Translations under genes and position numbers: made by a program | Virus record (IMG/VR): IMGVR_UViG_3300050029_000114 | Location: 1-64,000 of that record | Source: a virus | Length of the DNA: 64,000 bases | Reading direction: 5' to 3' (one strand) | Notes under the pieces: generated by a model | The model's input: only the letters and a program-made list of their open reading frames with translations | The model's database searches: none | Told to the model about the DNA's origin: nothing | Part shown: positions 1 through 64,000 of the stretch, one piece after another | Layout: each line of letters opens with the position of its first letter | Numbering within the stretch: the stretch's first letter is position 1

Positions 1-710
1 CAGCGTTTCACGACGCTCCTGGACACGTCGTACTGTTTCGCGGCCCGGTAGACGGTCGAGGCCCGGGCGAACGCGACTATCTCGGTTTGCTCCTCCGTCG
101 TCCAGGAGCGGCGCGGCCGGGGCGCGTGGCGGTGGTCGTCTGGTTTTTGAGGTTTCTGGGGTTCCGTGACCGCTTTGACCTCAACCGGTTCAGGGGCCTC
201 AACCGGCGGGGGAGGCGGGAGCGGGTGGCGTTCCCGGTCGTAGCCGGGGGAGAGCTGAGCACAGATACCGCCCTCGGCCAGTACCTCTCCTCGCGTCGAG
301 CGGATGACCGGCCGGACCACGCCGTCCCGGCCGCGCGCCCCGTCGAACGTGAACGGGTTAGGGGAACCGGTCACCGTGGCCTCATCCGGGCCTAGGAGGG
401 CCTCCAGAATGTCCCGGGGGACCGGGGACGTATCCGGGCGGAGGAGCGGTTCCGGTTCGCTCAGCCCGAGGACCCGGAGACACGCCTTAGCCTGTGAGGA
501 CGTGTGCTGCCACCACGCCCGCCCGCATATCTCACAGCCCGGGTCGTCCCCGAGACGGGCGGCGGTCGCGCATTGGAGATGGGCGGAAATCTCGGAGCCG
601 GGTTCCGCCTGGTCGAACGCTACGAGGAGAGCTATGAACGCGGTGAGGGTGATCCGGTCACAGTCGAGGGTGAGCGCGGGGAGCATCTTCCCGTACGGCG
701 GGTCAGCCAT
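1..710 (-). CDS. Partial hypothetical protein with C-terminal HTH-like segment
   Basis: An open frame runs from ATG at 710 to the left edge without a stop (at least 236 codons), so the C-terminus is missing. The middle has a possible zinc site (CEICGRAWWQ near residue 55), followed by a Pro-rich linker. The last visible segment, starting TTEEQTEIVAFARAS, looks like a homeodomain-type helix-turn-helix of the kind seen in phage DNA-binding proteins. The ATG overlaps the end of the upstream gene by 8 nt, which suggests translational coupling. It lies downstream of the large terminase, where a portal or packaging accessory gene might be expected, but nothing in it resembles a portal. Function unknown; DNA binding is an inference. 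Confidence 0.7.
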   Translation of the reverse strand, partial: MADPPYGKMLPALTLDCDRITLTAFIALLVAFDQAEPGSEISAHLQCATAARLGDDPGCEICGRAWWQHTSSQAKACLRVLGLSEPEPLLRPDTSPVPRDILEALLGPDEATVTGSPNPFTFDGARGRDGVVRPVIRSTRGEVLAEGGICAQLSPGYDRERHPLPPPPPVEAPEPVEVKAVTEPQKPQKPDDHRHAPRPRRSWTTEEQTEIVAFARASTVYRAAKQYDVSRSVVKR

Positions 711-873
711 CGGTACCGGGGGCGGGTAGGTCCTTCCCGTAACAGACGAAGTACGCCATCCCGTCGTGGTGTAGCTGGTGGTGGCCGGGATGCCCGGGCT
801 CCCCGCAGTTCGGGCAGTGGCCCTCTACCGCGCTCCCGGTTAGCTCTTGCGGTTCTTCCGGTTCAGTCCCCAT
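703..873 (-). CDS. Zinc-ribbon microprotein (56 aa)
   Basis: The ATG at 873 is preceded by a good ribosome-binding site (GGGAGGA, 5 nt away). The protein carries CPNCGEPGHPGHHQ and a later Cys (YFVCYG), which suggests a small zinc-binding fold. The preceding reading frame encodes a very similar CENCGEPGG motif, so the two look like tandem paralogues. It can also be read as the C-terminal part of a longer frame opening at 1302, but the internal ribosome-binding site and the paralogy favour a separate gene. Role unknown. Confidence 0.6.
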   Translation of the reverse strand: MGTEPEEPQELTGSAVEGHCPNCGEPGHPGHHQLHHDGMAYFVCYGKDLPAPGTDG

Positions 874-1302
874 CCTGTTCCTCCCGGTCACAGGTATAGC
901 CGAGTAGGCCGTTGGCGTCCTCGATGTGGTGGTAGCGGCCGCCCGGCTCCCCGCAGTTCTCACAGCGTCATCGAGGGCCTCCTCCAAGAACCATACGACC
1001 TCGATCCGCTGGCGGCCGGGCGTGTCGTTGAAGCCGATAGCGCCTAGCCAGTCGGCGTTGTCCGAGTAGCCATAGGCGAAGTCACTAAGGAACTCGTAGG
1101 TCGAATCGCTGAACGTGTCTACGGGGAGAGCCCACCGGTCTGTCCGGCGTAGAGCGAGGCACCGGCAGGGCTTCTCCATCCGCAGCGGCCCGCTGATCCA
1201 GTCGGTCGCCGGGTCGGCTATCTCGAACAGGTTCGCCTCTAGCTCGGCGATGATCTTGCGGGTCGGGGTTATCGGCCGGTCGGCCGTCAGTGAGGGTGCC
1301 AT
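864..1302 (-). CDS. Hypothetical protein with apparent frameshift before a zinc ribbon
   Basis: Translation starts at ATG 1302, 6 nt after the -10 hexamer TAGAGT, so the mRNA is probably leaderless. The frame runs to EEALDDA near 967. A -1 shift there would join it to CENCGEPGGRYHH and a natural end, DREEQDGD-stop, at 864. Without the shift the frame passes into out-of-frame-looking sequence (VRTAGSRAAATTT) and continues through the next gene to 703. A single missing base between GC and TGT at about 966 explains this. It could be a sequencing indel, a real mutation or recoding. No canonical slippery heptamer is visible. Function unknown. Confidence 0.5.
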
Positions 1303-1308
1303 GCGGCA

Positions 1309-1323
1309 ACTCTAGCGCGCTAG
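1309..1323 (-). promoter_or_regulatory. Promoter/operator site a (CTAGCGCGCTAG + TAGAGT)
   Basis: The palindrome CTAGCGCGCTAG merges with a -10 hexamer TAGAGT (1309-1314) on the minus strand. The hexamer ends exactly 6 nt before the ATG at 1302. No TTGACA-like -35 is visible. This is one of 13 copies of the motif in the window. Confidence 0.75.
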
Positions 1324-1336
1324 TGGTCGCGGCCGC

Positions 1337-3091
1337 TCAGCGGCGCCCGGTGCTGGTCACCCGGGGGATCATCACCCGGCCCGCCTGCCGGGCCTGCCCC
1401 GGGCCGCGCTCGGTCGTCGTCGGTGTCGCGGGCATCTGCCGGTGCGCGGCGCTCGTCATGCTTGCCTCTCCCCCGAACAGCTTGAGTAGCGCCTGGCTGG
1501 TCGCGTCGACCATGTCGTCGTGCGGGCCCGGGAACGCCGACATCTCCTCAAGGTAGGTGCCCGTCCACGGGGCCCGGGCGAGAATATGGACGTTCCCGGC
1601 CTCGATCTTGCCGGACTCGGCCCGCATCCGGGTCGCCTTATCCCCGACCGGTGTCGCCTTGATCAGCCCCGCCATGCCCTTGCGGCGGAGCCGTTGGACG
1701 GCGTCGCGTTCGTTGTCGGTCATGCCGATCTGGCTCGCCATCTCGACGCTCAACGTGTAGCCCGGTTTCGCCTGGCGTAACTCGGTCATCACTTCGGGGG
1801 CGTTGCCCGTGTACTCGCAGAAATGGCGGCGGATACCCGGGTGGCGGACCGCCATCAGGGCGATCGCGTTCGCGGTTGTCGCCTGGTTCCATTGGCCTCG
1901 TAACTGGTCGAGTAGCCATGCGTCGCTGCCCGTCCTGATCCAATACTGGCCCACGACGTAGTCGCCCTGCTCGTTGTCTTTCAGCTTGAAGTCCCACGAG
2001 GAAATCGCGTCGTCGAAACCGGGCGGGGCCTGATCTTCGAGCCGCCACCATGACCGCTTGATTTCGCCGCCCTCGGCCGGGCTGGGCCGCTGCTGGGATA
2101 GCGCGGCCGTCAGATAGGACCCGAGGCGTAGCTGGCGGCCTTTGACGGTCGCGAGCGAGAAGCGTTCCGGTTCTATCGGTTCGCCGGGCGCCCGGCCGAG
2201 CGGGTCCGGTTGGTGAAGGTACGGGTCGAGGCTGTCCGGGTCGTACTCCTCGGCTAGCTCGGGGATGCGGACTATCTCCCAAGCCTCGCCGGTCCCGTCC
2301 TCCATCCGCTGTTTCAGGCGGGCGGTCGTGTCGTCCTCGTGCCAGCGGGTGTGCACGATGAGTATCCAGGCGTCATCGGTTTCGAGGCCGGATGAGACGA
2401 CAGCCCGGTATTGGTTGTCGACTAGCTCTCGGCGGGCGAGGCTGTGCGCCTCCTGCCAGTCTTTGAACGGGTCGTCGAACACGACGCCGTGCGCGCCGAA
2501 CCCGGTCAGGCCGGACATGATTCCCGCGGCGACCACTCCGCCTCCGTCCCGGGTGGTGAACTGGCCTTTCTCCTGCTGGTCGGAGCGAAGCTCGGCGCGT
2601 AGCTCGTGGCGATGGAGGCGGAGGATGTCTCTGATGGCGAGGGCGTTCGTGGTGGCGAGCTTGTCGCCGTAGCTGACGAGGATCAGTTTGGTGGTCGGGT
2701 CACGGTCGAGCGCCCATGCCGGGCCCCACTGGCTCGCCCATGTGCTCTTGCCGTACCGGCGGGGCAGGTTCCATATCTGTCGGGGTGATTCGCCGGTGAC
2801 GGCCCGCGTGAACTTGGTGCCGAGGAGGACGGTGTACCGCCATAGCTTGATTCGGCCCCGGCTCAGGTGGTGGGCCATCGTGGCGGGTGTCTGCCGCCAC
2901 GCGAGGGCCGGGTCGCGCCCGGCGACTAGGTCTAGCTCCGGTTCGGATAGGGCGGCCTCGATGACCGTCATCGTGTCCTCGTCGGCGGCCTCGACTACCT
3001 CGGCGAACTCGGCTTCGCTGAGTGTCGTCAACCAGCGGCCCATCGCCTGCACCGCCTGGCTGTCGGGGCGCTGTCGGGCTCGGGTCGCCAT
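1337..3091 (-). CDS. terL: Terminase large subunit (ATPase and nuclease)
   Basis: 584 aa. This is the DNA-packaging motor that pumps and cuts concatemeric DNA at the portal. The ATPase half shows a Walker A variant RRYGKST (111-117), Walker B VVFDDPF (Asp206/207) and a coupling-motif-like HTRWHEDD (247-254). The RNase H-fold nuclease half shows acidic residues in SSWDFK (Asp367), CEYTGN (Glu426) and HDDMVDA (Asp525/526/529). The length is normal for phage TerL. It starts at ATG 3091, 8 nt after the end of the preceding small gene, and lies three genes downstream of the likely small terminase. The order of motifs makes the assignment firm. Confidence 0.95.
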   Translation of the reverse strand: MATRARQRPDSQAVQAMGRWLTTLSEAEFAEVVEAADEDTMTVIEAALSEPELDLVAGRDPALAWRQTPATMAHHLSRGRIKLWRYTVLLGTKFTRAVTGESPRQIWNLPRRYGKSTWASQWGPAWALDRDPTTKLILVSYGDKLATTNALAIRDILRLHRHELRAELRSDQQEKGQFTTRDGGGVVAAGIMSGLTGFGAHGVVFDDPFKDWQEAHSLARRELVDNQYRAVVSSGLETDDAWILIVHTRWHEDDTTARLKQRMEDGTGEAWEIVRIPELAEEYDPDSLDPYLHQPDPLGRAPGEPIEPERFSLATVKGRQLRLGSYLTAALSQQRPSPAEGGEIKRSWWRLEDQAPPGFDDAISSWDFKLKDNEQGDYVVGQYWIRTGSDAWLLDQLRGQWNQATTANAIALMAVRHPGIRRHFCEYTGNAPEVMTELRQAKPGYTLSVEMASQIGMTDNERDAVQRLRRKGMAGLIKATPVGDKATRMRAESGKIEAGNVHILARAPWTGTYLEEMSAFPGPHDDMVDATSQALLKLFGGEASMTSAAHRQMPATPTTTERGPGQARQAGRVMIPRVTSTGRR

Positions 3092-3098
3092 AGGCGGT

Positions 3099-3335
3099 CT
3101 AGTCTGCCAGGTAGGCGTGCAGCGCCGCTCTGATCGCCTTAGAGCGGGCTCTGGCGGCCTGCTGGTGGGCTGGGTCAGCGGGCTCCCAAGTGTCCGCTAG
3201 TTCGGTGCCGTGGAAGATCGGGGCGGGCTTGCGGAACCGGTCGCCCTCGGCCATGAGCGAGTCACGTAGCCGGTCCCAATCAAGCCATAGCTGGCGTTCC
3301 TCCGCTCGGCGGTTCCGGCGGTTTACGGGCGGCAA
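3099..3335 (-). CDS. Hypothetical protein between terminase genes
   Basis: 78 aa. I use TTG at 3335, which overlaps the end of the upstream zinc-ribbon gene by 13 nt. A later start at the internal Met (LMAEGDRF) is also possible. The sequence is charged and helical (RRAEERQLWLDWDRLRDSL) with an Ala-rich end. No recognised family. Its position between the terminase genes suggests a packaging accessory role, but this is inference only. Confidence 0.65.
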   Translation of the reverse strand: MPPVNRRNRRAEERQLWLDWDRLRDSLMAEGDRFRKPAPIFHGTELADTWEPADPAHQQAARARSKAIRAALHAYLAD

Positions 3336-3517
3336 TCGTATCTGCCCGAGTCGGGGTCGAGATGGTCGAGCGGGGCGCCGTCGTGGCAGGCCGGGCAGCG
3401 TTTGTCGGCGTCCGGGTGCGGTTGCTCGGTCGGCGGCCTCGGGGGCGCGGTGATGGTCGAGAGCGGCGGGGCGGGCAGGACCGCCTCGAACACAGCCCGC
3501 ATGACCCGCGCCAGCAT
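3323..3517 (-). CDS. Zinc-ribbon microprotein in packaging operon
   Basis: 64 aa from ATG 3517, 5 nt after the small-terminase stop. The hydrophobic N-terminal stretch MLARVMRAVFEAVLPAPPL is followed by a Pro-rich linker and a C-terminal CPACHDGAP...YDC, which could bind zinc. Family not recognised. It is cotranscribed with the terminase genes. Confidence 0.6.
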   Translation of the reverse strand: MLARVMRAVFEAVLPAPPLSTITAPPRPPTEQPHPDADKRCPACHDGAPLDHLDPDSGRYDCRP

Positions 3518-3522
3518 CGGGT

Positions 3523-4116
3523 TTACGCCTCCTCGGCTATCGCTTCGCCCGCCGCCTGCTCGTCGCTTCTACCGCCCCCACCCTGGATCACCCTGAACCT
3601 CTGCATCACCGCCGCCGCCCGCTGCTCCATCGGCACCGGGTCCGGTTTCTCGTCGCCCGGCCTGGCCTGCGCTATATCCGCGCCCGTCATCTTCCGGTAC
3701 GACTCCTGCACCTTCAACAGCACGAGGATCGCCTTCAACCGAATCTCGTCGTCCTCGACCGCGACCAGTTCGACCGCGCCGGTCACCCGGTTCTTGCGCT
3801 CCTCGTAAACCACCTTCCCCGCGTGCCGGACCGGGTGGCTCGCCACCATGATCTGCACCGTCCGGTAATACAGGTCCGCTAGCTGCTCCGCGGCGAGCGC
3901 CCGTATCTCCTCGACGTGCGGTGCCGGTAGCCGCTCCAGTTCCTTACTGATCGCCGTGCTCACGCTCCCCGGCCCGCCCGGGTACAACGGCCTGCCGTCC
4001 AGCCCGGGGCTGTCCGCTATCGCCTGGAGCGTCGCCCCCGCCTTCCGCAACTCCAACGCACGCGTCGCCTTCACCCGCGACTCCACCACCCGGCTCGACG
4101 TTTTCCGCCCGGCCAC
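3523..4116 (-). CDS. Probable terminase small subunit
   Basis: 197 aa, starting at GTG 4116; an in-frame TGA at 4155-4153 (overlapping ATGA) rules out a longer start. The N-terminal half contains a helix-turn-helix-like segment (ALELRKAGATLQAIADSPGL) of the kind small terminases use to recognise the packaging site. The rest is helical with a charged middle (KVVYEERKNRVTG). The identification rests on this fold plus its place upstream of terL in the same operon. The start codon directly abuts palindrome site b, so a protein bound there could interfere with expression of this gene. Confidence 0.65.
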   Translation of the reverse strand: MAGRKTSSRVVESRVKATRALELRKAGATLQAIADSPGLDGRPLYPGGPGSVSTAISKELERLPAPHVEEIRALAAEQLADLYYRTVQIMVASHPVRHAGKVVYEERKNRVTGAVELVAVEDDEIRLKAILVLLKVQESYRKMTGADIAQARPGDEKPDPVPMEQRAAAVMQRFRVIQGGGGRSDEQAAGEAIAEEA

Positions 4117-4126
4117 TAGCGCGCTA
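4117..4126. promoter_or_regulatory. Palindrome site b at small-terminase start
   Basis: TAGCGCGCTA ends directly before the GTG start codon at 4116. In the direction of transcription it does not end in a good -10 box, unlike most copies; read on the plus strand it would give TATACC. It is therefore better seen as an operator or second binding site for whatever recognises the palindrome, 39 nt downstream of promoter site c. Confidence 0.55.
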
Positions 4127-4156
4127 TACCTTGCCGGGGGGTCGGGTTGCCCTCAT
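4124..4156 (-). CDS. Possible 10-codon leader ORF before small terminase
   Basis: ATG at 4156 overlaps the preceding gene's stop as ATGA. It reads MRATRPPGKV and stops at TAG inside palindrome site b, 7 nt before the small-terminase GTG. Promoter c would start transcription almost at this ATG. It may be a leader peptide coupling translation into the terminase gene, but a 10-codon frame can arise by chance. Confidence 0.25.
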   Translation of the reverse strand: MRATRPPGKV

Positions 4157-4557
4157 GGGGTGGGACTATAGCGCGCTTGGGTGGGGGGTTGGGCGGTGAT
4201 GCGGGTGGCTTCGTAGATGCCGTTGTAGATGCCGTTGTAGGGGTCCTCTTGGGGGATGGGTTTGTGGGGGAAGTAGCGGGTGATCCAGTGGTGGTTTATT
4301 GTCCAGCCTCGTCCGCAGCAGGGGCACCAGCCTGGGGTGATGGTGGCGTGTTCGTCGAACAGGGTGTTGAGGGTGTGGGTGAACTGGTCGGGTAGTGGGG
4401 CGGGGGTGAGGGGGGCGGCGCATTCGGGGCAGCGACCTTCGGATAGTTGGGCTAGGCGTATCGGGTGGTCGTTGGCTAGGTCGCTGATCCGGTGTTCGGG
4501 GCAGGTGCAGGTGGGCGGCGGGACGTTCCGGCGGCCTCCTGGGCGGTCGTAGCTCAC
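4153..4557 (-). CDS. Zinc-binding protein with three Cys pairs
   Basis: 134 aa from GTG 4557, which forms a GTGA overlap with the upstream gene. Cys/His groups are visible as CTCPEH, CPEC and CPCC, suggesting two zinc ribbons built from four ligands each. The C-terminal part contains NGIYNGIYEAT, made by a 12-bp tandem duplication. Its last codons (QARYSPTP) contain promoter site c, so the downstream packaging promoter is embedded in this gene. Function unknown. Confidence 0.75.
   Translation of the reverse strand: MSYDRPGGRRNVPPPTCTCPEHRISDLANDHPIRLAQLSEGRCPECAAPLTPAPLPDQFTHTLNTLFDEHATITPGWCPCCGRGWTINHHWITRYFPHKPIPQEDPYNGIYNGIYEATRITAQPPTQARYSPTP
4165..4178 (-). promoter_or_regulatory. Promoter site c (AAGCGCGC + TATAGT)
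   Basis: The minus strand reads CAAGCGCGCTATAGT, with the -10 hexamer TATAGT at 4165-4170. It lies inside the 3' end of the preceding zinc-protein gene and would fire toward the small terminase. The palindrome is imperfect here (T instead of A at its outer edge). Confidence 0.7.
4213..4240 (-). repeat. 12-bp tandem duplication within coding sequence
   Basis: GTAGATGCCGTT occurs twice in tandem plus GTAG on the plus strand, giving the duplicated NGIYNGIY peptide in frame. Confidence 0.85.
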
Positions 4558-4802
4558 GCTGGGAGCCAGCCGTTGTCTCGGGCGCAGTCCTCGCACACAT
4601 AGATGCGGACTAGCTGGGTGGCTGGCGGGAGGCCGAGGGCTGCGGCGGCGGCTTCAGCGTCGGCGTCGGTGCCGATCTTCGTGAAGAACCCGCCGCATCG
4701 GTTGCATTGGAAGTGGGTTCCGGCGGTCGGGTGGCCGTCGGCGGGGTTGTGGCGATGGTCGGCTAGCTGGGGGCCGCCGCATGTAGGGCAGAGGGCGGTC
4801 AT
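4554..4802 (-). CDS. Zinc-finger microprotein (82 aa)
   Basis: The start is ATG 4802, overlapping the upstream stop as ATGA. Three Cys pairs are visible: CPTCGG near the N-terminus, CNRCGG in the middle and CEDC near the C-terminus, as in a double zinc ribbon. It forms a chain of overlapping genes with its neighbours. No family recognised. Confidence 0.75.
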   Translation of the reverse strand: MTALCPTCGGPQLADHRHNPADGHPTAGTHFQCNRCGGFFTKIGTDADAEAAAAALGLPPATQLVRIYVCEDCARDNGWLPA

Positions 4803-5080
4803 CGGTTGGCAATTTCGAGGAGTACGTCGGCGTGGCAGGGCCGGTCGAGGGGACACCAGCACATCAGGTCGTGTCCGGCTAGTTCCGTCTTGGCTGCGGC
4901 CAGTAGATCAGCCTGCTCCGCTTCGTTGATCCATCGCCGGTACTCGGCCACGACAACCTCGGCGCCGTGAGTCCCGATTAGGAACGGGTTGCCCCAGCGG
5001 GTCGGGCGGGCGACGTTGACCGCTCCGGGCGGTTTCCGCCATCCGCCCGTCCGGCGCATCTGGATTCGTTGCGGGCTCAT
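4799..5080 (-). CDS. DUF4326 family protein
   Basis: 93 aa. It matches the DUF4326 pattern: a basic N-terminus, RWGNPFLIGTHG (residues 28-39), a YRRW element and a C-terminal AGHDLMCWCPLDRPCHADVL with conserved Cys and His. The family is common in phages and mobile DNA, and its biochemical role is not established. The Cys/His cluster suggests metal binding or a nucleotide-processing active site. Start ATG 5080 overlaps the upstream stop by 4 nt. Confidence 0.85.
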   Translation of the reverse strand: MSPQRIQMRRTGGWRKPPGAVNVARPTRWGNPFLIGTHGAEVVVAEYRRWINEAEQADLLAAAKTELAGHDLMCWCPLDRPCHADVLLEIANR

Positions 5081-5769
5081 GTTGTCACGTCCGGTGGGGT
5101 GCGCCCTTGCAGTTCGGCGGGGCTGGCGCCCTTACGTTCGGCTAGCGCGTACAGGTAGGAGCAGCGGCCTTGAAGTCGGCGGACCTCGGCCGCTTCCCGC
5201 TGGCCCCATGCGAACGCTGAGGCGTGGCGGTCCTCGGCTGCCCGGCGGTCCGCGTCGGCGATGTCGTGGGCTCGGTTCTCGCGGCGGCGGGTCGCTTTCT
5301 CGATGATGACGTAGCCGGAGGCGTCGAGGTGGGTGATCAGTTCGTCTATCTCGTAGCCGTACATCGTGTTCCCGTCCCATGCCTCGATGGTCCGGCGGAG
5401 CTTCGGGTCGTCTACGATCACGGCGTCAGCGTGGTAGCCAAGTAGCGGGCCGGGCAGCCCGGCGGCTTGTGCGGGCTCCTGGGGGCCTCTCGTGGCCTCG
5501 TGGGGCCGGTTCCACATCAGCGTGAACGCCGGGTCGCTGTTGTGGTTGCCATACTCGATCCCGGCGTAATGGCGGGGCCAGTCCTCGTCGATACTGAGGT
5601 ACGGGCGGTTGATGTTGCTCAGGTCGACGAGCAGGGAGAACGGTCCGGCCCGCCATTCCCATCGGCACCGGTCAAGGGTGTGGTCGGTGCATAGCCCGAT
5701 TATCGGCCATGCCCGGTTCCAGCATTGCTGGCGGCTGCCCCATGAGTCTCGGTGGCGGCAGCGGCTCAT
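5077..5769 (-). CDS. Hypothetical protein, 230 aa
   Basis: Starts at ATG 5769 (MSRCRHRDSW) in an ATGA overlap; the frame is open further upstream, but that would overlap the preceding genes. The N-terminal Cys/His-rich part (CRHRDSWGSRQQC, CTDHTLDRC) may bind zinc. The middle is a mixed alpha/beta region and the C-terminus is a long charged helix. No family recognised. Confidence 0.7.
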   Translation of the reverse strand: MSRCRHRDSWGSRQQCWNRAWPIIGLCTDHTLDRCRWEWRAGPFSLLVDLSNINRPYLSIDEDWPRHYAGIEYGNHNSDPAFTLMWNRPHEATRGPQEPAQAAGLPGPLLGYHADAVIVDDPKLRRTIEAWDGNTMYGYEIDELITHLDASGYVIIEKATRRRENRAHDIADADRRAAEDRHASAFAWGQREAAEVRRLQGRCSYLYALAERKGASPAELQGRTPPDVTT

Positions 5770-5924
5770 CGTGGCCGCCGTGGTGCTAGGGCGGCGGCGA
5801 TGTACCGGTCTATCTCGGCCCGGTTCGCCCGTATGAAGCTGCTGATGCCTTGGCCGCTCGACAACCACCAGCGGTACAGCCCTTCGTCGTTCTGGACCCA
5901 TTGGTCCCGCTCGCCGTCGTTCAT
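5766..5924 (-). CDS. Small hypothetical protein (52 aa)
   Basis: ATG 5924 overlaps the upstream stop as ATGA and the gene ends with the same overlap into its neighbour. The peptide is mainly helical with several Trp residues (RDQWVQNDEGLYRWWL). No recognisable family. Confidence 0.6.
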   Translation of the reverse strand: MNDGERDQWVQNDEGLYRWWLSSGQGISSFIRANRAEIDRYIAAALAPRRPR

Positions 5925-6535
5925 CCGGTCATCTTCCTCCACTCGTCGAGAGTCACGGTTTGGCCTGCCCGGATCGCCTTCTCCAACTTGCCCATAGGGA
6001 ATCTCTTGCGGCCTTGGTTCGGTTTCGGCCATTCCTCGTCGGTCAGGTCAATCGGTTTCACCCCGCACTGCCGCCATGCGGCGAGGATCGCCGGGAGCGT
6101 CCAGTCGTCGGGCCGCTGGTAGAACTCGAACATGCAGGCGTAGTCGGTGCAGCCCGCGCCCGGGCATCCCCGGTGGGCGATTGTCAGCTTGTCGGCTGTC
6201 TCGCGGAGCGGGCGCCAGCCGTCGGGGTCGTCCTTACCGACGCTCACCATGACCTCCTCGCGGTCCGGCCAGGTGATGTCGAGGATGGCGCCGTTCTCCA
6301 TCGGCAGGCGAGCCTCAATGGAAGCGTTAACGGTGTACGGCTTGCCGTCCTTCGGGTGGGCCTCGTGCTCGGGCGTGTAGGCCCAACTGGCTACCGGGAC
6401 TGTCTCATGGTCTACGAGGACGATGCCGGGCCTGGTCCGCTCGACAGTCACGGTCGGCCCGCCTGGGATCAGGCCGTGGGGGTATGTCTTGTAGTCGGTC
6501 GTCCATCCCTTGGCGCAATGCACGGTGGCCGTCAT
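5921..6535 (-). CDS. Hypothetical protein, 204 aa
   Basis: ATG 6535 forms an ATGA overlap with the upstream gene. The N-terminal half looks beta-rich (GPTVTVERTRPGIVLVDHETVPV); a Cys cluster follows (CPGAGCTDYAC). The C-terminal part reads like a short helical domain (LPAILAAWRQCGVKPIDLTDEEW). I do not recognise the family. Confidence 0.7.
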   Translation of the reverse strand: MTATVHCAKGWTTDYKTYPHGLIPGGPTVTVERTRPGIVLVDHETVPVASWAYTPEHEAHPKDGKPYTVNASIEARLPMENGAILDITWPDREEVMVSVGKDDPDGWRPLRETADKLTIAHRGCPGAGCTDYACMFEFYQRPDDWTLPAILAAWRQCGVKPIDLTDEEWPKPNQGRKRFPMGKLEKAIRAGQTVTLDEWRKMTG

Positions 6536-6897
6536 CGGCCTATCGGCCTCTGGCTGAGCGGCAGCCAGCCGTCCGGGCCCTCGCCGACCGCGGCTAGTCC
6601 GTCGAATCGGCGGTCGCCGCGCGGGCCGCTCACATGCCAGCGGAGACAGCCGCCGTAGCACGGCCAGGGTCGGTCCTTCCGCCACCACGGGAACAGGCGG
6701 CGCAGACTGGAACGGCGGACCGCCTCAGACATCGTGAAGCTCAGCCGTCCCGTCAGCCCGCAAACCTCCGGGTAGACCCCGCCGGGCGCTACCGCTGCTC
6801 CGAATCCCAGCGTCTTGAACGTGAGCCCGCCTCGGGGCGCCTGGAACGTCGGTAGGGCTGCCCTCGCCGGGGCCCAATAGTCGGGGCCGTTCGGCAT
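6532..6897 (-). CDS. Hypothetical protein, 121 aa
   Basis: ATG 6897 overlaps the upstream TGA by one base. The protein is basic, with RRSSLRRLFPWWRKDRPW in the middle and a C-terminal Trp/Arg-rich segment. No family recognised. Confidence 0.65.
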   Translation of the reverse strand: MPNGPDYWAPARAALPTFQAPRGGLTFKTLGFGAAVAPGGVYPEVCGLTGRLSFTMSEAVRRSSLRRLFPWWRKDRPWPCYGGCLRWHVSGPRGDRRFDGLAAVGEGPDGWLPLSQRPIGR

Positions 6898-7142
6898 CAG
6901 CCGAACCGGTGCGCGATGGAAGGCGGGACAGCCAGGCTGCCACCGCCCTCGATGAATACGAGCGTCAGGCCTTCGTCCTGTGCCCACTGGAGGGCGTCCC
7001 CGTGTTGCCAGTCGTCGAAGTCGGCCTGTAGGACGGTCATCGCTGCCGCCCACTCCGCCGTGTGAACGAGCCCTCGGGCCCGCTCGCCGTTGAATACGGC
7101 CAGCTTCTCGAATGCCTCGGGCATCGGTGATCCTCGGCCCAT
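6897..7142 (-). CDS. Small acidic hypothetical protein (81 aa)
   Basis: First gene after promoter d. ATG 7142 has GGAG 6 nt upstream; a second ATG six codons on (MPEAFEKL) also has a plausible ribosome-binding site. It appears to be a compact alpha/beta protein (VLQADFDDWQHGDALQWA, LTLVFIEGGGSL). No family recognised. Confidence 0.7.
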   Translation of the reverse strand: MGRGSPMPEAFEKLAVFNGERARGLVHTAEWAAAMTVLQADFDDWQHGDALQWAQDEGLTLVFIEGGGSLAVPPSIAHRFG

Positions 7143-7173
7143 CGTGTCTCCGTTCGGTGAGGGTTCGGGTAGA

Positions 7174-7188
7174 ACTATAGCGCGCTAG
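7174..7188 (-). promoter_or_regulatory. Promoter site d (CTAGCGCGCTATAGT)
   Basis: The palindrome is fused to -10 TATAGT (7174-7179). It overlaps the last codons and TAG stop of the upstream gene (7175) and would start a transcript with a leader of about 25 nt before ATG 7142. Confidence 0.75.
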
Positions 7189-7585
7189 GGGTGCGGGCGG
7201 ATTGGTAGGTGGTTTCGGCCTCAGCGCATTCGTCGCAGACGGCGCCCGATCGTCGTTCTAGCTGATAGCGGGCTCTCGTGCCGTGCCTGGAGGTTGCGGG
7301 CCTCCCGGGGCGCCCTGGGGGCCTTAGGCCGGGGATTACAGCAGTGATCCGGGCGAGGATCGTCGCCAGTTCGGGGGCGGTCAGGTCGCATGACTGCCGT
7401 TCGGGCATTCCGAGGGTGGCGCGCAACCGGTTCGCCAGTATCCGGCGGGTGTCGCGCTGACGGATCGTGTCGGCGGCCTCCCGGCAATGATCCGAACAGT
7501 ATTTCGTGGTGGTCCCGTTCGTCGGGTTGACATGGCATGGCCGGTATTGGCAGTGGGCGCACAGCGGGGGCGGGCGCTCGGTCAT
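7175..7585 (-). CDS. Zinc-finger protein, 136 aa
   Basis: ATG 7585 in an ATGA overlap. The N-terminal module CAHCQYRPC...YCSDHC is a classic Cys-rich zinc site, with a second CDEC pair near the C-terminus. A helical middle separates them. The stop codon TAG is part of promoter palindrome d. It could be a DNA- or protein-binding accessory factor; nothing more specific is visible. Confidence 0.75.
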   Translation of the reverse strand: MTERPPPLCAHCQYRPCHVNPTNGTTTKYCSDHCREAADTIRQRDTRRILANRLRATLGMPERQSCDLTAPELATILARITAVIPGLRPPGRPGRPATSRHGTRARYQLERRSGAVCDECAEAETTYQSARTPSAL

Positions 7586-7905
7586 GCCGCGTGTCTCCGC
7601 TGGCTGGGTAGTTTGCGGGCGAGAATCCGGTTGACGATCATCGGGGCGAGAAGCGGGCAGTACTTGGCCGCCGACTCGCCGTTAGCGATCGCCTCCCATT
7701 CCGGCCATACGTCCGCGGCCCACAGATTGCAGCGGAGGGCGAAGTCGTCGGCCTGCCACCATGTCAACCCGCGTGTCATCTGATGGCGGGTATGGCTGCT
7801 CGTCATCCCGATCTTGGCGGCTAGCTGCGTCCAGTTCGCGCACCGGGCTGCTACCCGTAGCGGGTCCATCGGGAGGCGGGCGGGCAGCCGGAGGGGGCCG
7901 GTCAT
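7582..7905 (-). CDS. HTH-like protein, 107 aa
   Basis: ATG 7905 in an ATGA overlap. The segment NWTQLAAKIGMTSSHTRHQMTRG resembles a helix-turn-helix in which a recognition helix follows a GM-T turn, next to WWQADDFALRCNLWAADVWPEW. A regulatory or DNA-binding role is inferred from this alone. Confidence 0.65.
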   Translation of the reverse strand: MTGPLRLPARLPMDPLRVAARCANWTQLAAKIGMTSSHTRHQMTRGLTWWQADDFALRCNLWAADVWPEWEAIANGESAAKYCPLLAPMIVNRILARKLPSQRRHAA

Positions 7906-8273
7906 CGCTGGGCCCGGAGTAGGGCAGCGGCATGCTGGAGTGCCTTAGCCGCGTCGGCGATCGCTTCGTCCTCGGCGCAGGTGATGATGAGCCCGGTCCC
8001 GTAGCAGCACGCCGCGCAATGAGCATGGCCGGGCACGCCGTAGGCGGGGGTCCGGCAGATCAGCGGGTCGACTATCTCGTCAGCGAATGCCATACGGTCG
8101 GCGGCCTCTGTCGCTGTCGAGGGCGGAGCCGCTTCCTGCTCGATGACCCGCACTAGGTCGCGGATCAAGTAGAAGGCGCCGTTGGTGAGGCTGTAGTTGC
8201 CGACCTCGGACGCGGCGAGCATAGCCTTGGCGTGAGCGAGGGCGTTCTCGACGCTCAGCGGGCTCGTGCTCAT
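7902..8273 (-). CDS. Hypothetical protein with Cys-rich segment, 123 aa
   Basis: ATG 8273 (MSTSPLSVENAL) is chosen because it gives an ATGA overlap with the methyltransferase gene. Mostly helical, with HAHCAACCYGTGLIITC near the C-terminus as a possible metal site. No family recognised. Confidence 0.7.
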   Translation of the reverse strand: MSTSPLSVENALAHAKAMLAASEVGNYSLTNGAFYLIRDLVRVIEQEAAPPSTATEAADRMAFADEIVDPLICRTPAYGVPGHAHCAACCYGTGLIITCAEDEAIADAAKALQHAAALLRAQR

Positions 8274-8959
8274 CGCCATGCCAGCAGGATCGACTCGTGC
8301 TCGATGACCGGCACGGCCTTCGCCTCGCCGCCCTTGTGCGGCGCCTTGGTGCCCTCCCGGTTCTGGCGCTGCCCCGGGCAGGCTGGCTGGGCGGCGATGA
8401 CCACCCGGTAGGAGCGGGTTTTGAGGAGGGCGATCCATCGGCCCGTCAGGTCGTAAACCTCGCCCGCCCGGATCGAGTCCTTCACGTTGACGATCGCTAG
8501 CGACGGCCACCACTGGACGGCCTTGCGGTGGATCGTCCAGTACATAAGCTCGTGGGTTCGGCTCCCCCGCCCGCTGTACCGGCCACTGTTGTTCGGGTGG
8601 AGCGCCCGGCCCGCGGCTACCCGGTAGGTCATGCGGTCGCTGTCGTCCTTCGGCTGCCACGAGTCGCTGCAGCCGTTGTTGTAACTCGGACTCGTAACCA
8701 CGGCGTGGGCCTGGATCGGGTAGCTGTCCATCTCGGTCGCGTCGGCGAGGGCCACGCGGGAGTCGGCGTCCCGCCACGGCTCGATGTCGCCGCCCGCGAA
8801 TACGTAGCCGAGCCGGTCGCATAGGGCGCCCAGCCGTGTGCCCTCCCCGGCGAACGGGTCGAAGATGAACTCGTGGTGGCGGACCACGTTCGGGATCAGG
8901 GTGGCTAGGGCCTCGATGACCTCGACGCTGAACTGTGCCGGGTTCCGCTCGGCCGTCAC
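8270..8959 (-). CDS. DNA methyltransferase (N4-C / N6-A type)
   Basis: 229 aa. Motif I DPFAGEGT (34-41) is the S-adenosylmethionine site. The catalytic tetrapeptide region reads TSPSYNNG (89-96), the SPSY variant found in some N4-cytosine and N6-adenine DNA methyltransferases. No cognate restriction gene is nearby, so it probably modifies phage DNA to evade host restriction. Start ATG 8959 is in an ATGA overlap. The target base and site cannot be read from sequence. Confidence 0.85.
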   Translation of the reverse strand: MTAERNPAQFSVEVIEALATLIPNVVRHHEFIFDPFAGEGTRLGALCDRLGYVFAGGDIEPWRDADSRVALADATEMDSYPIQAHAVVTSPSYNNGCSDSWQPKDDSDRMTYRVAAGRALHPNNSGRYSGRGSRTHELMYWTIHRKAVQWWPSLAIVNVKDSIRAGEVYDLTGRWIALLKTRSYRVVIAAQPACPGQRQNREGTKAPHKGGEAKAVPVIEHESILLAWR

Positions 8960-9138
8960 TGGCGCAGCGAGTCCGTCGCCGCCGCGTGGACCAGGTAGGA
9001 AAACTCGGAGACGTGCTCAACGGCCCGGACGTGGTGCTCGCATAGGGCGGTACCGCCGATCAGCGCCGCTGCTGGGGCCGGTGGGATGCCCTTCGGGTTG
9101 GTCACTATGCAGAGCGCGCAGTCGGGGTGCCAGTTCAC
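8956..9138 (-). CDS. Small zinc-binding-like protein (60 aa)
   Basis: GTG 9138 overlaps the upstream stop as GTGA. The pattern HPDCALC followed by LCEHH suggests a C2CH metal site. Role unknown. Confidence 0.65.
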   Translation of the reverse strand: MNWHPDCALCIVTNPKGIPPAPAAALIGGTALCEHHVRAVEHVSEFSYLVHAAATDSLRQ

Positions 9139-9921
9139 AGCGTGTCCCCGGGCATCTGCTGCCACACGGTCCCGTCAAGCTCAGGCTGGTGAATCTTGCG
9201 GCCGTTCGGCTCAGCGTCCTGCTTGAAGAAGAACGGGATGCCCTGGTCGTAGCAGCGGTCCCGTATCGGCCGCACCCAATCGATGTCCATCGGCCGGGCC
9301 CCGTGCCCGCTCTCCGCCCCGACGATCACCCATCCGATCCCGGTCAGGTCGAGCGAGGGCAGCGGTCCTAGCAGCGGCTCCAAGCTGAGGAACCGGACGG
9401 CGGCTGGGGTGTCCCGCAGGTGGTGGGCTCGGAACGTGAAGCGGTCGCTCTCGATGCTCGTGCCCAGCCAAATGTTGCGAGGTATGCCGACCGGCGGTGA
9501 GCCCTGCCCTGCCGACCAGCGCGCCCGGACGTAGCCGCGCATCCTCGGTGCCCGTTTCGTGAGCACCTGATAGGTGTGGCGGTCCGCTGTCTCCATCACG
9601 TCGAACACGGCGTTGAGGAAGCTGGCTGACGCGTCAGGGTGGAACAGGTCGCTCATGCTGTTCACGAAGATCAGGCGCGGCCGGGTCCAACGGTGCGGCT
9701 GGTCGAGCCGGTCCGGGTGTTCGGTAAACTTGAAACCGGGGCCGCTCGTGCGGGGATCGCCGTCAGCCTGGTAGGCCGCGCTACCCATCCGCTTCAGGCG
9801 GCCCGCCATCGTCAACGCATAGCAGTGGTCACCCGGGTAAGCACCCGGGCGAGACGCGATCGCAACCCGACGAAGGGTTCCAAGTCGCGTCGGTCCAATC
9901 GATGTTCGAGTGGTCGCCCAT
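9135..9921 (-). pseudogene. DUF5131 (phage gp37/gp68 family) gene broken by a 10-nt insertion
   Basis: The main frame from 9815 matches the DUF5131/gp37 family (FVNSMSDLFHPD, VLTKRAPRM, IWLGTSIES, LEPLLGPL, WVIVGAESG, FFKQ) but lacks the family N-terminus. That N-terminus is present upstream in another frame from ATG 9921: [21 protein letters not shown]. Removing bases 9831-9840 fuses it perfectly as SPGC-DHCYALTMAGR, restoring the Cys motif thought to hold an iron-sulfur cluster in this radical-SAM-like family. The extra 10 nt create a perfect 7-bp hairpin (9832-9849). As written, translation from 9921 stops at TGA. It is a pseudogene, a sequencing artefact, or a recoded gene. Confidence 0.8.
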
Positions 9922-9933
9922 GGTTCTTTTGCC

Positions 9934-10344
9934 TCACCTCACTCTCGTGTTATGGCCCGAGACGAATCTCCTCGGGCGGTTCTCGCTGTCGTACTGCTGG
10001 AAGGTCGCCCCGCAGCCGCACTCGCATCCGGTCGATGGGTTCGGCGCGTCGGGGTGGCGCAAGTCTGTCCTTTTGCGATGATGCACGCGGTGGTGGGGCC
10101 GGTCGGTTACCTCTAGGTTTTCTAGCCGGTTGTCGGCCCTGTTCTCGTTGCGATGGTGGACCTCCTCGCCAACGGCTAGGGGTCTACCAAGATGGGCTGA
10201 GGCCACGAGTACGTGCTCGTAGACGTACCCGCGTACGTCCGCGTTCGGGTGGTCCGGCTGCTTGATCAGGACGTAGCCGTCGGGCGTCACTGTCCGGCCT
10301 CCCTTCCAGTTCGGGTTAGCGGCGCCCGGCTGCGAGCGGCCCAT
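9934..10344 (-). CDS. HNH homing endonuclease
   Basis: 136 aa. The N-terminus SQPGAANPNWKGGR and the catalytic core [18 protein letters not shown] (62-79) are typical of free-standing phage HNH endonucleases. A C-terminal CECGCGATF...HNTRV resembles a zinc-finger-like DNA-recognition module. ATG 10344 overlaps the upstream TGA by one base. It sits just upstream of the DUF5131 gene, whose 5' part carries a 10-nt insertion; it may cut there, which is inference. Confidence 0.9.
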   Translation of the reverse strand: MGRSQPGAANPNWKGGRTVTPDGYVLIKQPDHPNADVRGYVYEHVLVASAHLGRPLAVGEEVHHRNENRADNRLENLEVTDRPHHRVHHRKRTDLRHPDAPNPSTGCECGCGATFQQYDSENRPRRFVSGHNTRVR

Positions 10345-10646
10345 CAGTACGCATCCCGGTAGCGGGCTCGCGCTGTCTCGCGCTCGGCTTCCCGCAACCG
10401 TCGTTCGAGGCTGACGCGGGCATCCTCCAACTCGTGGGCTCGGCGTTCAAGGTCGGACACTTGACGTTCAAGGTCGGCGACCTGGCTGTTCCGCCGGGAT
10501 AGCTCGCACTCCAACTCGTAAATCGTGTCGTGGGAGTCCCGCAGGGTCGCGGCTATCCTGGCGGACTCCTTCTCGGCTGTCTCGATGCGCTGGTCGCGCT
10601 CCTCGATGACTTGGCGTAGGTCGGCTATGTCCTCTCGGTCACCCAT
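10344..10646 (-). CDS. Coiled-coil protein, 100 aa
   Basis: Almost the whole protein is a predicted coiled coil, with continuous heptads such as QVADLERQVSDLERRAHEL and many Glu/Arg residues. ATG 10646 overlaps the VRR-NUC gene end by 8 nt. A structural or adaptor role is likely, but the partner is unknown. Confidence 0.75.
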   Translation of the reverse strand: MGDREDIADLRQVIEERDQRIETAEKESARIAATLRDSHDTIYELECELSRRNSQVADLERQVSDLERRAHELEDARVSLERRLREAERETARARYRDAY

Positions 10647-11235
10647 CGGGGTCGCCTTTCGTGATCGTGAACCCGAGCCCGCGTAGGCGTCGGGCGTTGC
10701 TGCGGCGACACTCGCCGCAGTCGTCGTAGCTCATGCCGTCCGGCTGGTCCGGGTGCGTGTACTCCAAGCGGACTAGATGAACCTCGTACTCGATGCCGCC
10801 GATGTCCGGGCCTGCGCCTGGCTTGCCGCACGAGTGGCAGCGCGGCCACGGTCCGGGCCGGTTGAGCCGGGCGCGCCGGTTCGGCTCCGTCAGGATCGCC
10901 TCGATAACCGACCAGTCGGCCGGGGTCCACACGTACGCCCGGACGTGGGCGGCGTTCAAGCTGGCGAGCACTTCCCGCTGGGCGGGTGTCGGCCGGTCCG
11001 GCGGTATCTTCAACTCGGCGGCGATGCAGCCGCCGTGGGCGGGATGCCAGAGGAGCAGGTCGGGCCAGCCGGTGATGTTCGTGCTCGTGATCCACTGGTC
11101 GCCCCTGCCGATGCTGCGCCGGATCGTCAGGAACTGCCAGCCCTGGATGGTGGCGAACTCGGTGACGTGGCGCTGAAATCCGATGTGATTGAGTTTTCCG
11201 CCGCCCATCCCCGGTAGAGGGCGAGGCGCGCTCAC
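10639..11235 (-). CDS. VRR-NUC-type nuclease (PD-(D/E)XK)
   Basis: 198 aa from GTG 11235, which overlaps the endonuclease stop upstream as GTGA. The core GWPDLLLWHPAHGGCIAAE then LK (about 68-91) followed by a TPAQREVLASLN helix is the VRR-NUC signature, in which Asp, Glu and Lys form the catalytic site. A C-terminal Cys pair set (CHSCGK, CGECRR) may bind zinc. Likely a branched-DNA or Holliday-junction nuclease acting in recombination or concatemer processing. Its first 11 residues are identical to those of the HNH-AP2 protein upstream, a sign of an insertion event. Confidence 0.85.
   Translation of the reverse strand: MSAPRPLPGMGGGKLNHIGFQRHVTEFATIQGWQFLTIRRSIGRGDQWITSTNITGWPDLLLWHPAHGGCIAAELKIPPDRPTPAQREVLASLNAAHVRAYVWTPADWSVIEAILTEPNRRARLNRPGPWPRCHSCGKPGAGPDIGGIEYEVHLVRLEYTHPDQPDGMSYDDCGECRRSNARRLRGLGFTITKGDPDG
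11203..11235 (-). repeat. Second copy of the MSAPRPLPGMG start codons
   Basis: Codons 1-11 of the VRR-NUC gene. They encode the same residues as 11835-11867, with differences at third positions of three Pro codons and one Leu codon, and GTG instead of ATG at the start. This is the copy from which the target gene is now translated. Confidence 0.85.
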
Positions 11236-11867
11236 AGTGCCCCCCCTAGGTTGAGCCTGGCGAACTCGCCCCACGCCTCTACTGCGGCCCGGTCGAAGGC
11301 TCGTGCAGCGTCGTCCTCGTTATCGAACAGACCCAGGTACCTTTGACGACCGGCGATCTGGATATTGGCGCGCCATTTACCGCCTGATCGGTCGGTCCAA
11401 CACACGCCCCGGTATCGAGAAGAACCTCCCCGTGACCCTGCGTTAGCGATGTTCTGTGTCCGGGTCGCCGGACGGAGGTTCGATCGGCGGTTATTAAGCC
11501 CGTCTCCATCTCGGTGGTCTATCTCAGTCTTAGGCGGCGCTCCCACGATGAACCGGTGGAGGAGCGCCCATCGCTGCTCAGCTATAAGCCACGCATGGAC
11601 GTAGAAGCGGTCCCCGCTGGTGTGCAACGACCAACTGTGCTCGATCGCCCGATCCCAATCTCCGTCATCCACGTAGGCAACGTGGCCGCTGGGGAGGGAT
11701 AGGACACCGCGTATCGTCTGGCGCGGTGGCTTAGGGGGCCGCTTTGCTCGCTCTCGTTCCCGGTATCGGCGCGCCTTCAGTCGGTTGCGAACGCGTGTCT
11801 CCTCTAGGTCGACGTGCGTCAGTTTCTTCCCGGCGCCCATCCCGGGCAGCGGGCGGGGCGCGCTCAT
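11232..11867 (-). CDS. HNH-AP2 homing endonuclease inserted at the VRR-NUC start
   Basis: 211 aa. HNH core EIDHRDGDGLNNRRSNLRPAT (115-135) plus an AP2 DNA-binding domain (about 151-205, SSRYRGVCWTDRSGGKW...). ATG 11867 has GGGAGGG upstream and overlaps the previous stop as ATGA. Residues 1-18 (MSAPRPLPGMGAGKKLTH) copy the start of the VRR-NUC protein, so the endonuclease seems to have taken over that gene's original start codon and ribosome-binding site. The target gene restarts from a diverged duplicate whose GTG overlaps this stop codon. Confidence 0.9.
   Translation of the reverse strand: MSAPRPLPGMGAGKKLTHVDLEETRVRNRLKARRYRERERAKRPPKPPRQTIRGVLSLPSGHVAYVDDGDWDRAIEHSWSLHTSGDRFYVHAWLIAEQRWALLHRFIVGAPPKTEIDHRDGDGLNNRRSNLRPATRTQNIANAGSRGGSSRYRGVCWTDRSGGKWRANIQIAGRQRYLGLFDNEDDAARAFDRAAVEAWGEFARLNLGGAL
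11835..11867 (-). repeat. First copy of the MSAPRPLPGMG start codons
   Basis: It forms the N-terminus of the HNH-AP2 endonuclease and keeps the original coupling (ATGA) with the gene upstream, which suggests it is the ancestral start of the interrupted gene. Confidence 0.8.
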
Positions 11868-12028
11868 CGCCCTCCCTCGGCTATCTCGCGTAGGGCCTGG
11901 ATGACCTCGCCGATGGCGTCCTTCTCGTGGCCGTCGAACTTGGCGTGCCATCTCACCGAATGCTCGATGAGCCGGTCGGCTGTAACGTCGGCCGGATGGG
12001 TGCGGGTTCTCCTGCGCTTCACAGGCAT
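11864..12028 (-). CDS. Small basic/helical protein (54 aa)
   Basis: ATG 12028 overlaps the upstream gene by 10 nt. A basic N-terminus (MPVKRRRTRTHPADVT) is followed by an amphipathic helix ending IGEVIQALREIAEGGR. Family not recognised. Confidence 0.6.
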   Translation of the reverse strand: MPVKRRRTRTHPADVTADRLIEHSVRWHAKFDGHEKDAIGEVIQALREIAEGGR

Positions 12029-12231
12029 GGGTCGGCTCCGTCGAGGATGGGCGGTTCGGGCTCGGGGCATCGTGCGCACCGGCCCGGCGTCGTCGCGGTT
12101 AGTTGCTGGACGCGCTGGCCGGGATGACGACCCAACGTCTCGGCGGAATGCTCGGCGCATAGGACCGTCGAGAGCATCCGGCCGCCCTTCGGGTTCGGCG
12201 CCCAATGCAGGAACAGTGCCCCGTCGGCCAT
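12019..12231 (-). CDS. Zinc-finger microprotein (70 aa)
   Basis: ATG 12231 in a TGATG junction. The pattern LCAEH...GRCARCPEPEP gives C-x2-H and CARC ligands. The C-terminus overlaps the next gene. Function unknown. Confidence 0.65.
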   Translation of the reverse strand: MADGALFLHWAPNPKGGRMLSTVLCAEHSAETLGRHPGQRVQQLTATTPGRCARCPEPEPPILDGADPCL

Positions 12232-12479
12232 CAGCCGCGCCCAACGAACACGCGGTGCTGGGCTGGGGTTCCGGGTGTAATGCAGACCTCGGATATGTCG
12301 CCTAGCTCTACCATCCGGTCGAAGCAGGCGAGGGCGAACCATGAGTCTCCGCCCTGGTGTGATGCCGCCTCTTGAATCCGGACGGCTCCCGCCTCGCCCA
12401 GCAATTTCTTTACTCGGTCGCGGATACGTATGAACGTTCGCTGGCCCTCCTCGGTGAACAGCTCGTAGCGGTATCCCAT
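12231..12479 (-). CDS. Winged-helix-like small protein (82 aa)
   Basis: ATG 12479 in a TAATG junction. The order of predicted elements (RIRDRVKKLLGEAGAVRIQEA, FALACFDRMVELGDISEVCITP) resembles a winged-helix domain. A regulatory role is possible but not shown. Confidence 0.65.
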   Translation of the reverse strand: MGYRYELFTEEGQRTFIRIRDRVKKLLGEAGAVRIQEAASHQGGDSWFALACFDRMVELGDISEVCITPGTPAQHRVFVGRG

Positions 12480-12766
12480 TAGTCGACCAGTCCTCCTAGG
12501 TTGGCCGGGGGCCGTGGCCGGGGCGGTTCCCCGTCGGCCCGCTCGGCTTGGGCGACTGCGTTGACGTGATAGCAGGGGCGCACCCCGCCGCGGCCCATCT
12601 CGCCGCGCTGCCGTCCTGCCATGCAGGTGCACGTGAAGAACGACGGTTCGCCGGTCGGTTTCTGCCAAGTGACAATCCGGTTCGTGTCGGGCTCGCTTCG
12701 CGACTTGACGGTCCACAGGCCCCGCTCGATCCGGTTCACGGGTCCGCGCGGCCAGGGGGCGGTCAT
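12479..12766 (-). CDS. SWIM-type zinc-finger protein (95 aa)
   Basis: ATG 12766 in an ATGA overlap. The segment FTCTCMAG...RPCYHVNAV fits the SWIM pattern C-x-C-x(n)-C-x-H, known to bind DNA or proteins. The N-terminal half is beta-rich with WTVKSRSEPDTNRIVTW. A SWIM domain usually sits beside a nuclease, helicase or transposase partner; here it stands alone. Confidence 0.75.
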   Translation of the reverse strand: MTAPWPRGPVNRIERGLWTVKSRSEPDTNRIVTWQKPTGEPSFFTCTCMAGRQRGEMGRGGVRPCYHVNAVAQAERADGEPPRPRPPANLGGLVD

Positions 12767-13023
12767 GCGGTCGCCTTGTGGATCGGGACGTGGTAGCCGA
12801 AGCCGCCGTCCCATCGGGTGACCGCCGCGCACTGGTCGTACACGGCGCGGTAGGCCCTGCACATGCCAAGCTCCTCGATCGCGCACCAGCGCATGGTCGG
12901 GTGCCAGCGGCCGGTCACCGGGTCGAGTGAGTCTCCAACCTCGTCCTCGATGAGCGGCTTGTCGCAGTTCATGCACACGACGGCCGTGGTGAAGGCGGAC
13001 TTGTCTGTGCAGGTGAGGGTCAT
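12763..13023 (-). CDS. Zinc-ribbon protein with leaderless start (86 aa)
   Basis: ATG 13023 lies 6 nt after the -10 TAGGAT, so its mRNA is probably leaderless. Cys residues at TCTDK, CMNCDKP, RWCAIEELGMC and DQC suggest two metal sites. It is the first gene of a transcription unit under a TAGACA promoter. Confidence 0.75.
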   Translation of the reverse strand: MTLTCTDKSAFTTAVVCMNCDKPLIEDEVGDSLDPVTGRWHPTMRWCAIEELGMCRAYRAVYDQCAAVTRWDGGFGYHVPIHKATA

Positions 13024-13238
13024 GGTGCCATCCTACTCCTCCGGGGCCTTGGTTGTCTAGGGGGTGCTAGCGGTTTTTTCGGCTCGTCCGGAAGGGGCTG
13101 GTGGACCGGTGCGCCATCCCAGGTCAGTTGGGCGTGGATCGCCACTTTCATCCGGTGCTCGGCCTCCTCGACCTCTCTACGGACCTCTGACGGCCAACTA
13201 GAACGGTCGACGCCCAACCCCATCGCGTTGCGGGCCAT
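13020..13238 (-). CDS. Small hypothetical protein overlapping a promoter (72 aa)
   Basis: ATG 13238 in a TGATG junction. A helical middle (SEVRREVEEAEHRMKVAIHAQLTW) is followed by a Pro/Lys/Arg-rich tail. The tail's codons contain the complete promoter of the next gene (13030-13072), so its unusual composition may be set by the promoter rather than by protein function. Confidence 0.6.
   Translation of the reverse strand: MARNAMGLGVDRSSWPSEVRREVEEAEHRMKVAIHAQLTWDGAPVHQPLPDEPKKPLAPPRQPRPRRSRMAP
13030..13072 (-). promoter_or_regulatory. Leaderless TAGACA/TAGGAT promoter (13 kb)
   Basis: -10 TAGGAT at 13030-13035, 18-nt spacer, -35 TAGACA at 13054-13059, with the upstream block GCTAGCACCCCC. 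The -10 ends 6 nt before ATG 13023. Confidence 0.8.
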
Positions 13239-14059
13239 CAGGACTTCCGCCTGGCATGGATGTGGCATACGTCGCCGGGGTTGGCCACATAGCGTTTACA
13301 GGCGGTTCCGTTGTTGTTGGTCGCTGCGCATGGGACCCGGCAGGGGGTATGTCCTAGTGGCCTGGGATCGCTGATTCCCGCCTCTGTGATCAGCGCTGAC
13401 GCCAGGCTGTCGCGCCGGAATCGGCGGTTGGGTGGCGGCGGGTCATCCGAGAGCATGCGGCGCGCCCAATCTATCCTCGTCGACGCGTGCCTGTCGGGGT
13501 GTCGGAGGATGCTCCTGGCGTTAGTCAGCCGGTGTCGGTCGTACCGCTCCGGGTCTAGGGCGGAGCGGGCGGCCGACATATTCAGAACGGCGCATCGGGG
13601 CGAACAGGTGACCGCTCCCGGCCGGATCGCCCATCCCCCGCACATCGGGCACGGCCGGGCGTGCGCCATTGCGTCGAGGACTCGCTCTAGTTGCCGTTGC
13701 GCGTCGGCGGCCAGGCGGCGCTCTCGGGCCTGGCCGACGATATTGATCTGTTGCTTCGTGAGAACTTGATGGACGCGCTGCCGTGACACATTGAAGGCTT
13801 CGGCGATCTGTCCGGTCGTCCATTCGCACGCCGTGAACAGTAGGGCCCATTCTTTATCCCGCTCAGGTACCTGCCGTTCCGTCTGCTGCTGTCTCCAACG
13901 GCGGACGATACGGGCCCGGTACTCGGGGCTGCGCTCGAATCCGACGAGGACGGTAGGACGCTGGTCGCTTAGAAGATCGTTGGCGAACTCGACTAGGGCG
14001 GTTATCCGCTCGTCGTCACGGGCGTCGTCTGATGCCCAGCTAACGGTAACCCGGGCCAT
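13238..14059 (-). CDS. HTH and zinc-ribbon DNA-binding protein, 273 aa
   Basis: The middle contains a sigma-like helix-turn-helix, WTTGQIAEAFNVSRQRVHQV (about 80-99). A zinc ribbon follows (CPMCGGW...CSPRC), and the C-terminus has a third Cys/His cluster (CRVPC, ACKRY, CHIHARR). The combination fits a sequence-specific DNA-binding regulator. ATG 14059 overlaps the upstream stop. It is a candidate for recognising one of the repeated promoter motifs, which is inference. Confidence 0.75.
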   Translation of the reverse strand: MARVTVSWASDDARDDERITALVEFANDLLSDQRPTVLVGFERSPEYRARIVRRWRQQQTERQVPERDKEWALLFTACEWTTGQIAEAFNVSRQRVHQVLTKQQINIVGQARERRLAADAQRQLERVLDAMAHARPCPMCGGWAIRPGAVTCSPRCAVLNMSAARSALDPERYDRHRLTNARSILRHPDRHASTRIDWARRMLSDDPPPPNRRFRRDSLASALITEAGISDPRPLGHTPCRVPCAATNNNGTACKRYVANPGDVCHIHARRKS

Positions 14060-14226
14060 CAGTCAGCTTCCGATCTGTCGGGAGCCGGTCCTGAGAGCGC
14101 CCACTGTAGGGCTTCGCGGCGGGCGTCGAGCCGGGCGTACTCGGTCGTGTTGTGCATGGCGGCTGCCTGCTCGCATAGCCGCTGGAGTCGGTCTAGCTCC
14201 CGCTGGATATCGGCGGTGGACCGCAT
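14059..14226 (-). CDS. Small helical protein (55 aa)
   Basis: ATG 14226 and its stop both form TGATG junctions with neighbours. The sequence is a single predicted helical hairpin (STADIQRELDRLQRLCEQAA). Family unknown. Confidence 0.65.
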   Translation of the reverse strand: MRSTADIQRELDRLQRLCEQAAAMHNTTEYARLDARREALQWALSGPAPDRSEAD

Positions 14227-14465
14227 CAGCCCCACGCTCCCCGGGGGAGCCCGATGAACAGGCCGTGCCGGACCGGGTGGCAGGCTATGACGGCCCGGTC
14301 ACGGTGGCAGTCGACGTACCGGCGGGCCGCGTCCTCGCCGTCGGCGCCCTCCCACTCGACGGTCCTCGTCGGCACGCCCGGGGTGGCCGGGTGCCCGGCC
14401 TCGAACGCAGCCTGGTAGGTGTCGGCGTCGGTCAGGGCGACCGTCTTTAGCTCGTAGCGGGGCAT
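14226..14465 (-). CDS. Hypothetical protein (79 aa)
   Basis: ATG 14465 has AGAGG 5 nt upstream, a strong ribosome-binding site, so it is preferred over the longer frame opening at 14669. A YRCWEV-like sequence (TRTVEWEGADGEDAARRYV) suggests a small alpha/beta fold. Role unknown. Confidence 0.65.
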   Translation of the reverse strand: MPRYELKTVALTDADTYQAAFEAGHPATPGVPTRTVEWEGADGEDAARRYVDCHRDRAVIACHPVRHGLFIGLPRGAWG

Positions 14466-14669
14466 GGCTGCCTCTCGTGGGCGTTGCCCTCGGCGATGAT
14501 CGTCCGGGGGCCCTTCCTTCGGGCCGACCGCCACCGTGAAATGGCCGTCCGCGTCCAATGTCGTCTCGATGCTGCCCTGCCAGGTTTCGAGACGACCGAC
14601 GATCTTCCGTCCCGCCAGCCGTGATGCCCGGCCTCTGTCGCCCTGCACGTATCCGATCAGGTTCGCCAT
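14447..14669 (-). CDS. Small beta-rich phage protein with apparent +1 frameshift
   Basis: ATG 14669 (MANLIGYVQGDRGRASRLAG) overlaps the upstream stop as TGATG. In frame it runs on into the next gene, but dropping one C from the CCCCC run near 14507 gives GPKEGPRTIIAEGNAHERQ and a stop at 14447, which reads as a natural end. The N-terminal motif is one I associate with a small family of unknown function in actinobacteriophages. The indel may be a sequencing error. Confidence 0.55.
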
Positions 14670-14911
14670 CAACTTGTCCTCTCTGCTCGTTTGAACTCCT
14701 CGCCGTCGATCCAGACCCGGACGCTGCGCCCGGTCGGTGAGACGCTGATCGTGATCGTGTGGTCTGACCATTCACGGTCGAACGCGTACTCCTCGCCTGC
14801 GCACGGGACAACGTGCTCGGTGTGGTGCCGTCCGGCGTGAACGGTGACTTGCTGGTAGCCACGGAACCGGAACTTGGTGACTCGGCTCTCAGGTGCCTCC
14901 CGCTCGCTCAT
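14669..14911 (-). CDS. Beta-rich hypothetical protein (80 aa)
   Basis: ATG 14911 in an ATGA overlap. Repeated beta-strand pattern (KFRFRGYQQVTVHAG, HTITISVSPTGRSVRVWIDG). No family recognised. Confidence 0.65.
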   Translation of the reverse strand: MSEREAPESRVTKFRFRGYQQVTVHAGRHHTEHVVPCAGEEYAFDREWSDHTITISVSPTGRSVRVWIDGEEFKRAERTS

Positions 14912-15108
14912 CGTGTCTCCGTCCCGGCGCACTCGGCGCAGCACTTCGCGGTCTGCCATTGGGCTATCGCCTCGCCCGTGTCGAGATACCGTTCGCCTAT
15001 CTCGATGGTCCGTTTGCACTGGCCGCAGGTGTGCGCTTTCTTGGTGGCGGTGCGCCAGCGGACGTGCTCGTGGTGCAGGTCACGCCAGAAGTCCTCGATC
15101 GTGGTCAT
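14908..15108 (-). CDS. Zinc-ribbon protein (66 aa)
   Basis: ATG 15108 in an ATGA overlap. TCGQCKRTIEIGERYL and AKCCAEC form a two-pair zinc ribbon like those in small RNA- or DNA-binding proteins. Function unknown. Confidence 0.7.
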   Translation of the reverse strand: MTTIEDFWRDLHHEHVRWRTATKKAHTCGQCKRTIEIGERYLDTGEAIAQWQTAKCCAECAGTETR

Positions 15109-15386
15109 CGGTCCTCCCCGGGGTTGGGTCCGGTTAGCTCGTCCGCGTGTTTGCGGGCGTGGATCAGCTCGTCGAGGCCTACCGGCGGCCCGCAGGCGTG
15201 GCGCCAGCCGTGCTCGCCGCGGAGATGGCCGTCGACCGTCCAAGTCGCCCGCTTCCATAACTCGCGGGCTTGGAGTCGGTCCGCTCCGCTCCGGCGGGGC
15301 GCTACCGCGTGGGCGGCTACCCGCTCGGCGATCTGCTCGTGGTGGCGGGCGTGCCGCTCCTCCGCCGTCAACGTTCGATGGGCCAT
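15105..15386 (-). CDS. Basic helical protein (93 aa)
   Basis: ATG 15386 in a TGATG junction. His/Arg-rich helices (ERHARHHEQIAERVAAHAV) and a Trp-containing middle. No family recognised. Confidence 0.6.
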   Translation of the reverse strand: MAHRTLTAEERHARHHEQIAERVAAHAVAPRRSGADRLQARELWKRATWTVDGHLRGEHGWRHACGPPVGLDELIHARKHADELTGPNPGEDR

Positions 15387-15724
15387 CAGTCCTCCTCGTG
15401 CCGCCGGTTCGACCCGGGGGCGGGCCGCCCGCAGGATGGGCATTCGCCGTGCTCGTCGGAGCCGCACCGGCCACCGGCCGGGCAGCGCGGCGCCCGGCGG
15501 TCCCGGGCGGTGTGGGCGGCGTCGCCGTCGGCGGTGCAGAAGATGCCGCCGTGATCCTTCTCTTGCAGTCTGCGGCCGCATCCGAACACGTCGCAAGTGA
15601 CCTTGGCGCCGTCGGCGTCGCGGGCGTAGGTGGTGACGGCTGGCGCTCCGACCGGCACGGTTGCCGGAGGGCGAGGGATGAACCCGCCCGAATGGTAGAA
15701 CGCGCTCGATGTCGGCTTGCTCAC
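15386..15724 (-). CDS. Zinc-finger protein (112 aa)
   Basis: ATG 15724 in an ATGA overlap. Cys pairs CDVFGCGRRL, IFCTADGDAAH, RCPAGGRCG and CPSCGRP suggest two zinc sites in the C-terminal two thirds. Function unknown. Confidence 0.7.
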   Translation of the reverse strand: MSKPTSSAFYHSGGFIPRPPATVPVGAPAVTTYARDADGAKVTCDVFGCGRRLQEKDHGGIFCTADGDAAHTARDRRAPRCPAGGRCGSDEHGECPSCGRPAPGSNRRHEED

Positions 15725-16077
15725 TCCGCCTCCTCTAGCTCGGCGTGGAAGATATGGGCGATCCCGTGGAAGATATGGGCGATCCCGTGGTTAGCGCCCG
15801 CACACGAGCACTCGCAGTCGGGCCCGGTGGCGTTACGGCAGCGGGCGTCGCAGCGGACCCCGGCGTGGTGGCTGGCCTTGATGCGGGCGATCGTCCGGGT
15901 GGTCCGGCCGCAGCGGCAGCGGAGCCCGGCGTACATGGCGGCGTTCACTTCGCCTGCCGGGACGTTCACGGTGACCGTCCGGTGGCAGTAAGGGCAGCGG
16001 GCGAACAGGCGGGTCGTGGCTGCCTCGTCCTCGGTCGCGAAGAGGGCGGCCTGCCCTAGCGTCGCGGTGGCGGTCAT
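15721..16077 (-). CDS. Zinc-ribbon protein with duplicated HGIAHIF tail (118 aa)
   Basis: ATG 16077 in an ATGA overlap. CPYCHRTVTVNVPAGE and CRCGRT form a zinc ribbon, and a second group follows (CDARC, CECSC). The tail contains HGIAHIFHGIAHIFH, produced by a 21-bp tandem duplication, which adds His residues. Function unknown. Confidence 0.7.
   Translation of the reverse strand: MTATATLGQAALFATEDEAATTRLFARCPYCHRTVTVNVPAGEVNAAMYAGLRCRCGRTTRTIARIKASHHAGVRCDARCRNATGPDCECSCAGANHGIAHIFHGIAHIFHAELEEAE
15745..15786 (-). repeat. 21-bp tandem duplication in coding sequence
   Basis: GTGGAAGATATGGGCGATCCC occurs twice in tandem on the plus strand (plus GTGG), in frame within the zinc-ribbon gene. Confidence 0.9.
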
Positions 16078-16259
16078 CGCCCTGCCGCCTTGCACGGGCA
16101 ACCGCGGTGGGCGCGCAGGCCGCGGGCGTGGGTGCAGCACAGGTGCCGGACTTTTGCTGAGCCGAGCCCGACGACCCTGATGTACTTGCCGAAGTCGACT
16201 GTCGCCGTGTTCGGGCAGTCGCCGAAGCTGCCTGCGTCGCATTGATGGTTGAGGGCCAT
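16074..16259 (-). CDS. Cys-rich microprotein with leaderless start (61 aa)
   Basis: ATG 16259 is 6 nt after the -10 TAGGAT, implying leaderless translation. Cys residues at QCDAGSFGDCP, HLCCTH and GCPCK probably bind metal. First gene of the unit leading to 13.0 kb. Confidence 0.75.
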   Translation of the reverse strand: MALNHQCDAGSFGDCPNTATVDFGKYIRVVGLGSAKVRHLCCTHARGLRAHRGCPCKAAGR

Positions 16260-16265
16260 GTGAAC

Positions 16266-16307
16266 ATCCTACCGCGGCTCGACGCGTTTGTCTAGGGGTT
16301 CCTGGCG
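16266..16307 (-). promoter_or_regulatory. Leaderless TAGACA/TAGGAT promoter (16 kb)
   Basis: -10 TAGGAT 16266-16271, 17-nt spacer, -35 TAGACA 16289-16294, upstream GCCAGGAACCCC. The -10 begins with the TAG stop codon of the upstream gene (16269) and ends 6 nt before ATG 16259. Confidence 0.85.
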
Positions 16308-16442
16308 CTCAATGCGCAACATTTTCAGTCGGCACAACCGACAGCCCGCGCGCAGGTGCGCCTCCACGAAGCTCGCCACGTCGTCTGTCGCAATAGTCAG
16401 GGCGGCGTCAAGTAGTTCGGTGTCAAGCGGGTGCCGCCTCAC
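16269..16442 (-). CDS. Small CxxC protein overlapping a promoter (57 aa)
   Basis: GTG 16442 in a GTGA overlap. Helical, with GCRLCRLK. The last codons and stop contain the -35 and -10 of the next promoter. Confidence 0.6.
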   Translation of the reverse strand: MRRHPLDTELLDAALTIATDDVASFVEAHLRAGCRLCRLKMLRIERQEPLDKRVEPR

Positions 16443-17095
16443 GTCGGCATCTCCAGCACGCCGAGCCCTTCGAGCCCTAGCTCGCGCTGGAGCAGGATGA
16501 TCTTCTCGACTAGCTGTACGGCCGTCTCTCCCTGGATGGCGACCGCCCCGGCGCAATCGCCGCGCCTGCTGTACGCGATGGCACTGGCGACGTTGTGGGA
16601 GGCCAGGAGGGCAACGTAGTCGCGGGCGGCCTGCTCGTTCTCCCGGGCCCGCTGGTCGGCCTGGGTTTGGGCCTCGTATCGGGCTTCTCGCGCCTCGTCG
16701 GCGGCTTGGCGGCGCGCCGTGACGGCCAGGTGCAGCCCGCAGGCTGGAACCTGGGCGTACCTATCGGGACCGGGCGCCTTAGCCGTCGGCTTCATCCATC
16801 CTCGCCATAACGGCACTTCGCCTTTCGCTGTCCGGCCGCACGGGTGGCTGTCGCTCCAACCGTCCGACGGGTGGACTTGGACGCGGCATGTCCCGGCGAT
16901 CCATTCCGGCTCGACGTGGCGGGCCGCCTTGCAGGCGCACGGGCCCTTCGCCTGGCCGCTCATGAACTGGCCGCCATAGCGGATATTGAAGCAATCCTCG
17001 TGCTGCCCGTAGTTGCACGCCTGGCACCATTCGCGGATCATCGTGCCCGCCCGCAGGTCGGGCCTGTCGAGCCGTTTGGCCTGTCGTGGGCTCAT
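16439..17095 (-). CDS. Zinc-binding protein with C-terminal coiled coil (218 aa)
   Basis: ATG 17095 in an ATGA overlap. The N-terminal part has WCQACNYGQHEDCFN, CACKAARH and later Cys/His residues (GTCRVQVH, HPCG, ACGLH), giving two or three metal sites. The C-terminal half is a long helix (ADEAREARYEAQTQADQRARE). Possibly a nucleic-acid-binding accessory protein of the helicase encoded upstream. Confidence 0.7.
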   Translation of the reverse strand: MSPRQAKRLDRPDLRAGTMIREWCQACNYGQHEDCFNIRYGGQFMSGQAKGPCACKAARHVEPEWIAGTCRVQVHPSDGWSDSHPCGRTAKGEVPLWRGWMKPTAKAPGPDRYAQVPACGLHLAVTARRQAADEAREARYEAQTQADQRARENEQAARDYVALLASHNVASAIAYSRRGDCAGAVAIQGETAVQLVEKIILLQRELGLEGLGVLEMPT

Positions 17096-17304
17096 CGCCC
17101 GTTCCTGGCGGTAGCGGGGTTCCTGGGGCCGTCTAGGGGGCTCTCCGGGGCGTCTGGCTTGCATCCCCGGCGGCACGGTCCGGTCCGTCCGGCTGCGACC
17201 TCGCTGGCGGGTACCTCGATGATGCTCCGCTCGCACCAGCAGGTCACCGTCAACATCTCGGTGCCGTCGCCCCGGGTGCGCTGCCCGTACCGGTATCTCG
17301 TCAT
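17092..17304 (-). CDS. Zinc-ribbon microprotein (70 aa)
   Basis: ATG 17304 in an ATGA overlap with the helicase gene. CWCERSIIEVPASE and GPCRRGC provide four Cys ligands. Function unknown; its position suggests it is made together with the helicase. Confidence 0.65.
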   Translation of the reverse strand: MTRYRYGQRTRGDGTEMLTVTCWCERSIIEVPASEVAAGRTGPCRRGCKPDAPESPLDGPRNPATARNGR

Positions 17305-18968
17305 CCGCGGGCCTTGCCTGGCTTCCAGCCGGGGGCGGCGTGCCCGACGGCCTCGATGTCAAGCTCGCACTTGGCCCGGGTGCAAGCCACGTAGAGCAAG
17401 CGAAGCTCGGCGGTGGACAGGTCGCCCGCATCCTCTTTGGGGGCGAAGAAGTCCGATCCAAGCTGGACGCTGTTCCACTCCCGGCCCTTCGAGCGGTGCG
17501 CCGTGCTGATCACCACGTCGGCGTCCTCCTCGCGGATGCCGCTGTCGAGGGCCCGCAGGATCGTGTCGATCCCGAAGTCGTCGATCAGTTTCACCATCTG
17601 CCGCAAGTCGCCGCCCTGCTGGTCGTTCTCAACGTAGTCCTGAACCTCGCCCCACGTCGAGAAGCAAGCCAACTCCGGGTGGTCGGTCGGCTGACCGGCC
17701 TGGAGGGTCCGGGCCGCCTTAGCGAACCGGATCGCCTCGACCGCCCCGCCCACGATGAACGGGCGGCGCCCGGCGGCCTGGAGGCTAATGACCTCACGGA
17801 CGGCCCCGGCGTTGGTGCGGGTCAGGATCGCATTCGGCTCAGCCGCAGGGCCGACAACGCTGGCCCGCTCCCCGAACCCGCTGATCCGCAGATCGGCGCC
17901 GATCCGGGCGAGCAGCCCGTTCGCAACCTCAGCGACCGCATGGCCGAACCGGAAGCTCTGGCTCAGGTAGGCGACCTTGCCGCCAAGAGCGGCGAACCGG
18001 TCGAGAGCGTCAACTGCGCCCCGCCACTCGTAGATGGCTTGCTGGCTGTCGCCAACCGCCACGACCTGCACGCCCCGCTCCATCTGCTGCTCGATGATGC
18101 TCAGCATCACCGGGTCGGCGTCCTGGGCCTCATCAAACAGGATGAAGTCGGCCTCGATGACCGGGCTGTTCAACTGCCACATCTTCAGGTAGTGGTCGTG
18201 CTCGAAGCGAAGCTGGCCGTCGGTCCGCTGGATGTCGGCCCACGCCTTGACGGCGTACGGGAGGACGTGGACGGCGAGGTCATTGTTGTTCGAGTAGGTG
18301 CGCTTGCCGTCCTCGGTCATCGGGTCGATGCCGTCCACGTAGGGGACGTGGCGCTTGCTCAGTTCGCGGTCGGCGCTCTGGCAGAACTGGCGGACCGTCT
18401 TGATCGCCAGCCCGGCGACCCATCCGGCCGCGAGCACCCGGCGCTCGGTCCCGTACTGCAACACGTACTGGTCGACGCCGAGGATGCGGGCGATCTGCTG
18501 GCCGGTCATGCGGACGCTGTTCAACCGGTGGCTGTAGGCCCGGCCGTACGCCCGGAAGGCGAGCGAGTGGGCCGTCGAGCATTGCACGTTGCCGCTCATC
18601 GTGAGCGCCGTGTCGTCGACGATCTTGCGGTTGAACGCTGTGTAGACGCCCTTCAATCCGCGGGTGTCGGCGTGCGCGGCGAGGAGGCGCAGGGTGCTCG
18701 TCTTGCCGGTGCCAGCCCCGGCCTGGATGACGAGCGGGTCGCCCGTGGCGAACGCCTTGACGCACACGAACTGCTCGGCGGTCGGCGTGAACGTCGGCAC
18801 CCGGGTTTCGGGGGCGGTCGGCTCGGCGCCGTCGGTCACGGGGCACTCCGTGTGCGCCACAAGCCACTTGCCGTCGACCTTCTCGATGGTGCCCTGCTGG
18901 GCGAGGACATGGCCGCCACAGGTGCGGCAGGTACCGGCGAACTTGTTGGGGCGGTTCGGTGAGGTCAT
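17301..18968 (-). CDS. UvrD/Rep-like superfamily 1 helicase
   Basis: 555 aa. All SF1 motifs are visible: Walker A QAGAGTGKT (82-90), DEAQD (279-283), GDSQQAIYEWRG (306-317), QSFRFG (337-342), STAHRSKGREW (488-498) and LLYVACTRAK (524-533). An N-terminal CRTCGG...HTEC zinc ribbon precedes the helicase core. It probably unwinds DNA during replication or recombination. The ATG at 18968 lies 6 nt after the -10 TAGAAT, so the mRNA is leaderless; that is notable for such a large gene and suggests early expression. Confidence 0.92.
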   Translation of the reverse strand: MTSPNRPNKFAGTCRTCGGHVLAQQGTIEKVDGKWLVAHTECPVTDGAEPTAPETRVPTFTPTAEQFVCVKAFATGDPLVIQAGAGTGKTSTLRLLAAHADTRGLKGVYTAFNRKIVDDTALTMSGNVQCSTAHSLAFRAYGRAYSHRLNSVRMTGQQIARILGVDQYVLQYGTERRVLAAGWVAGLAIKTVRQFCQSADRELSKRHVPYVDGIDPMTEDGKRTYSNNNDLAVHVLPYAVKAWADIQRTDGQLRFEHDHYLKMWQLNSPVIEADFILFDEAQDADPVMLSIIEQQMERGVQVVAVGDSQQAIYEWRGAVDALDRFAALGGKVAYLSQSFRFGHAVAEVANGLLARIGADLRISGFGERASVVGPAAEPNAILTRTNAGAVREVISLQAAGRRPFIVGGAVEAIRFAKAARTLQAGQPTDHPELACFSTWGEVQDYVENDQQGGDLRQMVKLIDDFGIDTILRALDSGIREEDADVVISTAHRSKGREWNSVQLGSDFFAPKEDAGDLSTAELRLLYVACTRAKCELDIEAVGHAAPGWKPGKARG

Positions 18969-18974
18969 GTTCTC

Positions 18975-19017
18975 ATTCTACGCCCTAGGTGTGTCCGTTG
19001 TCTAGGGTTTTCTAGCG
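18975..19017 (-). promoter_or_regulatory. Leaderless TAGACA/TAGAAT promoter (helicase)
   Basis: -10 TAGAAT 18975-18980, 18-nt spacer, -35 TAGACA 18999-19004, upstream block GCTAGAAAACCC. It ends 6 nt before the helicase ATG. Confidence 0.85.
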
Positions 19018-19026
19018 CCTTTTGGG

Positions 19027-19500
19027 TTACAGGAAGGATCGGGCCTCGGCGAGCACGGCATCCGGCATCGGCTCGACCAGCCATGCCCGCCCGAACCGAT
19101 AGCCCGTCACCGGGCACACGAGATGCCTGTTGGCGTCGTAGCCGTTCCCGGTCACGGCCATATGGGCGCACCCGGCGCGCATGTCATTCAGATGCCAGCG
19201 GGTCCACAGGGCGTGGAGTCGGCGGGCCCGGTCGCTCGACCATCCGGCAGCGAAGTCGGTGACCTTCAAAAGCTCATCGAGGCACTGGCCGCCGCTCGCC
19301 TCCTGCCAGACGCCATTCCCTTTACGATCCTTCGTCTCGCCGCACACGCTCAACGTCAGGGTGCCTTCGGGCACCGCCCCGTCGATGACGATGGTCGGGC
19401 TCGTCACGTTCGGTTCCCATTCGCCCTCGGGTACGCCTGTTCGCAGCAGGGCGTGCGCGGCCTGGCGGTCGCCGTGGTCGGCCCGCGTCACCGGGATCAT
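19027..19500 (-). CDS. Hypothetical protein, 157 aa
   Basis: ATG 19500 in an ATGA overlap. The C-terminal half contains WHLNDMRAGCAHMAV and CPVTGYRFGRAWL, a pattern I associate with a widespread phage protein family of unknown function. A possible metal site is formed by Cys and His there. Confidence 0.7.
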   Translation of the reverse strand: MIPVTRADHGDRQAAHALLRTGVPEGEWEPNVTSPTIVIDGAVPEGTLTLSVCGETKDRKGNGVWQEASGGQCLDELLKVTDFAAGWSSDRARRLHALWTRWHLNDMRAGCAHMAVTGNGYDANRHLVCPVTGYRFGRAWLVEPMPDAVLAEARSFL

Positions 19501-19709
19501 GCCGGGTGGGCCTCGGCGAACCCGGCGAGCATCGCGCCGAACAGGCCCGCCATCGTCTCCGCCCCGTGCGCCGGTTTCGCCCTGGCCGCCACTCCCATCA
19601 GCTCGATCGGCGCCTGCGCCTTCAACAGCTCGTACAGGTCGGCTGTCTCGGCCGGGTCGTAGCCGACGCCGACCAGTCCCGCCTCGGTCGCGCTCAGCCC
19701 TTCGAGCAT
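19497..19709 (-). CDS. Small helical protein (70 aa)
   Basis: ATG 19709 with AAGGA 9 nt upstream. An Ala-rich helical sequence (LYELLKAQAPIELMGVAARA). No family recognised. Confidence 0.6.
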   Translation of the reverse strand: MLEGLSATEAGLVGVGYDPAETADLYELLKAQAPIELMGVAARAKPAHGAETMAGLFGAMLAGFAEAHPA

Positions 19710-19736
19710 CGTGGCGAGTCCTTGCAGGTCCCTTGC

Positions 19737-20042
19737 TCACGCTTGCGCCTCCACTGTCGGCCGGGCCCGCCGGTTCGCTGTCGCTCGTGCCATCACATCG
19801 TCGCCGTCCGGCAGCCGCTTCACGGCGAACACGACCGCCATCGCCGTCACTCCGCTCAGCGCCGCGATCTGTGTCTGAGTGCGCCCTGCCAACAGCAGGG
19901 TCGCGTACGCCTCGGCCCGCTGGGCCTGCTTCATCTTCGCCTGCGTCAACGCCGCGTCTATGTCATCGGTAAGCCACGCGACGGCCGACTCGGCGACGGC
20001 GATCTGCTCGTCGGTCGGGTCGGGGCGCCGTCCGTTGTCCAC
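19737..20042 (-). CDS. HTH-like DNA-binding protein (101 aa)
   Basis: GTG 20042. The segment TLLLAGRTQTQIAALSGVTAMAVVFAVKRL (about 49-78) looks like a helix-turn-helix. The start codon lies 12 nt downstream of palindrome site e, which could make this gene autoregulated. It is one of two candidates for the palindrome-binding factor; no direct evidence. Confidence 0.65.
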   Translation of the reverse strand: MDNGRRPDPTDEQIAVAESAVAWLTDDIDAALTQAKMKQAQRAEAYATLLLAGRTQTQIAALSGVTAMAVVFAVKRLPDGDDVMARATANRRARPTVEAQA

Positions 20043-20053
20043 GTCGCCCGCCC

Positions 20054-20063
20054 TAGCGCGCTA
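20054..20063. promoter_or_regulatory. Palindrome site e
   Basis: TAGCGCGCTA, containing the TAG stop of the upstream 47-aa gene. In the direction of transcription it leads into TAGGGC, a poor -10; read on the plus strand it gives TATAGG. More likely an operator than a promoter. Confidence 0.55.
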
Positions 20064-20204
20064 TAGGCCGCGGGCGCCGTACCGCCACGGGCAGGTGGCG
20101 CACAGGTCGGCGAGCGGGTCGGCCGGGTCTATGGCTCTCAACTTGGGCGTGTGTTTGCAGCGCCGGAACCGGCGAACCTTCCACCAGTAGAACCGGCGCC
20201 GCAT
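20061..20204 (-). CDS. Basic CxxC microprotein (47 aa)
   Basis: ATG 20204. The N-terminus is extremely basic and aromatic (MRRRFYWWKVRRFRRCK) and the C-terminus carries LCATCPWRYG. The layout resembles a membrane- or nucleic-acid-associated metal-binding peptide. Its stop is inside palindrome e. Confidence 0.6.
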   Translation of the reverse strand: MRRRFYWWKVRRFRRCKHTPKLRAIDPADPLADLCATCPWRYGARGL

Positions 20205-20207
20205 CCG

Positions 20208-20366
20208 TCATCCCGCCAGTGGCCCTGCCTGCAACCACATGCCGTCGTTCGCCTGCCATACCTCGGTGCTGGCCGGGATGATCGGAGCCCGTAGCGCGAA
20301 ACCGTCCACGCTCGCGGTCGGCCGGTTCGCTGACAACCCGCCTTGCACTCCGATGAACCGGCTCAT
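20208..20366 (-). CDS. Small hypothetical protein (52 aa)
   Basis: ATG 20366 in an ATGA overlap with the upstream gene; it ends 4 nt before the next ATG. No motif recognised. Confidence 0.6.
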   Translation of the reverse strand: MSRFIGVQGGLSANRPTASVDGFALRAPIIPASTEVWQANDGMWLQAGPLAG

Positions 20367-20929
20367 TCCTTCGGAGCGGAGGCGGCCTTGCGGGTCCGCT
20401 TCGCCTTGATCGGTGTCACGCTGCCGCCCTCGGTCCGCACCCCGTCCGCGACCCGCTCCGCCTCGATGGCGTCGCGCTCCTGCTGGCAGACCGGGCAGCC
20501 CTCGACCAGCCCGCTCAGGTTCGTGTCGGTCGGCTTGTGCTCGCTGTTCGCGTGCGCCACCATCAGGTCGGCCTCCTCGTCCGAGGTCGGGGCGAACCCG
20601 AGCCGCTGGATTCCAGCGGCCTCCTCTTTCGCCTTCTTCAACGTGTCGGCCGCGGCGCGGAGCATCTTGCTTACCGCTCCCTCCTCGACACGGATTATCT
20701 CCGTCGTGACGATGACGTGCTTGCGAACCAAGTCCTCGCTGCCCGGTTTCGTCGGCCCAAACGTCACCTTGTCGACGATGCCCTTCAAGACGAAGAACAC
20801 GGTGTCGAACTGGTCAAGTTCCTCCGGGTCGAGTTCCAGGGCCTCGGAGAGTCCGTCTCCGGCGCGGGTGATCTGGACGGCTGACTTAACGACCGGGTGG
20901 CCGCCGAACGGGGCTAGCTGCGCTCCCAT
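20363..20929 (-). CDS. Conserved actinophage protein of unknown function (188 aa)
   Basis: ATG 20929 with AAAGGA upstream, downstream of promoter f. The N-terminus PFGGHPVVKSAVQITRAGDG followed by a FFVLKGIVDKVTF beta region is a pattern I recognise from many actinobacteriophages, without an assigned function. A CPVCQQE pair near residue 150 and a Lys-rich tail follow. Confidence 0.75.
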   Translation of the reverse strand: MGAQLAPFGGHPVVKSAVQITRAGDGLSEALELDPEELDQFDTVFFVLKGIVDKVTFGPTKPGSEDLVRKHVIVTTEIIRVEEGAVSKMLRAAADTLKKAKEEAAGIQRLGFAPTSDEEADLMVAHANSEHKPTDTNLSGLVEGCPVCQQERDAIEAERVADGVRTEGGSVTPIKAKRTRKAASAPKE

Positions 20930-20967
20930 GATGGTTCCTTTCGCCTGCTGGTGATGGGTCGGCGGCA

Positions 20968-20982
20968 ACTCTAGCGCGCTAG
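20968..20982 (-). promoter_or_regulatory. Promoter site f (CTAGCGCGC + TAGAGT)
   Basis: -10 TAGAGT at 20968-20973 fused to the palindrome, which carries the TAG stop of the HNH-like gene upstream. Drives the 20.4-20.9 kb gene with a leader of about 35 nt. Confidence 0.75.
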
Positions 20983-21321
20983 TGGTCCTCTCGGGGCAAG
21001 AAGTCCTAGCTCGGTGCTCACCTTGACTTCGGCCTCGGTCACTTCGTGGCAGGGGCGGCATGTGGGGAGCAAGTTGGCCGGGTCGAGCGGCGATCCGCCC
21101 CGGCTGCGTTTCACCCGCTCGTGAAGCTCCGATGCCCATCCACGGCAGTTCGCCGCCTCGGGCCGCCCGGCGGTCTGGAGAATGGGCCCGATAACGCAGC
21201 GGGGATGGGCGTTGAGATAGGCCCGCCGCCAGGCCCGCTCTTCCCATGCAGCGTCGCTGTCCCGCTTGCGGATCGTGGCCGTCCGCAGGGAACCGGACCG
21301 TTTAAGCGGTGTCCGCTTCAC
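20971..21321 (-). CDS. HNH-family nuclease (non-mobile type), 116 aa
   Basis: GTG 21321 in a GTGA overlap. The basic N-terminus MKRTPLKRSGSLRT and the core SELHERVKRSRGGSPLDP...NLLPTCRPCHE (about 64-93) match the compact HNH nucleases that phages keep near packaging or replication genes. Two Cys pairs (CVI...NC and CRPC) would hold structural zinc. The end PLAR-stop is formed by promoter palindrome f. Confidence 0.85.
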   Translation of the reverse strand: MKRTPLKRSGSLRTATIRKRDSDAAWEERAWRRAYLNAHPRCVIGPILQTAGRPEAANCRGWASELHERVKRSRGGSPLDPANLLPTCRPCHEVTEAEVKVSTELGLLAPRGPLAR

Positions 21322-22007
21322 CCTCGATGCGCCTCGATGATCCGCTTGGCCTCGTCGAGCCGCTTGAACAGTTCGTCATCTCCCCCCGTGTCGGGGTGAA
21401 GTGCCATCGCTGCCGCCCGGTATGCGACCCGGAGCACGTCGGGGTCAACGATGATAGACGGGTCCCGCTGGTCATGCCAGTGGGCGTGTTCGCCTATGAA
21501 CCGGGCTGCCTCCTCGACGGTCATCTGCGCAGCGGGCGTCGCGATACCGGCGCCTAGCTGCCGCCATCCGGTGTACTGCTCGCCGTGGCTGGCTATCCCG
21601 TAGCGGTCTACCTTGCGGAGTGATTCTAGCCCGAGAGCTACCGCACGGGTGTTGGCCTGCCAGCCCGGTATATCCCGCCAGCCCGATCCGCGCCCGTATG
21701 CTGATCCGCCCGCAAACGTGTCGCACGGATACGACAGGGGCCCGTGTCGCGGATGGTCGAACGTGACGATGATCCCTGGGTGGGCCGGTTTAGCGTCGGC
21801 CTTGATCCAGCCGTCTCGCCGTAGGTCCCGTTCGGTGACGGCGACCTGCACGGCGGCGCTGTCTACCCCTAGCGCGGCTAGCTCCGTTTCGAGGAGACGC
21901 ACCGTGTCGGTCCACGTGGCCCGGAACGGGAGCGCCAGCCGTTGGTCGTCGGTTCGTAACCGGCCGGGCCACCTCTCAATCGGGCGGCAGGTCAGGTCGA
22001 CGTTCAC
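21318..22007 (-). CDS. J-domain (DnaJ-like) protein
   Basis: 229 aa from GTG 22007 in a GTGA overlap. The C-terminal segment VLRVAYRAAAMALHPDTGGD...LFKRLDEAKRII contains the HPD tripeptide that stimulates DnaK ATPase. The N-terminal two thirds are of unknown fold (TRPIERWPGRL, IIVTFDHPRHGPLSYPCDTF). It may recruit host DnaK to a replication complex, as some phage initiators need; the neighbouring DnaC-like loader supports this. Confidence 0.8.
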   Translation of the reverse strand: MNVDLTCRPIERWPGRLRTDDQRLALPFRATWTDTVRLLETELAALGVDSAAVQVAVTERDLRRDGWIKADAKPAHPGIIVTFDHPRHGPLSYPCDTFAGGSAYGRGSGWRDIPGWQANTRAVALGLESLRKVDRYGIASHGEQYTGWRQLGAGIATPAAQMTVEEAARFIGEHAHWHDQRDPSIIVDPDVLRVAYRAAAMALHPDTGGDDELFKRLDEAKRIIEAHRG

Positions 22008-22207
22008 GTGCTGCGGGGACCGCAGTGGCGACAGCGCCGCCGGTCGTGGTCCGGCCGGTAGCAGCCGTGGACCCATCTGTCGAACATGGCCGGGTTATGC
22101 GTCGAGCACGGCACGACGGCCCCGCCTCCCGGTAGCTCGATCTGCCCGGTCGGCTGGCCGTCGACCTCGCAGGCGCATGGGGCCTCGATGGTCGCGGCCA
22201 TGCTCAT
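22004..22207 (-). CDS. Zinc-binding microprotein (67 aa)
   Basis: ATG 22207 in an ATGA overlap with the helicase-loader gene. Cys/His at APCACEVDG, VPCSTH, HGCYRPDH and RRCRHCG suggest two metal sites. Confidence 0.65.
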   Translation of the reverse strand: MSMAATIEAPCACEVDGQPTGQIELPGGGAVVPCSTHNPAMFDRWVHGCYRPDHDRRRCRHCGPRST

Positions 22208-22914
22208 CTAGCCCGTCGCCGGTCCTGGCCGCTCAACACCACGGCGATCGCCTTGTCGCCCACGAGACGGGAGAATGTGCGGGCCCCGAGATGGGTTTCG
22301 AGGGCGGCCCGGTCGAGGTTGCTCGTGATGATCGTCGGCCGCTCGTCAAGCCACCGTCGGTTCACCACGGCGTACAACCGTTCGGCGGTCCACTCGGTGG
22401 CCCGTTCCCCGCCTACGTCGTCGATGACGAGCAGGTCTACCCCGGTCAGGGCGTCGAGTGCCCTCTCCGGGCCGTTGGGCCGTAGCTCCTCCAACATCTC
22501 GTCGATCGGCTTGAACGCGATCGTGGCGCCCTCGTCGCTGGCCGCCCGGATCGCAGCGCACGCCAGATGGCTTTTCCCGGTCCCGACGGGGCCGAGGATC
22601 ACGAGGTTCCTGCCTCCCGGGTCCGTCGACCAGTCGCCTATCCGCTCTCCGGGGATCAGCCCGACGAAGTCGGCCAGCCGGGCCTCGTGGAACCGGGGCG
22701 GTATCGCCCGCTCCCACCGGGCCCATGCGTTCCGCTCGTCGGCCTCCGCCCTGGCGGCCGCTCTGACCTCGGGGTCCATGCTGAGGGCCCTTAGCGTGAC
22801 CGGCTGGTCCGCGGCCGGGAGCGGGGGCTGTAGGGCCCCTCCACGGTCGGCTAGCTGCCGCTTCAGGTCGGCGATCAAGCTCGCCTGGCCGATGCGCTGC
22901 GGCTCGCCGCTCAT
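22204..22914 (-). CDS. DnaC/IstB-like helicase loader ATPase
   Basis: 236 aa. AAA+ motifs: Walker A GPVGTGKS (108-115), Walker B LLVIDDVG (161-168), sensor ITSNLD (196-201) and the conserved C-terminal TFSRLVGDKAIAVVLSGQDRR (213-233). The family loads the replicative helicase onto DNA; here it presumably delivers the host DnaB to the phage origin. The ATG at 22914 is 7 nt after the -10 TAGAGT of promoter g. It lies directly downstream of the replisome-organiser gene. Confidence 0.88.
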   Translation of the reverse strand: MSGEPQRIGQASLIADLKRQLADRGGALQPPLPAADQPVTLRALSMDPEVRAAARAEADERNAWARWERAIPPRFHEARLADFVGLIPGERIGDWSTDPGGRNLVILGPVGTGKSHLACAAIRAASDEGATIAFKPIDEMLEELRPNGPERALDALTGVDLLVIDDVGGERATEWTAERLYAVVNRRWLDERPTIITSNLDRAALETHLGARTFSRLVGDKAIAVVLSGQDRRRAR

Positions 22915-22921
22915 GCCATCA

Positions 22922-22936
22922 ACTCTAGCGCGCTAT
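22922..22936 (-). promoter_or_regulatory. Promoter site g (ATAGCGCGC + TAGAGT)
   Basis: -10 TAGAGT 22922-22927 next to TAGCGCGCTA, 7 nt before the helicase-loader ATG. Confidence 0.75.
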
Positions 22937-22960
22937 GGCTGCCCGTGCGTCCCATTACCG

Positions 22961-23683
22961 TCACAGGTCTTCAATGTACCCGCTCGGCTGCGATCTATCC
23001 GTCATCATGCCAGCGTCCCGTCCTCCGCCGTTCGCTTTCGGTGTCGGGCGTTCGTCCAGCCATCTGTCCTTATTCAGCCAGGTAGCGGGGTAGGGGATGA
23101 AGTCCCGTTCGCATCCCGGGAAGGCAGCGAACATACGGGCCGCCGCGATAATCGTGTCCGGGTCGGCGCGCTTGACCGCCTTGTCCCATGCTCGCTTGGC
23201 GTCGGCTCGGGCTACGTGGCGGGGATAGGGGACGTAGAACTCATCGAATCGTGATTCGGGGTTCTTCTTCCCTTCATCTACTTCTAAACCTAATAAAAGG
23301 CGCGATTCCGGTTCAATACCGCTCTCGTGCGGTTTCGAGTCCGCGTCGGTGCGGTTTCGAGTCCGCGTCGGTGCGGTCTTGTCGTCGGGGGTCGTGGGCC
23401 ACAGCCAATAGCTCACGAGAGGGTGCCCTCCCCCGGGGCGAGCCGTGCGCTCGATGGTCACCGCACCGACCGCTGTCAGGTCTGCGATCGCCCTGTCGAG
23501 GGTGTCAGTTGAGTAGCCGGTTAGTTCTGCCAGCCTGGGTCGGCTGGGATGGGCCTCGTCGCTCGTTATGGCATGGGACTGGAGTACTAACAGGAGCCGA
23601 ATGGCGCGGTCTGGAAGCGGCGGGTCGTGGAACAGAAACCGTTTATAGATGGCGACGAATGGCTCGCCGTGAAGGCGGGCCAC
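22961..23683 (-). CDS. Replisome organiser / replication initiator-like wHTH protein
   Basis: 240 aa from GTG 23683, directly after the SSB stop. The N-terminal winged helix (FLFHDPPLPDRAIRLLLVL...LAELTGYSTDTLDRAIADL, about 17-70) matches phage replication-initiation proteins. The C-terminal ARMFAAFPGCERDFIPYPATWLNKDRW is the DnaD/DnaT-like tail seen in loaders' partners. The linker region encoding KTAPTRTRNRTDADSKPHE contains 22-bp tandem repeats, so the gene may also contain the origin. Function inferred from fold and from its neighbours SSB and DnaC-like. Confidence 0.75.
   Translation of the reverse strand: MARLHGEPFVAIYKRFLFHDPPLPDRAIRLLLVLQSHAITSDEAHPSRPRLAELTGYSTDTLDRAIADLTAVGAVTIERTARPGGGHPLVSYWLWPTTPDDKTAPTRTRNRTDADSKPHESGIEPESRLLLGLEVDEGKKNPESRFDEFYVPYPRHVARADAKRAWDKAVKRADPDTIIAAARMFAAFPGCERDFIPYPATWLNKDRWLDERPTPKANGGGRDAGMMTDRSQPSGYIEDL
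23255..23377. repeat. Candidate replication origin: 22-bp iterons beside AT-rich DNA
   Basis: GTGCGGTTTCGAGTCCGCGTCG occurs twice in tandem (23327-23348, 23349-23370) with a third partial copy (23371-23377). Because 22 is not a multiple of 3, the copies are read in different frames, so the repeat is not kept for its peptide. Immediately beside it (about 23265-23320) lies the most AT-rich stretch in this region (CTTCTAAACCTAATAAAAGG). Iterons plus AT-rich DNA inside an initiator gene is the layout of the lambda O origin. Confidence 0.55.
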
Positions 23684-24196
23684 CTACATCTGCCAGCGGG
23701 GCCGCATCCGATCCCTCGTCGGGTCCGGCGCCATCTCGATAGCGAACGGTTCTTCCTCTTGCGGTCCCGCATAGGTCGATCCGCCGCTCGCCGCTGTCCG
23801 GCCTCCGCTCCGCTCGCTGGGCTCGTTCGGCGTGTGCCGCTCGTTCTTCGTGACCGTGACGGTCGCCCAACTCATCGCGGCGCCTATCTCGTCGGCGACA
23901 AGCTCGACCTTCGACCGTTTCTGGCCCTCTTGGTTCTCCCAGGTCCGCTGGTCGAGGCGGCCCGTCACGATCAGCCGTGTGCCCTTCTCGATGGACTCGG
24001 CGGTGTTCTCGGCTAGCTGGCCCCAGCAGGTCACGTCGAAGAACGACACTTCTTCGACCCATTCGTCATCCCGTTTCCATGATCGGTTGACGGCGAGCCC
24101 GAAGCTCGCGGTGGCCTTGCCGCTCGCGGTGAACCGTAGCTCGGGGGCCCGGGTGCAGTTGCCGGTCAGGGTGATCGCATTCGTGTTCCTGCTCAT
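23684..24196 (-). CDS. ssb: Single-stranded DNA-binding protein
   Basis: 170 aa. The OB-fold segments are clear: NAITLTGNCTRAPELRFTASG, FDVTCWGQLAENTAES, KGTRLIVTGRLDQRTWEN. The tail is acidic to basic and ends RMRPRWQM, so it lacks the usual acidic DDDIPF tip that binds host partners. It coats single strands during replication and recombination. ATG 24196 in an ATGA overlap. Confidence 0.92.
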   Translation of the reverse strand: MSRNTNAITLTGNCTRAPELRFTASGKATASFGLAVNRSWKRDDEWVEEVSFFDVTCWGQLAENTAESIEKGTRLIVTGRLDQRTWENQEGQKRSKVELVADEIGAAMSWATVTVTKNERHTPNEPSERSGGRTAASGGSTYAGPQEEEPFAIEMAPDPTRDRMRPRWQM

Positions 24197-24651
24197 CGTG
24201 TGCTCGCTGGTGGGTGAGGGTGTCGCTCGTGTGCTGCCTGGAGGGAGGGTGGGAGCCTGCTAACCAGTCGGGGGGTGAGACGCGGCCATAGGGTCCGGGC
24301 CTCGATCCCTTCCTCTGGCTTGGTCGGGTCGACCCATCGGATCAGCCCGTAGGTGACTAGCTGCCCGAACGCTCGGGCGAGCGGGCTGTTCCGGTTCGTT
24401 TCGTCCCGGCCGCCGTGTCTCGGGCTCACGCCGAGGCTGGCAGCGAGCATCTCGATCAGGATGGGGGTGCAGCGGTCGGGCCTCGCTATCGCCGCAAGGC
24501 GTTGCCCGGCTAGGAGGGCCGTCGGTCCGACGATCGGCAGCCAGTACGTCAGGCTGTAGGAAGTCATGGGGCTCGTGAACCCGTCGGCGGCGGCCGGGTC
24601 GCACCATTCGGCAACGATCAGTCTCTCGGGCAGGGGAATCCGGGCGCTCAT
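24193..24651 (-). CDS. Hypothetical winged-helix-like protein (152 aa)
   Basis: ATG 24651 in an ATGA overlap. Segments LIEMLAASLGVSPRHGG and SPLARAFGQLVTYGLIRWVDP look like a winged helix. It sits between the ERF and SSB genes, so a recombination-accessory or replication role is plausible but unproven. Confidence 0.65.
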   Translation of the reverse strand: MSARIPLPERLIVAEWCDPAAADGFTSPMTSYSLTYWLPIVGPTALLAGQRLAAIARPDRCTPILIEMLAASLGVSPRHGGRDETNRNSPLARAFGQLVTYGLIRWVDPTKPEEGIEARTLWPRLTPRLVSRLPPSLQAAHERHPHPPASTR

Positions 24652-25697
24652 AGCGCCTGCTTTTTGGCGTCGGCGTCGGCCTTGATGATCGCCGTTCCCA
24701 GCCGCTTGCGGAGTGTGTCGAGGTTCCCGTTCGTGGACCGCCCTCGCCGCTGCAACCGTTCGGCCAGGGCCCTCGGGCTCAACTTGGCGATCGCCTCGAT
24801 CATCGGGTCGATGCCCTTGTCGGCGAACAGGTCGTCAAGGTTGTCCCGCTGATATTCGCCTTCCTGGCGGTCGCTGTCCGGCCCGTCTGCCGTTTCGGGG
24901 GCGCTTGCCGCCCGTCCCGGCTGCGGCGGCTCTGGCGGCCCTGTGGGGGCCTCTGGCTGGCTCGTGGTCTTGCCGGTCTGGATAGCTGTCGTCACTTGGG
25001 CGACGAACGCCTCGTGGGCAGCCGGAGTCTTGACCGCTGTCTGCCAGGTGGCCCAAAGGTCGGCGCCCTGTTCCTTCGTCAGTTCCCCCGCCTCGGTGTG
25101 GGCGTGCAGGTCGTTCTTCGTCTGCTGGCGGGTCTGCTGGTAGTGCTCGTCGCTGTCCCAGCCGTGCTCATGGGCCCATATCTCGGCCTGTTCGGCCTCG
25201 GTCTTGGTCGGTGCGCCGGGGGCGTCCGTCTCGCTGTGGCTGCTGTCGGCGTCGTCTTTCGCATCGCCGATCTGGAATAGCTCCATCAGGCAGTACTTGA
25301 ACGCCTGCGTCTCCGCCTTGTTCGCGCCCTTGTCACTGTTGTCCCGGCCGAGCCCGATGAGCGGGCCCGCCTCGATGTAGTCGGTGATCCCGCCGGGCCC
25401 GTAGACGGTGTAGGTGATCGTCAGGCAGTCCTCAGTCCACGGTTTCCCGTTGGAGAGGTAGTCCTTGACGGACCGGTCGATGACGTGGGGGACGATGACG
25501 ACGCCGTGGCGGGCGCACAGCCGTTGCGCCTCTGCGGTGATCGCCTCGATGCCCCGGTAGCGGTATTGCGCTCCCTGGGTCATCTGCTCGTTTTTGCCGA
25601 TGGGCGGCATGTCCCGCATGACGCGGGCTATCGCCTCGATGACGTGCGCAGCGGGCGCCTCGGTCGCGGTCGTTGCGGTCGTGGTCTGCTCTGCCAT
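24648..25697 (-). CDS. erf: ERF-family single-strand annealing protein with SAP-like tail
   Basis: 349 aa. The N-terminal ERF domain (about 18-150) is recognisable in PPIGKNEQMTQGAQYRYRGI, CLTITYTVYGPGG and GANKAETQAFKYCLMELFQI. The family anneals complementary strands in phage recombination and circularisation. A disordered Pro-rich linker leads to a C-terminal SAP-like helix pair (LSPRALAERLQRRGRSTNGN) that may bind DNA. ATG 25697 has GGAGG upstream. It forms a recombination module with SSB and Gam. Confidence 0.9.
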   Translation of the reverse strand: MAEQTTTATTATEAPAAHVIEAIARVMRDMPPIGKNEQMTQGAQYRYRGIEAITAEAQRLCARHGVVIVPHVIDRSVKDYLSNGKPWTEDCLTITYTVYGPGGITDYIEAGPLIGLGRDNSDKGANKAETQAFKYCLMELFQIGDAKDDADSSHSETDAPGAPTKTEAEQAEIWAHEHGWDSDEHYQQTRQQTKNDLHAHTEAGELTKEQGADLWATWQTAVKTPAAHEAFVAQVTTAIQTGKTTSQPEAPTGPPEPPQPGRAASAPETADGPDSDRQEGEYQRDNLDDLFADKGIDPMIEAIAKLSPRALAERLQRRGRSTNGNLDTLRKRLGTAIIKADADAKKQAL

Positions 25698-25736
25698 TGT
25701 TGGCCTCCGGGGCTCGGTGAGGGTGACGGTCGAAGT

Positions 25737-25922
25737 CTACTGCGGGGGTGTGTCCGATAAGCCAGCGAGCATGGCGGCGGAAGCTAGGACCAGCCGCCCG
25801 GTTACGCCGTCGACCGTCGGGGCGCCCCCGTCGAATAGGCATTCCAGAAGTTCGCCGCAGCGGTCCTCGCTGATGGCCGCCTCGAAGATACGCCGGGCTG
25901 CTGCGTCTAATGGGTGGCTCAT
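25737..25922 (-). CDS. Small hypothetical protein (61 aa)
   Basis: ATG 25922 in an ATGA overlap with gam. Helical, with DRCGELLECLFDGG. No family recognised; cotranscribed with the recombination genes. Confidence 0.65.
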   Translation of the reverse strand: MSHPLDAAARRIFEAAISEDRCGELLECLFDGGAPTVDGVTGRLVLASAAMLAGLSDTPPQ

Positions 25923-26557
25923 GCGGGGGCGACCTTGACGGTCAGGTGTTCGGGCTCGATCATCAGGCCCGGCACGACGGCTACCTCGCCGGTTGTCGCG
26001 TCGACGATCTGGCCGTCCTTGATCTTGAACCGGTCCTGCACCTTGTCGGCTACCGGCTGCGGGTGCGCCTTCAATGTCTCCGGCGCGTTCGTCTCCGCCC
26101 ACGCCACGTAGGCGTCCTTCCCGACGATCTTCACCGTGTCGGCGTGCATCGTGGACCGCACGACCCCCGATGGCAGCGAGAGGGTTTTGGCGGTCGGGTC
26201 GGCCTCCCGGCGGGCCCGCTGGTAGCGGTTGAGATGGTTCTCGAAGAACACGATCTTCGCGGCCGGGCGGCGCCGCTGGGCGGTAAGCCAGTCGGTAACC
26301 TGCTCGACCCAATGCTGGGCTTTCGCTTCGGCGTCGGCTATCTCCCGATTCGCGGCAGCGACATGGCGCATGGCCCACTCGGCGCTGTTGTCATCCTCGA
26401 TCCGCCATGCGTAGGCGCGGGACGCGCTCGACATCGGGTGCGGGATCGGCTGGGTGCTGTTCTGGCTGAGGATCAGGTCGACCGCTAACTCGACCTCGTG
26501 CGGGTCGAGCCCGGTGGTCGGCGCTGATAACTCGGGGGGAATCGGGTCGGCTGTCAT
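25919..26557 (-). CDS. Gam-like host-nuclease inhibitor
   Basis: 212 aa, ATG 26557 with a strong TTGGAGG. Helical N-terminal half (AANREIADAEAKAQHW, FFENHLNRYQRARREADP), then the family hallmark KTLSLPSGVVRSTMHADTV and a C-terminal PGLMIEPEHLTVKV strand. Gam proteins bind double-stranded ends and block RecBCD/AddAB-type nucleases, protecting linear phage DNA. Its position first in the operon with ERF and SSB fits. Confidence 0.8.
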   Translation of the reverse strand: MTADPIPPELSAPTTGLDPHEVELAVDLILSQNSTQPIPHPMSSASRAYAWRIEDDNSAEWAMRHVAAANREIADAEAKAQHWVEQVTDWLTAQRRRPAAKIVFFENHLNRYQRARREADPTAKTLSLPSGVVRSTMHADTVKIVGKDAYVAWAETNAPETLKAHPQPVADKVQDRFKIKDGQIVDATTGEVAVVPGLMIEPEHLTVKVAPA

Positions 26558-26587
26558 GGGCGCCTCCAATGGTGAGGGAACGACCCA

Positions 26588-26601
26588 ACCTTAGCGCGCG
26601 G
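26588..26601 (-). promoter_or_regulatory. Promoter site h (GCGCGC + TAAGGT)
   Basis: Degenerate copy: CCGCGCGCTAAGGT, -10 TAAGGT at 26588-26593. Drives the gam-erf-ssb operon with a leader of about 25 nt. Confidence 0.65.
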
Positions 26602-26622
26602 GCGGTCCGGCGCGCCGGGGCG

Positions 26623-26913
26623 TCAGTATTGGTACACCGACCACGAGGCCAGGAGGTTGCCGCCCGTCCACGGCGCCCGGTAGCGGCCGTCGGGGAACAC
26701 CGCCCCGCAGTTCGTCGTCCCGTACGAGTGGGCCGCGAACGGGATGCCCTCCCACGAGCCTCGCACCCAATCGTCGAACTCGCTGCCCGTCGAGTTATAC
26801 CCGGACCAGGCCCGCACGGCGCACGCTAGGGCGGGACCTCGGGTGTGGGCTTGGACAGGGCTGGCGAACCCGAAGCTCGCTGCCGCTATCAATGCTAGGA
26901 CTGTCCGTTTCAC
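26623..26913 (-). CDS. Small secreted protein (96 aa)
   Basis: GTG 26913 with GAGGAGG upstream. The N-terminus MKRTVLALIAAASFGFASPVQA is a clear signal peptide. The mature part has two Cys (ACAV, TNCGAVF) that could form a disulfide, and many aromatic residues. It may be a secreted or cell-surface protein, perhaps for superinfection exclusion; no family recognised. Confidence 0.75.
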   Translation of the reverse strand: MKRTVLALIAAASFGFASPVQAHTRGPALACAVRAWSGYNSTGSEFDDWVRGSWEGIPFAAHSYGTTNCGAVFPDGRYRAPWTGGNLLASWSVYQY

Positions 26914-26938
26914 GGGGCCTCCTCGTCCGGGGAAAGGT

Positions 26939-26976
26939 CAGCGCCCCGGGCCCTCTTGGGGCGCACCGGGGCGCTG
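26939..26976 (-). terminator. Hairpin terminator candidate
   Basis: Perfect 11-bp inverted repeat CAGCGCCCCGG / CCGGGGCGCTG with a 16-nt loop that can itself pair (GCCC/GGGC). In the direction of transcription it is followed by CCTTTCCCC, a weak U tract. It separates the 27-kb genes from the secreted-protein gene. Confidence 0.5.
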
Positions 26977-27044
26977 ATGTCGGCCCTCACCGTAGCTCCC
27001 GGAGGAGCAAAGGCGTCGAGGGAACCACCGCTCGACGTTGCCCA

Positions 27045-27212
27045 CTATACCGCTCGGCCGGTCCTCCGGTGTTCCCAAGCCTCATCCCACCCGGCCCGCC
27101 ATCCCGCCCGGTATGTCTCCTCGAAGCATCGCCGCCCGGCGATCCTCCGTCCCAGCCATCGCCTCGCCCGCCGTACCCGCGACCCTGGGGGTTGCAGATG
27201 CGGGTGATGCAC
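27045..27212 (-). CDS. Possible Arg/Trp-rich small protein (55 aa)
   Basis: GTG 27212, 5 nt after the holin-candidate stop; no clear ribosome-binding site. The tail FEETYRAGWRAGWDEAWEH resembles a motif seen in small phage proteins. Coding is plausible from the position and codon pattern but uncertain. Confidence 0.45.
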   Translation of the reverse strand: MHHPHLQPPGSRVRRARRWLGRRIAGRRCFEETYRAGWRAGWDEAWEHRRTGRAV

Positions 27213-27217
27213 CGGGA

Positions 27218-27661
27218 CTACTTTTGGGCGGCGACCGCTGCGATGTTCACCCGGTGGATGCCGTTCACGTGGATGGCCGTCAGTAGGCCCTCGACGCCGA
27301 GGGCGATCCCGACGACGCTGCTCTGCACGTCGGCCGACACCGAGAACCCTGGGTGGATCAGGCCGACGAGGGCGACGACGGCCGCTACCGCTCCCGCTAT
27401 CGCCGTTGCGCCGGTCGCCCCGGTGGCGACGGTGACGGGCGGGCTCGTGTCGGCTGGCGCCGCGGCCGGGCTCGGGCTCGTGCTCACCCTCGGGTTGAGG
27501 TCGACATAGACCGGCAGGGTGATCCCGGTCTGCGTGAGCGCGGCCGTGAGCGGATGGGATTCGAGGACGGCCTCGCCGGGTGGGAGCGGCGGAGCCCATC
27601 CTTGGGCGGCTGCTTCCTCCTGCCAGGTCGGGGCGGCTACGGGCTGGGCCTGCTCTGACAT
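27218..27661 (-). CDS. Membrane protein, holin candidate (147 aa)
   Basis: ATG 27661 with GGAGGAG upstream, after promoter i. A Pro-rich N-terminal half leads to two hydrophobic segments, ATAIAGAVAAVVALVGLI (about 86-103) and VVGIALGVEGLLTAIHV (about 116-132), with a short polar end. Two C-terminal transmembrane helices and a nearby peptidoglycan hydrolase suit a holin, but the assignment is inference. Confidence 0.6.
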   Translation of the reverse strand: MSEQAQPVAAPTWQEEAAAQGWAPPLPPGEAVLESHPLTAALTQTGITLPVYVDLNPRVSTSPSPAAAPADTSPPVTVATGATGATAIAGAVAAVVALVGLIHPGFSVSADVQSSVVGIALGVEGLLTAIHVNGIHRVNIAAVAAQK

Positions 27662-27694
27662 TGGGCGCTCCTCCGGTTACTCGCTGTGACCGGA

Positions 27695-27709
27695 ACGATA
27701 GCGCGCTAG
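27695..27709 (-). promoter_or_regulatory. Promoter site i (CTAGCGCGC + TATCGT)
   Basis: -10 TATCGT 27695-27700; the palindrome includes the HNH stop codon (27706). Drives the holin candidate. Confidence 0.7.
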
Positions 27710-28182
27710 TGGGCTCCGCCTTGATTCTTGGCCTTCCATCGCTTAACTCGGCAGTTGTTGCCGCACACCTGCGCGTCCAATCGGAGCGCCGTGATGTCCA
27801 CCCCGCAAACCTCGCACGCGCGCCGTCCCGCCGCTTGCTTGCGTGCTCGGTTCAAGCTGGCGATCCCTTGTCCGACGATGCCTTCGCCGTGTTGGTTACG
27901 AATGATCGAGCCGATCGGATGGTGCTCACGGTTATGGGTCGACGACGTTTTCGGGACGAGATTGCCGAGCGTGTTGTCGGTCTTGTCCTCGTTGTCGTGG
28001 TGGACGTGGAGGGCCGGGTCCGTTAGCAGCCCGGCATCCCACGCCAGCTTGCGGTGCTCGGCCACATACCCGTCCGCCATCGCAAGCGGGTGCGTCGGCT
28101 CGAACAGCATCACGTATCCCTGGGTGCCGATCCTACGCTTGGTCCCGTAGCTCGGGCGCTTGCCGCCCTTACCGGATCGCAC
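27706..28182 (-). CDS. HNH homing endonuclease with C-terminal zinc site (158 aa)
   Basis: GTG 28182, 8 nt after a TATAGT hexamer. HNH core LHVHHDNEDKTDNTLGNLVP (59-78) and a C-terminal zinc module Cys123/126/140/144 (CEVCG...CGNNC). A typical free-standing mobile endonuclease placed between two lysis-related genes. It has its own near-leaderless promoter. Confidence 0.88.
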   Translation of the reverse strand: MRSGKGGKRPSYGTKRRIGTQGYVMLFEPTHPLAMADGYVAEHRKLAWDAGLLTDPALHVHHDNEDKTDNTLGNLVPKTSSTHNREHHPIGSIIRNQHGEGIVGQGIASLNRARKQAAGRRACEVCGVDITALRLDAQVCGNNCRVKRWKAKNQGGAH

Positions 28183-28190
28183 AACTGGTA

Positions 28191-28196
28191 ACTATA
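28191..28196 (-). promoter_or_regulatory. -10 TATAGT before HNH gene
   Basis: TATAGT without the GCGCGC palindrome, 8 nt before GTG 28182. No -35 recognised. Confidence 0.5.
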
Positions 28197-28204
28197 GCCG
28201 TTAC

Positions 28205-28798
28205 TCAGACTCCGCACATTCGGCTCGTGTTCGGCCACGGTGACCAACCCGCTCGCGCTTGGAGCCAGACTCCTGCCGCATCCTGCACGCTGGGCGGGGC
28301 CAGGTCCGCCCGGCCATTCGCATACCGGGGTAAGCCCATGCCGCGCATGACACTGTTCCACGTTCCGGGCGCCCATTGCAGGGCCCCGTAGTAGCCGTTG
28401 CCGGTGTCCTCGGCGTAGTTGCCGCCGCTCTCGTGCTGGCGGATACACGCCCACACCCCGCCGGGAGCCGGACCGGTCGCTGTCCGCTGGAGGGCGACCT
28501 TGTGGGGCGCCCGGGTCGGGGTGCGGGGTGCAGGTGTCCGCGGGGCCGAGGTTACCCGCTGGGCGGCCCTCGGTGCTGGACTAGGGGCCGTGGCCGCCGG
28601 TTGGGCCGGGATTATCGTTGCGGGCGTCTGCGGGCCTTCTAGTGCCCTCTCGTGGTTAGCCGTCGACCAGGGCCGTGCGCTGGGCGCAAGAACCTCCAGA
28701 CGGGTAGTGCGGGTGGGCTGGGTTTGGGCGGCCTGGGCAGCGATAAGGCTGGCGCCGATCAGCGCAGCTATCCCAAGCCGGAGCCTTGCTCCGAGCAT
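28205..28798 (-). CDS. Secreted Rpf/transglycosylase-like peptidoglycan hydrolase
   Basis: 197 aa. N-terminal signal-like helix (LGIAALIGASLIAAQAA), a long Pro/Ala/Thr linker, and a C-terminal domain WACIRQHESGGNYAEDTGNG...YYGALQWAPGTWNSV (115-150). This is the resuscitation-promoting-factor/lysozyme-like fold with catalytic Glu123 in QHESGG. It would cleave the actinobacterial cell wall, either at lysis or on the virion during entry. ATG 28798. Confidence 0.85.
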   Translation of the reverse strand: MLGARLRLGIAALIGASLIAAQAAQTQPTRTTRLEVLAPSARPWSTANHERALEGPQTPATIIPAQPAATAPSPAPRAAQRVTSAPRTPAPRTPTRAPHKVALQRTATGPAPGGVWACIRQHESGGNYAEDTGNGYYGALQWAPGTWNSVMRGMGLPRYANGRADLAPPSVQDAAGVWLQARAGWSPWPNTSRMCGV

Positions 28799-28838
28799 CC
28801 GGCGACCCTAATGCCTGGCTGCCGGGCCGTGTCAAGTC

Positions 28839-29105
28839 TCACGCAAGTTTCCCTATCACCAGCGGGTCGGCCCCGGACGGCGCCAACGTCAAGTCGACGA
28901 TCACCGTGTCGCCGATCGTCGGCGAATACGAAGCCAGGTAGCTGACATTCGGAATCGTCACCGTCCCGATCACGACATCCACACTGTTCGGGCCCGTATG
29001 CGTCGCCGCTATCACTCCCCACCGTCGCCACACGTTCCCGCCCGGCGGGCCCGGCACCAACCGCGAAGCGATGGCCCGCTCGGTCGCAGCTACCGCCGGG
29101 TGCAT
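28839..29105 (-). CDS. Small tail-associated beta protein (88 aa)
   Basis: ATG 29105 overlaps the DUF5047 gene stop (TGATG). The sequence is a short helix then strands ending GDTVIVDLTLAPSGADPLVIGKLA, which resembles an OB-fold tail-tip component. Assigned to the tail by position. Confidence 0.65.
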   Translation of the reverse strand: MHPAVAATERAIASRLVPGPPGGNVWRRWGVIAATHTGPNSVDVVIGTVTIPNVSYLASYSPTIGDTVIVDLTLAPSGADPLVIGKLA

Positions 29106-30250
29106 CAGGTGTTCCTCGCCGCAACCGACACGAAAGTCTGCGGCGCGGTCAAATCGGCGACGAACGTGAAGCTCTGGATCGCCACCGTCGGGATCACCCC
29201 AAGGTCGGCCATCAAGTCGACCGTCACCACGTCGTAGCCTTCGAGCGCCGGGTGCGGGGCCGCGGACCATGAAAGCTGTTCGCTGCCGCCCGCGTTCTGG
29301 AGCAGCAACGCCAGCGCAGCGGCGTCGCAGTCGCCCTGAGTCGTGATAGACGATGTGTTCAAGAACACCGGCCTCCGCCCGAACGCACCCGGGTAGATCG
29401 GCGACAACGGGTTCGTTATCTCGGCCTCACCGCGCAACGGCACAGCGATCCCGGTCCCGCTCGCCGTCACCACCGCTACGTTCGCGGCGGCCTTCCCGCC
29501 GACGGGGGCGAGCGTCACCAGCCGGTTCGTCGCTGCCGTCGTAAGGTTCTCGTCGCCCGCCAGGTACTCCCAAACTGGCGGCAGGCTCGTCGGGTCCGGG
29601 TATGCCCTCAACACGACGGTCCCGGTCGCGTCGAAGTAGAGCACCATCCCCCCGGCCGCCGCCAAAGCGATCGCGCTCGCCCACGGGTCGGTGTTCTCCT
29701 GATAGACCGTCAACGGGACAAGCTGGCCGGTGCCCGCCAAGTTGTATGTCAGGCCCGGGTACCGGGAATCGATGATATCGTGGATCGCCGTCGCCAGGTT
29801 CGTCCCGGCCGCGATCACATACGGAACCTCGAACTTGGCCCCCGCCACCACCACCGACCGGTCGCTGCCGATCAACGGGATCGCCCCGGTCGTGTCCGGC
29901 GTAACATCCTCCAGGCGGAACACCCCGCACGGCAGGAGCTCGGGCGGGCTGCCGTCGTTGTAGTCGAACCCGCTGTATAGCAATAGCTCCGATAGGTACG
30001 GGGCGAGCGGCGCATTCGGGTTCGTCGGGGTCAGCGACAGGTCGCCCGGGTCGACGCTCGATGCTCTCAGTTTCCGCAGGGTCGGCGCTGTCGTGTCGAG
30101 CGTGACCGCCGCACCGGGCAGCAACGGAATGTCCTTCAACGTCGAGGACACCGCGCCCGACGAGATGTTCACCTGCTGAATGTCAGCGCGCACCACCGGG
30201 CTCCCGCCGTTGATCACTGCGTTGTCGAACGCCTTCGTCCGGGTCAGCAT
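29105..30250 (-). CDS. DUF5047-type minor tail protein
   Basis: 381 aa from ATG 30250, one base after the upstream stop. The sequence (ADIQQVNISSGAVSSTLKDI, WEYLAGDENLTTAATNRLV, GYDVVTVDLMADLGVIPTVA) fits the DUF5047 family of siphovirus tail-tip proteins, which I recognise from many actinobacteriophages. It probably forms part of the tail-tip or host-contact complex. Confidence 0.75.
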   Translation of the reverse strand: MLTRTKAFDNAVINGGSPVVRADIQQVNISSGAVSSTLKDIPLLPGAAVTLDTTAPTLRKLRASSVDPGDLSLTPTNPNAPLAPYLSELLLYSGFDYNDGSPPELLPCGVFRLEDVTPDTTGAIPLIGSDRSVVVAGAKFEVPYVIAAGTNLATAIHDIIDSRYPGLTYNLAGTGQLVPLTVYQENTDPWASAIALAAAGGMVLYFDATGTVVLRAYPDPTSLPPVWEYLAGDENLTTAATNRLVTLAPVGGKAAANVAVVTASGTGIAVPLRGEAEITNPLSPIYPGAFGRRPVFLNTSSITTQGDCDAAALALLLQNAGGSEQLSWSAAPHPALEGYDVVTVDLMADLGVIPTVAIQSFTFVADLTAPQTFVSVAARNT

Positions 30251-30251
30251 C

Positions 30252-31796
30252 TCACGGGACGGCGACCTGATAGAAGTCGAACGATACCGTCCTGAACTGG
30301 CTCGTGTTTTGGTCGTTCGTCGTGGTCCGCACCGTGGTTGGCTGGGCCGACAGCCGCCCATAGAACTGCTCCATCTCGTCGTCGCCGTAAAGGGTCTGGA
30401 GGAGCAGCGTGTCCCGGGCGGCCCGCAACGCCAGCCATGCCTCCCATGCGGTGTCGTTCGGGAAGAACAACGTCACCGTGATCGTCGATGCCCGCAGCGC
30501 GCCGATATGCACGACCGGGAACTGGCGGTTGATCGGGTTGAACACCGTCACCGCCGCGTCGCCCTTGTCGCCCATCCCCACCACCTGGCAGAGCCCGGTG
30601 TTCAACGCCGGGTTCGACACCGACTTCAGCCACGTCAATCCGTCGCTCGGCTGCGTGTACTTCGTGACCGTCGAATACGGGCCCGGCACGAGGATCGGTC
30701 CCGCCAGCGTGTCCACGACCTGGGCCCGGTACTGAGTCTGCGGCTTCGTCGCGCTACGCGGGCACTCATAGTCGTATGCGACGTTCGCCCCGCCTCCCAC
30801 CAGCACGGGCGCCAGGTTCAAGCCGCGCACGAAGCGCCACGTCACCCCGCCGTCGTCGGACCGCTGGACCGTGTAGTTCGTCGGTACGTCGCCGCCGGTC
30901 GGTGTGACCGTGAGCCTTGTCCTCCCGTTAGCAAGGTCGGCACCAACCGCCAGGAGGGGCGCTGGCGGTGCCGCCAGCGAGATCGTGTACTGCGAATGGG
31001 CCCAACTGCCTGTCAAGCCGGACAGGGCCGAAGTCGCCCTCGTGTAGACCCGCCACACGCCGTTCATCTGGAGAACTGTCGGCGTGTATGTCGTCACCCC
31101 GGCACCTACCGTGACCCGCTCGGTCGCCGGGGAACTAGCCGCGTCGAACCCGGGGGCCTGGTACTGCGCCTGCGTGAAGAACGCCACTTGCGCTGAAGCT
31201 TCGCTCCCGCCTTCCGGATCACTGTACGTCCAGGCGGCCTGCGGGACCGCTGTCGTCGTGACCGTCCCGGTCGGCGCCGTCGGGGTCGCTGTCGGCGGCA
31301 GGTAGTAGGTGACAATGATCGAGACTTTGTAGATCGAGACGCCCGCCTCGACGTTCTGGAACACGAGGGCTAGCTGGTTTAGCTGGGCCGGTGACAATGC
31401 CCCCGAATACGTGAACCCGTATGGGCCGCCCACCCCGGAGCCCGGTGAGGCGGCGTGAACGATGTTGTTGTTCGTCACTGTCGCCAGCACGGTCGAAGTC
31501 GTCGTGTCGATTAGCTGGACCGTCTCGAAGTTGCGGCCGAGCGTGTTCGGGTCGGTCCCGGTCGCCCGATATTGGATGGTCAGATATTGGAGCGTGGCAT
31601 TGGCTGGCAGCGCATACGGCCCGAACCCAATCTCGAAGTTGACAGCGGTGTTGCTCGACGGATTCGTGACATAGCTGTTGTCGTTGTTGTCAGCAAGGAT
31701 CGCGTCGATCGTGTTCGACGGCGCCGAGCCCTGCGTCAACGTCCACGCCCCGCCGTTCCCGATAGTCGAAGTCGGGTTAAGGGTATGCGTCGTCAC
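30252..31796 (-). CDS. Minor tail protein with Ig/Fn3-like domains (514 aa)
   Basis: GTG 31796 overlaps the tape-measure stop as GTGA. A Gly/Thr/Asn-rich beta sandwich (about 1-165) is followed by Fn3-like repeats (PTAPTGTVTTTAVPQAAWTY, PTNYTVQRSDDGGVTWRFV) and a C-terminal distal-tail-like domain (RTVSFDFYQV). Directly downstream of the tape measure, the usual place of the distal tail protein and receptor-binding accessory genes. Confidence 0.75.
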   Translation of the reverse strand: MTTHTLNPTSTIGNGGAWTLTQGSAPSNTIDAILADNNDNSYVTNPSSNTAVNFEIGFGPYALPANATLQYLTIQYRATGTDPNTLGRNFETVQLIDTTTSTVLATVTNNNIVHAASPGSGVGGPYGFTYSGALSPAQLNQLALVFQNVEAGVSIYKVSIIVTYYLPPTATPTAPTGTVTTTAVPQAAWTYSDPEGGSEASAQVAFFTQAQYQAPGFDAASSPATERVTVGAGVTTYTPTVLQMNGVWRVYTRATSALSGLTGSWAHSQYTISLAAPPAPLLAVGADLANGRTRLTVTPTGGDVPTNYTVQRSDDGGVTWRFVRGLNLAPVLVGGGANVAYDYECPRSATKPQTQYRAQVVDTLAGPILVPGPYSTVTKYTQPSDGLTWLKSVSNPALNTGLCQVVGMGDKGDAAVTVFNPINRQFPVVHIGALRASTITVTLFFPNDTAWEAWLALRAARDTLLLQTLYGDDEMEQFYGRLSAQPTTVRTTTNDQNTSQFRTVSFDFYQVAVP

Positions 31797-34081
31797 GACC
31801 CGACTCCCGCCTGCGCCATCCCCAACACCCGCTGCAAGGTGGCCGCTATCTCGTGTTCGGCGATGCTCTTGAACGCCGCCATCACGTCGTCAGCGTTGGT
31901 GCCCGGCCCGAAGCTCGCCGATATCTCGATCGTCCCGATCAGCGGCCCCCCGCCTGGCCCGCTCGGGCTGCCCGATCGGGTCTGCTGGGCGTTCTGCTGC
32001 ATCTGACGGGACACGACGAACTCTCCGCCGTGACCGACCATCAGGATTGGTTCGTCAGGCCGCCCCGGTATCCACCCGCCCTCCTGGGCATGGAACAAGC
32101 CCCCGACCTTACCGATGGCGCCGGTCACCCCGCCGATCACCCCGGCGATGCCGCTGACCGCTCCGCTGATCTTCGACGCTATCCCCTGGATGATGCTCCA
32201 CGCCGTCTGGATCACCTTGGTCACGCCCGCCCATGCGTCGTTCCACGCCGTCTTGAACGTGTTGATCGCCACGGTTATGAGCCCGAGGCCGAGGTTAACG
32301 ATGAAGTTGAATACCGTCTGCATCTGGCTCCATGCCGTCTGGACTACCGCCGACACCCCGGCCCATACGGCATTCCAAACGGTTTGAAGGAGGAGAATAT
32401 TTAGGCGAATCGGCAGTAACCCGATGTCGACTAGCGTGCGGAATATCTGGATAACCACCGAAACTACAGCCTCTGTGATCGCCTTGATCGCGCCCCAAAT
32501 AGCCGTCCAGTGATCCTTCACCAGCATAATCGCGGCCACGAACGGCAGGAATATCTCGATTATCAACATGATGTGCTGGCGCACAAAGTCGGCGGCCGCG
32601 CTGGCTATCGATTTGATGAATCCCCAAACGGTGTCCCAATTTCTGTACAGCAGGTAGGCCGCAGCGATCACGACGGCGATCACGGCTATGACCGGCAGGA
32701 ACGGCAGAAGCATGGCGGCCCCGGCGGCGATCGAAGCGGCAGCGGTGGCGGCCATGCTCGCTACCCAAGCGACGGCCCCGGCTATCGCCGCTGCGGCGGT
32801 CGTAGCCCATCCCGCTACGGCAGAGGCTGCCTGCGTCGCCATTGTCGCTACCCAATCCGCGGCGTACATAGCCATCAATGCGATCGTTTCGCTCAGGCTG
32901 GCCGTCGCCTCGACGGCCCATGTTGTCGCCGCCGCAGCCGCTCGGGCTGCCACTAGCAGGAATCCGGCCCCGGCCTCTGTCTCGGTGACCGTAGCGATGG
33001 CTAGCTCGGCGATGTAAACGCCGATGGCGGTTACAAGGACCCCGCCGATTACCGCTCCCAAGGCTATTGCCGCTGTCTTGTGCCGCTCCAAAAACTGCAC
33101 GCCGCTTAGGAGGATTGACGCCAATAGTTCGAGCTTCGGGATCAGCCAGAGTCCGACCTTCACGCCCAAGTCTTGGAAGGTCGCCTCCAGAACCTTCACC
33201 TTGCCACCGAACGTCTCGGCTTGCGCCTGGGCGCTCCCGGCGAACCGGGTCCCCAGCGCGGTTACAGCGAGCGCGCCCGCGTTCCCGGCGGCGGCCAGCT
33301 TCGTTGTCGCCGCTGCGACGGCCTCGTGTGCCTTCGTCACCCCGGCAGCGGCCGTGGTAACGGCCTTGTGCGCGTTGAGCAAAGCGGTCGCCGCCGCCGC
33401 CCCTTTCAGATGCCCGGACGTGACCTGCCCCTCGACGATCGTCAACTTGGCCTGGGCTGCCGTCAGTTTGTCGGATGCCGGGGCCACCGCAGCCTCGGCC
33501 TTGGCGAGCGTGTCGTGCGCCTTCGCCGCGGCGGTCACCCCGCCGTTCGCTATCCCAAGGTCAATGCCGTACCGCTTCAAGATGCCAGTGTTCCCCTCGG
33601 CCACCTTCCCGACGAGGGTCGCCGCCGTCTCCAAGTCGATATGCCGGGCAGCAGCCACGTTCACGGCGACAGCCAAGTCCTTCAACGCCAACGTCGGATT
33701 GTTTGTGGCCTGGGTCAACCGGGCGAGAGCGGCCTCGGTTTGGGCATTCGTGTACCCGTAATGCTCGTTCGTCGAATCGGCCGCCTTGATCTGCCCGGCG
33801 AACTTGTCGATGCTGCCCCCGGCCGCGGTGATGGCCGTTTCAAGTCGGGCGTGCGCTGCCTCCCACTGGTCGGCCATTTTGATGGCGAACGCCCCGCCGA
33901 CCACGGCCACCACGCCGAGCCCGAGAATGGCTTTCTGGCCGACCTGGGCGAACTTGCCGAACGTCGATTCGCTTTTCGCCTCGGCCTCGCTCGCGGCGGC
34001 CTGGACCTCTTTGTTGAGTGCGCTGGAGAACCCGCCAGTTACTGGCAAGACCTCAATGAACGCGGTGCCCACGACCCCCAT
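31793..34081 (-). CDS. Tape measure protein
   Basis: 762 aa. N-terminal helical part (about 1-330) with coiled-coil stretches and many Ala/Lys; a large hydrophobic centre (about 340-620: ALGAVIGGVLVTAIGVYIAEL, PFLPVIAVIAVVIAAAYLLY); Trp-containing repeats (WNAVWAGVSAVVQTAWSQMQ, WNDAWAGVTKVIQTAWSIIQ); and a Gly-rich end with GGEFVVSR. This is the classic layout of the protein that sets siphovirus tail length. ATG 34081, downstream of the tail assembly chaperone pair. Confidence 0.92.
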   Translation of the reverse strand: MGVVGTAFIEVLPVTGGFSSALNKEVQAAASEAEAKSESTFGKFAQVGQKAILGLGVVAVVGGAFAIKMADQWEAAHARLETAITAAGGSIDKFAGQIKAADSTNEHYGYTNAQTEAALARLTQATNNPTLALKDLAVAVNVAAARHIDLETAATLVGKVAEGNTGILKRYGIDLGIANGGVTAAAKAHDTLAKAEAAVAPASDKLTAAQAKLTIVEGQVTSGHLKGAAAATALLNAHKAVTTAAAGVTKAHEAVAAATTKLAAAGNAGALAVTALGTRFAGSAQAQAETFGGKVKVLEATFQDLGVKVGLWLIPKLELLASILLSGVQFLERHKTAAIALGAVIGGVLVTAIGVYIAELAIATVTETEAGAGFLLVAARAAAAATTWAVEATASLSETIALMAMYAADWVATMATQAASAVAGWATTAAAAIAGAVAWVASMAATAAASIAAGAAMLLPFLPVIAVIAVVIAAAYLLYRNWDTVWGFIKSIASAAADFVRQHIMLIIEIFLPFVAAIMLVKDHWTAIWGAIKAITEAVVSVVIQIFRTLVDIGLLPIRLNILLLQTVWNAVWAGVSAVVQTAWSQMQTVFNFIVNLGLGLITVAINTFKTAWNDAWAGVTKVIQTAWSIIQGIASKISGAVSGIAGVIGGVTGAIGKVGGLFHAQEGGWIPGRPDEPILMVGHGGEFVVSRQMQQNAQQTRSGSPSGPGGGPLIGTIEISASFGPGTNADDVMAAFKSIAEHEIAATLQRVLGMAQAGVGS

Positions 34082-34083
34082 CG

Positions 34084-34378
34084 TCAGCCTCCGCCTATCA
34101 GGCCCATCATCGCGGCCTGCCCGGCCTGGGCGGCCTCGCTCTCACCCCACGCCTCGCGGGTCGGGTCGTCCGCGCCGTCAAGCCACTTATCGAACTCAGC
34201 TTTCTCCTTCGCATCGAGGTTCCGGGTGAACATGACGTACAGGACGCTCAGTAGTCGCGGCAGCCTTAGCCGCGTGAGGTCGACGCCTTCGAGGAGCGCG
34301 TTGCCGTCGATCGTCTCCCATTGCCAGGCAGCGAGCCAGAGGAGCGTCGCTGCTCTCGTGTAGGGCGGCCCGTGTATA
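34084..34378 (-). CDS. Tail assembly chaperone, frameshift product (-1 frame)
   Basis: An open frame in -1 relative to the gene at 34733 continues past its end: TLLWLAAWQWETIDGNALLE, then KAEFDKWLDGADDP and GQAAMMGLIGGG, stopping at 34084, 2 nt before the tape-measure ATG. It has no good start of its own. In siphoviruses this G-T arrangement is made by programmed frameshifting. The slip site is not obvious; no GGGAAAN-type heptamer was found. Confidence 0.65.
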
Positions 34379-34733
34379 CCTCCATCAGTTCGTTGAACGC
34401 GTCCCCGAATGTCTCGCTTGGAATCATGATGTCGTGTCGCTCATAGATAGCGTCGTGGAGCACCGCATACTCGTCCTCGGGCAAAACGCGCCGGTAAAAC
34501 TCCATGATCCCGTTGATATCAACGATCTGCCGTCCGCGCTGGTCGTAGCGGACGAGTCGCCCGATAGTCATGTCGAGGCCGACGCCCGGATCGCCCATTG
34601 CCGTGAACTGGAGAATTTCGTGTTCGCCGGGGATGATCCGTTGGTTGCTATCGACCTTGTTGAACTTCAAGCCGAATGTGACCGGTTCTCGTTCGGGCTC
34701 CGTTGAGGCCTCGAAGATTCCTAGGTCGGGCAT
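34266..34733 (-). CDS. Tail assembly chaperone (G-type)
   Basis: 155 aa. ATG 34733. An N-terminal beta region (EREPVTFGLKFNKVDSNQRI, GEHEILQFTAMGDPG) and a helical C-terminal half (EFYRRVLPEDEYAVLHDAIY). Position directly upstream of the tape measure, plus the -1 frame continuation, identifies it. The last ~25 residues (QRRSSGSLPGNGRRSTATRS) look like a read past the frameshift point. It coats the tape measure during tail assembly. Confidence 0.75.
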   Translation of the reverse strand: MPDLGIFEASTEPEREPVTFGLKFNKVDSNQRIIPGEHEILQFTAMGDPGVGLDMTIGRLVRYDQRGRQIVDINGIMEFYRRVLPEDEYAVLHDAIYERHDIMIPSETFGDAFNELMEVYTGRPTREQRRSSGSLPGNGRRSTATRSSKASTSRG

Positions 34734-34749
34734 GGGTTCTCCTTCGTTG

Positions 34750-35139
34750 TTAGAAGCTGTTGACTTCGGCTAGGGCCTCGGCGAGTTTCTTCTCCAAGTA
34801 GGGTCGGAACTCGCTGCCCGGGTGGTTGACGTGACGCAAGAACATGAGTTGGCCGCCCATCTTCTTCCAGTTGAACACGAGCAGCGGGTTCCCGTCGATG
34901 GGGTGGGGGGCGGTCTTGGTCTTGTCGGTCCCGACCATGATGTGCGGGCCGTCGGACTGCATCGACATGCGCTTCACGATGGTCGGGCCAAGGAACTCTC
35001 GTGCGAACTTGGGGCTCAGCAGCGATATCGTTTTCAGCTTGATCCGCTCGCCCAACACCAGCATGTGGCGGGCGAGCGGACCGTCCGTCTCTCGGAAGAA
35101 TGCCGCCACGGCGGCGCGGTCGATATCTACTTTCGCCAT
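34750..35139 (-). CDS. Probable tail/connector protein (HK97 gp10-like position)
   Basis: 129 aa. ATG 35139 overlaps the upstream TGA. Features: a helical N-terminus, a basic middle (LGERIKLKTISLLSPKFAREF) and a C-terminal segment GGQLMFLRHVNHPGSEFRPYLEKKL. The position between terminator-like and chaperone genes suggests a neck or tail-completion protein. Medium certainty. Confidence 0.6.
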   Translation of the reverse strand: MAKVDIDRAAVAAFFRETDGPLARHMLVLGERIKLKTISLLSPKFAREFLGPTIVKRMSMQSDGPHIMVGTDKTKTAPHPIDGNPLLVFNWKKMGGQLMFLRHVNHPGSEFRPYLEKKLAEALAEVNSF

Positions 35140-35639
35140 CAGGTCAGGTCGATCGTGACGATCATGGTCATGCCGCCTATCTCCCCGGCGGCCGGGGTCG
35201 GGGTGACCGGGCCCAGCGACACGCCTTTCGGGTCGCCGAACGCTCGTGCGTTGGCGGCGGTCATCAGGCCCCGGTGCATCAGGAACGCATCCGTCATCAG
35301 GTCGATGCCGCTCGCCTGAATGTCGGCGGCGCTCGGCGCCATCGTGCCCTGCCCGACGCCCTCCAAACTCGGGATCAGCCGGTTGATCTGCACCGTGAAC
35401 GTCGCCACCCGCGTCGACGACGGCCGGATGAACTGCGGCGTGGCGGCCTGGCCGGGCGTGCCAGTGAAGATCGAGTCGAACGCCACCACCAACTGCTCGC
35501 AGTCCTCCGCGATCGTCGTCCCGGTCGCGAACTGGCGGTCCGGCAACGGTACCGGCGGGCTCGCCGTAGCGAACGCGTTCTGGACTGCCGCCAGCAACGC
35601 TAGGGCGAGGTCGGCGGCGTTCGTGTTCCCGGTGCTCAC
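35139..35639 (-). CDS. Probable tail terminator protein
   Basis: 166 aa. Alternating helices and strands (CEQLVVAFDSIFTGTPGQAA, RVATFTVQINRLIPSLEGV, GMTMIVTIDLT) resemble tail terminator proteins that cap the tube at the neck. Position before the tail chaperones fits. Inference from layout and secondary structure. Confidence 0.5.
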   Translation of the reverse strand: MSTGNTNAADLALALLAAVQNAFATASPPVPLPDRQFATGTTIAEDCEQLVVAFDSIFTGTPGQAATPQFIRPSSTRVATFTVQINRLIPSLEGVGQGTMAPSAADIQASGIDLMTDAFLMHRGLMTAANARAFGDPKGVSLGPVTPTPAAGEIGGMTMIVTIDLT

Positions 35640-36073
35640 TCGGGGGCTCCTAGCGGTACGCCCTTCAGGCGTTCAAGCTGGGTTATCAACCGGGTGCGCG
35701 GCAGGTCGCGGCGGCGCTCGGCAATCAGAGCCACGGATGCGGCGGCCTTGACGGCCGGGTGGCCCTGCACCCAGGCGATCACGACGTTCGCCGCGCCGGT
35801 CGGCGCGATCAGCATGGACGGTCCGTACCGTTTCATCTGCTGGTCGGGGGCGACGGCGATCTTCGCTGCCATCGCCGTCCGGCTTCTCGGCCCGGATTCC
35901 TCCCACAACCGCCGCAGGATGGTCGTCTCCAACTCGCTGACTCCCAGCCGCTCCAGTCTGGCGGTCGGGAACGTCGCATCCGACCTCGGCGGGGCCGGCT
36001 GGCCGCGCCTGTCGCCGACCTTCCGCCGGGGCGGGTAGTTCGGATGCGGGAACCCGGCGTACGGGTCAGGCAT
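35636..36073 (-). CDS. Head-tail connector-region protein, unknown
   Basis: 145 aa. ATG 36073; overlaps the next gene by 4 nt. Pro-rich N-terminus, then helices (LERLGVSELETTILRRLWEE) and APTGAANVVIAWVQGHPAV. Not recognised; its place in the tail cluster suggests a neck role. Confidence 0.5.
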   Translation of the reverse strand: MPDPYAGFPHPNYPPRRKVGDRRGQPAPPRSDATFPTARLERLGVSELETTILRRLWEESGPRSRTAMAAKIAVAPDQQMKRYGPSMLIAPTGAANVVIAWVQGHPAVKAAASVALIAERRRDLPRTRLITQLERLKGVPLGAPE

Positions 36074-36602
36074 TGGCTGGGACTCTGCTCGTGATGAATC
36101 CTCGGCGGCGGGCCTCCCGCACCCAGGCGCGGGCCCGGTCGACGGTCACGCCGTTCGCCTCCGCCAGCTTCACGGTCGGGGCCGCCGACTGTGTAGCCGC
36201 CAGCCCATAGGCGTCCGCCACGGAACGGTAGAACTCGTCGTCACGCATGGCCCCGTCACCGGCCACGAGGGCGGCGAGGGTGTCGGCCTGTTCCTCGGCT
36301 CCGTCCCGCTCGCCCCACTCGGAGCGTGTCGCGGCCTCGGCTCGTTCCTGGCTGTCGGTTGCGTCGTGATGGTGCGTGGCAAGCTCAGCAAGAAGCTCGG
36401 ATCGGCCGGGCCCGTTAGCCCAAGCGATCAGCCGTCCCGTCGGCACCCCGCGCACGACTGGCGATCCGATCCCGGCGCGCCGGGCGAGCAGCAGTTCGAC
36501 GATGACGAGGCGCCCGTCGACCTGGCGGAAGCGGGCTCGGGCCTCGGTGCCGTCGTCGAGGGTCGCCCGGCACCATCCTGCCCGGGTCGCTATCACGTTC
36601 AC
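36066..36602 (-). CDS. Protein with C-terminal HTH (178 aa)
   Basis: GTG 36602, 6 nt after a TAGTGT hexamer. Beta-rich N-terminus (CRATLDDGTEARARFRQVDG) and a C-terminal helix-turn-helix (PTVKLAEANGVTVDRARAWVREARR). It heads the tail operon and could be a regulator of late genes or a DNA-binding structural protein. Function not known. Confidence 0.65.
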   Translation of the reverse strand: MNVIATRAGWCRATLDDGTEARARFRQVDGRLVIVELLLARRAGIGSPVVRGVPTGRLIAWANGPGRSELLAELATHHHDATDSQERAEAATRSEWGERDGAEEQADTLAALVAGDGAMRDDEFYRSVADAYGLAATQSAAPTVKLAEANGVTVDRARAWVREARRRGFITSRVPANA

Positions 36603-36608
36603 CAGGCC

Positions 36609-36614
36609 ACACTA
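36609..36614 (-). promoter_or_regulatory. -10 TAGTGT, leaderless spacing
   Basis: TAGTGT ends exactly 6 nt before GTG 36602. No -35 recognised. Possible promoter for the tail module downstream of rtcB. Confidence 0.4.
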
Positions 36615-36657
36615 CATGAGCATCCGCCGACTTGGCCGGATGGTTAGTAGATTGGGA

Positions 36658-37806
36658 TCAGGTGCCCTTGTAGTTGAGAACCTGATGCAACGTGTGCTCG
36701 ATCGCGACGAGGTCCGCTTGGTCGGCCATCACCTGGTCGATCGACTTGTATGAATCGGGGTGTTCGTCGAGCAGCGCCTTCGCGTCTCCGTCATTCCACG
36801 CCCGGCCCTTCATCGCTGTCTCTAACGATTCGACGGTCAACGTCTTACGGGCCGCCGATCGGGACATGCGCCGTCCCGCACCATGTGAGCACGACTCGTA
36901 GCTGGCCGGATTCCCGAGCCCGCGGACAATGTAGCTCGACGTGCCCATCGAACCGGGGATCACGCCCTCGTCGCCGGTCCCGGCTTTGATCGCCCCTTTG
37001 CGGGTCAGCCACACGTTCCGGCCGTGGTGGTTCTCCATCTGCGTGAAGTTGTGATGGCAGTTGATGCGGCGTACCTCGTTGCCGACGCCGTGCTCCCGGT
37101 CAACGCCAACGAATCCCCATAGCTGGGTGAGAACGGCATCCATCATCGCGGCGCGGTTCCCTAGCGCGTACCGCTGCGCCCATTGCATGTCGCTGATGTA
37201 GGCGTCGAACTCGTGGGTTCCCTGGACGAGATAGGCAAGGTCGGGGTCGTCTAGCTCGATGAACCATTGGCGCATGAGCCGCTTCGCCCCGTCGATGTGC
37301 TTCTTGGCTAGCTGGTTGCCGATCCCTCTGCTACCGGAGTGGAGAACGACCCACACCCGGTCGCGTTCGTCGAGGCAGACCTCGACGAAATGGTTGCCGC
37401 TGCCCAAGCTGCCATATTGGTTGGCGGCGGTCGCTGCCTCTTTCTGGCTGAAGTGCGCTGGTATCTCGACCCCGCGCGCTGATGCGTGGCCCTTGCCTAC
37501 CCCGGCCGGTACAACCTCGGCGATCCACCCGTGGAGCGGGTCAAGGTTGTCGGGCAGGCCGTCGGCGACTAGGTCCGTCTCGACGGCGATCATGCCGCAG
37601 CCGATATCGACACCGACCGCTGCTGGGACGATCGCTCCTCGTGTCGGGATGACCGATCCGATGGTAGCTCCGATACCGATATGGGCGTCGGGCATGAGGG
37701 CAAGATGCCCGTCAATGAATGGCAGTCGGCTGGCTTTGGCTGCCTGCTCGATCGTGGCGGCCTCGATGTCCGAGCCCCACGCCAGCACGTTACCGATCTT
37801 CTGCAC
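36658..37806 (-). CDS. rtcB: RtcB-type RNA ligase
   Basis: 382 aa from GTG 37806 with AGAAAGGG upstream; this start matches the family N-terminus (a frame to 37971 is open but covers the structured leader). Manganese and catalytic motifs are present: MPDAHIGIGATIG (38-50), VDIGCGM (66-72), GSGNHFVEV (135-143), HSGSRGIGNQ (156-165), CHHNF (250-254), GSMGTSSYIV (285-294) and SCSHGAGR (305-312) with the guanylylated His. It joins 2',3'-cyclic-phosphate or 3'-phosphate ends to 5'-OH ends, typically to repair tRNAs cut by host anticodon nucleases. A phage tRNA gene lies 1.8 kb upstream. Confidence 0.93.
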   Translation of the reverse strand: MQKIGNVLAWGSDIEAATIEQAAKASRLPFIDGHLALMPDAHIGIGATIGSVIPTRGAIVPAAVGVDIGCGMIAVETDLVADGLPDNLDPLHGWIAEVVPAGVGKGHASARGVEIPAHFSQKEAATAANQYGSLGSGNHFVEVCLDERDRVWVVLHSGSRGIGNQLAKKHIDGAKRLMRQWFIELDDPDLAYLVQGTHEFDAYISDMQWAQRYALGNRAAMMDAVLTQLWGFVGVDREHGVGNEVRRINCHHNFTQMENHHGRNVWLTRKGAIKAGTGDEGVIPGSMGTSSYIVRGLGNPASYESCSHGAGRRMSRSAARKTLTVESLETAMKGRAWNDGDAKALLDEHPDSYKSIDQVMADQADLVAIEHTLHQVLNYKGT

Positions 37807-37833
37807 CGTCGCTGCCCTTTCTCTCGATTGGCG

Positions 37834-37969
37834 GGAGCTAGGAGTAGGCGTGTAGAGACGCCTCGTTCTTAGGCCACGGTCTAGTTGTCGAACACAAACC
37901 CGACAGCTACGACTCGCCCGCTCGGTATGCAACCTCCTACTAGGTACCGGACTGTGGCCTCCTAGCTCC
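37834..37969 (-). ncRNA. Structured 5' leader RNA of rtcB
   Basis: On the transcribed strand, GGAGCTAGGAG (37959-37969) pairs perfectly with CTCCTAGCTCC (37834-37844) to close about 115 nt. Inside are GCCAC/GTGGC (37954-37958 with 37873-37877), CGGTA/TACCG (37945-37949 with 37923-37927), TGTCG/CGACA (37901-37905 with 37886-37890, extendable) and AGGCGT/ACGCCT (37858-37863 with 37846-37851). Together they form a multibranched fold with a three-way junction. The closing stem ends about 28 nt before the rtcB start. Not recognised as a known riboswitch; could be regulatory, a substrate of RtcB, or self-cleaving. Confidence 0.65.
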
Positions 37970-37978
37970 ACGCGCCGA

Positions 37979-37993
37979 ACTATAGCGCGCTAG
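37979..37993 (-). promoter_or_regulatory. Promoter site j (CTAGCGCGCTATAGT)
   Basis: -10 TATAGT 37979-37984; the palindrome contains the TAG stop of the upstream glycosyltransferase-like gene. Transcription would begin a few bases before the closing stem of the rtcB leader RNA. Confidence 0.78.
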
Positions 37994-38994
37994 GGGCCGA
38001 CGTGCGCCCTGATCGCCTCTGCGGCCCTCTGTGCCGCTTGCCCGTCCGTTGCGACGTAAACGGTGCGGACCATCTCCTCGCGGGCTGTGCGGACCTCTGG
38101 CGGATCGCTGAGGGCAATCTCGACGGCCCGGACTAGGTGCTCAGGGTCGGATGCCCCGACCTGGCCGCGCGGCCAGTCCCAAAACCGGCCGCCATGCTGC
38201 ACGTCCCGCCGGTACCACGGGGCGTTCAACCACACGAGCGGGATGCCCAAGCTCGCCGCCTCCGGCAGAAGACTCGTGTTGTCGCCCACCAACACCGAGG
38301 CCCGGGCGAACACGTCGTCCACGTCGGGAACTGTCTCGACGCCGATCGCCTGCCACCGCTGCTCGATCTTCCGCCATAGGCGCGGGTGGCCGTGCCCGAT
38401 CACCTTGAACCGGTCCGCCAACGCCGGGAGGGCGTCGTCGTAGTGGCGCCACGCCCCGATCGTCTCCGGTATCTTCCTCGCCCCGAACCCGTGGAACGTG
38501 ACCGCCACCGTCGGCACTACCTCGCCCAACCCTGACGGCTTCAGCTTCCCGTCGTGCCAGCGGTCCAGGCGCGGGCAGCCGACCGCCACCGCCGGGGTTT
38601 CCGGGTACTCGTCCCGCCACCGGTCGGCGACCGCCTCCGATGGGCACAAGAAGAGGGCGGTCCCGTCGTGGCCTCCGCTGCCGCTGTAGCTCGTGTCGCC
38701 CGCGGTGTTCGGGTCGCCGTCGTAGCTCTGCCCGGCGCCGTGCTCGACGTAGACGGTGCGCCGCCCGGCTCGCTCGACGGTCGTCTGATCCATGATCCCC
38801 GCTACGATCACCGCTGGGCCTAGCCCGTGGGGCGCGCCCCACTCGACCCGGTCCTGCACCCATTCGGGCGGCTCGACACTGGCGAACTGGCCCGCCAGGT
38901 AGATCGTGCCCCGCTCCCCCATATCCAGGGCCCTCCAGATCGGCTCGATATGGGCCAGGTAGTGGGTCATCGTGGCGTACACGTCGACTGTCAT
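37990..38994 (-). CDS. GT-B fold glycosyl/glycerophosphotransferase-like protein
   Basis: 334 aa, ATG 38994, 9 nt after the -10 of promoter k. Segments VYVEHGAGQSY, GCPRLDRW, VIGHGHPRLWRK and DDVFARASVLVGDNTSLLPE...ASLGIPLVWLNAPWY match CDP-glycerol:glycerophosphotransferase-like GT-B enzymes. The last region is the nucleotide-sugar-binding domain. Probably modifies a virion protein or a host glycopolymer. Confidence 0.78.
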   Translation of the reverse strand: MTVDVYATMTHYLAHIEPIWRALDMGERGTIYLAGQFASVEPPEWVQDRVEWGAPHGLGPAVIVAGIMDQTTVERAGRRTVYVEHGAGQSYDGDPNTAGDTSYSGSGGHDGTALFLCPSEAVADRWRDEYPETPAVAVGCPRLDRWHDGKLKPSGLGEVVPTVAVTFHGFGARKIPETIGAWRHYDDALPALADRFKVIGHGHPRLWRKIEQRWQAIGVETVPDVDDVFARASVLVGDNTSLLPEAASLGIPLVWLNAPWYRRDVQHGGRFWDWPRGQVGASDPEHLVRAVEIALSDPPEVRTAREEMVRTVYVATDGQAAQRAAEAIRAHVGP

Positions 38995-39003
38995 CGCCCT
39001 CGG

Positions 39004-39018
39004 ACTCTAGCGCGCTAG
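39004..39018 (-). promoter_or_regulatory. Promoter site k (CTAGCGCGC + TAGAGT)
   Basis: -10 TAGAGT 39004-39009 overlaps the stop of a 39-aa gene; 9 nt before ATG 38994. Confidence 0.75.
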
Positions 39019-39126
39019 GGGCCTCGTGGGTTCGTGGCGGGGACAGTAGAACGGGCCGTTGATATGCCCGCAAGCCTGGCTGCAAACGCAGCAATGGCCC
39101 GGTCCCAATCGGATCGGGCTATCCAT
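39007..39126 (-). CDS. Zinc-binding microprotein (39 aa)
   Basis: ATG 39126 overlaps the previous stop by 3 codons. The peptide MDSPIRLGPGHCCVCSQ...CGHINGPFYCPRH has the ligands of one complete zinc knuckle. Its final PLAR-stop is formed by promoter palindrome k. Confidence 0.6.
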   Translation of the reverse strand: MDSPIRLGPGHCCVCSQACGHINGPFYCPRHEPTRPLAR

Positions 39127-39526
39127 TCGGATGGGCCTTGCCGGATGCCGGGTCGTTCCATCTCAGGTCGTCGTCCCTACCCATCCCGCACTCGCTGCAC
39201 TTGCCGTGGCCGTACTCGCCTTCGGCCACGTCTGACAACCTGAACGGATGGCCGTCGCCCGGCCAGCCGTCCTCGCTCGGGCTGATGTCGATGAACACTT
39301 CCGGTTGCTTCCCGGTCGCCCGCGCTGTCCGCATGAACTCGTCCCACTGCTCAGCGGCGGCCAGGTTGTTCACCGTCATGCTCAACTGGCCAATGGGGGT
39401 CGCCTTCGCCCAGCTTGCGTTGCGGTCGCCGCGGGCTACCGCCGATAGGTTGATCTGGATGCCTGCATCCTTGCCGGGCAGCAAGGTTAGGCCGGTCAGG
39501 TAGAACTTGGCTCGGGTGGTACGCAT
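39119..39526 (-). CDS. Conserved phage protein of unknown function (135 aa)
   Basis: ATG 39526 with GAGGAG upstream. Beta-rich (AKFYLTGLTLLPG, IQINLSAVARGDRN, TPIGQLSMTVNNLAAAEQW) with CSECGMG near the end. I recognise this as a family frequent in actinobacteriophages, with no assigned role. Confidence 0.7.
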   Translation of the reverse strand: MRTTRAKFYLTGLTLLPGKDAGIQINLSAVARGDRNASWAKATPIGQLSMTVNNLAAAEQWDEFMRTARATGKQPEVFIDISPSEDGWPGDGHPFRLSDVAEGEYGHGKCSECGMGRDDDLRWNDPASGKAHPNG

Positions 39527-39595
39527 CGTGGCTCCTCGCGCTGATAGGGCGGAACTAGCGACGATGCGAGGGGCGCTCGGCCAACTCGACGTTCG

Positions 39596-39668
39596 AGGCG
39601 GAGACGGGACTCGAACCCGTGTCCTCTGGCTTATGAGGCCAACGCGCTACCGACTGCGCCACTCCGCT
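39596..39668 (-). tRNA. tRNA-Met (CAT anticodon)
   Basis: 73-nt cloverleaf without encoded CCA. D arm GCGC-AGTCGGTA-GCGC; anticodon arm TTGGC-CTCATAA-GCCAG; T arm ACGGG-TTCGAGT-CCCGT. Acceptor pairs 2-71 to 7-66 are intact, but position 1-72 is A-C, unpaired. The anticodon stem has three G-C pairs next to the loop (third one C31-G39). CAT could also be tRNA-Ile2 after lysidine modification. Confidence 0.93.
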
Positions 39669-39685
39669 CCGGCGAGTGTAGCCGC

Positions 39686-39949
39686 TCAGGTGGTCCGGCC
39701 GAGGTATCTGTCGCGCTCGGGGAACGTGCCCGTGCGGATACCGGTCATCAAGTCGTCGGTGATGGTGCCCTCCGGGCTGTAGCCAAGGTCGGCGGGCCAA
39801 TGCTCGATCCTGGCGACCTTGACCGTCTCGTTCGCACGCTTCAAGCGGCGCACCAGTTCCCGGGCCATGCAGTCCGGGCAGTTCGACCGCTCGCATCCGA
39901 CGACGCTCTCGCTGTCGCCCTTCTCCCGCTGGCAGCCGTGGCCGCCCAT
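39686..39949 (-). CDS. Interrupted-target small protein (GGHGCQRE family)
   Basis: 87 aa from ATG 39949. MGGHGCQREKGD...CERSNCPDCMARELVRRLKRA is a motif I know from actinobacteriophages, in which the family normally starts M-x-DYRIVIEA before GGHGC. Here that start lies upstream as GDYRIVIEA (39950-39976) without a standard start codon; an ATC stands where ATG is expected. A complete ATG-containing copy is at 40734, separated by the plus-strand HNH gene. Zinc ligands CERSNCPDC. Confidence 0.75.
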   Translation of the reverse strand: MGGHGCQREKGDSESVVGCERSNCPDCMARELVRRLKRANETVKVARIEHWPADLGYSPEGTITDDLMTGIRTGTFPERDRYLGRTT

Positions 39950-39979
39950 GGCCTCGATAACTATTCTGTAATCTCCGAT
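39950..39979 (-). repeat. Recoded copy of the first 10 codons of the interrupted gene
   Basis: ATC GGA GAT TAC AGA ATA followed by GTT ATC GAG GCC encodes [10 protein letters not shown], matching codons at 40705-40734 in all residues except the first, with seven of ten codons different only in the third base. AAAGAGG lies 6 nt before the ATC. Confidence 0.85.
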
Positions 39980-39997
39980 GTCACACCTCTTTCGGGT

Positions 39998-40003
39998 TAT
40001 TGT
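39998..40003 (+). promoter_or_regulatory. -10 TATTGT for plus-strand HNH gene
   Basis: TATTGT followed by 6 nt and GTG 40010 has the same leaderless spacing as other promoters here. No -35 recognised. Confidence 0.4.
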
Positions 40004-40009
40004 TGCTAG

Positions 40010-40705
40010 GTGAAATCTCGATCGGTTGAGCCTTGCCAGGTCGCCGAATGCGGCGGCCGGTTTTACGCCCGTGGATGGTGCCGGTCACACTACAAGCGGT
40101 GGCAACGCTGGGGCGATCCGCTTGGTGTCGGGCCTCGCCGGGTCCGTCCGCCCCGCCCATGCGCCGTCCCGGGCTGCCCGAACCGTCACGCCGCGCATGG
40201 ATACTGCCAGGCGCACTGGACGCGAGTACGCCGATATGGCGACCCGCGGGCCGATCGACCGATCGCTGTCCCGGCTCCAGATCGTTGCATCGTTGAAGGA
40301 TGCGGGCGAAAACCATTCGGGCATGGCCTCTGCCAAGCGCACTATTCGCGCTTACGCCACACCGGCGGCCTTCGAGCGGATATCCCGATCGGTGCTCCTC
40401 GCCGTGAACTAGCCGATGGCGAGGAGCGGATCGGCAAGGATGGGTACGTCTGGACCCGAAGGGCCGGGCAGAGCGGCTACCAGCATCGGCTCCTGATGGC
40501 TGAGCACTTGGGGCGTCCCCTGCTCGGTAATGAGAATGTCCATCACCGCAACGGGGACAGGGCCGACAACCGGCTTGAAAACCTTGAACTCTGGATTGCT
40601 CCGCAGCCGCCGGGGCAGCGGGTAACCGACACATTGATGTGGGCACGAGAGGTTGTCGCGCTCTACAGCGCCCTTGTGGATAGCGGCGATGCGGTGGTTC
40701 GGTAA
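40010..40705 (+). CDS. Plus-strand HNH homing endonuclease with three zinc modules
   Basis: 231 aa. Three tandem ~30-residue Cys/His units (residues 9-36, 51-79, 93-120; pattern C-x4-C-x8-9-G-x-C-x2-H) precede the HNH core [19 protein letters not shown] (177-195). It is the only convincing plus-strand gene in the window. It lies between two copies of the first ten codons of the gene at 39686, and its TAA stop overlaps codon 10 of the second copy. The three zinc units probably read the target site. Confidence 0.9.
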
Positions 40706-40734
40706 GCCTCAATAACGATCCTGTAGTCACCCAT
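40705..40734 (-). repeat. Original first 10 codons of the interrupted gene
   Basis: ATG at 40734 with AGGAGG 8-9 nt upstream encodes [10 protein letters not shown] and then runs out of frame into the HNH gene, stopping after 23 codons. It retains the original initiation signals. Confidence 0.85.
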
Positions 40735-40781
40735 TATCGGTCCTCCTCGGTTGCTGCGTCTGGCCTGCTGGCGCCAGGGTA

Positions 40782-43685
40782 CTAGAAGCCGAGCATCGAC
40801 TCGAACAGCGCGTGGTAGCGGGGCAGCAGCACCTTCCATTCGTGCTCAGCGGCGATCCGGTCGGCCTCCGCGCTCATCCGGCCCATCAGGTCCGGGTCGG
40901 TCTGCAACCGGTCCATGCGCTCCGCCAATGAGGAGGCGTCGGTGTCGTGCAGGTCGACGCGCCCGGCCTGGCAGCGGAAGCTCCGGTACGTCTGACATTC
41001 GATCAGCATCTCGGCCGGGAGGATCGACCGGTTCGGCTCGGCGTCCGGCATGAGCACCGGCATCCCCCGGCTCAGGGCCTCCATCATCGGCAAGCTCTGC
41101 CCGCCGTACCGCCTGGGGGCGATCACCACGTCGCCGTCGTCGTAGAGTCGCCGGTTGTCTCGTACGTCCTCGACTCGTAGGTCTAGCTCGATGTGCGACG
41201 GGAACCGGCGTGGCAGGGTCGGCATCTGTTGGGCGCGCACCACCAGCCGTGTCGGCTGCTCCACGATGTAGAGGGCGTCGATCAGAACGGTCGTCCCGGC
41301 CCGGTCGTGCCCGGCTGGGTGGCCGAGGACATGCAGGAAGCTGCGAACCTCGGTGCGGTGCTCGTAAGGGAAGCGGCTGCGGTCGATGCCATGCGGGACG
41401 TGCACCGCGTCCGGTACCTCGTCGATATGCCACGTCGAGGGGGCGATGAACAGGTCGGGGCGGGGCAGGTCGTGGTCGGCGAAGTACCGGAAGAACTCGA
41501 AGTTGTAGATGCACGCCGTCTTGACGCCCAGCTTGGCGGCCAGGTCGTAGATGCGGTACGCGTACGGTGTCTCGGCGGTGATAACCACGTCGAGCCCGCC
41601 CAGCCATAGCTCTAGCTGCTGGTCGCTGCACGTCAGGTCGCTGCCCTTGAACTCGAACACGGCGGCCCCCGGGAACCGCTCCAAGTGCATCGGGTACGGG
41701 GAGATGTCGCCCATGTCCACGACGAGGGCCTTGTCCGGCTTCAAGTGGCGCACGAGGTCGGCCGACTGGATGCCGAGCCCTCGGTTCTCGCTCCGACAGA
41801 TGATCCCCAACCGTAGGTGGCGGCCCCCGTAGACCGTCTCGTCGCGCGGGTTCGGTGCGCCCTCCGGGGTCGGCCCGTCGTACTCCCACGTCATCCCGTA
41901 CTTCGGGTCGGTCCCCCGGCCGTCGGTGTGCGTCGACCGTTTCAGGTCGCCCTCGGGGGCGTACAACCACAGCTTGAACTCCCCCCACCCGCGGGTTATC
42001 CCCCGCTTCATCCACCGGTTGTGGACGACGCCGTGCAGCACGTCCTCGATCATCGTGCGGGCCTTCGCCCCGAAGTAGTCGGCCATGAGCCACCGGTAAT
42101 GCTCGGTGCCCGACAGGTGGGGCCGCTGGCTCCACTGCACTGTTCGCATCAGCGGGGCGCCCTCCACGTCGACCGGCGCGGTGTCGAGCATCAGGTGTTG
42201 ATGCTCCGGCTGGATGCGCGCCTCGTGGTGCAACCGAATCGTGTGGGCCTGGCCGCTGCGGACGGCCCGCACCAGCGCAGACCAGTCGACCTGGCCGACG
42301 ATCGGGGTATCGTGCTCGACGAACAGAACGCAGTCAGATCGCACCCGGTCGAGCGTCGCTCTCGTCATGGCGGCCTGGTGGGTGTACTCGTCGAACATGA
42401 TCGGCAGGACGTTCCGCCAGCGATGGTTCGTCGCCCACGCCAGCCGCCGCCGGTACTCGTCGTAGTCGGCCCGGCGGTCCTCCTGCTCGGGCCGGAGCCC
42501 GTCGACCATGACCAGTATCTCGCAGTCGCCTAGCTCGGTCTGCGCCCGGATACTGTCGATCGTCTCGGCGATCACGTCGATGCTCGGGTGCGCCGGTATC
42601 ACGCTGGTCGGCATCAGTACCGTCACGGCGGCCGGTACAAGGGAAACGGGCCCCGAAGGGCCCGCTTCCCCGGACGAGTCGTTGCATCGCTCGCCCTCGC
42701 TGGCGGGGCCTTGCGGCCCCTCTATGGGTGTATTCGTGTCGCCCGTGCTGGTGCTGGCGTTGGCCTTCAATGTAGCCAGGTCGTCGGCCAGCCACCAAGC
42801 CATCTCCCGTTTCTTGCCCTGCCACCACGCGTGGCAGCGGGCCGCCTGGGCGGGCCAGTCGTCAAGTACCTGCTCGACCGTCACCCCGAAGTCGGCCCAA
42901 TCCTCCAACACCGGGAACGGCGGCTCCTCCCCGAACAGGTACCGCCAGTATCCTCGCTCGTCCGGCGTGTTCGGGGCGCTCGTGTCAGCTATCGGCACGC
43001 ACCCTGCCTCCAACGCCTCGAACAGCCGGAACGTGTCCGGCGAGTAGGTGCCGCTCGGGCATGGGATGACCTTGCTGGCCGCCATCTCCCTCAGATAGTC
43101 CGGGTAGTCGAACCCGCTCCCGAAGATGCGGGTCACTCGGGTCCGGCCGTCATGGTGGCTGTCCCGGCGGGCCTGCAACGCCTGGATGCACTCCTCCCGG
43201 CGGGCGTTGTTCAACTGCCCGGCGAAGAACCACCCCTGGGTGCGGCGCTCGGCCGGGTCGAACGTGTCCAAGATGCCCGGCGCCTGCGGCGGGAACCCGT
43301 CGCCTATCCGCCGGTCGGCCCGGTCGTGGCGGCCCTCGTGCGGGGTCTGCACCCATACCTTCATGTTCGGGTGGGTCAGCCGCTCGTACGGGAACTCGCC
43401 TTCCTCGTCGCCGCACAGCAGCACGAGCACCCACTGGAACCGGGCGAGCGCCGCGTTGATCTGCTCGACCTGGGTGGCGTACCACCGGGCCGGGAACACG
43501 ACGATCGCCCCGTCCTCGCTCTCAGGGACCTCCTGCGCCGTCGCATAGTGCTCCCACTCCATCGGCAGGGTCGGTGCCCGCCAAGCCCATACGGCCCCGG
43601 CTAGCAGCCCCTCAATGATCCCCTGATCCCAGTAGCCGCGGGCGTAGACGCCGGGCTCGGTGCCCCACCATATGACAGCGGTCAT
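40782..43685 (-). CDS. Three-domain glycosyltransferase (967 aa)
   Basis: ATG 43685. Domain 1 (about 1-310) is exostosin-like, with FFAGQLNN and FRLFEALEAGCVPIAD. A low-complexity linker (310-350) leads to domain 2 (about 354-600), a GT-A fold with VTVLMPTSVIP, CEILVMVDG and the DxD-like VEHDTP. Domain 3 (about 650-967) is GT-B/GT4-like, with VPHGIDRSRFPYE, RRYGGQSLPMMEALSRG and MPVLMPDAEPNRS. Such a fusion could build a three-sugar chain on virion proteins or alter the host surface. Substrate unknown. Confidence 0.85.
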   Translation of the reverse strand: MTAVIWWGTEPGVYARGYWDQGIIEGLLAGAVWAWRAPTLPMEWEHYATAQEVPESEDGAIVVFPARWYATQVEQINAALARFQWVLVLLCGDEEGEFPYERLTHPNMKVWVQTPHEGRHDRADRRIGDGFPPQAPGILDTFDPAERRTQGWFFAGQLNNARREECIQALQARRDSHHDGRTRVTRIFGSGFDYPDYLREMAASKVIPCPSGTYSPDTFRLFEALEAGCVPIADTSAPNTPDERGYWRYLFGEEPPFPVLEDWADFGVTVEQVLDDWPAQAARCHAWWQGKKREMAWWLADDLATLKANASTSTGDTNTPIEGPQGPASEGERCNDSSGEAGPSGPVSLVPAAVTVLMPTSVIPAHPSIDVIAETIDSIRAQTELGDCEILVMVDGLRPEQEDRRADYDEYRRRLAWATNHRWRNVLPIMFDEYTHQAAMTRATLDRVRSDCVLFVEHDTPIVGQVDWSALVRAVRSGQAHTIRLHHEARIQPEHQHLMLDTAPVDVEGAPLMRTVQWSQRPHLSGTEHYRWLMADYFGAKARTMIEDVLHGVVHNRWMKRGITRGWGEFKLWLYAPEGDLKRSTHTDGRGTDPKYGMTWEYDGPTPEGAPNPRDETVYGGRHLRLGIICRSENRGLGIQSADLVRHLKPDKALVVDMGDISPYPMHLERFPGAAVFEFKGSDLTCSDQQLELWLGGLDVVITAETPYAYRIYDLAAKLGVKTACIYNFEFFRYFADHDLPRPDLFIAPSTWHIDEVPDAVHVPHGIDRSRFPYEHRTEVRSFLHVLGHPAGHDRAGTTVLIDALYIVEQPTRLVVRAQQMPTLPRRFPSHIELDLRVEDVRDNRRLYDDGDVVIAPRRYGGQSLPMMEALSRGMPVLMPDAEPNRSILPAEMLIECQTYRSFRCQAGRVDLHDTDASSLAERMDRLQTDPDLMGRMSAEADRIAAEHEWKVLLPRYHALFESMLGF

Positions 43686-43711
43686 GGTTTCGCTGACCCG
43701 CGTACCTCGGC

Positions 43712-44092
43712 CTAAACGTTCTTGATGTCCCGCTCGGCCTGCTCCTCGATCCCGACGAGTGCAGCCCGGCCTCCGACCGCTTCGAGGATCGCGTCGAGCT
43801 TGACCTGTTGGGCTCGGCCCTCCCGGTTCTGCGCCGACTGGATGATGAAAACCATGATGAACGTGACGACGGTCGTGAACGTGTTGATGTACAGCCCGTA
43901 GTTCGTGTTCTGAAGCCCTCCCCTGACGAAAAACAGCCCGGACGCCCAGGAGAGCACGACGAGGATGGCTAGGGCTATCGCCCATGTCGAGCCGAGCCAG
44001 CCGGTCATCGCCGAGACGGCCCGCACTAGCACCGGCGGGTTCTGTGCCTGCGTCTCGGCCTCGATCGCCTCGACTGCGTCGAGCGGGGCCAT
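43712..44092 (-). CDS. Low-affinity iron permease-like small membrane protein
   Basis: 126 aa from ATG 44092 with AGGAG upstream. Two transmembrane segments (TWAIALAILVVLSWASGLFF, TFTTVVTFIMVFIIQSAQN) followed by REGRAQQVKLDAILEAVGG. The TVVTFIMVFIIQSAQNR signature is that of the PF04120-type low-affinity iron permease family. Directly downstream of an amidase gene, it may serve as a holin-like lysis protein rather than a transporter. Confidence 0.65.
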   Translation of the reverse strand: MAPLDAVEAIEAETQAQNPPVLVRAVSAMTGWLGSTWAIALAILVVLSWASGLFFVRGGLQNTNYGLYINTFTTVVTFIMVFIIQSAQNREGRAQQVKLDAILEAVGGRAALVGIEEQAERDIKNV

Positions 44093-44102
44093 CACGCTCC
44101 TG

Positions 44103-45026
44103 TCATTGGGTCGCCCCGTGGATCGCGGCTAGCTCGGCCGTGATCTTCACGATAGCGTCGTGGTCGCCTGGCACCCCGCCGGTCGGCAGGCTCGCCACGA
44201 GGGCCTGGAGGGATGCTAGGGCGGCCTCGTCGGCGTTCAGCCGCGCCAGCCATGACGCCACCCGGTCGGGTGTCCCGGCGAACCGGTAATACCGGAACGG
44301 GTCGCCCGTCGTGTCGGCGTGCTCGAACGTCACGATCACGTACCCGGTCGTCCACGGGGCCCCGCCGATCGTCTCGCTCGATCCGGTCCCGGCGTGCCAC
44401 TCCGGGTGAGCGTTCAGCCCGCCGCAATACGGGGCACCGTCGGCCGTGAAGATGCTGCCGTCCGGCTTCATCGACCACGACCCGCCGCTGATCGGGTCGC
44501 CGAAAGTGACTGCTGTGATCATCGGTCCTCCTATGTCCGCCGCGGCGGCGATAGCTGGTAGCTGCCCCAGGCGCAACGGCCCCGGGCACGGATGGTTCCC
44601 CCAGGCAACGTCCGGCTGGCCGGTCGGGAAATGGCAGTGTGCCGTGATGCCCTTACCGCCATGGTCGACGGCCGTGTAGGGCCACTGGCCGGGCTCGGCT
44701 ATGTCATGCAGCCATCGGAGCAGCTTCACGAGCGTCCCGATCTGCGCCACGTTCATGTACTCGTCCACGGTGCCGTCTACCTCGATGGACCCGTACCAGC
44801 CGTTGCCGTTCATCTGCGCCCACGAGACTTCGGCCGTGTCGATGTACTGCTCTAGCTCCCCGTTCGCCCCGACCCAGAAATGGGAGCTAGCGCCGTGGGC
44901 GGGGTCGACGAAGTAGCCGTACGGGTCGACGTGGGTTGTCGTGACGTGGATGACCCAACCGAAGTAGCCGGACCGGGCGAGCCCGTGGCTCGGGACCGGC
45001 TTCTGGATAGCGAACGAGCAGAGCAT
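44103..45026 (-). CDS. Endolysin-like N-acetylmuramoyl-L-alanine amidase
   Basis: 307 aa from ATG 45026, 10 nt after the -10 of promoter l. The PGRP/amidase_2 domain (about 20-150) is visible in WVIHVTTTH (His27), SSHFWVGANGELEQYIDTAE and AHCHFPTG...GNHPCPGP with the zinc ligands. The C-terminal half is a separate beta domain (ITAVTFGDPISGGSWSMKPD) and a helical tail, perhaps for wall binding. It cleaves the peptide from the glycan strand at lysis. Confidence 0.85.
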   Translation of the reverse strand: MLCSFAIQKPVPSHGLARSGYFGWVIHVTTTHVDPYGYFVDPAHGASSHFWVGANGELEQYIDTAEVSWAQMNGNGWYGSIEVDGTVDEYMNVAQIGTLVKLLRWLHDIAEPGQWPYTAVDHGGKGITAHCHFPTGQPDVAWGNHPCPGPLRLGQLPAIAAAADIGGPMITAVTFGDPISGGSWSMKPDGSIFTADGAPYCGGLNAHPEWHAGTGSSETIGGAPWTTGYVIVTFEHADTTGDPFRYYRFAGTPDRVASWLARLNADEAALASLQALVASLPTGGVPGDHDAIVKITAELAAIHGATQ

Positions 45027-45036
45027 TCCGGGCCGG

Positions 45037-45051
45037 ACTCTAGCGCGCTAG
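45037..45051 (-). promoter_or_regulatory. Promoter site l (CTAGCGCGC + TAGAGT)
   Basis: -10 TAGAGT 45037-45042; the palindrome is flanked by additional GCGCGCTAGCGCGC symmetry. Drives the amidase. Confidence 0.75.
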
Positions 45052-45066
45052 CGCGCCGGTTACGCG

Positions 45067-45100
45067 CCACCGCCCCGGGCGGGTGGCCTCGGGGCGGTGG
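45067..45100 (-). terminator. Strong hairpin terminator candidate
   Basis: Perfect 11-bp inverted repeat CCACCGCCCCG / CGGGGCGGTGG with a 12-nt loop, just downstream of the 70-aa leaderless gene. No strong U tract follows, as is common in high-GC actinobacteria. Confidence 0.6.
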
Positions 45101-45130
45101 TCGCTGCGGTGTCTCGGGTGGCTTATGGGA

Positions 45131-45343
45131 TCATGCCGTGTACCTCGACCCTGGGTTTAGCCGCTCTAGGCGGGCGATCGTCTCGTCTACCTTGTCCGCG
45201 TCGACGTACAAGGAGATGGCTTTGGCCGGGGTGCCGCTCTTGGTGGTCCGGCGGATACCGACCTGGGTGGCCTGGCGGCGCTCCCGGCGGATCGAGGCCA
45301 ACTGGCCGTGCGTGGCGTTCGTGATCTTCATCGGGCGGGCCAT
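45131..45343 (-). CDS. Small basic protein in its own transcription unit (70 aa)
   Basis: ATG 45343 lies 6 nt after the -10 TAGGAT. The sequence MARPMKITNATHGQLASIRR and SLYVDADKVDETIARLERLN suggests a short beta-alpha protein with a basic face. It is bounded by its own promoter and a terminator hairpin, so it is expressed independently. It could be a regulator or early anti-host factor; family not recognised. Confidence 0.75.
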   Translation of the reverse strand: MARPMKITNATHGQLASIRRERRQATQVGIRRTTKSGTPAKAISLYVDADKVDETIARLERLNPGSRYTA

Positions 45344-45349
45344 GTGTCC

Positions 45350-45391
45350 ATCCTACCCCTCGGCTCCCGTTTGTCTAGGGGTTTCTAGCGG
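45350..45391 (-). promoter_or_regulatory. Leaderless TAGACA/TAGGAT promoter (45 kb)
   Basis: -10 TAGGAT 45350-45355, 16-nt spacer, -35 TAGACA 45372-45377, upstream GCTAGAAACCCC. The TAG stop of the HNH gene overlaps the -35 region. Confidence 0.85.
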
Positions 45392-45761
45392 CTGCCGTTA
45401 TCGGCGCCCTCTCCCCTGAGCGGTAAGCCCGATCGTAATCCCGGCGGCACTGGCGGCATCGTCGATGTCCCTTCCGGTTGCGCAGGGTGTTCTCCGGCGT
45501 GTAGTCGTGCCCTTGCGGGCAGGCGGTTTTGCCGTTCGTGTCCCGGCGGTCACCGGGGCGTCCGCTGCGCGTGTTGGCTGATCGGGTCGCGGGGCGGAGG
45601 TGGTCGGGATTGCAGCAGCGGCGGTGCGGGCAGGAGCCTCCACCGGGGCACGCCTTGTCCTCGTTATGGCATTGGTGATCCAAGTCGAGTCCCGGCGGTA
45701 CCGGCCCTTTCTTGAGTCGCTGGCGCTCGGCCAGGTTCCGTTGGCGTGGCTTGCGTGGCAC
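45375..45761 (-). CDS. HNH homing endonuclease overlapping a glycosyltransferase 3' end
   Basis: 128 aa, GTG 45761 with GGAGG just upstream. HNH core LDLDHQCHNEDKACPGGGSC...CCNPDHLRPAT (about 25-59) and a second Cys set (ACPQGHDY, CRQCRRDY). Its first ~98 nt overlap the end of the glycosyltransferase frame, indicating insertion at that gene's 3' end. Confidence 0.85.
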   Translation of the reverse strand: MPRKPRQRNLAERQRLKKGPVPPGLDLDHQCHNEDKACPGGGSCPHRRCCNPDHLRPATRSANTRSGRPGDRRDTNGKTACPQGHDYTPENTLRNRKGHRRCRQCRRDYDRAYRSGERAPITAAARNP

Positions 45762-46704
45762 CGTCCTCCATACCTATCAGCCGCAGAAACTCTGTGACTC
45801 GGTGGGTGTAGGTGTGGAAGTCTAATACGTGCTGGCGGCCCGTTGCGGCTATCTGGCGGCGCTCGTCGTCGGCCTTCACGTAGTAGTCGATCAGCGAGCG
45901 AAGCTGCCCCCAATCGCCTAGCTCCCACAGCCGCAGGTGGGTGCCATCGGTGTAGCTCTCCTCGATACCCTCCGTGTACGGGTGCAACAGGAAGCCGCCC
46001 CGGCCGACCGTCTCCGGTACCCGGTCGCTCCAGTACCAGCCGGTCCCGCCAACCATGCAGGAATCCCCGACGACCACCCGGCTGCTCGCATACAGGTCGG
46101 CCAGGTCGGGGCCTCGTATCCCGCCGCGGCGCCGGTTCGGCCAGAACCTCACCCCGCCCATATCCTTCAGGAACGCGACAAGCTGGCCGCGGTGCGCCCA
46201 CTCCGTGTGGTAGCCGTATCGGGTGCCCACGAACGCCACGTCGGCGTCGAACTCGTCCCGGTACTGGCCGGGTGTCTCCGCCTCCGGCCCGAACACGCCT
46301 GGCGGCAGCCAGTGATGGTTGATCCCCAACGCCTTGAACCGGGCCTGGTTGCCGCCGTCGGCGGTGCACACATGCTCGCACCGGAAGAACGGCGACAGGG
46401 GAATGTCCTCCTCGCGGGGCAAGTCCCACCACTTGTCGAGATGGTATCCGGCGGTCACGATCCCGGCCTGGCGGAGCTTCCCCAACCCGACGATCATGGC
46501 GTCGAGGTCGCTGTCCAGGCCCTTCGTCCGGGTCCACACGACCAGCGGAACCTCGTGCTCCATCGCGATGCCCGGCAGGTCGGCCCACACGTGCTCCTGC
46601 TCCTGCACTCGCACGACCTCATGCCCGGCTAGCTCGAAACTCGCCGACACATGGTTCTCGGTGCTCGACGGCGGCCCGAAGTTCCCGAGATATGCCAGTT
46701 TCAC
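45664..46704 (-). CDS. CgeB-like glycosyltransferase (346 aa)
   Basis: ATG 46704 in an ATGA overlap. MKLAYLGNFGPPSSTENHVS, then DVAFVGTRYGYHTEW, LADLYASSRVVVGDS and VPETVGRGGFLLHPYTEG...LIDYYVKADDERRQIA match CgeB/glycosyl transferase group 1-like enzymes. The final ~30 residues (ATQATPTEPGRAPATQERAG) look like a read into the HNH gene and probably replace the native end. Likely part of the virion-decoration set. Confidence 0.8.
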   Translation of the reverse strand: MKLAYLGNFGPPSSTENHVSASFELAGHEVVRVQEQEHVWADLPGIAMEHEVPLVVWTRTKGLDSDLDAMIVGLGKLRQAGIVTAGYHLDKWWDLPREEDIPLSPFFRCEHVCTADGGNQARFKALGINHHWLPPGVFGPEAETPGQYRDEFDADVAFVGTRYGYHTEWAHRGQLVAFLKDMGGVRFWPNRRRGGIRGPDLADLYASSRVVVGDSCMVGGTGWYWSDRVPETVGRGGFLLHPYTEGIEESYTDGTHLRLWELGDWGQLRSLIDYYVKADDERRQIAATGRQHVLDFHTYTHRVTEFLRLIGMEDGATQATPTEPGRAPATQERAGTAGTRLGSPMP

Positions 46705-47108
46705 TCCTGGGCCGCCTTCCGCCCGGTGGCCGTCTGCGGGCCCTTGTGCGTCGCCCTGGGTTTCGTGGCCGTAGCAGGCCTTGTAGGGGCCTCTGGCGGC
46801 CGATTCAGTAGCTCGTGCTGGTCAGGGTGTTTGCGGGCGTGGTCAGCGTGCAGTCTGGAATGGTGGGCGATGGTCGCGTGGACGTGGCACGTCCGGTACT
46901 TGGTCCCGCCGACCGAGTGTTTCCCTACCCGCCAGCAGCCCTTCTCGGCGCAGTTGAAATGCATCAACGCCTTGATGACCACACCGAGCAGGGCGAACTC
47001 GGTCAGGTCGCTGCCGAACCCGCTCCAGAACCCGTACCACGGGCCGGAGAGGTTGTCTAGCCCGAGTACCCTGGCTAGAAAGTCGAAGATATCTCGGACG
47101 CCGTGCAT
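46701..47108 (-). CDS. Membrane protein with Cys/His-rich cytoplasmic part (135 aa)
   Basis: ATG 47108. An amphipathic N-terminus (VRDIFDFLARVLGLDNLSGP) and one transmembrane segment (FGSDLTEFALLGVVIKALMHF) are followed by CAEKGCWRVGKH...RTCHVHATIAHH and a Pro/Lys/Thr-rich tail. I associate this layout with actinophage lysis-cassette membrane proteins; a holin or accessory role is inferred. Confidence 0.65.
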   Translation of the reverse strand: MHGVRDIFDFLARVLGLDNLSGPWYGFWSGFGSDLTEFALLGVVIKALMHFNCAEKGCWRVGKHSVGGTKYRTCHVHATIAHHSRLHADHARKHPDQHELLNRPPEAPTRPATATKPRATHKGPQTATGRKAAQE

Positions 47109-47138
47109 GGCCCGGAGGTTACCGCTGGATTGGTGCAG

Positions 47139-47921
47139 CTAGATGGATGAGAACGCGAACACGTAGCCGTCGCCGACGTGGCGGATATGGCGGTCGACGA
47201 CCCCGGTGTTGTCGCCGTTGCCTTCGATAGTGTTGATCGTGACGCCATCGGTCCATTCGATGAGGGCGACGTGCGAGGCATAGCCCGTGGCGCCGCCTTG
47301 GCCGGTCAGGTCGATGTAGACGAGCCCGCCTATCTGCGGGCCAGCGGTGATCCGCCCGGATCGTTGCGCGTCGCCCATCAACGCCGCGGGCCCGTCCTCA
47401 TAGACGAATCCGGGTACGAACGCCTTGCGGGCGACCCATGACACAAACTTGGCGCACCAAAACCCGCCTGCCGTGTACGGACCTGCTAACCCGACCTGGC
47501 TGGCGGCGATGCCGATGTCCTCCGGTTCTATCGGCCCGGTGAACGTGTAGCTCTCGCCGTGGACGTTCCGCATCAGGTAGCCGTCTCGGGTAAGCGAGAA
47601 TCCTCCTGGGGCAAACTGGCCGTGCGCTGCCCGCTCAGCGCCTGGGTTGGGGGTGATAGCCGCATACCCGAGATAGCTGAACAGCCAGTGGCCGGGCGCG
47701 TTGCCGCTGGTCCATATGCCGCCGAAGTTGGTCATCCCGTACCATCCGCCCTCCGGGCTGGCCGTGCTCTGCACTACCAGTTCGCCGTTCGGCGGTGTCG
47801 GCCATGCTGGCGGCCCGTCGGCGCGGGCGACGGCCGGAGCTAGGAGACAGGCGGCAATGAAGGTTGCCACTAGAGCCCGGAACGTCGGGCGGCTAGACAG
47901 GTGGGGTGTCGGGGTAGTCAC
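47139..47921 (-). CDS. Secreted CHAP-domain peptidoglycan hydrolase (260 aa)
   Basis: GTG 47921 with AAAGGA upstream, after promoter m. Signal peptide (FRALVATFIAACLLAPAVARA, about 14-34), a beta domain, then a CHAP-type cysteine hydrolase with Cys156 in FWCAKFVSW, His217 in ASHVALIEW and IEGN (232-235). It would cut peptide cross-links of the host wall. A phage hydrolase with its own signal peptide can act from outside or be a SAR-like lysin. Confidence 0.8.
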   Translation of the reverse strand: MTTPTPHLSSRPTFRALVATFIAACLLAPAVARADGPPAWPTPPNGELVVQSTASPEGGWYGMTNFGGIWTSGNAPGHWLFSYLGYAAITPNPGAERAAHGQFAPGGFSLTRDGYLMRNVHGESYTFTGPIEPEDIGIAASQVGLAGPYTAGGFWCAKFVSWVARKAFVPGFVYEDGPAALMGDAQRSGRITAGPQIGGLVYIDLTGQGGATGYASHVALIEWTDGVTINTIEGNGDNTGVVDRHIRHVGDGYVFAFSSI

Positions 47922-47950
47922 GCGTATCCTTTCGGCTAGGAATCGCCCGA

Positions 47951-47965
47951 ACTATAGCGCGCTAG
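47951..47965 (-). promoter_or_regulatory. Promoter site m (CTAGCGCGCTATAGT)
   Basis: -10 TATAGT 47951-47956, a few bases after the stop of the head-tail adaptor gene. Drives the CHAP hydrolase with a leader of about 24 nt. Confidence 0.78.
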
Positions 47966-47969
47966 TGGT

Positions 47970-48845
47970 CTAGTTAGCTCCGGCGCGTCGCACCCGGCGG
48001 TGTAGGTCCGGGCTCATCACGCTCGCCCGGCGCCGCAAGTTGTGCGGGTTAACGCTCGACAGGAACAGGTCCGTCAGGTAGAGGCCCGTCCGGCCCTTAT
48101 CCAAGAACGCCCACGGATCGAGAACGATAGCCGTCACGCCCTGGCGGGTGATCTGCGTCACCCGTTGCGGCAACCGGCATTTCCCCACCATCGACGGCGT
48201 GAGAGCGAGAGCCAGTTCGCAAGCAATCTCGGCGCACGCCCGCACTCCGCTCCGGGGCGGCATCTGCCCGTAGTTGACCACGACCTCCCACGTCAACGGC
48301 TGCGACGAATCCAAGTCCATGCGCTGGTAAGCGGGCCACCCCGGGTTCTGGCCTGTCTTGGGGTCGGCCAGCCGCACCAGCCAGCGGTTGTCGTCCACCC
48401 GGTATGTCGACGGGTCGACGGTCACCCCGTCGATCGTCATCGACTGGACAGAGGACACCGGATAGACGCCCAACGTGACCTCGTACACGGGCGCTGTCGC
48501 CGGGCCGCCCCGCTCCTCGGTGTTCACCCCCGAGTAGATCATCGCAGCGTTGAATCCCTGCAAGCCGCCCGTGAAATACCCGAACGGCCACAACGGGTAG
48601 ATCGGGCGCCCGTGATCACGGGTCAACGACCGGGGGTATGGGCGCACCACGTCCTGGCAGGAACCGGCCCACCGCTGCCCGGATAGCTCGAACAGGATGT
48701 CGCTCGCGGCCTGGAGGCAGTCCTCCATGAGTGCCAGGTCGAACGAAACGTTCGAGCACGGCTCGCAGATGTCGTCGGGGCCCGCCCACGGCGAACAGGT
48801 GCCAGCGCATGGCACTCCGGCCCCGGTTTGGACTACGAAAGACAC
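47970..48845 (-). CDS. Probable head-to-tail adaptor (gp6-like)
   Basis: 291 aa from GTG 48845 with AGAGGAG upstream. A Cys-rich N-terminus (CAGTCSPWAGPDDICEPC) precedes helices and strands typical of the connector family: ALMEDCLQAASDILFELSGQ, VSSVQSMTIDGVTVDPSTYRVD and a CAEIACELALALTP helix. The pattern of a first helix with SGQRW and a later DxxTYRV beta segment is the one I know from actinophage head-tail connectors. Function by analogy. Confidence 0.65.
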   Translation of the reverse strand: MSFVVQTGAGVPCAGTCSPWAGPDDICEPCSNVSFDLALMEDCLQAASDILFELSGQRWAGSCQDVVRPYPRSLTRDHGRPIYPLWPFGYFTGGLQGFNAAMIYSGVNTEERGGPATAPVYEVTLGVYPVSSVQSMTIDGVTVDPSTYRVDDNRWLVRLADPKTGQNPGWPAYQRMDLDSSQPLTWEVVVNYGQMPPRSGVRACAEIACELALALTPSMVGKCRLPQRVTQITRQGVTAIVLDPWAFLDKGRTGLYLTDLFLSSVNPHNLRRRASVMSPDLHRRVRRAGAN

Positions 48846-48876
48846 GGCGGCTCCTCTCGCCCCCGATAGTACGGGC

Positions 48877-51141
48877 TCACCGGCATACCAGGGCGTGACC
48901 TTCCCGGCAGGCTCGGGTGGTCGGGGCGATGATCGTGCATCCCCGCTGCGAGGGCAACGGGAACGGGGCCGGGAATACCTCCTCGATCCGCGTCATCGTG
49001 TCGATCAGTTTGAGCGCGTCGGTGAGGGTCCGCCGGTAGGTGGCGGTCTGCACTGCGATGTCGGCCAGGTCGGCTAGCTGGTCGTCGTCGGTGATCGTAT
49101 GCGTCTCGGTGATCGGGTGCTGGTCGGTCAGCCCTATCGTGTCGGTCAGCGCCCGGGTGATTGCCCGGCCGATGGGGTCCGTGAGGGTCAGCGGGTCGGC
49201 GGCAGCGTGTATCTCCGTGAGGGTCAGCGGGTCGGAGAGGCCCAGCGGGTTCGTCTGCGGCCGTGCTGCGGCCTGTGCGGCCACAGCCGGGTCGGTCAGC
49301 CCTTCGGCCTCGATGGTCGCCCGGATCGCGTGTTGGGCTAGGTTCGCCTGGTCGGTAAGACCCTCGGGCTCGGTCAGCGGCCTGACCGCGGCCTGTGCGG
49401 CCACCTTCGGGTCGGTCAGGCCCTCGGCCTCGGCGATCGCACGGCTGGAGGCGGTCGCCTGAACGAGCGGGTCGGCTAGCGATTCCCGGTCGGTGAACAG
49501 GTCGACCCCGGCCCCGGACCGGTTGATCAGGTCGAGCAGGCCCAGCGACTCGGTGACTACCCGGATATACGGGACCGCCTGGGAGCGCGGGTCCGTCAGG
49601 CCGACCGTCTCCGTCAGCGTCCGGGTAACGGCGCGCGCCGCGATCGCGTCGGTCAGGCCCTCCGGGTCCGTAGCGGGGCGGCTGGCGGCCTGGGCAGGCA
49701 CCCTGGGGTCGGGCAGGCCCTCCGGGTCCGTGAGGGCCCTCGCTGCGGCCTGGGCAGCCACCCTGGGGTCGCTGATGCCCTCGGCGTCGGCAATCGCCCG
49801 GATCATCGTCTGGACGGAAGCCTCGGCGTCCGTCAGCCCCAACGCCTCCACCAGTGTCCGGGTCAGGGTCCGCAGCGCCGTGTCTGTCAGACCCTCGGCG
49901 TCTGTGGGCGCCTGGGCGGCCGAGAGGGCCTGGCCGAGAGCTAGCGCCGAACTCTGCCCTGGCGGCAAACCGAGGGACACGAACCCTAGCCGCGATTGGG
50001 CGGTCCCCAGCGTCCCGTCCGCAGTGTTCGTCCCGACCCGCACATCGGCCAGCCCGATCACGTCGAAGAAGATGCCCCGGCTCGTCTGATTCGCCAGGCT
50101 GTCGGTGATGCCCTCGGCGTCCGTGAACGTCCGGCTGTACGACCACTGCCAGCCGGTATCGTTCCCGCCGTTCGTGGCGTTGGCGCTCGCCTGCCACGTC
50201 GCCCCGCCCGTCGCGTTGCTATCGGTCAGGGAGACGTAGTTGGCGGTGAATGTCCCCGAAGCCTTCGAGAGCGTCCACTGTGACCCGGGGGAGGAGGAGA
50301 CGAACGTGTAGTGGTGGGCCGAACCGGAGCCCTCCGTGAACGTGGTCACCGTTTGGGTGGTCCCGGCTGTCCACGTCACCGTTGTCGTCCCGCCCGTGAA
50401 GGCCAGGGATGCGAACGTGTTGGAGCCGCTGATCGTGACGTTCGTCGCGGCGATGGTGACAGCGTTGTAGGTGAGCCCGCCCCCGGCGAACGTCGTCGGG
50501 GCGGCAATGGCCGCGAACGAGATTGTGGAGGTCCCGGCGCTGAACGTGAGCCCGGTCGCCGCCGCGCTCCACGCCACGCTCCCGCCGTTCGTGATCGTGA
50601 TAGTCGAGGACCCGAGGGTAAGACTCCGGGTGAACCCGGAGTCGACCTGGAAGGTCCCGACACTGATCGGCTGGCTACCGGTATCGAGCGCCCCGCGGAT
50701 CACTTGGAAGGACCCGGACAACGCGATAGTGATCCCCGAGGAAAGCAGCCAGGAACCGCCCGCCCCGTTGAACTTGGTCGTCCCGAGGTTGTGGCCCCCG
50801 GTGTCAATCGTTAGCTGGGTGGCGGCCGTCGATGCGAAAGTGATCGCCGACGTATTGACGTTCCCGAGGGTGTACGTCCACCCGGTCGACGGGAACAGCA
50901 GGGCGAGTGTCCCGTTCGCCGTGCTCGTCCCGATCGTCAGTGTCACCCCCGCCGTGTGGGTGACCGTGCTCGTGTAGCCGGTCAGGTCGATGCTGCGGCA
51001 GACAGCCCCGGCATCGACCGTCAGCGCCCCCGAGGTCCCGGTCGCCACCACGTCGTCGGCGGCGGTCGGGGCGAAGCCCTCGACCCATGTCCCGGCGGAT
51101 GACCATGCCCCGCCTCCGTTAGCGATCGTGCGGGTCGCCAT
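48877..51141 (-). CDS. Fibre-like protein with 17 twenty-residue repeats (754 aa)
   Basis: ATG 51141. Residues ~1-330 are Gly/Ser/Thr/Ala-rich beta sequence (adhesin or ice-binding-like). Residues ~335-720 contain about 17 repeats of ~20 residues with consensus T-[DE]-x-x-G-L-[TS]-D-P-x-x-x-x-A-x-x-R, for example EGLTDPKVAAQAAVR. The C-terminus has three Cys. Repeats of this regular length suggest a coiled or beta-solenoid shaft of a fibre. It sits among virion genes and lies downstream of a beta-helix protein. Confidence 0.7.
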   Translation of the reverse strand: MATRTIANGGGAWSSAGTWVEGFAPTAADDVVATGTSGALTVDAGAVCRSIDLTGYTSTVTHTAGVTLTIGTSTANGTLALLFPSTGWTYTLGNVNTSAITFASTAATQLTIDTGGHNLGTTKFNGAGGSWLLSSGITIALSGSFQVIRGALDTGSQPISVGTFQVDSGFTRSLTLGSSTITITNGGSVAWSAAATGLTFSAGTSTISFAAIAAPTTFAGGGLTYNAVTIAATNVTISGSNTFASLAFTGGTTTVTWTAGTTQTVTTFTEGSGSAHHYTFVSSSPGSQWTLSKASGTFTANYVSLTDSNATGGATWQASANATNGGNDTGWQWSYSRTFTDAEGITDSLANQTSRGIFFDVIGLADVRVGTNTADGTLGTAQSRLGFVSLGLPPGQSSALALGQALSAAQAPTDAEGLTDTALRTLTRTLVEALGLTDAEASVQTMIRAIADAEGISDPRVAAQAAARALTDPEGLPDPRVPAQAASRPATDPEGLTDAIAARAVTRTLTETVGLTDPRSQAVPYIRVVTESLGLLDLINRSGAGVDLFTDRESLADPLVQATASSRAIAEAEGLTDPKVAAQAAVRPLTEPEGLTDQANLAQHAIRATIEAEGLTDPAVAAQAAARPQTNPLGLSDPLTLTEIHAAADPLTLTDPIGRAITRALTDTIGLTDQHPITETHTITDDDQLADLADIAVQTATYRRTLTDALKLIDTMTRIEEVFPAPFPLPSQRGCTIIAPTTRACREGHALVCR

Positions 51142-51164
51142 CGCTTACCGCCGGGCCGCGGCGA

Positions 51165-51386
51165 TCAGCCGGGCGGGACGGCCCCTTCGATGACGGCGGC
51201 CGGAAGCTCGCCGGTTATCTGGAAGATCGCTAGGTGTAGCTCCTCGATCTGCGCCTGAAGCATCGCGACGGCTTCGTCCTTCCAGTCCGGCTCGTCTGTC
51301 TCGTCCGCTTCCACGAACCGGGCGATGGCCGCGGACTTCGAGTTGTGGGTCCGGATGAGTAGCTGGTTTACGTCGTCCTTGGTCAT
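51165..51386 (-). CDS. Small helical protein (73 aa)
   Basis: ATG 51386 in a TAATG junction with the spike gene. Acidic helices (FVEADETDEPDWKDEAVAML) and a hydrophobic end. It could be a chaperone or connector for the neighbouring fibre proteins; not recognised. Confidence 0.6.
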   Translation of the reverse strand: MTKDDVNQLLIRTHNSKSAAIARFVEADETDEPDWKDEAVAMLQAQIEELHLAIFQITGELPAAVIEGAVPPG

Positions 51387-53755
51387 TACGAGGGAGTGTA
51401 CGTGCTCGTCGTGAGGTCGTGCTGTAGGCCGGTCACTGCGCCCTGCATGATCCCGACGGCCGACGGGATCACCGCGACGGTGAACGTCTCGCCCGAGGCT
51501 GAAGTCACGCAATCCTTGTTGACCGTCGCCGTCAGCCCGTCGTCGCTGACCGCGATGATCTGCGTGCCCGCCGGTATCTTCCCGCTCTGCGCAGTGACCA
51601 CGGCGTTGAGCATTTGTTTGCGGAACGAGAAGTTGGCGACCGCGGTCGTGACGAAGAGGGTCCGGGCGGAGGATATGCCGGTAGTCCCGTTGCCCCCGAC
51701 CGTCTTGATATTGGCGGCGGCCGTCGCGATATGGAGTTGGTTTTTGGAGAGGAATACCCGATCCAATCCTTGGAGCACGATCGGGTTTACCGGCTGGACG
51801 ACGCTCTTAACGCCATCCACGTTCCCTACGATCTGATAGTCGTAGCGGACGACCCCGGGATGCTGGACCTGATCCGCCCCGAGGATCATATCTAACGGGC
51901 AGGCGCCGTCCGGGGTCGCCGTCGAGTTGTTGTGGTTGATCTTCACATGATCATTGATCGGCGCTCCTCCCCGCATTCCGATACAGGGCGAGGCTCCGTG
52001 GGCCCCGAAGCTGTTATCCAGAATGTAGGTGTCGAGGTTCCCGGGGTCGGCGTTCGGCTCGAAGTCGATGTGGTAGCTGCTCTGATTCCACATGAAGTTA
52101 CTGATCACATGATTGTGATAGCAGTGGGTCCCTAGGATCGCCCCCTGGGCGTTACCCGTGAACCCGCATTGCTGGACGATGAGCCCGGTCGTCGGGCGCA
52201 TATAGGCCGCGCTGGTGAGCCAAGACGAGAAGTTCATCGCGTCGGACGGCGAGTTAGCCATCCGGCAGTTGAAGTGGCGGGGGTCCTTGCAGGCTTGCAC
52301 AGAGAACAGATGCTGGCCCTGGACGGCGTTCGTCGATGGCCCGTTGTGGTAGACCCCGCCGAAGAACACGTCGGGCAGGACGCATTGGAGCCCGGAGAGG
52401 TTCACGGCGGCTGCCGGGCTCGCCGCGTTCGCCAATGTCAGCGTGTGTCCGTCGGTACTGATCGAGGAGATGGTGACCTTCCCTCCGGCGAAGAACGGGG
52501 AGAGCAGGACCGGGTTGTTCGGTGGCGCTGCGTTCGTGGCGGGGAGCGCGCACCAAGGCGGCATCGTCGTGGAGATGGTCAGGTTGTTCGTCCCGGATGC
52601 GGTTGCCAGCATCTTGATCTGCGGGTTCCCGCCGACACAGGAAAGGGTGAAGCTGTTGACCCCGACCGTCCCTACGTAGGCGTTCGTTGAAATGTTGATC
52701 TTCTGACCGCTAGCCGAGTTAGTCGCCAGCACGTCGATCTGCGTGGTCGGGGAGGAGGACAGGGAGAACGTCCCGCCCGTCACAGTCCCGACGAACGTGT
52801 TGGATGGGATGTACGGCCCCATCACCAGCCGGTAGACCCCGGCGTCGCCGGAGAGGATCGCTGCGTCCGTGATGGTCTTGCTCCCCGAGGACATCGAGCA
52901 GCCGGAGTCAGTCCGGTTGAACGCGGCCGGGATGCCCGTCCCGACGACGCTCCGGTAGGCGGTGTCATCGCCAGCCAGGATCGAGTTGTCCGTCACGGTC
53001 GCCGAGCCGCTGGTCGTGGTGCAGCTATCGGTTCGGTAGTTCGGGGTGCCAACCCCGCCGCTTGTCAGGGTCGTGGCGCCGTTGTTGATTGCGCCGTCCT
53101 CGATAGTCAGGTTCGTGAAGCTCCCGTAGAACTGTGCGTTCTGCCATTGGACATCGCGGCATTCAAGCTCGTTGACGATGTCTCGTTTCAGGAGCGGCGC
53201 CCCGCCCGTGAAGGCCGGGTCCATGAAGGCGTTGTTGCCCGACGTGTAGCTGTTGAACTGGCAGCCGACTCCGCCCTCCCGGCCGGTACCGGAGACGCCC
53301 GGCGCTCCGCCGCTCATGTTGCCGAGGGTCGTCGCTCCGCCCTCGAACCGAATGTTGTCTCGGTAGAGGAGGAACATCTGCCCGTCTACCCGGAGCTTGG
53401 TTGTCGCGCCCAACGTGACGAGCGTGTTATCGAGCAGGGTCGTCGTGTACCACTTGTAGAGCCCGTAGGAGGAGGCTTTCACGCCGGTCAGGTCGATAGG
53501 TCCGCGGAGCTTCAACGTGACAGACCCGTTCCCGGCGTGAGCGGCGTTCGAGTTTTGGGTCGCGAGGGCGTGCGTCGAATCGATAATCGACATGATCTGC
53601 GTGTTAGCGGGCCAGTCCCCGGTTAGCCCGAGCCCGATATCGTCGCTGGTCAGGTTCGCTCCGGTCACCGTGAGGGTGTTATCGGTGCCGGTAGTGGTAG
53701 CGGTCGCGAATGTCTCGTCCGCTCCGACGCTGGTTGTGAGGGTGAGAAGGTTCAC
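51386..53755 (-). CDS. Parallel beta-helix spike-like protein (789 aa)
   Basis: GTG 53755 overlaps the previous stop as GTGA. Long runs of short strands with Asn/Gly turns (HNHVISNFMWNQSSYHIDFE, NLDTYILDNSFGAHGASPCI, HVKINHNNSTATPDGAC) are typical of right-handed beta-helix spikes and pectate-lyase-like domains. Cys-containing repeats (NRTDSGCSMSSGSKTITDAA next to YRTDSCTTTSGSATVTDNS) show an internal duplication near residues 245-300. Probably a tail spike or capsid fibre that binds or degrades surface polysaccharide. Confidence 0.75.
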   Translation of the reverse strand: MNLLTLTTSVGADETFATATTTGTDNTLTVTGANLTSDDIGLGLTGDWPANTQIMSIIDSTHALATQNSNAAHAGNGSVTLKLRGPIDLTGVKASSYGLYKWYTTTLLDNTLVTLGATTKLRVDGQMFLLYRDNIRFEGGATTLGNMSGGAPGVSGTGREGGVGCQFNSYTSGNNAFMDPAFTGGAPLLKRDIVNELECRDVQWQNAQFYGSFTNLTIEDGAINNGATTLTSGGVGTPNYRTDSCTTTSGSATVTDNSILAGDDTAYRSVVGTGIPAAFNRTDSGCSMSSGSKTITDAAILSGDAGVYRLVMGPYIPSNTFVGTVTGGTFSLSSSPTTQIDVLATNSASGQKINISTNAYVGTVGVNSFTLSCVGGNPQIKMLATASGTNNLTISTTMPPWCALPATNAAPPNNPVLLSPFFAGGKVTISSISTDGHTLTLANAASPAAAVNLSGLQCVLPDVFFGGVYHNGPSTNAVQGQHLFSVQACKDPRHFNCRMANSPSDAMNFSSWLTSAAYMRPTTGLIVQQCGFTGNAQGAILGTHCYHNHVISNFMWNQSSYHIDFEPNADPGNLDTYILDNSFGAHGASPCIGMRGGAPINDHVKINHNNSTATPDGACPLDMILGADQVQHPGVVRYDYQIVGNVDGVKSVVQPVNPIVLQGLDRVFLSKNQLHIATAAANIKTVGGNGTTGISSARTLFVTTAVANFSFRKQMLNAVVTAQSGKIPAGTQIIAVSDDGLTATVNKDCVTSASGETFTVAVIPSAVGIMQGAVTGLQHDLTTSTYTPS

Positions 53756-54462
53756 GAAATCACCTGATAGAGAAGGTCGATGAGAATGTTCGGCTGGGGG
53801 AAGCGGAGCCCGATATCGAACCCGTTGACGGTGACGTTCAACGGGACCGGGATCGCGTCCGCGGTGGCCTCGTTCAACGGCTCAAAGGAGAGAGTCGGCG
53901 GGACCGGATGGGGGACCGCGAACGTGACCGTTGCCATCGTCGGGGTCGCGGCCCCGGTCGCGCTGGGCCGGTAGGCGGTCGGGTTCCCGCCGGTAGTGAA
54001 CTTGACCTCTCCCCGCACATCGTTCCCGGCTATCACCGGGCCGGGGACTCCGGGCGCGTTCCCGAGCGCGCCACCCGCCGCGATGGTCGCGGCGGTCCCG
54101 GTTCCGGTCAGATGGGTGAGAGGGAACACCTGTAGGCCGCCCAACGTGAGAACACAGACGAGGAGGTCCCCGAGGGCGTGAGCTTTCACCGGGCTTCCCT
54201 CGATCCCCCGGGTCACGGAGACATGAGAGGCGTCCGGCGGCTGGCCGACCATCACGTACTCCGGTTGGGTATCCGGCGGGGAGAGCGGGGAGATAGCGGC
54301 CCGGTACTGGCTGACCCCCGCGACCGGCTGCGGGAGCGGGAGCCCGGAGGAGACGACCTGCCATGTTTCCACGGTGCCCGGAGCAGGCGCGGCGGCCCAC
54401 GGTTGGGCTGTGCCCGCCAGCGTGGTAAGTGCCGCGTTGGCGAACAGGTCGAGAACGCCCAT
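53752..54462 (-). CDS. Virion structural protein, beta-rich (236 aa)
   Basis: ATG 54462. An N-terminal helical anchor (VLDLFANAALTTLAGTAQPW), a Pro-rich beta region (PEYVMVGQPPDASHVSVTRG) and a C-terminal strand region ending IDLLYQVIS. It lies between an 83-aa gene and the spike gene, with tight overlaps, so it is probably a spike-base or head-fibre protein. Confidence 0.6.
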   Translation of the reverse strand: MGVLDLFANAALTTLAGTAQPWAAAPAPGTVETWQVVSSGLPLPQPVAGVSQYRAAISPLSPPDTQPEYVMVGQPPDASHVSVTRGIEGSPVKAHALGDLLVCVLTLGGLQVFPLTHLTGTGTAATIAAGGALGNAPGVPGPVIAGNDVRGEVKFTTGGNPTAYRPSATGAATPTMATVTFAVPHPVPPTLSFEPLNEATADAIPVPLNVTVNGFDIGLRFPQPNILIDLLYQVIS

Positions 54463-54465
54463 CGG

Positions 54466-54717
54466 TTAGCCGCTAGGCCAGTGAGCCGGGTCCGGTCCTT
54501 TTTCGACTCCCTCGCCCGGATCGAACTCCGGTTCCGGCTGGCGGTTCTCCACCGGCCAGTGAGCCTCGTCCGGTCCCTTTACGCCTCCGGCGCCCTCCGT
54601 GACCTCTACGGGCCCGCTAGGGGCCTCCCCGGTCAGGGTGGCCGCGTCGACGGTAGCCACATCTGGGGAACCGATGGTCACGACAACCTCGTCGCTGATC
54701 CCGCTGCCGTCGCTCAC
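54466..54717 (-). CDS. Acidic low-complexity protein with KGPDxAHWP repeats (83 aa)
   Basis: GTG 54717. VKGPDEAHWPVEN and EKGPDPAHWPSG are two copies of a short motif in an otherwise disordered acidic sequence. Function unknown; structural context. Confidence 0.6.
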   Translation of the reverse strand: MSDGSGISDEVVVTIGSPDVATVDAATLTGEAPSGPVEVTEGAGGVKGPDEAHWPVENRQPEPEFDPGEGVEKGPDPAHWPSG

Positions 54718-54732
54718 GTCAGGCCCCCAAAC

Positions 54733-55326
54733 CTAAAGCCAGGCGCGCTCCAGATAGGCGACAGCCCGCTTCGCTACCGCTGGGTCGTCTCCCATAAATC
54801 CGATCGCACGATTGCATGGTCCGCACAGTAGCGCCCTCACTTTCCCGCTCCGGTGACAATGGTCGATATCTAGCGGTCGATCCGTCCGTAGGCAGATCGG
54901 GCACTCGCCCTGCTGGGCGTCGACCAACGCCTGGTATTCCTCGGCGGTCAGTCCTCGCCTGCGGAGCCGGGCATTGAGTCGTACCTGTACCCGATTCGCC
55001 GCGCTCCAGCGGTTCATGGCTGCCGCGAGGCATGGTCGACAGGTCCGCTTCGGCTGGTCCCGAGTCGTATCCCAACCGAACTCGCCCTCGTCCACGAACT
55101 GCTTGCACGACCCGCACCACCGATATCCCTCCGCTGAGTCCGGCCTCGATGGACGAACGGCACGCAACTCGATCCCGCGTCGCTTCTGATCTGCATGGGC
55201 GGCGCATAACCCGTGGGCATGATTCATTCGATCGCACTCGGGGAAGCTGCACTTCTGCCGTCCTTTAGGTCGCTTCGGTTTGCGAGGGGTCTTTGGTCGA
55301 GCGGCGAACTTCTCGGGTCTTTCCAT
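54733..55326 (-). CDS. Recombination endonuclease VII-like HNH nuclease
   Basis: 197 aa. The C-terminal domain (about 124-193) has CPICLRTDRPLDIDHCHRSG and CGPCNRAIGFMGDDPAVAKR, the endonuclease VII zinc/HNH core with Cys142/145/168/171 and His156/158. N-terminal zinc sites (CSFPECDRMN, CGSCKQF, CRPC) extend it. T4 endoVII resolves branched DNA; copies like this in structural clusters are often mobile. ATG 55326 lies 6 nt after TAGAAT. Confidence 0.88.
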   Translation of the reverse strand: MERPEKFAARPKTPRKPKRPKGRQKCSFPECDRMNHAHGLCAAHADQKRRGIELRAVRPSRPDSAEGYRWCGSCKQFVDEGEFGWDTTRDQPKRTCRPCLAAAMNRWSAANRVQVRLNARLRRRGLTAEEYQALVDAQQGECPICLRTDRPLDIDHCHRSGKVRALLCGPCNRAIGFMGDDPAVAKRAVAYLERAWL

Positions 55327-55332
55327 GCGGCC

Positions 55333-55338
55333 ATTCTA
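55333..55338 (-). promoter_or_regulatory. -10 TAGAAT, leaderless spacing (endoVII gene)
   Basis: TAGAAT ends 6 nt before ATG 55326, with no TAGACA block. It gives the nuclease its own expression within the structural operon. Confidence 0.5.
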
Positions 55339-55367
55339 GCCGCTCGTTGTAAGGTGGAACTAGTCGG

Positions 55368-55943
55368 TCAAGCACCCAAAAGCTGGTGGTTCCAGTCGAC
55401 GACCAGGCTGTCCGAGGCGCCCTTGTTCACGACCGGGCTCAGCAACGCCCGGCTGATCGTGTTCGCCGCGGTGCTCGTCGCGTCGGCCAGCGTGTCGTTC
55501 ACGATCACGACCTCGGCCAGCGAGTTGACGGTGACCACTCCGGCCGCCCAAGTCGTCTGCCATTGAATCTGGCGGGACGACCCGGAGAGCGTCGACTTCG
55601 GCCACGTCGCGTCGATCGCCACGTCGGAAGTCGCCGTGTACGTCACGAGGGCGGCCCCGGCGCCCGTCTTGGCGACAGCGGTGTTCCCGATGCCGAGCTT
55701 CATGCACGTCACCTGGCCGGGCGGGGAACCGATACCGGCGGCCCGCTCCCCGTAGTACTGGTCGCCGATCTGCGTGATCAGGTTGCGGAACACCCCAAGT
55801 TCCTTCAGGTGTCCGTCCTCGTCGACCAACCGGAAGAAGCCGTGCCCGGTCAGGCCGACGCCATCGACATTCCCCACGTCCCGGGGCCGGACGCCGAGAA
55901 CCTGGCAGGCCCGGTGGAAGCTGGGAACCTCTATAGCTCGCAT
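55368..55943 (-). CDS. Virion-associated structural protein (191 aa)
   Basis: ATG 55943 with GAAAGG upstream. FFRLVDEDGHLKELGVFRNL...ITQIGDQYYGERAAGIGSPP, then CMKLGIGNTAVAKTGAGAAL and strands. I recognise this pattern from structural proteins near the capsid in several phages. Located directly after the tail-tube-like protein. Confidence 0.65.
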   Translation of the reverse strand: MRAIEVPSFHRACQVLGVRPRDVGNVDGVGLTGHGFFRLVDEDGHLKELGVFRNLITQIGDQYYGERAAGIGSPPGQVTCMKLGIGNTAVAKTGAGAALVTYTATSDVAIDATWPKSTLSGSSRQIQWQTTWAAGVVTVNSLAEVVIVNDTLADATSTAANTISRALLSPVVNKGASDSLVVDWNHQLLGA

Positions 55944-55959
55944 GGATTCGACCTTTCGG

Positions 55960-56607
55960 TTAGCTGACGGGTGTGGCCTGGGAACCGCACTGGATGGTCG
56001 GCAGCGTCCTCGTGTACGCGTAGCCGAGGGTGCTCGCGCTGTCCCACAGCCAGTCGCCAGCGGGCCCGTCCTCGAAGTTCGGATTCTCGCTCGTGTAGCC
56101 CTGGAACATGCGGCTCATGTGGTTCACGTCGAACGTCGTCTTGTCTGGCTGCCAGTAAGTCCGGCCCAGGTACCAATGGATGTACGGGTAGAACACGTCG
56201 AGGTCGCCGTTGACGATGTGCTTCGTCCAAAGCTCCATCGAAACCCCGAACGGCGCCCCGATCGCCCCGACCCGCGGTGTGGTCGCCCCGATCGTGAACC
56301 CACCGGCCGTGATCGGCAGGCCGCCCACGAGCATCTGCTCTAGCTCCGGGTCGAGGGTGCATATCTCCAACACGAGGTCGTACCGCTTGAACCGGTCCCG
56401 CTCCTTGTACGTGACGCACAGGCCGCCCCCGGCGTTCATTACCTCGATGTCATTGCCCTTCGTGAAAACGGGCGTGAGGTCGAGCTTCACGAGAGCGTCG
56501 GTCGTGTACATGTTGCCCGCGCCCGGGATCGGCACGCCGTCCTGCTCCAACACGGCGACCCTCGTGGCGACCGCCTCGACGGATGCCCCGCAGTTCTGTT
56601 CGGCCAT
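55960..56607 (-). CDS. Putative major tail tube protein (215 aa)
   Basis: ATG 56607. The sequence alternates strands and loops: DALVKLDLTPVFTKGNDIEV, CVTYKERDRFKRYDLVLEIC, GGFTIGATTPRVG and VFYPYIHWYLGRTY. A core of beta strands around ~200 residues suits a siphovirus tail-tube subunit. The assignment comes from layout and resemblance only; a decoration or head-neck protein is possible. Confidence 0.5.
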   Translation of the reverse strand: MAEQNCGASVEAVATRVAVLEQDGVPIPGAGNMYTTDALVKLDLTPVFTKGNDIEVMNAGGGLCVTYKERDRFKRYDLVLEICTLDPELEQMLVGGLPITAGGFTIGATTPRVGAIGAPFGVSMELWTKHIVNGDLDVFYPYIHWYLGRTYWQPDKTTFDVNHMSRMFQGYTSENPNFEDGPAGDWLWDSASTLGYAYTRTLPTIQCGSQATPVS

Positions 56608-56630
56608 CTATCGACTCCCTTGCTCGATAC

Positions 56631-57524
56631 TCACGAGGCCCCCGGGCTGGAGTAGACCGGCAGAGAAACCTCGACTCCGACGTGGACGCAGTTTGGCACA
56701 GCCACGACCGCCGGGCGGTACGCCCGCCACTCGATCGTGTTCAAGCTCTGCACTATCGCCTGATCCCACGTGTCGGGGACGACCGTGATCGGGCCCAGGT
56801 ACACGGTCGGCATCAGCGTCGCGTAAGCGAACTGCGTCGCCCCTGGCGCCACGCCCTCCGGGCCCTGCCCGGTGTACCCGGCGTCGGGAATGATGACCGT
56901 GCCCATGTACGTCTGAATCTGGCCGGGCACCGTCTTGAACGTGTTGCCTAGCTCCGACCATTTCGATCCAAGCTGCCGGGTGCAGTGGATCGCCCCTCGG
57001 GCCCCGGTGCTGAAGTCGGCGATCGCCTGCTCCAAGATAGCGAGCGCGTCCGCCACTGACGCCGGGGAACCGGAGTTCAAGATGCTGACGCTCGTGTCGT
57101 CCGCCAGGAAGAAGTTAGGCCAACCGCTCGCCTGCGCCTGAGTCCCAAGCCAGAACTCCTTCGCGATCGCCTTGCTCTGCGCCGCCCGCAGCGCCCGGGT
57201 GGCCCGGTCCTGATAGGAATGGGCCTCCCACCCGAACGAACTGCACTTATCTCCCGCCCAAACCTCGAACGGGACCGCGTCGACGATGCCCGGGTTCGCC
57301 GGGGTCGACAAGGTGCCGCCGCCGCACGGGTCCACGATCGCTGTCGCCGTGCACATCTGCTCGGGCAGGTAGCGGACCCCGCCCTCCCAACGAAGCTCCG
57401 CCCCGTCGATGTCGGTCAGTTTCTCCTCGGTAACGAGATACGGGCCCGACAACGACGCCAGCAACCCGACAACGGGCTCCTCCGCCGGAGGGGTACGGAC
57501 TACACCCAGGCCGAATGTCGCCAT
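56631..57524 (-). CDS. Structural protein near capsid (297 aa)
   Basis: ATG 57524. Segments DRATRALRAAQSKAIAKEFW, LAILEQAIADFSTGARGAIH and WDQAIVQSLNTIEWRAYRPA suggest an alpha/beta virion protein. It follows the major capsid gene, so it may be a minor capsid or decoration component. Family not recognised. Confidence 0.6.
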   Translation of the reverse strand: MATFGLGVVRTPPAEEPVVGLLASLSGPYLVTEEKLTDIDGAELRWEGGVRYLPEQMCTATAIVDPCGGGTLSTPANPGIVDAVPFEVWAGDKCSSFGWEAHSYQDRATRALRAAQSKAIAKEFWLGTQAQASGWPNFFLADDTSVSILNSGSPASVADALAILEQAIADFSTGARGAIHCTRQLGSKWSELGNTFKTVPGQIQTYMGTVIIPDAGYTGQGPEGVAPGATQFAYATLMPTVYLGPITVVPDTWDQAIVQSLNTIEWRAYRPAVVAVPNCVHVGVEVSLPVYSSPGAS

Positions 57525-57576
57525 CGTCTAGCCCGTACCCTTCCCGCTCGTCGGTTCTTCCCTCAGCCCGGCTCGG

Positions 57577-59355
57577 TCAGGAACCGCTCAGGCAAAGGCT
57601 GGACGTGTCGACGGTGCTGGCCGTCTGGCCGTTCGGGCAGATGTCGAACTGCAAGCTGATCGACTCGTGGCCCCTGAAGATCGCCTTCTCGAACGTCTCC
57701 GAGAACATCTGGAAGTTGTTCGTGGCGTTGAGCGTCGAGTCGCGGATCATGCCCAGGTTGAGCTCTCCGCCGTCGAGGAACATCCAGCTTCCCTCCGGGT
57801 ACAGCCAGGTGATCACGTCCTGGCTCCACGGGAGCAGCAGTCCGGCGCCCTGCACGCCGAAGCCCTGGCCGGACTGGCCGGTCGGGGCGTCCATCGTGCG
57901 GGTCGTGTTGATCTGCCGGACAGCGAAGAAGTTGTCGATCTGCGCGTCCGTCACTGCAAGCCGTTCGGCGCCGCTGCCGCTGTCGCCGGGAAGCTGGCGG
58001 GCCAGGTCGACCCGGATCACGTAGTCGAGCCAGTCCGGGTACACGAACCGCAGCGGGGCGTCCGGGTCCATCCGGTGCCGGTACCGCATGGCGGCGGCGG
58101 CCCGGTCGACAATCGCGAGTACGTCTCGGGCTGCGCCGAGCAGGATCGTCTCGCCGAACGCTGTCGTCGAACCCGTGATCATCGCCGCCTGCAACGTGGC
58201 CTCGGCGAGCCGTGCGTGCACGGCGTCGACCTCCTCCAAGTATTGGGCGATCTGCTCGGGGAAGTACCGGGACTGGAAGTTGCCGAACTGAGCGATCGAC
58301 GTGACCGCGTCGACGGTGCTCTCCTGCACGTTCTGGCAAAGGAATGTGGCGTGGGGCTTCAGGGCCGGGCTCACCGGGTTGGCGTCGTTCGCAGCGGTCC
58401 AAAGTGCGGCCGGGCCGTCGGCGGTCACCTGGGCGAGCGTGTGCGGCAAGATGTACCGCAATCCGCCTCGGGTCGCCCCGAACTGCGCCATCGCGCCTTT
58501 CACGGGCCGGTCAGCGACGCTGATCCCGGCGACGTTGTAATCCACGCCAACCGGGCCGCAGATGCCGCCGCTGGCGGTCAGTCCGGCCTCGGCGGCGGCC
58601 GCGGCCATCGCTGCGGGCTCCAACACGGCCCGAACCTTGCGGTCGTTGTTCGCGGCGTCCTGATCGAGCCACCGGTCGGCCGGGTACATCGGCTTGCTGT
58701 CGATCATGCCCAACGGGATGAACTCGCCATTCCCGGCATCGCTGCTGACCTTCATCACGGCGTCGATCCGCTTTTTGGCGGAGTGGGCGAACTTCTCGAT
58801 GTCGAGCGGTTCGCCCGGCACGATGCCCGGCAGGTCGGCTGAAGCGACCAGCGAAGGCCGGACCCTGGTCACGGCGTCGGTCGCGGTCGCGGTCGGCCGG
58901 TGGGCCCTGGGGGTCCGGCTCGCCAGTCGGCTGATGCGGGGCAGCACCGGCTCGGGGGCGCCCCCGCTGGCGGCGACGGGCACCGGCTCGGGCTCGACCG
59001 TCTCCTCCGCCTCTCCCGTGGTGGGCTCGGGCTCGGTTGCTGTCTCCGCGGCGGTCGGGTCGCCCTCGGCGACCGTCTCGGCCGGGGCCTCGGCGGGAAG
59101 CTCGGCGAGCAGTTCGGCGGCCTGGGCGACGCGCTCGGCACGCTCATCGGCGTGGGCCTGAAGCTGAGCCTCAATCTCGCGGTTGCGGTCGCGGGCCTCC
59201 GTCAACACCGCGATGTCGTCGGCCGACGGGTCGGCCCGGTCAACCGTGGCGACTCGCTCGGCGATCGCGGCCTGGAGGGCGTGAAGCTCCTCGTCGGTCA
59301 GCGGGTTCGCCTCGTCGTGGAGACGCTCCAACAGGGCAAGCAGTTCCGGGTCCAT
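57577..59355 (-). CDS. Major capsid protein with N-terminal scaffold domain (592 aa)
   Basis: ATG 59355 with TTGGAGGAA upstream. Residues ~1-150 are a charged coiled-coil and disordered segment (LQAQADERAERV-like, then Pro/Glu/Thr-rich), as in HK97-type scaffold (delta) domains removed by the prohead protease. The C-terminal HK97 fold is suggested by GGLRYILPHTLAQVTADG, LEEVDAVHARLAEATLQAAM, FVYPDWLDYVIRVDLARQLP and DSTLNATNNFQMFSETFEKA. The head protease is encoded upstream. Long for the family because of the scaffold domain. Confidence 0.82.
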   Translation of the reverse strand: MDPELLALLERLHDEANPLTDEELHALQAAIAERVATVDRADPSADDIAVLTEARDRNREIEAQLQAHADERAERVAQAAELLAELPAEAPAETVAEGDPTAAETATEPEPTTGEAEETVEPEPVPVAASGGAPEPVLPRISRLASRTPRAHRPTATATDAVTRVRPSLVASADLPGIVPGEPLDIEKFAHSAKKRIDAVMKVSSDAGNGEFIPLGMIDSKPMYPADRWLDQDAANNDRKVRAVLEPAAMAAAAAEAGLTASGGICGPVGVDYNVAGISVADRPVKGAMAQFGATRGGLRYILPHTLAQVTADGPAALWTAANDANPVSPALKPHATFLCQNVQESTVDAVTSIAQFGNFQSRYFPEQIAQYLEEVDAVHARLAEATLQAAMITGSTTAFGETILLGAARDVLAIVDRAAAAMRYRHRMDPDAPLRFVYPDWLDYVIRVDLARQLPGDSGSGAERLAVTDAQIDNFFAVRQINTTRTMDAPTGQSGQGFGVQGAGLLLPWSQDVITWLYPEGSWMFLDGGELNLGMIRDSTLNATNNFQMFSETFEKAIFRGHESISLQFDICPNGQTASTVDTSSLCLSGS

Positions 59356-59533
59356 CCGATTCCTCCAAGGTGAGCACAGCGGTTTGGGATACATCTCACG
59401 AGGGCGAGAACCGGCGGCCGGGCGACTGCGTGGCCTCGGCTGGCCTTTAGGATCGGACTAGGTGCGACCCCGCTCTATCTCTTGCCGGGGCAGGGTAGCG
59501 CGGATATGAACGGCGTGGGGTGGATGGCGCGCG
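59356..59533 (-). other. Intergenic region before the capsid gene
   Basis: 178 nt without a convincing gene. It holds the capsid ribosome-binding site. I found no copy of the palindrome motif and no clear promoter or terminator. Confidence 0.5.
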
Positions 59534-60175
59534 CTACGAGCCTGCTGGGCCTTGGAACGGCGGCCAGTAGGAGAGCGGCAGGCTCGGGTCGTTGAACGGG
59601 TTATCCCACATCCCGTCGGGCCCGTTCGTGCCTCCCCACTTGCGTTTCATGTAAGCGATCAGCCGGTCGATAGGGACGTGGGCCCCGCCGAGGTCGACGC
59701 CGTGCCGGAACCCTGCCATCGCCACGTCCACGCTCACCTTCAGCCAGTACGGCTCGCTCAGGTTGAACCCTCGGGCGATCCGGTGCCCATAGTCGAAGTC
59801 CTCGTAGTAGCCCGGGTAGAAGTTCTCGTCGAACAACCCCACCGTCTCTAGGGCGCGCCGGTTGAAGGCGATCAGGTGCCAGCCGATCCCGTGGGCGGCC
59901 TCGACGGCCACGGCCTCCGGGTTGGCGTCGAGCGCGTCGATGAAGTCCTGGCCGCCGGGCTCGCCGAACCGGATCGACGCCGAACACACGATCAGCCAGT
60001 CGGCCTTCTCGTTGAGAACCTTGCGGGCCCCGACGTTCCATGCTGCCGCCACGCCGTGGTTGATCCGGCTGTTGTCGACGACGATGATCCGGCCGGGCAG
60101 CAGGCGGCAGCTAGCGAGGCAGCGGTCGGTCCACGGCTGGTGGATCGACGGGATCACCATGAAGTACTCGGTCAC
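59534..60175 (-). CDS. GT-A fold glycosyltransferase (213 aa)
   Basis: GTG 60175 overlaps the FkbM gene stop as GTGA. VVDNSRINHGVAAAWNVGAR (32-51), HLIAFNRRALETVGLFDENF and YPGYYEDFDYGHRI (119-133) are typical GT2-family features, with the acidic ED as catalytic base candidates. The end is Pro-rich (NDPSLPLSYWPPFQGPAGS). Placed between the capsid and protease genes, it may glycosylate the capsid. Confidence 0.82.
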   Translation of the reverse strand: MTEYFMVIPSIHQPWTDRCLASCRLLPGRIIVVDNSRINHGVAAAWNVGARKVLNEKADWLIVCSASIRFGEPGGQDFIDALDANPEAVAVEAAHGIGWHLIAFNRRALETVGLFDENFYPGYYEDFDYGHRIARGFNLSEPYWLKVSVDVAMAGFRHGVDLGGAHVPIDRLIAYMKRKWGGTNGPDGMWDNPFNDPSLPLSYWPPFQGPAGS

Positions 60176-60876
60176 GGGCGCGGCTTGAACATGTAGTGGT
60201 GCTCGTGGTCGAACGCCAGGAACGTCTCCTCGTACCGGTGGAGGCGCATGTGGGTGAGCAGGTCGTCGGGGGTGTCGCCGTAGCGGTCCCGCATGAACTC
60301 GGGGTGGACCGAGATGAAGAAGATCGGTCGGTCCTCCTCCAGCAGCCGTCCGGCCCCAAGGATCATGCGGTACTCGGCGCCCTCGATGTCGACGGTCACC
60401 ACGTCCGGTCGGCGCTCGATGCGGGCCGTGAACGTGTTGAGCGTGATCGTCGGGCAGTCCGGTCGCTCGTCGATGTGCAGGAACCCGTGGTCGAGGATCG
60501 TCTCCCCGGTAGCGCAGTCCGGCCAGCCTGTCTCCGGGCTCAACGGCCAGTGCGGCCGCGTGATGTTGTCTGTCTCCCCGGCGAACCCCACGAAGCAAGC
60601 CTCGGGTTCGCCGGGCACGTTCGCCTCCCACACCGTCCGTATGTTCGGCCACACCTTCGGGTTCGGCTCGATCATTGCCACGTCCGCGCCCCAAGTCGCC
60701 CAAAGGGTCGGCAGGTCGCCCTCCTCAGCGCCCACGTCGACCACGAAGTCGCCCGGCCGTATGACCGAGTACATGGCCGCCAGGCGTTCCTTCTCCCAAT
60801 ACGGCCAGGCGATCCAACTGGCCCGCGGTTCGCCCAACTCCAGCGGCCACCGGTCGTTGATCCGTATGAGCGTCAC
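60172..60876 (-). CDS. FkbM-family methyltransferase (234 aa)
   Basis: GTG 60876 overlaps the upstream stop as GTGA. SAM motif VVDVGAEEGDLPTLWATWGA followed by VAMIEPNP, and the FkbM signature DVVTVDIEGAEYRMILGAGR. The family O-methylates sugars or polyketides. Here it probably methylates the sugar added by the neighbouring glycosyltransferase, giving a capped glycan. Confidence 0.88.
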   Translation of the reverse strand: MTLIRINDRWPLELGEPRASWIAWPYWEKERLAAMYSVIRPGDFVVDVGAEEGDLPTLWATWGADVAMIEPNPKVWPNIRTVWEANVPGEPEACFVGFAGETDNITRPHWPLSPETGWPDCATGETILDHGFLHIDERPDCPTITLNTFTARIERRPDVVTVDIEGAEYRMILGAGRLLEEDRPIFFISVHPEFMRDRYGDTPDDLLTHMRLHRYEETFLAFDHEHHYMFKPRP

Positions 60877-61529
60877 CGTTCCGCCACGTGCCAGCGCCAG
60901 TCCGGGTAGCGGCCACCCATGCCGTCCTGCTCGGCGTGGACCGACGTGAGCCCGGCGTCGGCGATCCATCCCTGAACTAGCTCGTCGGGCAGGTGGCCCT
61001 CGTCCTCGAAGTCGATGTCCGAGACGATCTGGAAGATGAACCGCCCACCCGGCCGCAACACCCGGCCGACGGCGTTCACTATCGCCGCGGCGTCGGGCCT
61101 GGTCAGGTGTTGGAGGACAACGACCGAGAACGCCGCATCGTAGGGCTCGTGGCCCCGGAACAGGCGCAGGTCGGCTGCCCCTCCCAGCATCCACGTCACG
61201 TTCCCGGTCCCGGCCGCGGCCGCCTCTATCCCGGCGAGCGCCAGCATCCGGTGGCTCGGGTCGATGCCCAACACCCGGGCGTCCGGGTGGGCGAGAGCGA
61301 CCGGGATTGTCAGCCGTCCGCAGCCGCACCCGACATCGAGCAGCCGGGTGTACGGGCCCGGCGGAAGATGTGTCTCGATCTGTTTCAGGCACAGGTCGGT
61401 CGTGTACTGCCACTGGCCGGGCGTCTCCGCCCAAACCTCCATGCGCGCCGTCTCGATGTCCGGCGCCAGGGAGTCCCAATAGCGGCCTGCTCCGCTCGTC
61501 ACTATCCCTCCGGGGGCTCGCTCGATCAC
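60873..61529 (-). CDS. Class I SAM-dependent methyltransferase (218 aa)
   Basis: GTG 61529 in a GTGA overlap. Motif I LLDVGCGCGRLTIP (about 63-76), then VLGIDPSHRMLALA, FSVVVLQHLTRPDA and VGRVLRPGGRFIFQI. Methyltransf_11-type fold, probably acting on a glycan or small metabolite. Second methyltransferase of the cassette. Confidence 0.88.
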   Translation of the reverse strand: MIERAPGGIVTSGAGRYWDSLAPDIETARMEVWAETPGQWQYTTDLCLKQIETHLPPGPYTRLLDVGCGCGRLTIPVALAHPDARVLGIDPSHRMLALAGIEAAAAGTGNVTWMLGGAADLRLFRGHEPYDAAFSVVVLQHLTRPDAAAIVNAVGRVLRPGGRFIFQIVSDIDFEDEGHLPDELVQGWIADAGLTSVHAEQDGMGGRYPDWRWHVAER

Positions 61530-62353
61530 GTTCGGCGCGGTGCCCGTTTCTTGACCGGTCGGGCCGCCACGGCGGCCGATGTGACCTTCTTCTCCTCCTC
61601 AACGATCTTCTGCTGCCGCATCCGGTCGGCAAGGATCGCTTCTAGCTCCTCGATCCGAGCGTCTAGCTCCTCGATCCGCTCCTCCGCCGTCGCGACGGCC
61701 GCCAGGTCGTCGGGGTCGGGTTGCTTGCCCGCCCTCTCGTCCAGTCGCATCACCCGCCGTAACGCTGCCAGCGCAAGCACGGTCTGTGCCCGTTCGTCCT
61801 TGCGGGCGTCCAGTTCTTCCTTGCGGGCAGCCGTCATATCGCTATTGACCAGCGTGTGAATCTGCTTCAGTTGGGATTCGGTTACCACGGCGCGCTCCTC
61901 GGCGAGCCGGGCAACCTCGTCGAGTGCTCGCTTCGATTCGGCCTGGGCGTCAAGAAGTAGCTTCGCTGCCGTGGCAGCCTGGGTCGCCGCCTCCTCGGTC
62001 CGGGCTGCCAGGGTCGCAGCGGCGATGGCCCTCTGCTTGTCGGCCTCGTCGGTGCGCTCACGCAGCGTCACGGCCGCCTCGGCCGCCAGCGTTGCCGCCT
62101 CTTTCGCCTGTTGGGCAACCTCGTCGGTCCGGGTGATGGATTCGGCCTGGGCAGCCTGCAACAGCGTCGCCGCCTTGGCGGCCTCGGCAGCGGCGGCAGC
62201 GGCGGTCGCTGCTCGGGCTTCCTCGCGCTTGTCCTGCCTATCCCACTCCTCGCGCCGGGCGCTACGAGCCTGCTTGCCGTTTAGCAACGATAGGGAGACT
62301 CCGGTTATCAGCGCGACTAATGCCGCCCCGAGGATCCCGTACACCTGGGTCAC
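61526..62353 (-). CDS. Membrane-anchored long coiled-coil protein (275 aa)
   Basis: GTG 62353 with GAGGG upstream, 8 nt after the protease stop. A single N-terminal transmembrane helix (VYGILGAALVALITGVSLSL) is followed by a coiled coil of ~200 residues with Ala-rich 11- and 7-mer repeats (AAEAAKAATLLQAAQAES, AATQAATAAKLLLDAQAES). The Lys-rich tail ends KKRAPRRT. Possible roles: a spanin-like or membrane-tether protein for assembly. Unusual inside the head-gene cluster. Confidence 0.75.
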   Translation of the reverse strand: MTQVYGILGAALVALITGVSLSLLNGKQARSARREEWDRQDKREEARAATAAAAAAEAAKAATLLQAAQAESITRTDEVAQQAKEAATLAAEAAVTLRERTDEADKQRAIAAATLAARTEEAATQAATAAKLLLDAQAESKRALDEVARLAEERAVVTESQLKQIHTLVNSDMTAARKEELDARKDERAQTVLALAALRRVMRLDERAGKQPDPDDLAAVATAEERIEELDARIEELEAILADRMRQQKIVEEEKKVTSAAVAARPVKKRAPRRT

Positions 62354-62361
62354 GGAGGCCC

Positions 62362-64000
62362 TCAGCCCTGCATCGAGGCGACCAGCCGCTCCGCTGCCAC
62401 CGGGCGCAACGGGGCGATGGTCGCTTCGGCCGTGGCGACTCGGGCCGTCAGGTCGGCTATCTGCTGCGCCTGCTCGGCCTGCGCCCGCTCCCACGGCATC
62501 GGCTGCCGGATAACGCCAGACGCCACGAGGGCTGTGACGGTCCCGTTGGCGAATGCGGCGTGCGGGTCGCCGATCGGCGCTACAAGCCCGCTGGCGGCCG
62601 CTGAGGCGGCTATCCCGGCGATCGGGAAGCCCGGGACTGTCACCCCGGCCAAGATGGCAACAAGGTCCAGTCCTTTGCCCGACCATACGCTCCGCCAGTC
62701 GCCCGAGGTCGAGCACGCGGCGAACGCCTGCACCTGCGCCTCGGTGGCGTCGAACTTGACGACCCCGGCTATCCACGGCCCGAAGTCGTCATCCCCGGCC
62801 ACGACCTGCGCCATGCGCTCCACTCCGGGCCCGCCGTCGTAGTGGGCTCGGACCGCCTCAACGCTCATCGCTCGGGTCGTGCTGGCATGCCCGCATCCCA
62901 TCGATAGATGACCGACGTGGACGATGCCGCCCTCGGCCGTCAGGAACGGCCGCATGTTGAACGCTGCGTACCCGGTCTGGCTGCGCGGCGGGGTCATGCA
63001 CCGGTCGGTGTACCCGGTGTGGCACGAGAACCAACTGGCGATGTGCCCGTACACTCGGCGCCACCCATTCTCGTCGGGCGCCTCGATCGTCAATGGGCAG
63101 GCGTACCGGCCGTTCGGCTGGCGGACCATGCGCCGGTCGCCGACGTGGAATCCCGGGTTCTCGAAGTACCGTGCTGGCGGCGGGCTCGGCGGCTGGGCGG
63201 CAGCCAGGACCGGTTCTGGCTCGGGGTGAAGCTCGGCGGTCGTGGCGGCCTGCTCGGCGCACTCGACGCACGGCTCGTCAACGGTCGCGCTCGCAGCGAC
63301 CTGCCCGGCGGTCGGGGCGGTGTCGGCCTCGATGAACGCATCCTCGAACGCCGGGAACGGCGTCATCGTCAGGCCCATCACCCGGATCAGGCTGAACTTC
63401 ACGATCCCGTCGATGCAGTCGCCGTCCATGTCCCGCTCGGTGCACTCGAACTCGCCTTCGCTCTCGCACACGTCGATCGAAACGCCGAACTTGCCGCGGG
63501 CCGCCACGATCTGCTCGGCCTGACGGCCTGCGTCGCTGTCGTCGTAGAAGCCTTTGCCCATAGCGACCTGGCTGACCGTCCCGACGCCAGTGATCGCCCC
63601 CGCCAGGACGGCGCCATAGTGGCCGCCCTCGGTGACGGTCTGGAGCATGAGCGGTTGCGGCGGGTTCCTGTACTCGATGGCCCCCGGGTTGATGTACCGG
63701 CCGTCGCCGGTCGGCTTGCCCTCGTACGCCATCTCGCTCCGCCATCCGCCCGCCAGCACCGGCCGGTCGCCTTGTGCTAGCTGCTCGGCGAGCGCATCCA
63801 TCACGGATACATAGCCGCCAGTAACGTCCGGCGTCCCAGCCCACTCCGCGGTCGGCACCGCGGCGGCCGCGGTCAGCCCGGCCTCGGTCCAGTTCTTCGC
63901 GTCGATGAGCCGCCAGTCGGCGCCGTCCTGCTCCACGCCGAACCGGGCCCCTAGCCGGGCCATCGTCTCGGCAACTGGCTCCCAGGTGCCGCCTGTCTCC
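62362..64000 (-). CDS. Head maturation protease-like protein, 5' end outside window
   Basis: The frame is open to the right edge (GGTWEPVAETMARLGARF), so the start lies beyond 64000; at least 546 codons. The middle KFGVSIDVCESEGEFECTER and SLIRVMGLTMTPFPAFEDAF are of the type found in HK97-like prohead proteases of actinophages. Later segments (GHIASWFSCHTGYTDRCMTP, VHVGHLSMGCGHASTTRAMS) are a second conserved region, and the end is a short coiled coil. It presumably trims the capsid scaffold domain. Confidence 0.65.
   Translation of the reverse strand, partial: ETGGTWEPVAETMARLGARFGVEQDGADWRLIDAKNWTEAGLTAAAAVPTAEWAGTPDVTGGYVSVMDALAEQLAQGDRPVLAGGWRSEMAYEGKPTGDGRYINPGAIEYRNPPQPLMLQTVTEGGHYGAVLAGAITGVGTVSQVAMGKGFYDDSDAGRQAEQIVAARGKFGVSIDVCESEGEFECTERDMDGDCIDGIVKFSLIRVMGLTMTPFPAFEDAFIEADTAPTAGQVAASATVDEPCVECAEQAATTAELHPEPEPVLAAAQPPSPPPARYFENPGFHVGDRRMVRQPNGRYACPLTIEAPDENGWRRVYGHIASWFSCHTGYTDRCMTPPRSQTGYAAFNMRPFLTAEGGIVHVGHLSMGCGHASTTRAMSVEAVRAHYDGGPGVERMAQVVAGDDDFGPWIAGVVKFDATEAQVQAFAACSTSGDWRSVWSGKGLDLVAILAGVTVPGFPIAGIAASAAASGLVAPIGDPHAAFANGTVTALVASGVIRQPMPWERAQAEQAQQIADLTARVATAEATIAPLRPVAAERLVASMQG

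Follow-up and report, generated by a model that had tools for sequence, protein, structure and literature searches.

The tmRNA (RF00023) combines a tRNA-like domain with a long helix that replaces the anticodon stem and leads to a structured insert, and the bacterial Y RNAs (YrlA), structured RNAs with a tRNA-like module, are linked to Ro60 and RtcB operons and are sometimes located beside rtcB. Phage T4 encodes two stable RNAs, RNA C and RNA D (species 1 and 2; 119-139 nt), which lie co-oriented at the end of the tRNA array and are annotated as small stable RNAs. Large phage-linked non-coding RNAs include GOLLD and ROOL, with GOLLD found near tRNA arrays (see also PMC12286853), and lambdoid prophages carry genes for the AgvB, AsxR and Pas sRNAs near their Q-to-lysis region (PMC4104026, PMC13192938).

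We analysed a 64,000-nt stretch of viral DNA (positions 1 to 64,000 of the IMG/VR record IMGVR_UViG_3300050029_000114; hereafter the window), in which the RNA ligase gene rtcB is preceded by an element that, judged by comparison with its relatives, is one copy of a large phage RNA family. The preliminary description had been unable to place this RNA in a known class by eye, and indeed Rfam 15 gave no match to the window element up to E 10 and none to the elements of 27 further loci (14 and 12 loci searched to E 0.5, and CUS-3 to E 1). Rfam gave no match of the element to the Y RNAs or to GOLLD and ROOL, and the latter two are several-fold larger. A likeness to tmRNA is seen only in the tRNA-like members described below, since the window member lacks a domain of this kind; Rfam detected no tmRNA at the elements, ARAGORN and Rfam detected none in the window, and we identified no tag reading frame. 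AgvB, AsxR and Pas are Hfq-binding, base-pairing RNAs from a locus that resembles that of the lambdoid elements, and Rfam gave no match between the elements and AgvB, AsxR or STnc100. RNA C and RNA D are similar to the family in being phage-encoded RNAs co-oriented with a tRNA array, but they lack the UAAGAACGAGGCG...CGCC core and score at best 4.2 bits with our family model (R1, below), which gave no sign of homology. In the literature covered, which lay outside most subscription journals and supplementary lists of candidate RNAs, we found no description of the family, and at the level of title and abstract the motif letters appeared only in 7 papers, all on unrelated topics. The family is apparently undescribed; parts of it could be contained in the remaining papers or candidate lists.

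The element lies in an intergenic stretch of ~180 nt flanked by two minus-strand genes (Table 1) and is the only copy in the 86-kb record. Its outermost helix, P1, is a perfect 11-bp stem that encloses the other helices; the coordinates in the preliminary description were correct, and the RNA is on the minus strand. Directly upstream of the element is a palindromic repeat, for which a promoter role is inferred and at which a scan for the sigma-70 consensus gave no match. The core of this repeat (CTAGCGCGCTAG, with shared flanks, AACT before it and TGG or GGG after it) occurs 13 times in the record, at positions 1312, 4116, 7177, 20053, 20971, 22925, 27698, 37982, 39007, 45040 and 47954 of the window and at 83135 and 85126 of the record, and is possibly a phage promoter or operator. 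The sole tRNA gene of the window, a minus-strand tRNA-Met at 39595-39668, is located ~1.6 kb upstream of the element, with none adjacent.

Table 1. Positions in the window of the conserved RNA element, its parts and the flanking features
Feature	Position	Strand	Support
Whole conserved RNA element, type A	37834..37969	-	R1 match 37833-37970, 77.9 bits, E 6e-18
P1 5' strand, GGAGCUAGGAG	37959..37969	-	8 outer aligned P1 pairs with both-side changes
P1 3' strand, CUCCUAGCUCC	37834..37844	-	Same pair counts as P1 5' strand
P2 base, 5' strand	37954..37958, pairs with 37877-37873	-	Both-side changes in 4/5 pairs
P2 base, 3' strand	37873..37877	-	A1 pair counts
P2 distal domain, type A	37880..37951	-	A1 pair counts; distal domains differ in types B and C
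Type A distal helices	37951-37946/37885-37880; 37941-37937/37932-37928; 37913-37910/37890-37887	-	
Conserved junction and P3 start, UAAGAACGA	37863..37871	-	Exact, with P3, in 67 viral contigs
P3 hairpin AGGCG-UCUCUACA-CGCCU, then A37845	37846..37863	-	Most conserved part of the family
rtcB, RNA ligase, 382 aa, GTG start 37806	36658..37806	-	RtcB Pfam PF01139, E 3e-110
Promoter-like palindromic repeat CTAGCGCGCTAT with TATAGT-like -10	37982..37993	-	13 copies in record

Taken alone, the window sequence provides weak evidence for structure: the z-score for folding of the window element in the sense strand is -1.2, and perfect inverted repeats of 11 bp whose arms are separated by 60-200 nt number 12 in the window versus 4-12 in shuffled sequences. 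The initial claim that so much complementarity is unlikely by chance finds no support in the single sequence but strong support once the relatives are compared (covariation and the R1 match, below). A plus-strand RNA was considered and rejected: although the opposite strand folds with a better z-score (-3.7), G.U cells outnumber A.C cells (27:8 and 92:27), an asymmetry that supports the rtcB-sense (minus) strand.

A local blastn comparison of the leader with 80 viral rtcB loci revealed matches located 3' of rtcB in L004 (37 nt, 95% identity) and L002 (34 nt, 85%), and the piece common to these two and the window, UAAGAACGAGGCG...CGCCUACUCC, was detected in 67 viral-contig stretches, or 71 when the pattern was loosened, and in 15 stretches of bacterial genome contigs, 11 of which were confirmed by the model and the other 4 not. 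The motif is present, without RNA annotation, in phages of Arthrobacter, Rhodococcus, Microbacterium and Stenotrophomonas, and a BLAST search uncovered an altered junction, GUAAAACG, in the Acinetobacter phages SR and NL; the junction variant in Acinetobacter phages reads GUAAAACGA. Relaxing the motif to AACGAGGCGNCGNNACNCGCCTA brought the count to at least 120 stretches. When the 271-nt lambdoid region was compared with 5,426 complete E. coli genomes, 531 gave matches, which in 115 genomes covered 80% or more of the region, and a search with one type B query found no plasmid copies.

The core of the family consists of P1, P2 with an exchangeable distal domain, J2/3 (UAAGAACG), P3 (AGGCG...CGCCU) and J3/1 (A). 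Stand-alone members fall into three types, A (to which the window element belongs), B and C, which have P1, the P2 base, J2/3, P3 and J3/1 in common and differ in the distal part of P2; the last of the type A distal helices in Table 1 is a conserved GUCG/CGAC helix. We compiled alignments A1 (10 sequences), A2 and A3 (42 sequences). In A1, 93.8% of the cells are paired, compared to 80.8% after shuffling and 35-44% when the strands are slid, and both sides have changed in 17 pairs; in A3 the paired fraction is 92.5%, compared to 75.9% after shuffling. Compensatory change in the stems of relatives, proposed at the outset as the way to check the fold, is abundant, with 48 double-change cells in A1 (14.9 when shuffled) and 236 in A3 (86 when shuffled), and it is heavy in P1 and P2.

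We also built a covariance model, R1, from 42 relatives with the window sequence left out, and it recovered the window element as a member of the P1-P2-UAAGAACGA-P3 family (Table 1), while R2, whose training included the window element, scores it at 140 bits. The invariance of P3 and of the motif bases is partly a product of the search pattern, which required those bases, and the 5' strand of P1 was placed partly by complementarity to its partner strand. These concerns about circularity are eased by the R1 match to an unseen sequence and by the covariation of the inner P1 pairs among more distant members, as R1 finds members in which these pairs have changed together (AGAG/CUCU, GGGG/CCCC, GGUG/CACC). 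Judged by the independent model match together with the compensatory change in P1 and P2, we take the folded RNA before rtcB to be real. The three-way junction, the multi-helix character and the start near a promoter-like repeat all stand as first described, and the structure is conserved. Some of the predicted inner helices differ from a single-sequence fold. An H-type pseudoknot read by eye in type B (GCAUG/CGUGC) was dropped, as CGCGC variants lose the pairing.

Members of the family are closely linked to tRNA genes: 16 of 72 elements have one at a distance of 20 nt or less, compared to 1.4 expected and a maximum of 5 in 2000 simulations, and 86 of the 89 tRNAs within 1 kb of elements are co-oriented with them. 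The sites are mostly unannotated and intergenic, with differing next genes ~80-435 nt away (REQ2, Kumotta, Damascus, ReT1v-1, CapnMurica and Makai). No gene family is common to most neighbourhoods, and the idea of a constant protein partner was abandoned, the best candidate being found in only 15 of 72. This commonest family was named terminase-like by eye, with a representative protein that has no Pfam hit; annotated or Pfam-supported terminases are located just downstream in the Arthrobacter phages Elesar and QuinnAvery.

Among the matches listed, many from proteobacterial and enterococcal phages have a tRNA-like cloverleaf in which the core occupies the site of the anticodon loop. This cloverleaf is made up of an acceptor-like stem (7-18 bp), a D-arm-like hairpin, a linker (UAAUCAG or GAAUCGAG), P1 where the anticodon stem would be, and a T-arm whose loop reads, for example, UUCGAAU, UGCAAAU or UUUGAAU. 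In lambdoid phages the locus lies between Q and the holin gene, and in an Enterococcus phage between ArpU and terminase. These members do not qualify as tRNAs, since the core replaces the 7-nt anticodon loop and the UAAUCAG linker is present, and at the window element neither ARAGORN nor Rfam found a tRNA. An automatic acceptor-stem score separated true from mismatched partners only moderately (at least 7 in 78% versus 32%, and at least 5.6 in 95% versus 85%, of the matches listed), so that the tRNA-likeness is carried by hand-read examples and by the UAAUCAG linker, which occurs in 27 of 46 tRNA-like members versus 0 of 63 strict actinophage-type members among the matches listed. The two contexts are tied together by L255, in which a type C domain with 74-75% identity to stand-alone forms (E ~1e-9) occurs in tRNA-like form. 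R1 reaches many tRNA-like members only via the 22-nt P3 region, and homology there thus consists of core motif and architecture and is less secure than among types A-C.

Further arrangements of the core were encountered. L250, L243, L249 and L311, among the matches listed, are circular permutations in which P2 (8 bp) is open and P1 (5-8 bp) is closed by a linker-containing loop; these four are located directly after tRNA genes or tRNA-like sequence, and their conserved closing loop contains CGACCTGACGCGCAGGGTAATCA. In related phages the same tRNA-like shell also occurs at the same locus with different inserts, at L318:1001-1173 (HK629) and L321:801-1068 (VEsP-1), and in phiFL2A it holds a short remnant. 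Shells with unrelated inserts suggest that a phage tRNA-like RNA contains a site at which cassettes can be exchanged.

The preliminary description had tied the RNA to RtcB, a link that the comparison does not support. A cis-regulatory leader, in which the folded RNA would control translation or transcription of rtcB directly or as an autoregulatory target of RtcB, agrees with the arrangement in the window, where the element is on the same strand, its 3' end 27 nt upstream of the rtcB GTG (37806), with no terminator-like site found between them in our scan. Elsewhere, we found no constant position upstream of rtcB: the gene is close to an element in four cases (the window, L117/L002, L130/L004 and L103), but in L002 and L004 the element is downstream of rtcB, in L103 it sits within an array of 24 tRNAs, and the records of the close rtcB relatives L001, L003, L005 and L006 contain no element at all. 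Elements occur in 3 of 50 rtcB-bearing records, and rtcB in 7 of 48 element-bearing versus 0 of 30 control records, a weak comparison since the control records are shorter. Most copies are far from rtcB and are followed by varying genes, indicating that, as a general rule, the element does not serve to control rtcB. It is unlikely to be an autoregulatory leader of rtcB or a sensor specific to RtcB, and we regard control of rtcB by the folded RNA as improbable.

It is also improbable that the element is a self-cleaving or self-processing ribozyme whose ends would be joined by RtcB into a circular RNA. The invariant unpaired junction would suit such an activity, but its conservation is equally expected of a protein-binding site; several permuted arrangements of one core are known, P1 brings the ends together and rtcB is nearby in a few cases, but Rfam matched no ribozyme, and 41 of the 48 element records lack rtcB, although a host ligase could serve. 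An intron-like or insertion element, that is, a selfish core that first invaded the tRNA genes of phages and afterwards came to exist on its own, would explain why the core occupies the anticodon-loop position of tRNA-like cloverleaves and why the shell in related phages has another insert or only a short remnant. However, with their UAAUCAG linker and long acceptor-like stems the shells are not ordinary tRNAs, we saw no clean empty site, and Rfam identified neither group I nor group II introns at the elements, making this origin the least probable of those considered.

We consider it likely that the element belongs to a phage RNA family of wide distribution and works in trans as a structured RNA in its own right, given a core kept by compensatory change, exchangeable P2 domains, varied outer contexts, co-oriented tRNA linkage and no consistent downstream gene. 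Its frequent place in tRNA clusters or tRNA-like molecules points to a probably independent RNA rather than a control switch for the ligase. In the window, transcription would start at the promoter-like repeat and continue into rtcB, with the element persisting as a folded RNA, and elsewhere the element would be released, in the manner of a tRNA, from tRNA or late-leader transcripts. A more doubtful suggestion, guided by context, is that during infection the RNA might serve as a decoy or inhibitor by binding a host factor whose normal task is to handle tRNA or the ribosome. Such a decoy would account for the presence of the element alongside phage tRNAs and, in some cases, the tRNA-repair ligase RtcB, and it fits a published remark that phages may use their tRNAs and RNA ligases against host defences that involve tRNA turnover (PMC13313380).

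Taken together, the members may, as a tentative reading, constitute a new modular phage RNA class built on one conserved junction core. This core, whose side domains can be exchanged, stands alone in tRNA arrays, takes the place of the anticodon loop in a tRNA-like RNA or is circularly permuted; the class would include phages that infect Actinobacteria, Gammaproteobacteria and Enterococcus, among them prophages found in many E. coli strains, and would act on host tRNA or the translation machinery. That a structured RNA family this broad is missing from Rfam would be a notable gap. The family is also relevant to the long-standing question of what the stable RNAs of phage tRNA clusters, such as T4 RNA C and RNA D, do, and it provides a specific candidate for phage RNAs with an effect on tRNA-targeting defence. 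Since there are members in phages of laboratory hosts (Arthrobacter phages; lambdoid phages, for example CUS-3), their function is directly testable.

Several known RNA models matched in the vicinity of individual elements. Just after the element of Stenotrophomonas phage Jojan60, the Rfam tmRNA model matches 83 nt (L172:4081-4163; 61.8 bits, model ends 1-374), which are probably an ordinary or unusual tRNA. In L089, a short phage locus dense in tRNAs, two of which ARAGORN calls tRNA-Pyl, a sub-threshold tmRNA match overlaps the element region, and at L271:114-192 a Proteo-phage-1 RNA (RF03044) is located slightly upstream of a tRNA-like element.

What the first reader, a model, noticed from the sequence alone, without database searches (positions are those of the whole stretch)
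39950..40734. Second insertion of the same kind: opposite-strand HNH gene inside codon 10 of a small gene, with a third-position-recoded copy of codons 1-10
Codons at 40734-40705 ([10 protein letters not shown], with AGGAGG and ATG) are interrupted by the plus-strand HNH gene, whose stop codon overlaps codon 10. On the other side, 39979-39950 encodes [10 protein letters not shown] and continues into the gene body GGHGCQRE. Seven of ten codons differ, all at the third base. Two independent cases in one genome, with unrelated HNH architectures and opposite orientations, argue for a general mechanism rather than chance.
Basis: partly seen in the sequence, partly recalled or inferred. Interest (0 to 1): 0.82.

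Follow-up and report, generated by a model that had tools for sequence, protein, structure and literature searches.

The report
HNH insertion carrying recoded gene end
A small DNA-cutting gene has inserted near the start of another virus gene and brought a differently spelled copy of the codons it cut off, a natural parallel to laboratory "home-and-rescue" gene drives; the same pattern appears in other phages, including one isolate that can be compared directly with sister phages lacking the insertion.

Summary
Codons 1-10 of a small gene (minus 40734-40705, with AGGAGG and ATG) are followed by an opposite-strand HNH_3 gene (40010-40705). A copy differing in 7 of 10 codons, all at third bases, sits at 39979-39950 and leads into the gene body. 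A degenerate pattern for the block occurs twice in the window (0.00 expected) and in one other viral contig. Four viral relatives carry the gene uninterrupted and unduplicated, so "two old paralogues" is not supported. The other case in the window (11867-10639, HNH-AP2 in a VRR_NUC gene) also holds.

A scan of 173 HNH_3 loci found further cases at terminase, capsid and DNA polymerase gene ends. Gordonia phage Kabocha is the clearest. Against Hanem, 1075 nt left and 353 nt right of the insert are identical, while the terminase's last 18 codons are replaced by a copy with 15 codons changed and no amino acid changed. The native tail lies stranded behind the HNH gene. So altered gene end and HNH gene arrived together.

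Best reading: a free-standing homing endonuclease element that restores its target gene with a synonymously different end. That the recoding blocks self-cleavage is inferred. The closest published parallel found is fungal mitochondrial mobile ORFs. In the window's copy the start codon is ATC, so its expression is uncertain.

The parts
40705..40734 (-). Native codons 1-10 of the target gene ([13 protein letters not shown]), now a stranded 5' fragment
40742..40747 (-). AGGAGG Shine-Dalgarno of the native start
40010..40705 (+). HNH endonuclease gene (231 aa): three CxxxC...CxxH-type repeats then HNH_3 (PF13392, E 2.7e-8); stop TAA overlaps native codon 10 by one base
39950..39979 (-). Recoded copy of codons 1-10 (ATC GGA GAT TAC AGA ATA GTT ATC GAG GCC), in frame with the gene body
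39984..39992 (-). AAAGAGGTG, Shine-Dalgarno-like, 4 nt before the ATC
39686..39949 (-). Body of the target gene (MGGHGCQRE...; conserved Cys residues, no family match)
11826..11867 (-). Other case in the window: native codons 1-14 of a VRR_NUC gene, now in frame with the HNH ORF
11232..11825 (-). Other case: HNH_3 plus AP2-like endonuclease gene; its TGA overlaps the GTG of the restored gene
11194..11235 (-). Other case: recoded copy of codons 1-14 with GTG start; lower GC3 continues to about codon 20
10639..11193 (-). Other case: body of the VRR_NUC gene

Best explanation
A free-standing HNH homing-endonuclease element inserted after codon 10 of the small gene. The mobile unit is the HNH gene plus a replacement for the gene end it cuts off: a ribosome-binding site and codons 1-10 in different synonymous codons. 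After insertion the native codons 1-10 are left stranded on the far side of the HNH gene, and the element's own copy heads the gene body. Shown: the anatomy, uninterrupted relatives, recurrence at other genes, and arrival of block and HNH gene as one unit in Kabocha. Inferred: the HNH protein cuts the uninterrupted gene at or near this point, repair copies the element in, and the synonymous changes stop the restored gene from being cut again. The reason is that a restored end with the native spelling would rebuild the uncut target across the new junction. Whether the block was recoded by selection or taken as the natural gene end of a diverged phage is not settled.
For:: anatomy and non-chance; four uninterrupted relatives, 59-79% identical, each with one 5' end; sharp GC3 step at the junction; recoded block 0.50, HNH 0.68, body 0.92 (other window case 0.62/0.68/0.91), so the block resembles the element, not the gene. 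Kabocha versus Hanem, 1075/1075 and 353/353 flank identity around an 813-bp insert of recoded terminase tail plus HNH; 15 of 18 codons changed, no residue changed; stranded native tail identical to Gray from its second codon on. ChisanaKitsune has no HNH gene but carries the first 7 recoded codons exactly, as expected of a resistant conversion product; further cases at a DNA polymerase start (L073), a capsid-gene end (L149), another gene end (L155) and within a gene (L044/L045). Null: 800 swapped flank pairs, two at score 45 or more, maximum 57; non-HNH control pairs, maximum 54 of 143.
Against: The window's recoded copy starts with ATC, so the gene may be weakly expressed, start at codon 11 (ATG), or be dead; an assembly error cannot be excluded. 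No cleavage or mobility data exist. L172 has a duplicated gene end that is hardly recoded (1 of 27 codons), so recoding is not universal. In four of seven cases the codon differences do not significantly exceed independent draws from host codon usage, and a fifth (L155, P 0.052) is borderline, so ordinary divergence of a donor is enough to explain them. Only about 6 of 173 HNH_3 loci show the pattern.
Confidence: 0.8

Rival explanations
1. Hybrid gene by horizontal transfer only: the block is simply the natural 5' end of the same gene from a diverged phage, dragged in with its neighbouring HNH gene by repair; the codon differences are ordinary divergence with no role in immunity.
For: Fungal mitochondrial cases were explained this way (PMC3630166). 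Natural codon divergence in this terminase family reaches about half of identical residues (Gray/GMA6 51 of 104). Block composition differs from the gene body.
Against: Kabocha's 15 of 18 changed codons exceed 8 of 18 in FlyingTortilla and 4 of 18 in UBSmoodge at the same tail. No phage record other than Kabocha carries the full tail; ChisanaKitsune carries its first part. L073 (15 of 20, P 0.001) and L044 (12 of 16, P 0.026) exceed independent draws, although a donor with other codon preferences would do the same.
Confidence: 0.4
2. Two old paralogues side by side, with the HNH gene entering later between them and eroding one.
For: Two similar starts do lie on either side of the HNH gene.
Against: Only codons 1-10 exist on the far side and they abut the HNH stop; four relatives have a single gene and no paralogue next to it; Kabocha's sisters have one terminase.
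Confidence: 0.03
3. Group I intron or other spliced or bypassed insertion, with the second copy being intron sequence.
For: Phage HNH genes often sit in introns (general knowledge; no tool result here supports it).
Against: No Rfam match except the tRNA in the whole window; the HNH gene lies on the opposite strand; copy B already restores the whole gene end with its own ribosome-binding site.
Confidence: 0.04
4. Chance similarity of a 10-codon stretch.
For: The block is short.
Against: Pattern count 2 against 0.00 expected; 2 of 1500 random flank pairs; both copies match the N-terminus of independent relatives.
Confidence: 0.01

Closest known systems
Fungal mitochondrial mobile ORFs with carried C-termini (Allomyces atp6; Glomus atp6, atp9, cox2, nad3; PMC3630166)
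   Same: An endonuclease ORF inserted near a gene end with a duplicated gene terminus; one copy joined to the gene, the other stranded and like that of close relatives; differences largely synonymous.
   Different: LAGLIDADG or GIY-YIG endonucleases in organelles, and 3' ends only in that paper; here HNH_3 enzymes in phages, mostly Zn-finger-like, with 5' as well as 3' ends and either strand.
T4-type free-standing homing endonucleases and split genes (mobE in Aeh1 nrdA, mobA in T4 39/60, seg; review PMC2988022)
   Same: Free-standing HNH or GIY-YIG gene inserted in or near phage genes, spread by co-conversion.
   Different: There the gene is split or the site lies in a neighbouring gene; my term search of that review found no recoded duplicate of the gene end.
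Engineered home-and-rescue gene drives (HomeR, PMC7968924)
   Same: Same logic: cut a target gene, copy in, restore the gene with a re-coded cleavage-immune end.
   Different: Synthetic Cas9 system in flies; works alike but is not related.

Membership tests
HNH homing endonucleases (free-standing) | HNH nuclease domain | tested here: met
   PF13392 HNH_3, E 2.7e-8, above cut-off; many PHROG HNH families
HNH homing endonucleases (free-standing) | Present/absent polymorphism at a defined site | tested here: met
   Absent from four relatives of the target gene; present in Kabocha and absent from Gray, Hanem and others
HNH homing endonucleases (free-standing) | Cuts the uninterrupted allele and not its own | not testable with these tools
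   Needs a cleavage assay
Terminal-hybrid mobile ORFs as in fungal mitochondria | Duplicate of the gene end carried with the endonuclease and joined to the gene, mostly synonymous differences | tested here: met
   Window 7 of 10 codons, all third base; Kabocha 15 of 18 codons, no residue change
Terminal-hybrid mobile ORFs as in fungal mitochondria | Stranded native end matches close relatives lacking the insert | tested here: met
   Kabocha's stranded tail differs from Gray by 1 of 57 nt, at the junction codon; for the window no relative is close enough
Terminal-hybrid mobile ORFs as in fungal mitochondria | Hybrid gene is transcribed and functional | not testable with these tools
   The window copy has an ATC start, so this is open
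Terminal-hybrid mobile ORFs as in fungal mitochondria | Carried end traceable to a foreign donor | tested here: inconclusive
   No donor among phage records for Kabocha's tail except the partial match in ChisanaKitsune; the window block's pattern has one other viral match
Group I intron | Intron RNA fold around the endonuclease gene | tested here: not met
   No Rfam group I match in the window

The most novel reading that the evidence does not exclude
Phages carry a recurrent class of natural home-and-rescue drives: HNH elements that target sites close to either end of conserved genes and restore them with a terminus under selection to be synonymously different, so that the carrier is immune to its own enzyme; partly recoded, HNH-free alleles such as ChisanaKitsune's are resistance alleles.
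Probability: 0.5. Interest if true: 0.85.

Novelty: new variant of a known kind. Interest (0 to 1): 0.72.

Why it matters
It would show that free-standing phage endonucleases can invade protein-coding genes without an intron or intein by bringing a replacement gene end, and that the recoded-rescue design of synthetic gene drives has evolved naturally. It also gives a sequence signature (recoded terminal duplicate) that marks the likely target site of an uncharacterised HNH enzyme, making its cleavage specificity directly testable. The Kabocha, Hanem and ChisanaKitsune phages, all listed as isolated on the same Gordonia strain, offer a set of donor, sensitive and possibly resistant alleles.

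Tried and rejected
Whole-window scan for translated duplicates gave mainly low-complexity and repeat-protein noise, but it recovered the other window case. Phage records hold no relative of the target gene beyond chance and none of the VRR_NUC gene; the one viral-contig VRR_NUC relative (L013) lacks the N-terminal stretch, so the other window case has no empty-site comparison. Closest relatives of the window's HNH gene are only about 40-47% identical, so the recoded block could not be followed with this HNH gene. The other HNH-type ORFs of the window (9934, 27706, 45375, 54733) show no flanking duplicate. L076, L098 and L070 were dismissed as a second HNH copy, distant paralogues and a non-adjacent match. 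L245 is marginal. The target protein matched no Pfam or PHROG family and no solved structure.

Full report
What is there. The window is part of an 86,051-bp virus record. On the minus strand a small gene begins at 40734 with AGGAGG and ATG GGT GAC TAC AGG ATC GTT ATT GAG GCT. It is then interrupted: the next bases are the reverse complement of an HNH gene reading the other way (40010-40705, stop overlapping codon 10 by one base). At 39979 the same ten residues appear as ATC GGA GAT TAC AGA ATA GTT ATC GAG GCC, run in frame into ATGGGCGGCCACGGCTGCCAG, and end at 39686. All seven codon changes are third-base changes; the first turns ATG into ATC. AAAGAGGTG precedes the copy at ribosome-binding distance.

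Not chance. A degenerate pattern for GDYRIVIEA occurs twice in the window and never in 100 shuffles. In the viral collection it occurs only in one uninterrupted relative. A 10-codon window with nine or more identical residues is found in 2 of 1500 random left/right flank pairs.

Empty sites. Four viral contigs encode the gene at 59-79% identity, each with one uninterrupted start, (M/V)G-x-(Y/F)-...-GGHGCQR(E/D), and no paralogue next to it.

The other window case. At 11867 MSAPRPLPGMGAGK runs in frame into an HNH_3 plus AP2-like ORF ending at 11232. The stop overlaps a GTG that starts VSAPRPLPGMGGGK, the head of a VRR_NUC gene. Both recoded blocks are compositional islands: GC3 0.50 and 0.62 against 0.92 and 0.91 in the gene bodies and 0.68 in both HNH genes. 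The blocks look like part of the element.

Generality. I compared the left and right flanks of 173 HNH_3 loci from phages, viral contigs and prokaryotic genomes. Swapped flanks gave at most 57, with two of 800 at 45 or more; non-HNH control pairs gave at most 54. Real cases are Kabocha (terminase end, 82), L073 (DNA polymerase I start, 126; family), L044/L045 (within a gene, 93), L155 (gene end in Actinomadura, 76; it looks like a TROVE/Ro60 gene by eye, not tested), L149 (major capsid end, 57, equal to the null maximum but running to the stop codon on both sides; family) and L172 (gene end, 182, hardly recoded). The search did not ask for gene ends, yet in all but L044/L045 the copy reaches to the start or stop codon. 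A further viral scan added no clear new case.

The clearest demonstration. Kabocha's terminase is identical to Hanem's for 1075 nt. Its last 18 codons are then spelled CTT TCG GGA GCC TTC GCA GAA GCG GCC TTC GCG AGA CGG GGT AGA CTA TTG GCA TGA, where Hanem and Gray have CTC AGC GGT GCG TTT GCC GAA GCC GCA TTC GCA CGA CGA GGA AGG TTG TTG GCC TGA. Fifteen codons differ and no residue changes. The HNH gene follows, overlapping the stop (ATGA). After it comes the native tail, with one mismatch to Gray in 57 nt, in its first (junction) codon, and then 353 identical nucleotides. With such flanks the differences cannot have built up in place: block and HNH gene arrived together. ChisanaKitsune, without an HNH gene, has CTT TCG GGA GCC TTC GCA GAA followed by the native remainder, which reads as a recombinant allele. 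No other phage record has the recoded tail.

How it probably works. An ordinary homing endonuclease gene protects itself by splitting its own site. An element that also restores the gene would rebuild that site across the new junction unless the restored end is spelled differently. Insertion close to a gene end keeps the piece to be carried short. These steps are inferred; no cleavage or mobility was tested. The excess of codon differences over independent draws is clear in L073 (P 0.001), moderate in L044 (0.026) and L155 (0.05), marginal in Kabocha (0.06), and absent in the other window case and L149. A diverged donor with other codon preferences could produce the same, so selection for recoding is not proven.

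Weak point in this window. The carried copy starts with ATC. Initiation at ATC, initiation at codon 11, a dead gene or an assembly error are all possible, so for this copy the word 'rescue' is provisional. The other window case has a normal GTG.

Known relatives. Mobile ORFs in fungal mitochondria carry foreign C-termini with largely synonymous differences and leave the native end stranded (PMC3630166). The T4 review (PMC2988022), a phage nuclease-boundary study (PMC10448857) and a Skunavirus HNH study (PMC12724721) gave no passage on such blocks in term searches; the library is incomplete. The design equals engineered home-and-rescue drives (PMC7968924). I rate it a new variant of a known kind: same principle, new setting, both gene ends.

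Noticed in passing
window 7156, 20950, 27690, 37974, 39000, 45033, 47946: A repeated palindromic motif around AACTATAGCGCGCTAGTGG lies between genes at many places, like a phage operator or promoter family.
   Followed up: no
window 39981-40730 (minus): A 249-aa frame antisense to the HNH gene starts at a GTG inside native codons 1-3 and ends in a TGA just before the ATC of the recoded copy; it could couple translation to the ATC or be a by-product of high GC.
   Followed up: partly
L025 (Kabocha) and L027 (ChisanaKitsune): ChisanaKitsune has the first 7 recoded codons of Kabocha's terminase tail exactly but no HNH gene: a candidate homing-resistance allele.
   Followed up: partly
L044/L045 2364-3170: An HNH gene sits inside a long gene with a recoded 21-codon overlap; the long frame stays open through the HNH region in another frame.
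   Followed up: partly
L172 2139-2945: A gene end is duplicated around an HNH gene with almost no recoding (1 of 27 codons), an exception to the pattern.
   Followed up: partly
window 39595-39668 (minus): The only tRNA in the window, tRNA-Met(CAT), lies directly downstream of the interrupted gene.
   Followed up: no
window 54733-55326, 45375-45761, 27706-28182, 9934-10344: Four more HNH or endonuclease VII type ORFs in the same window, without flanking duplicates.
   Followed up: partly
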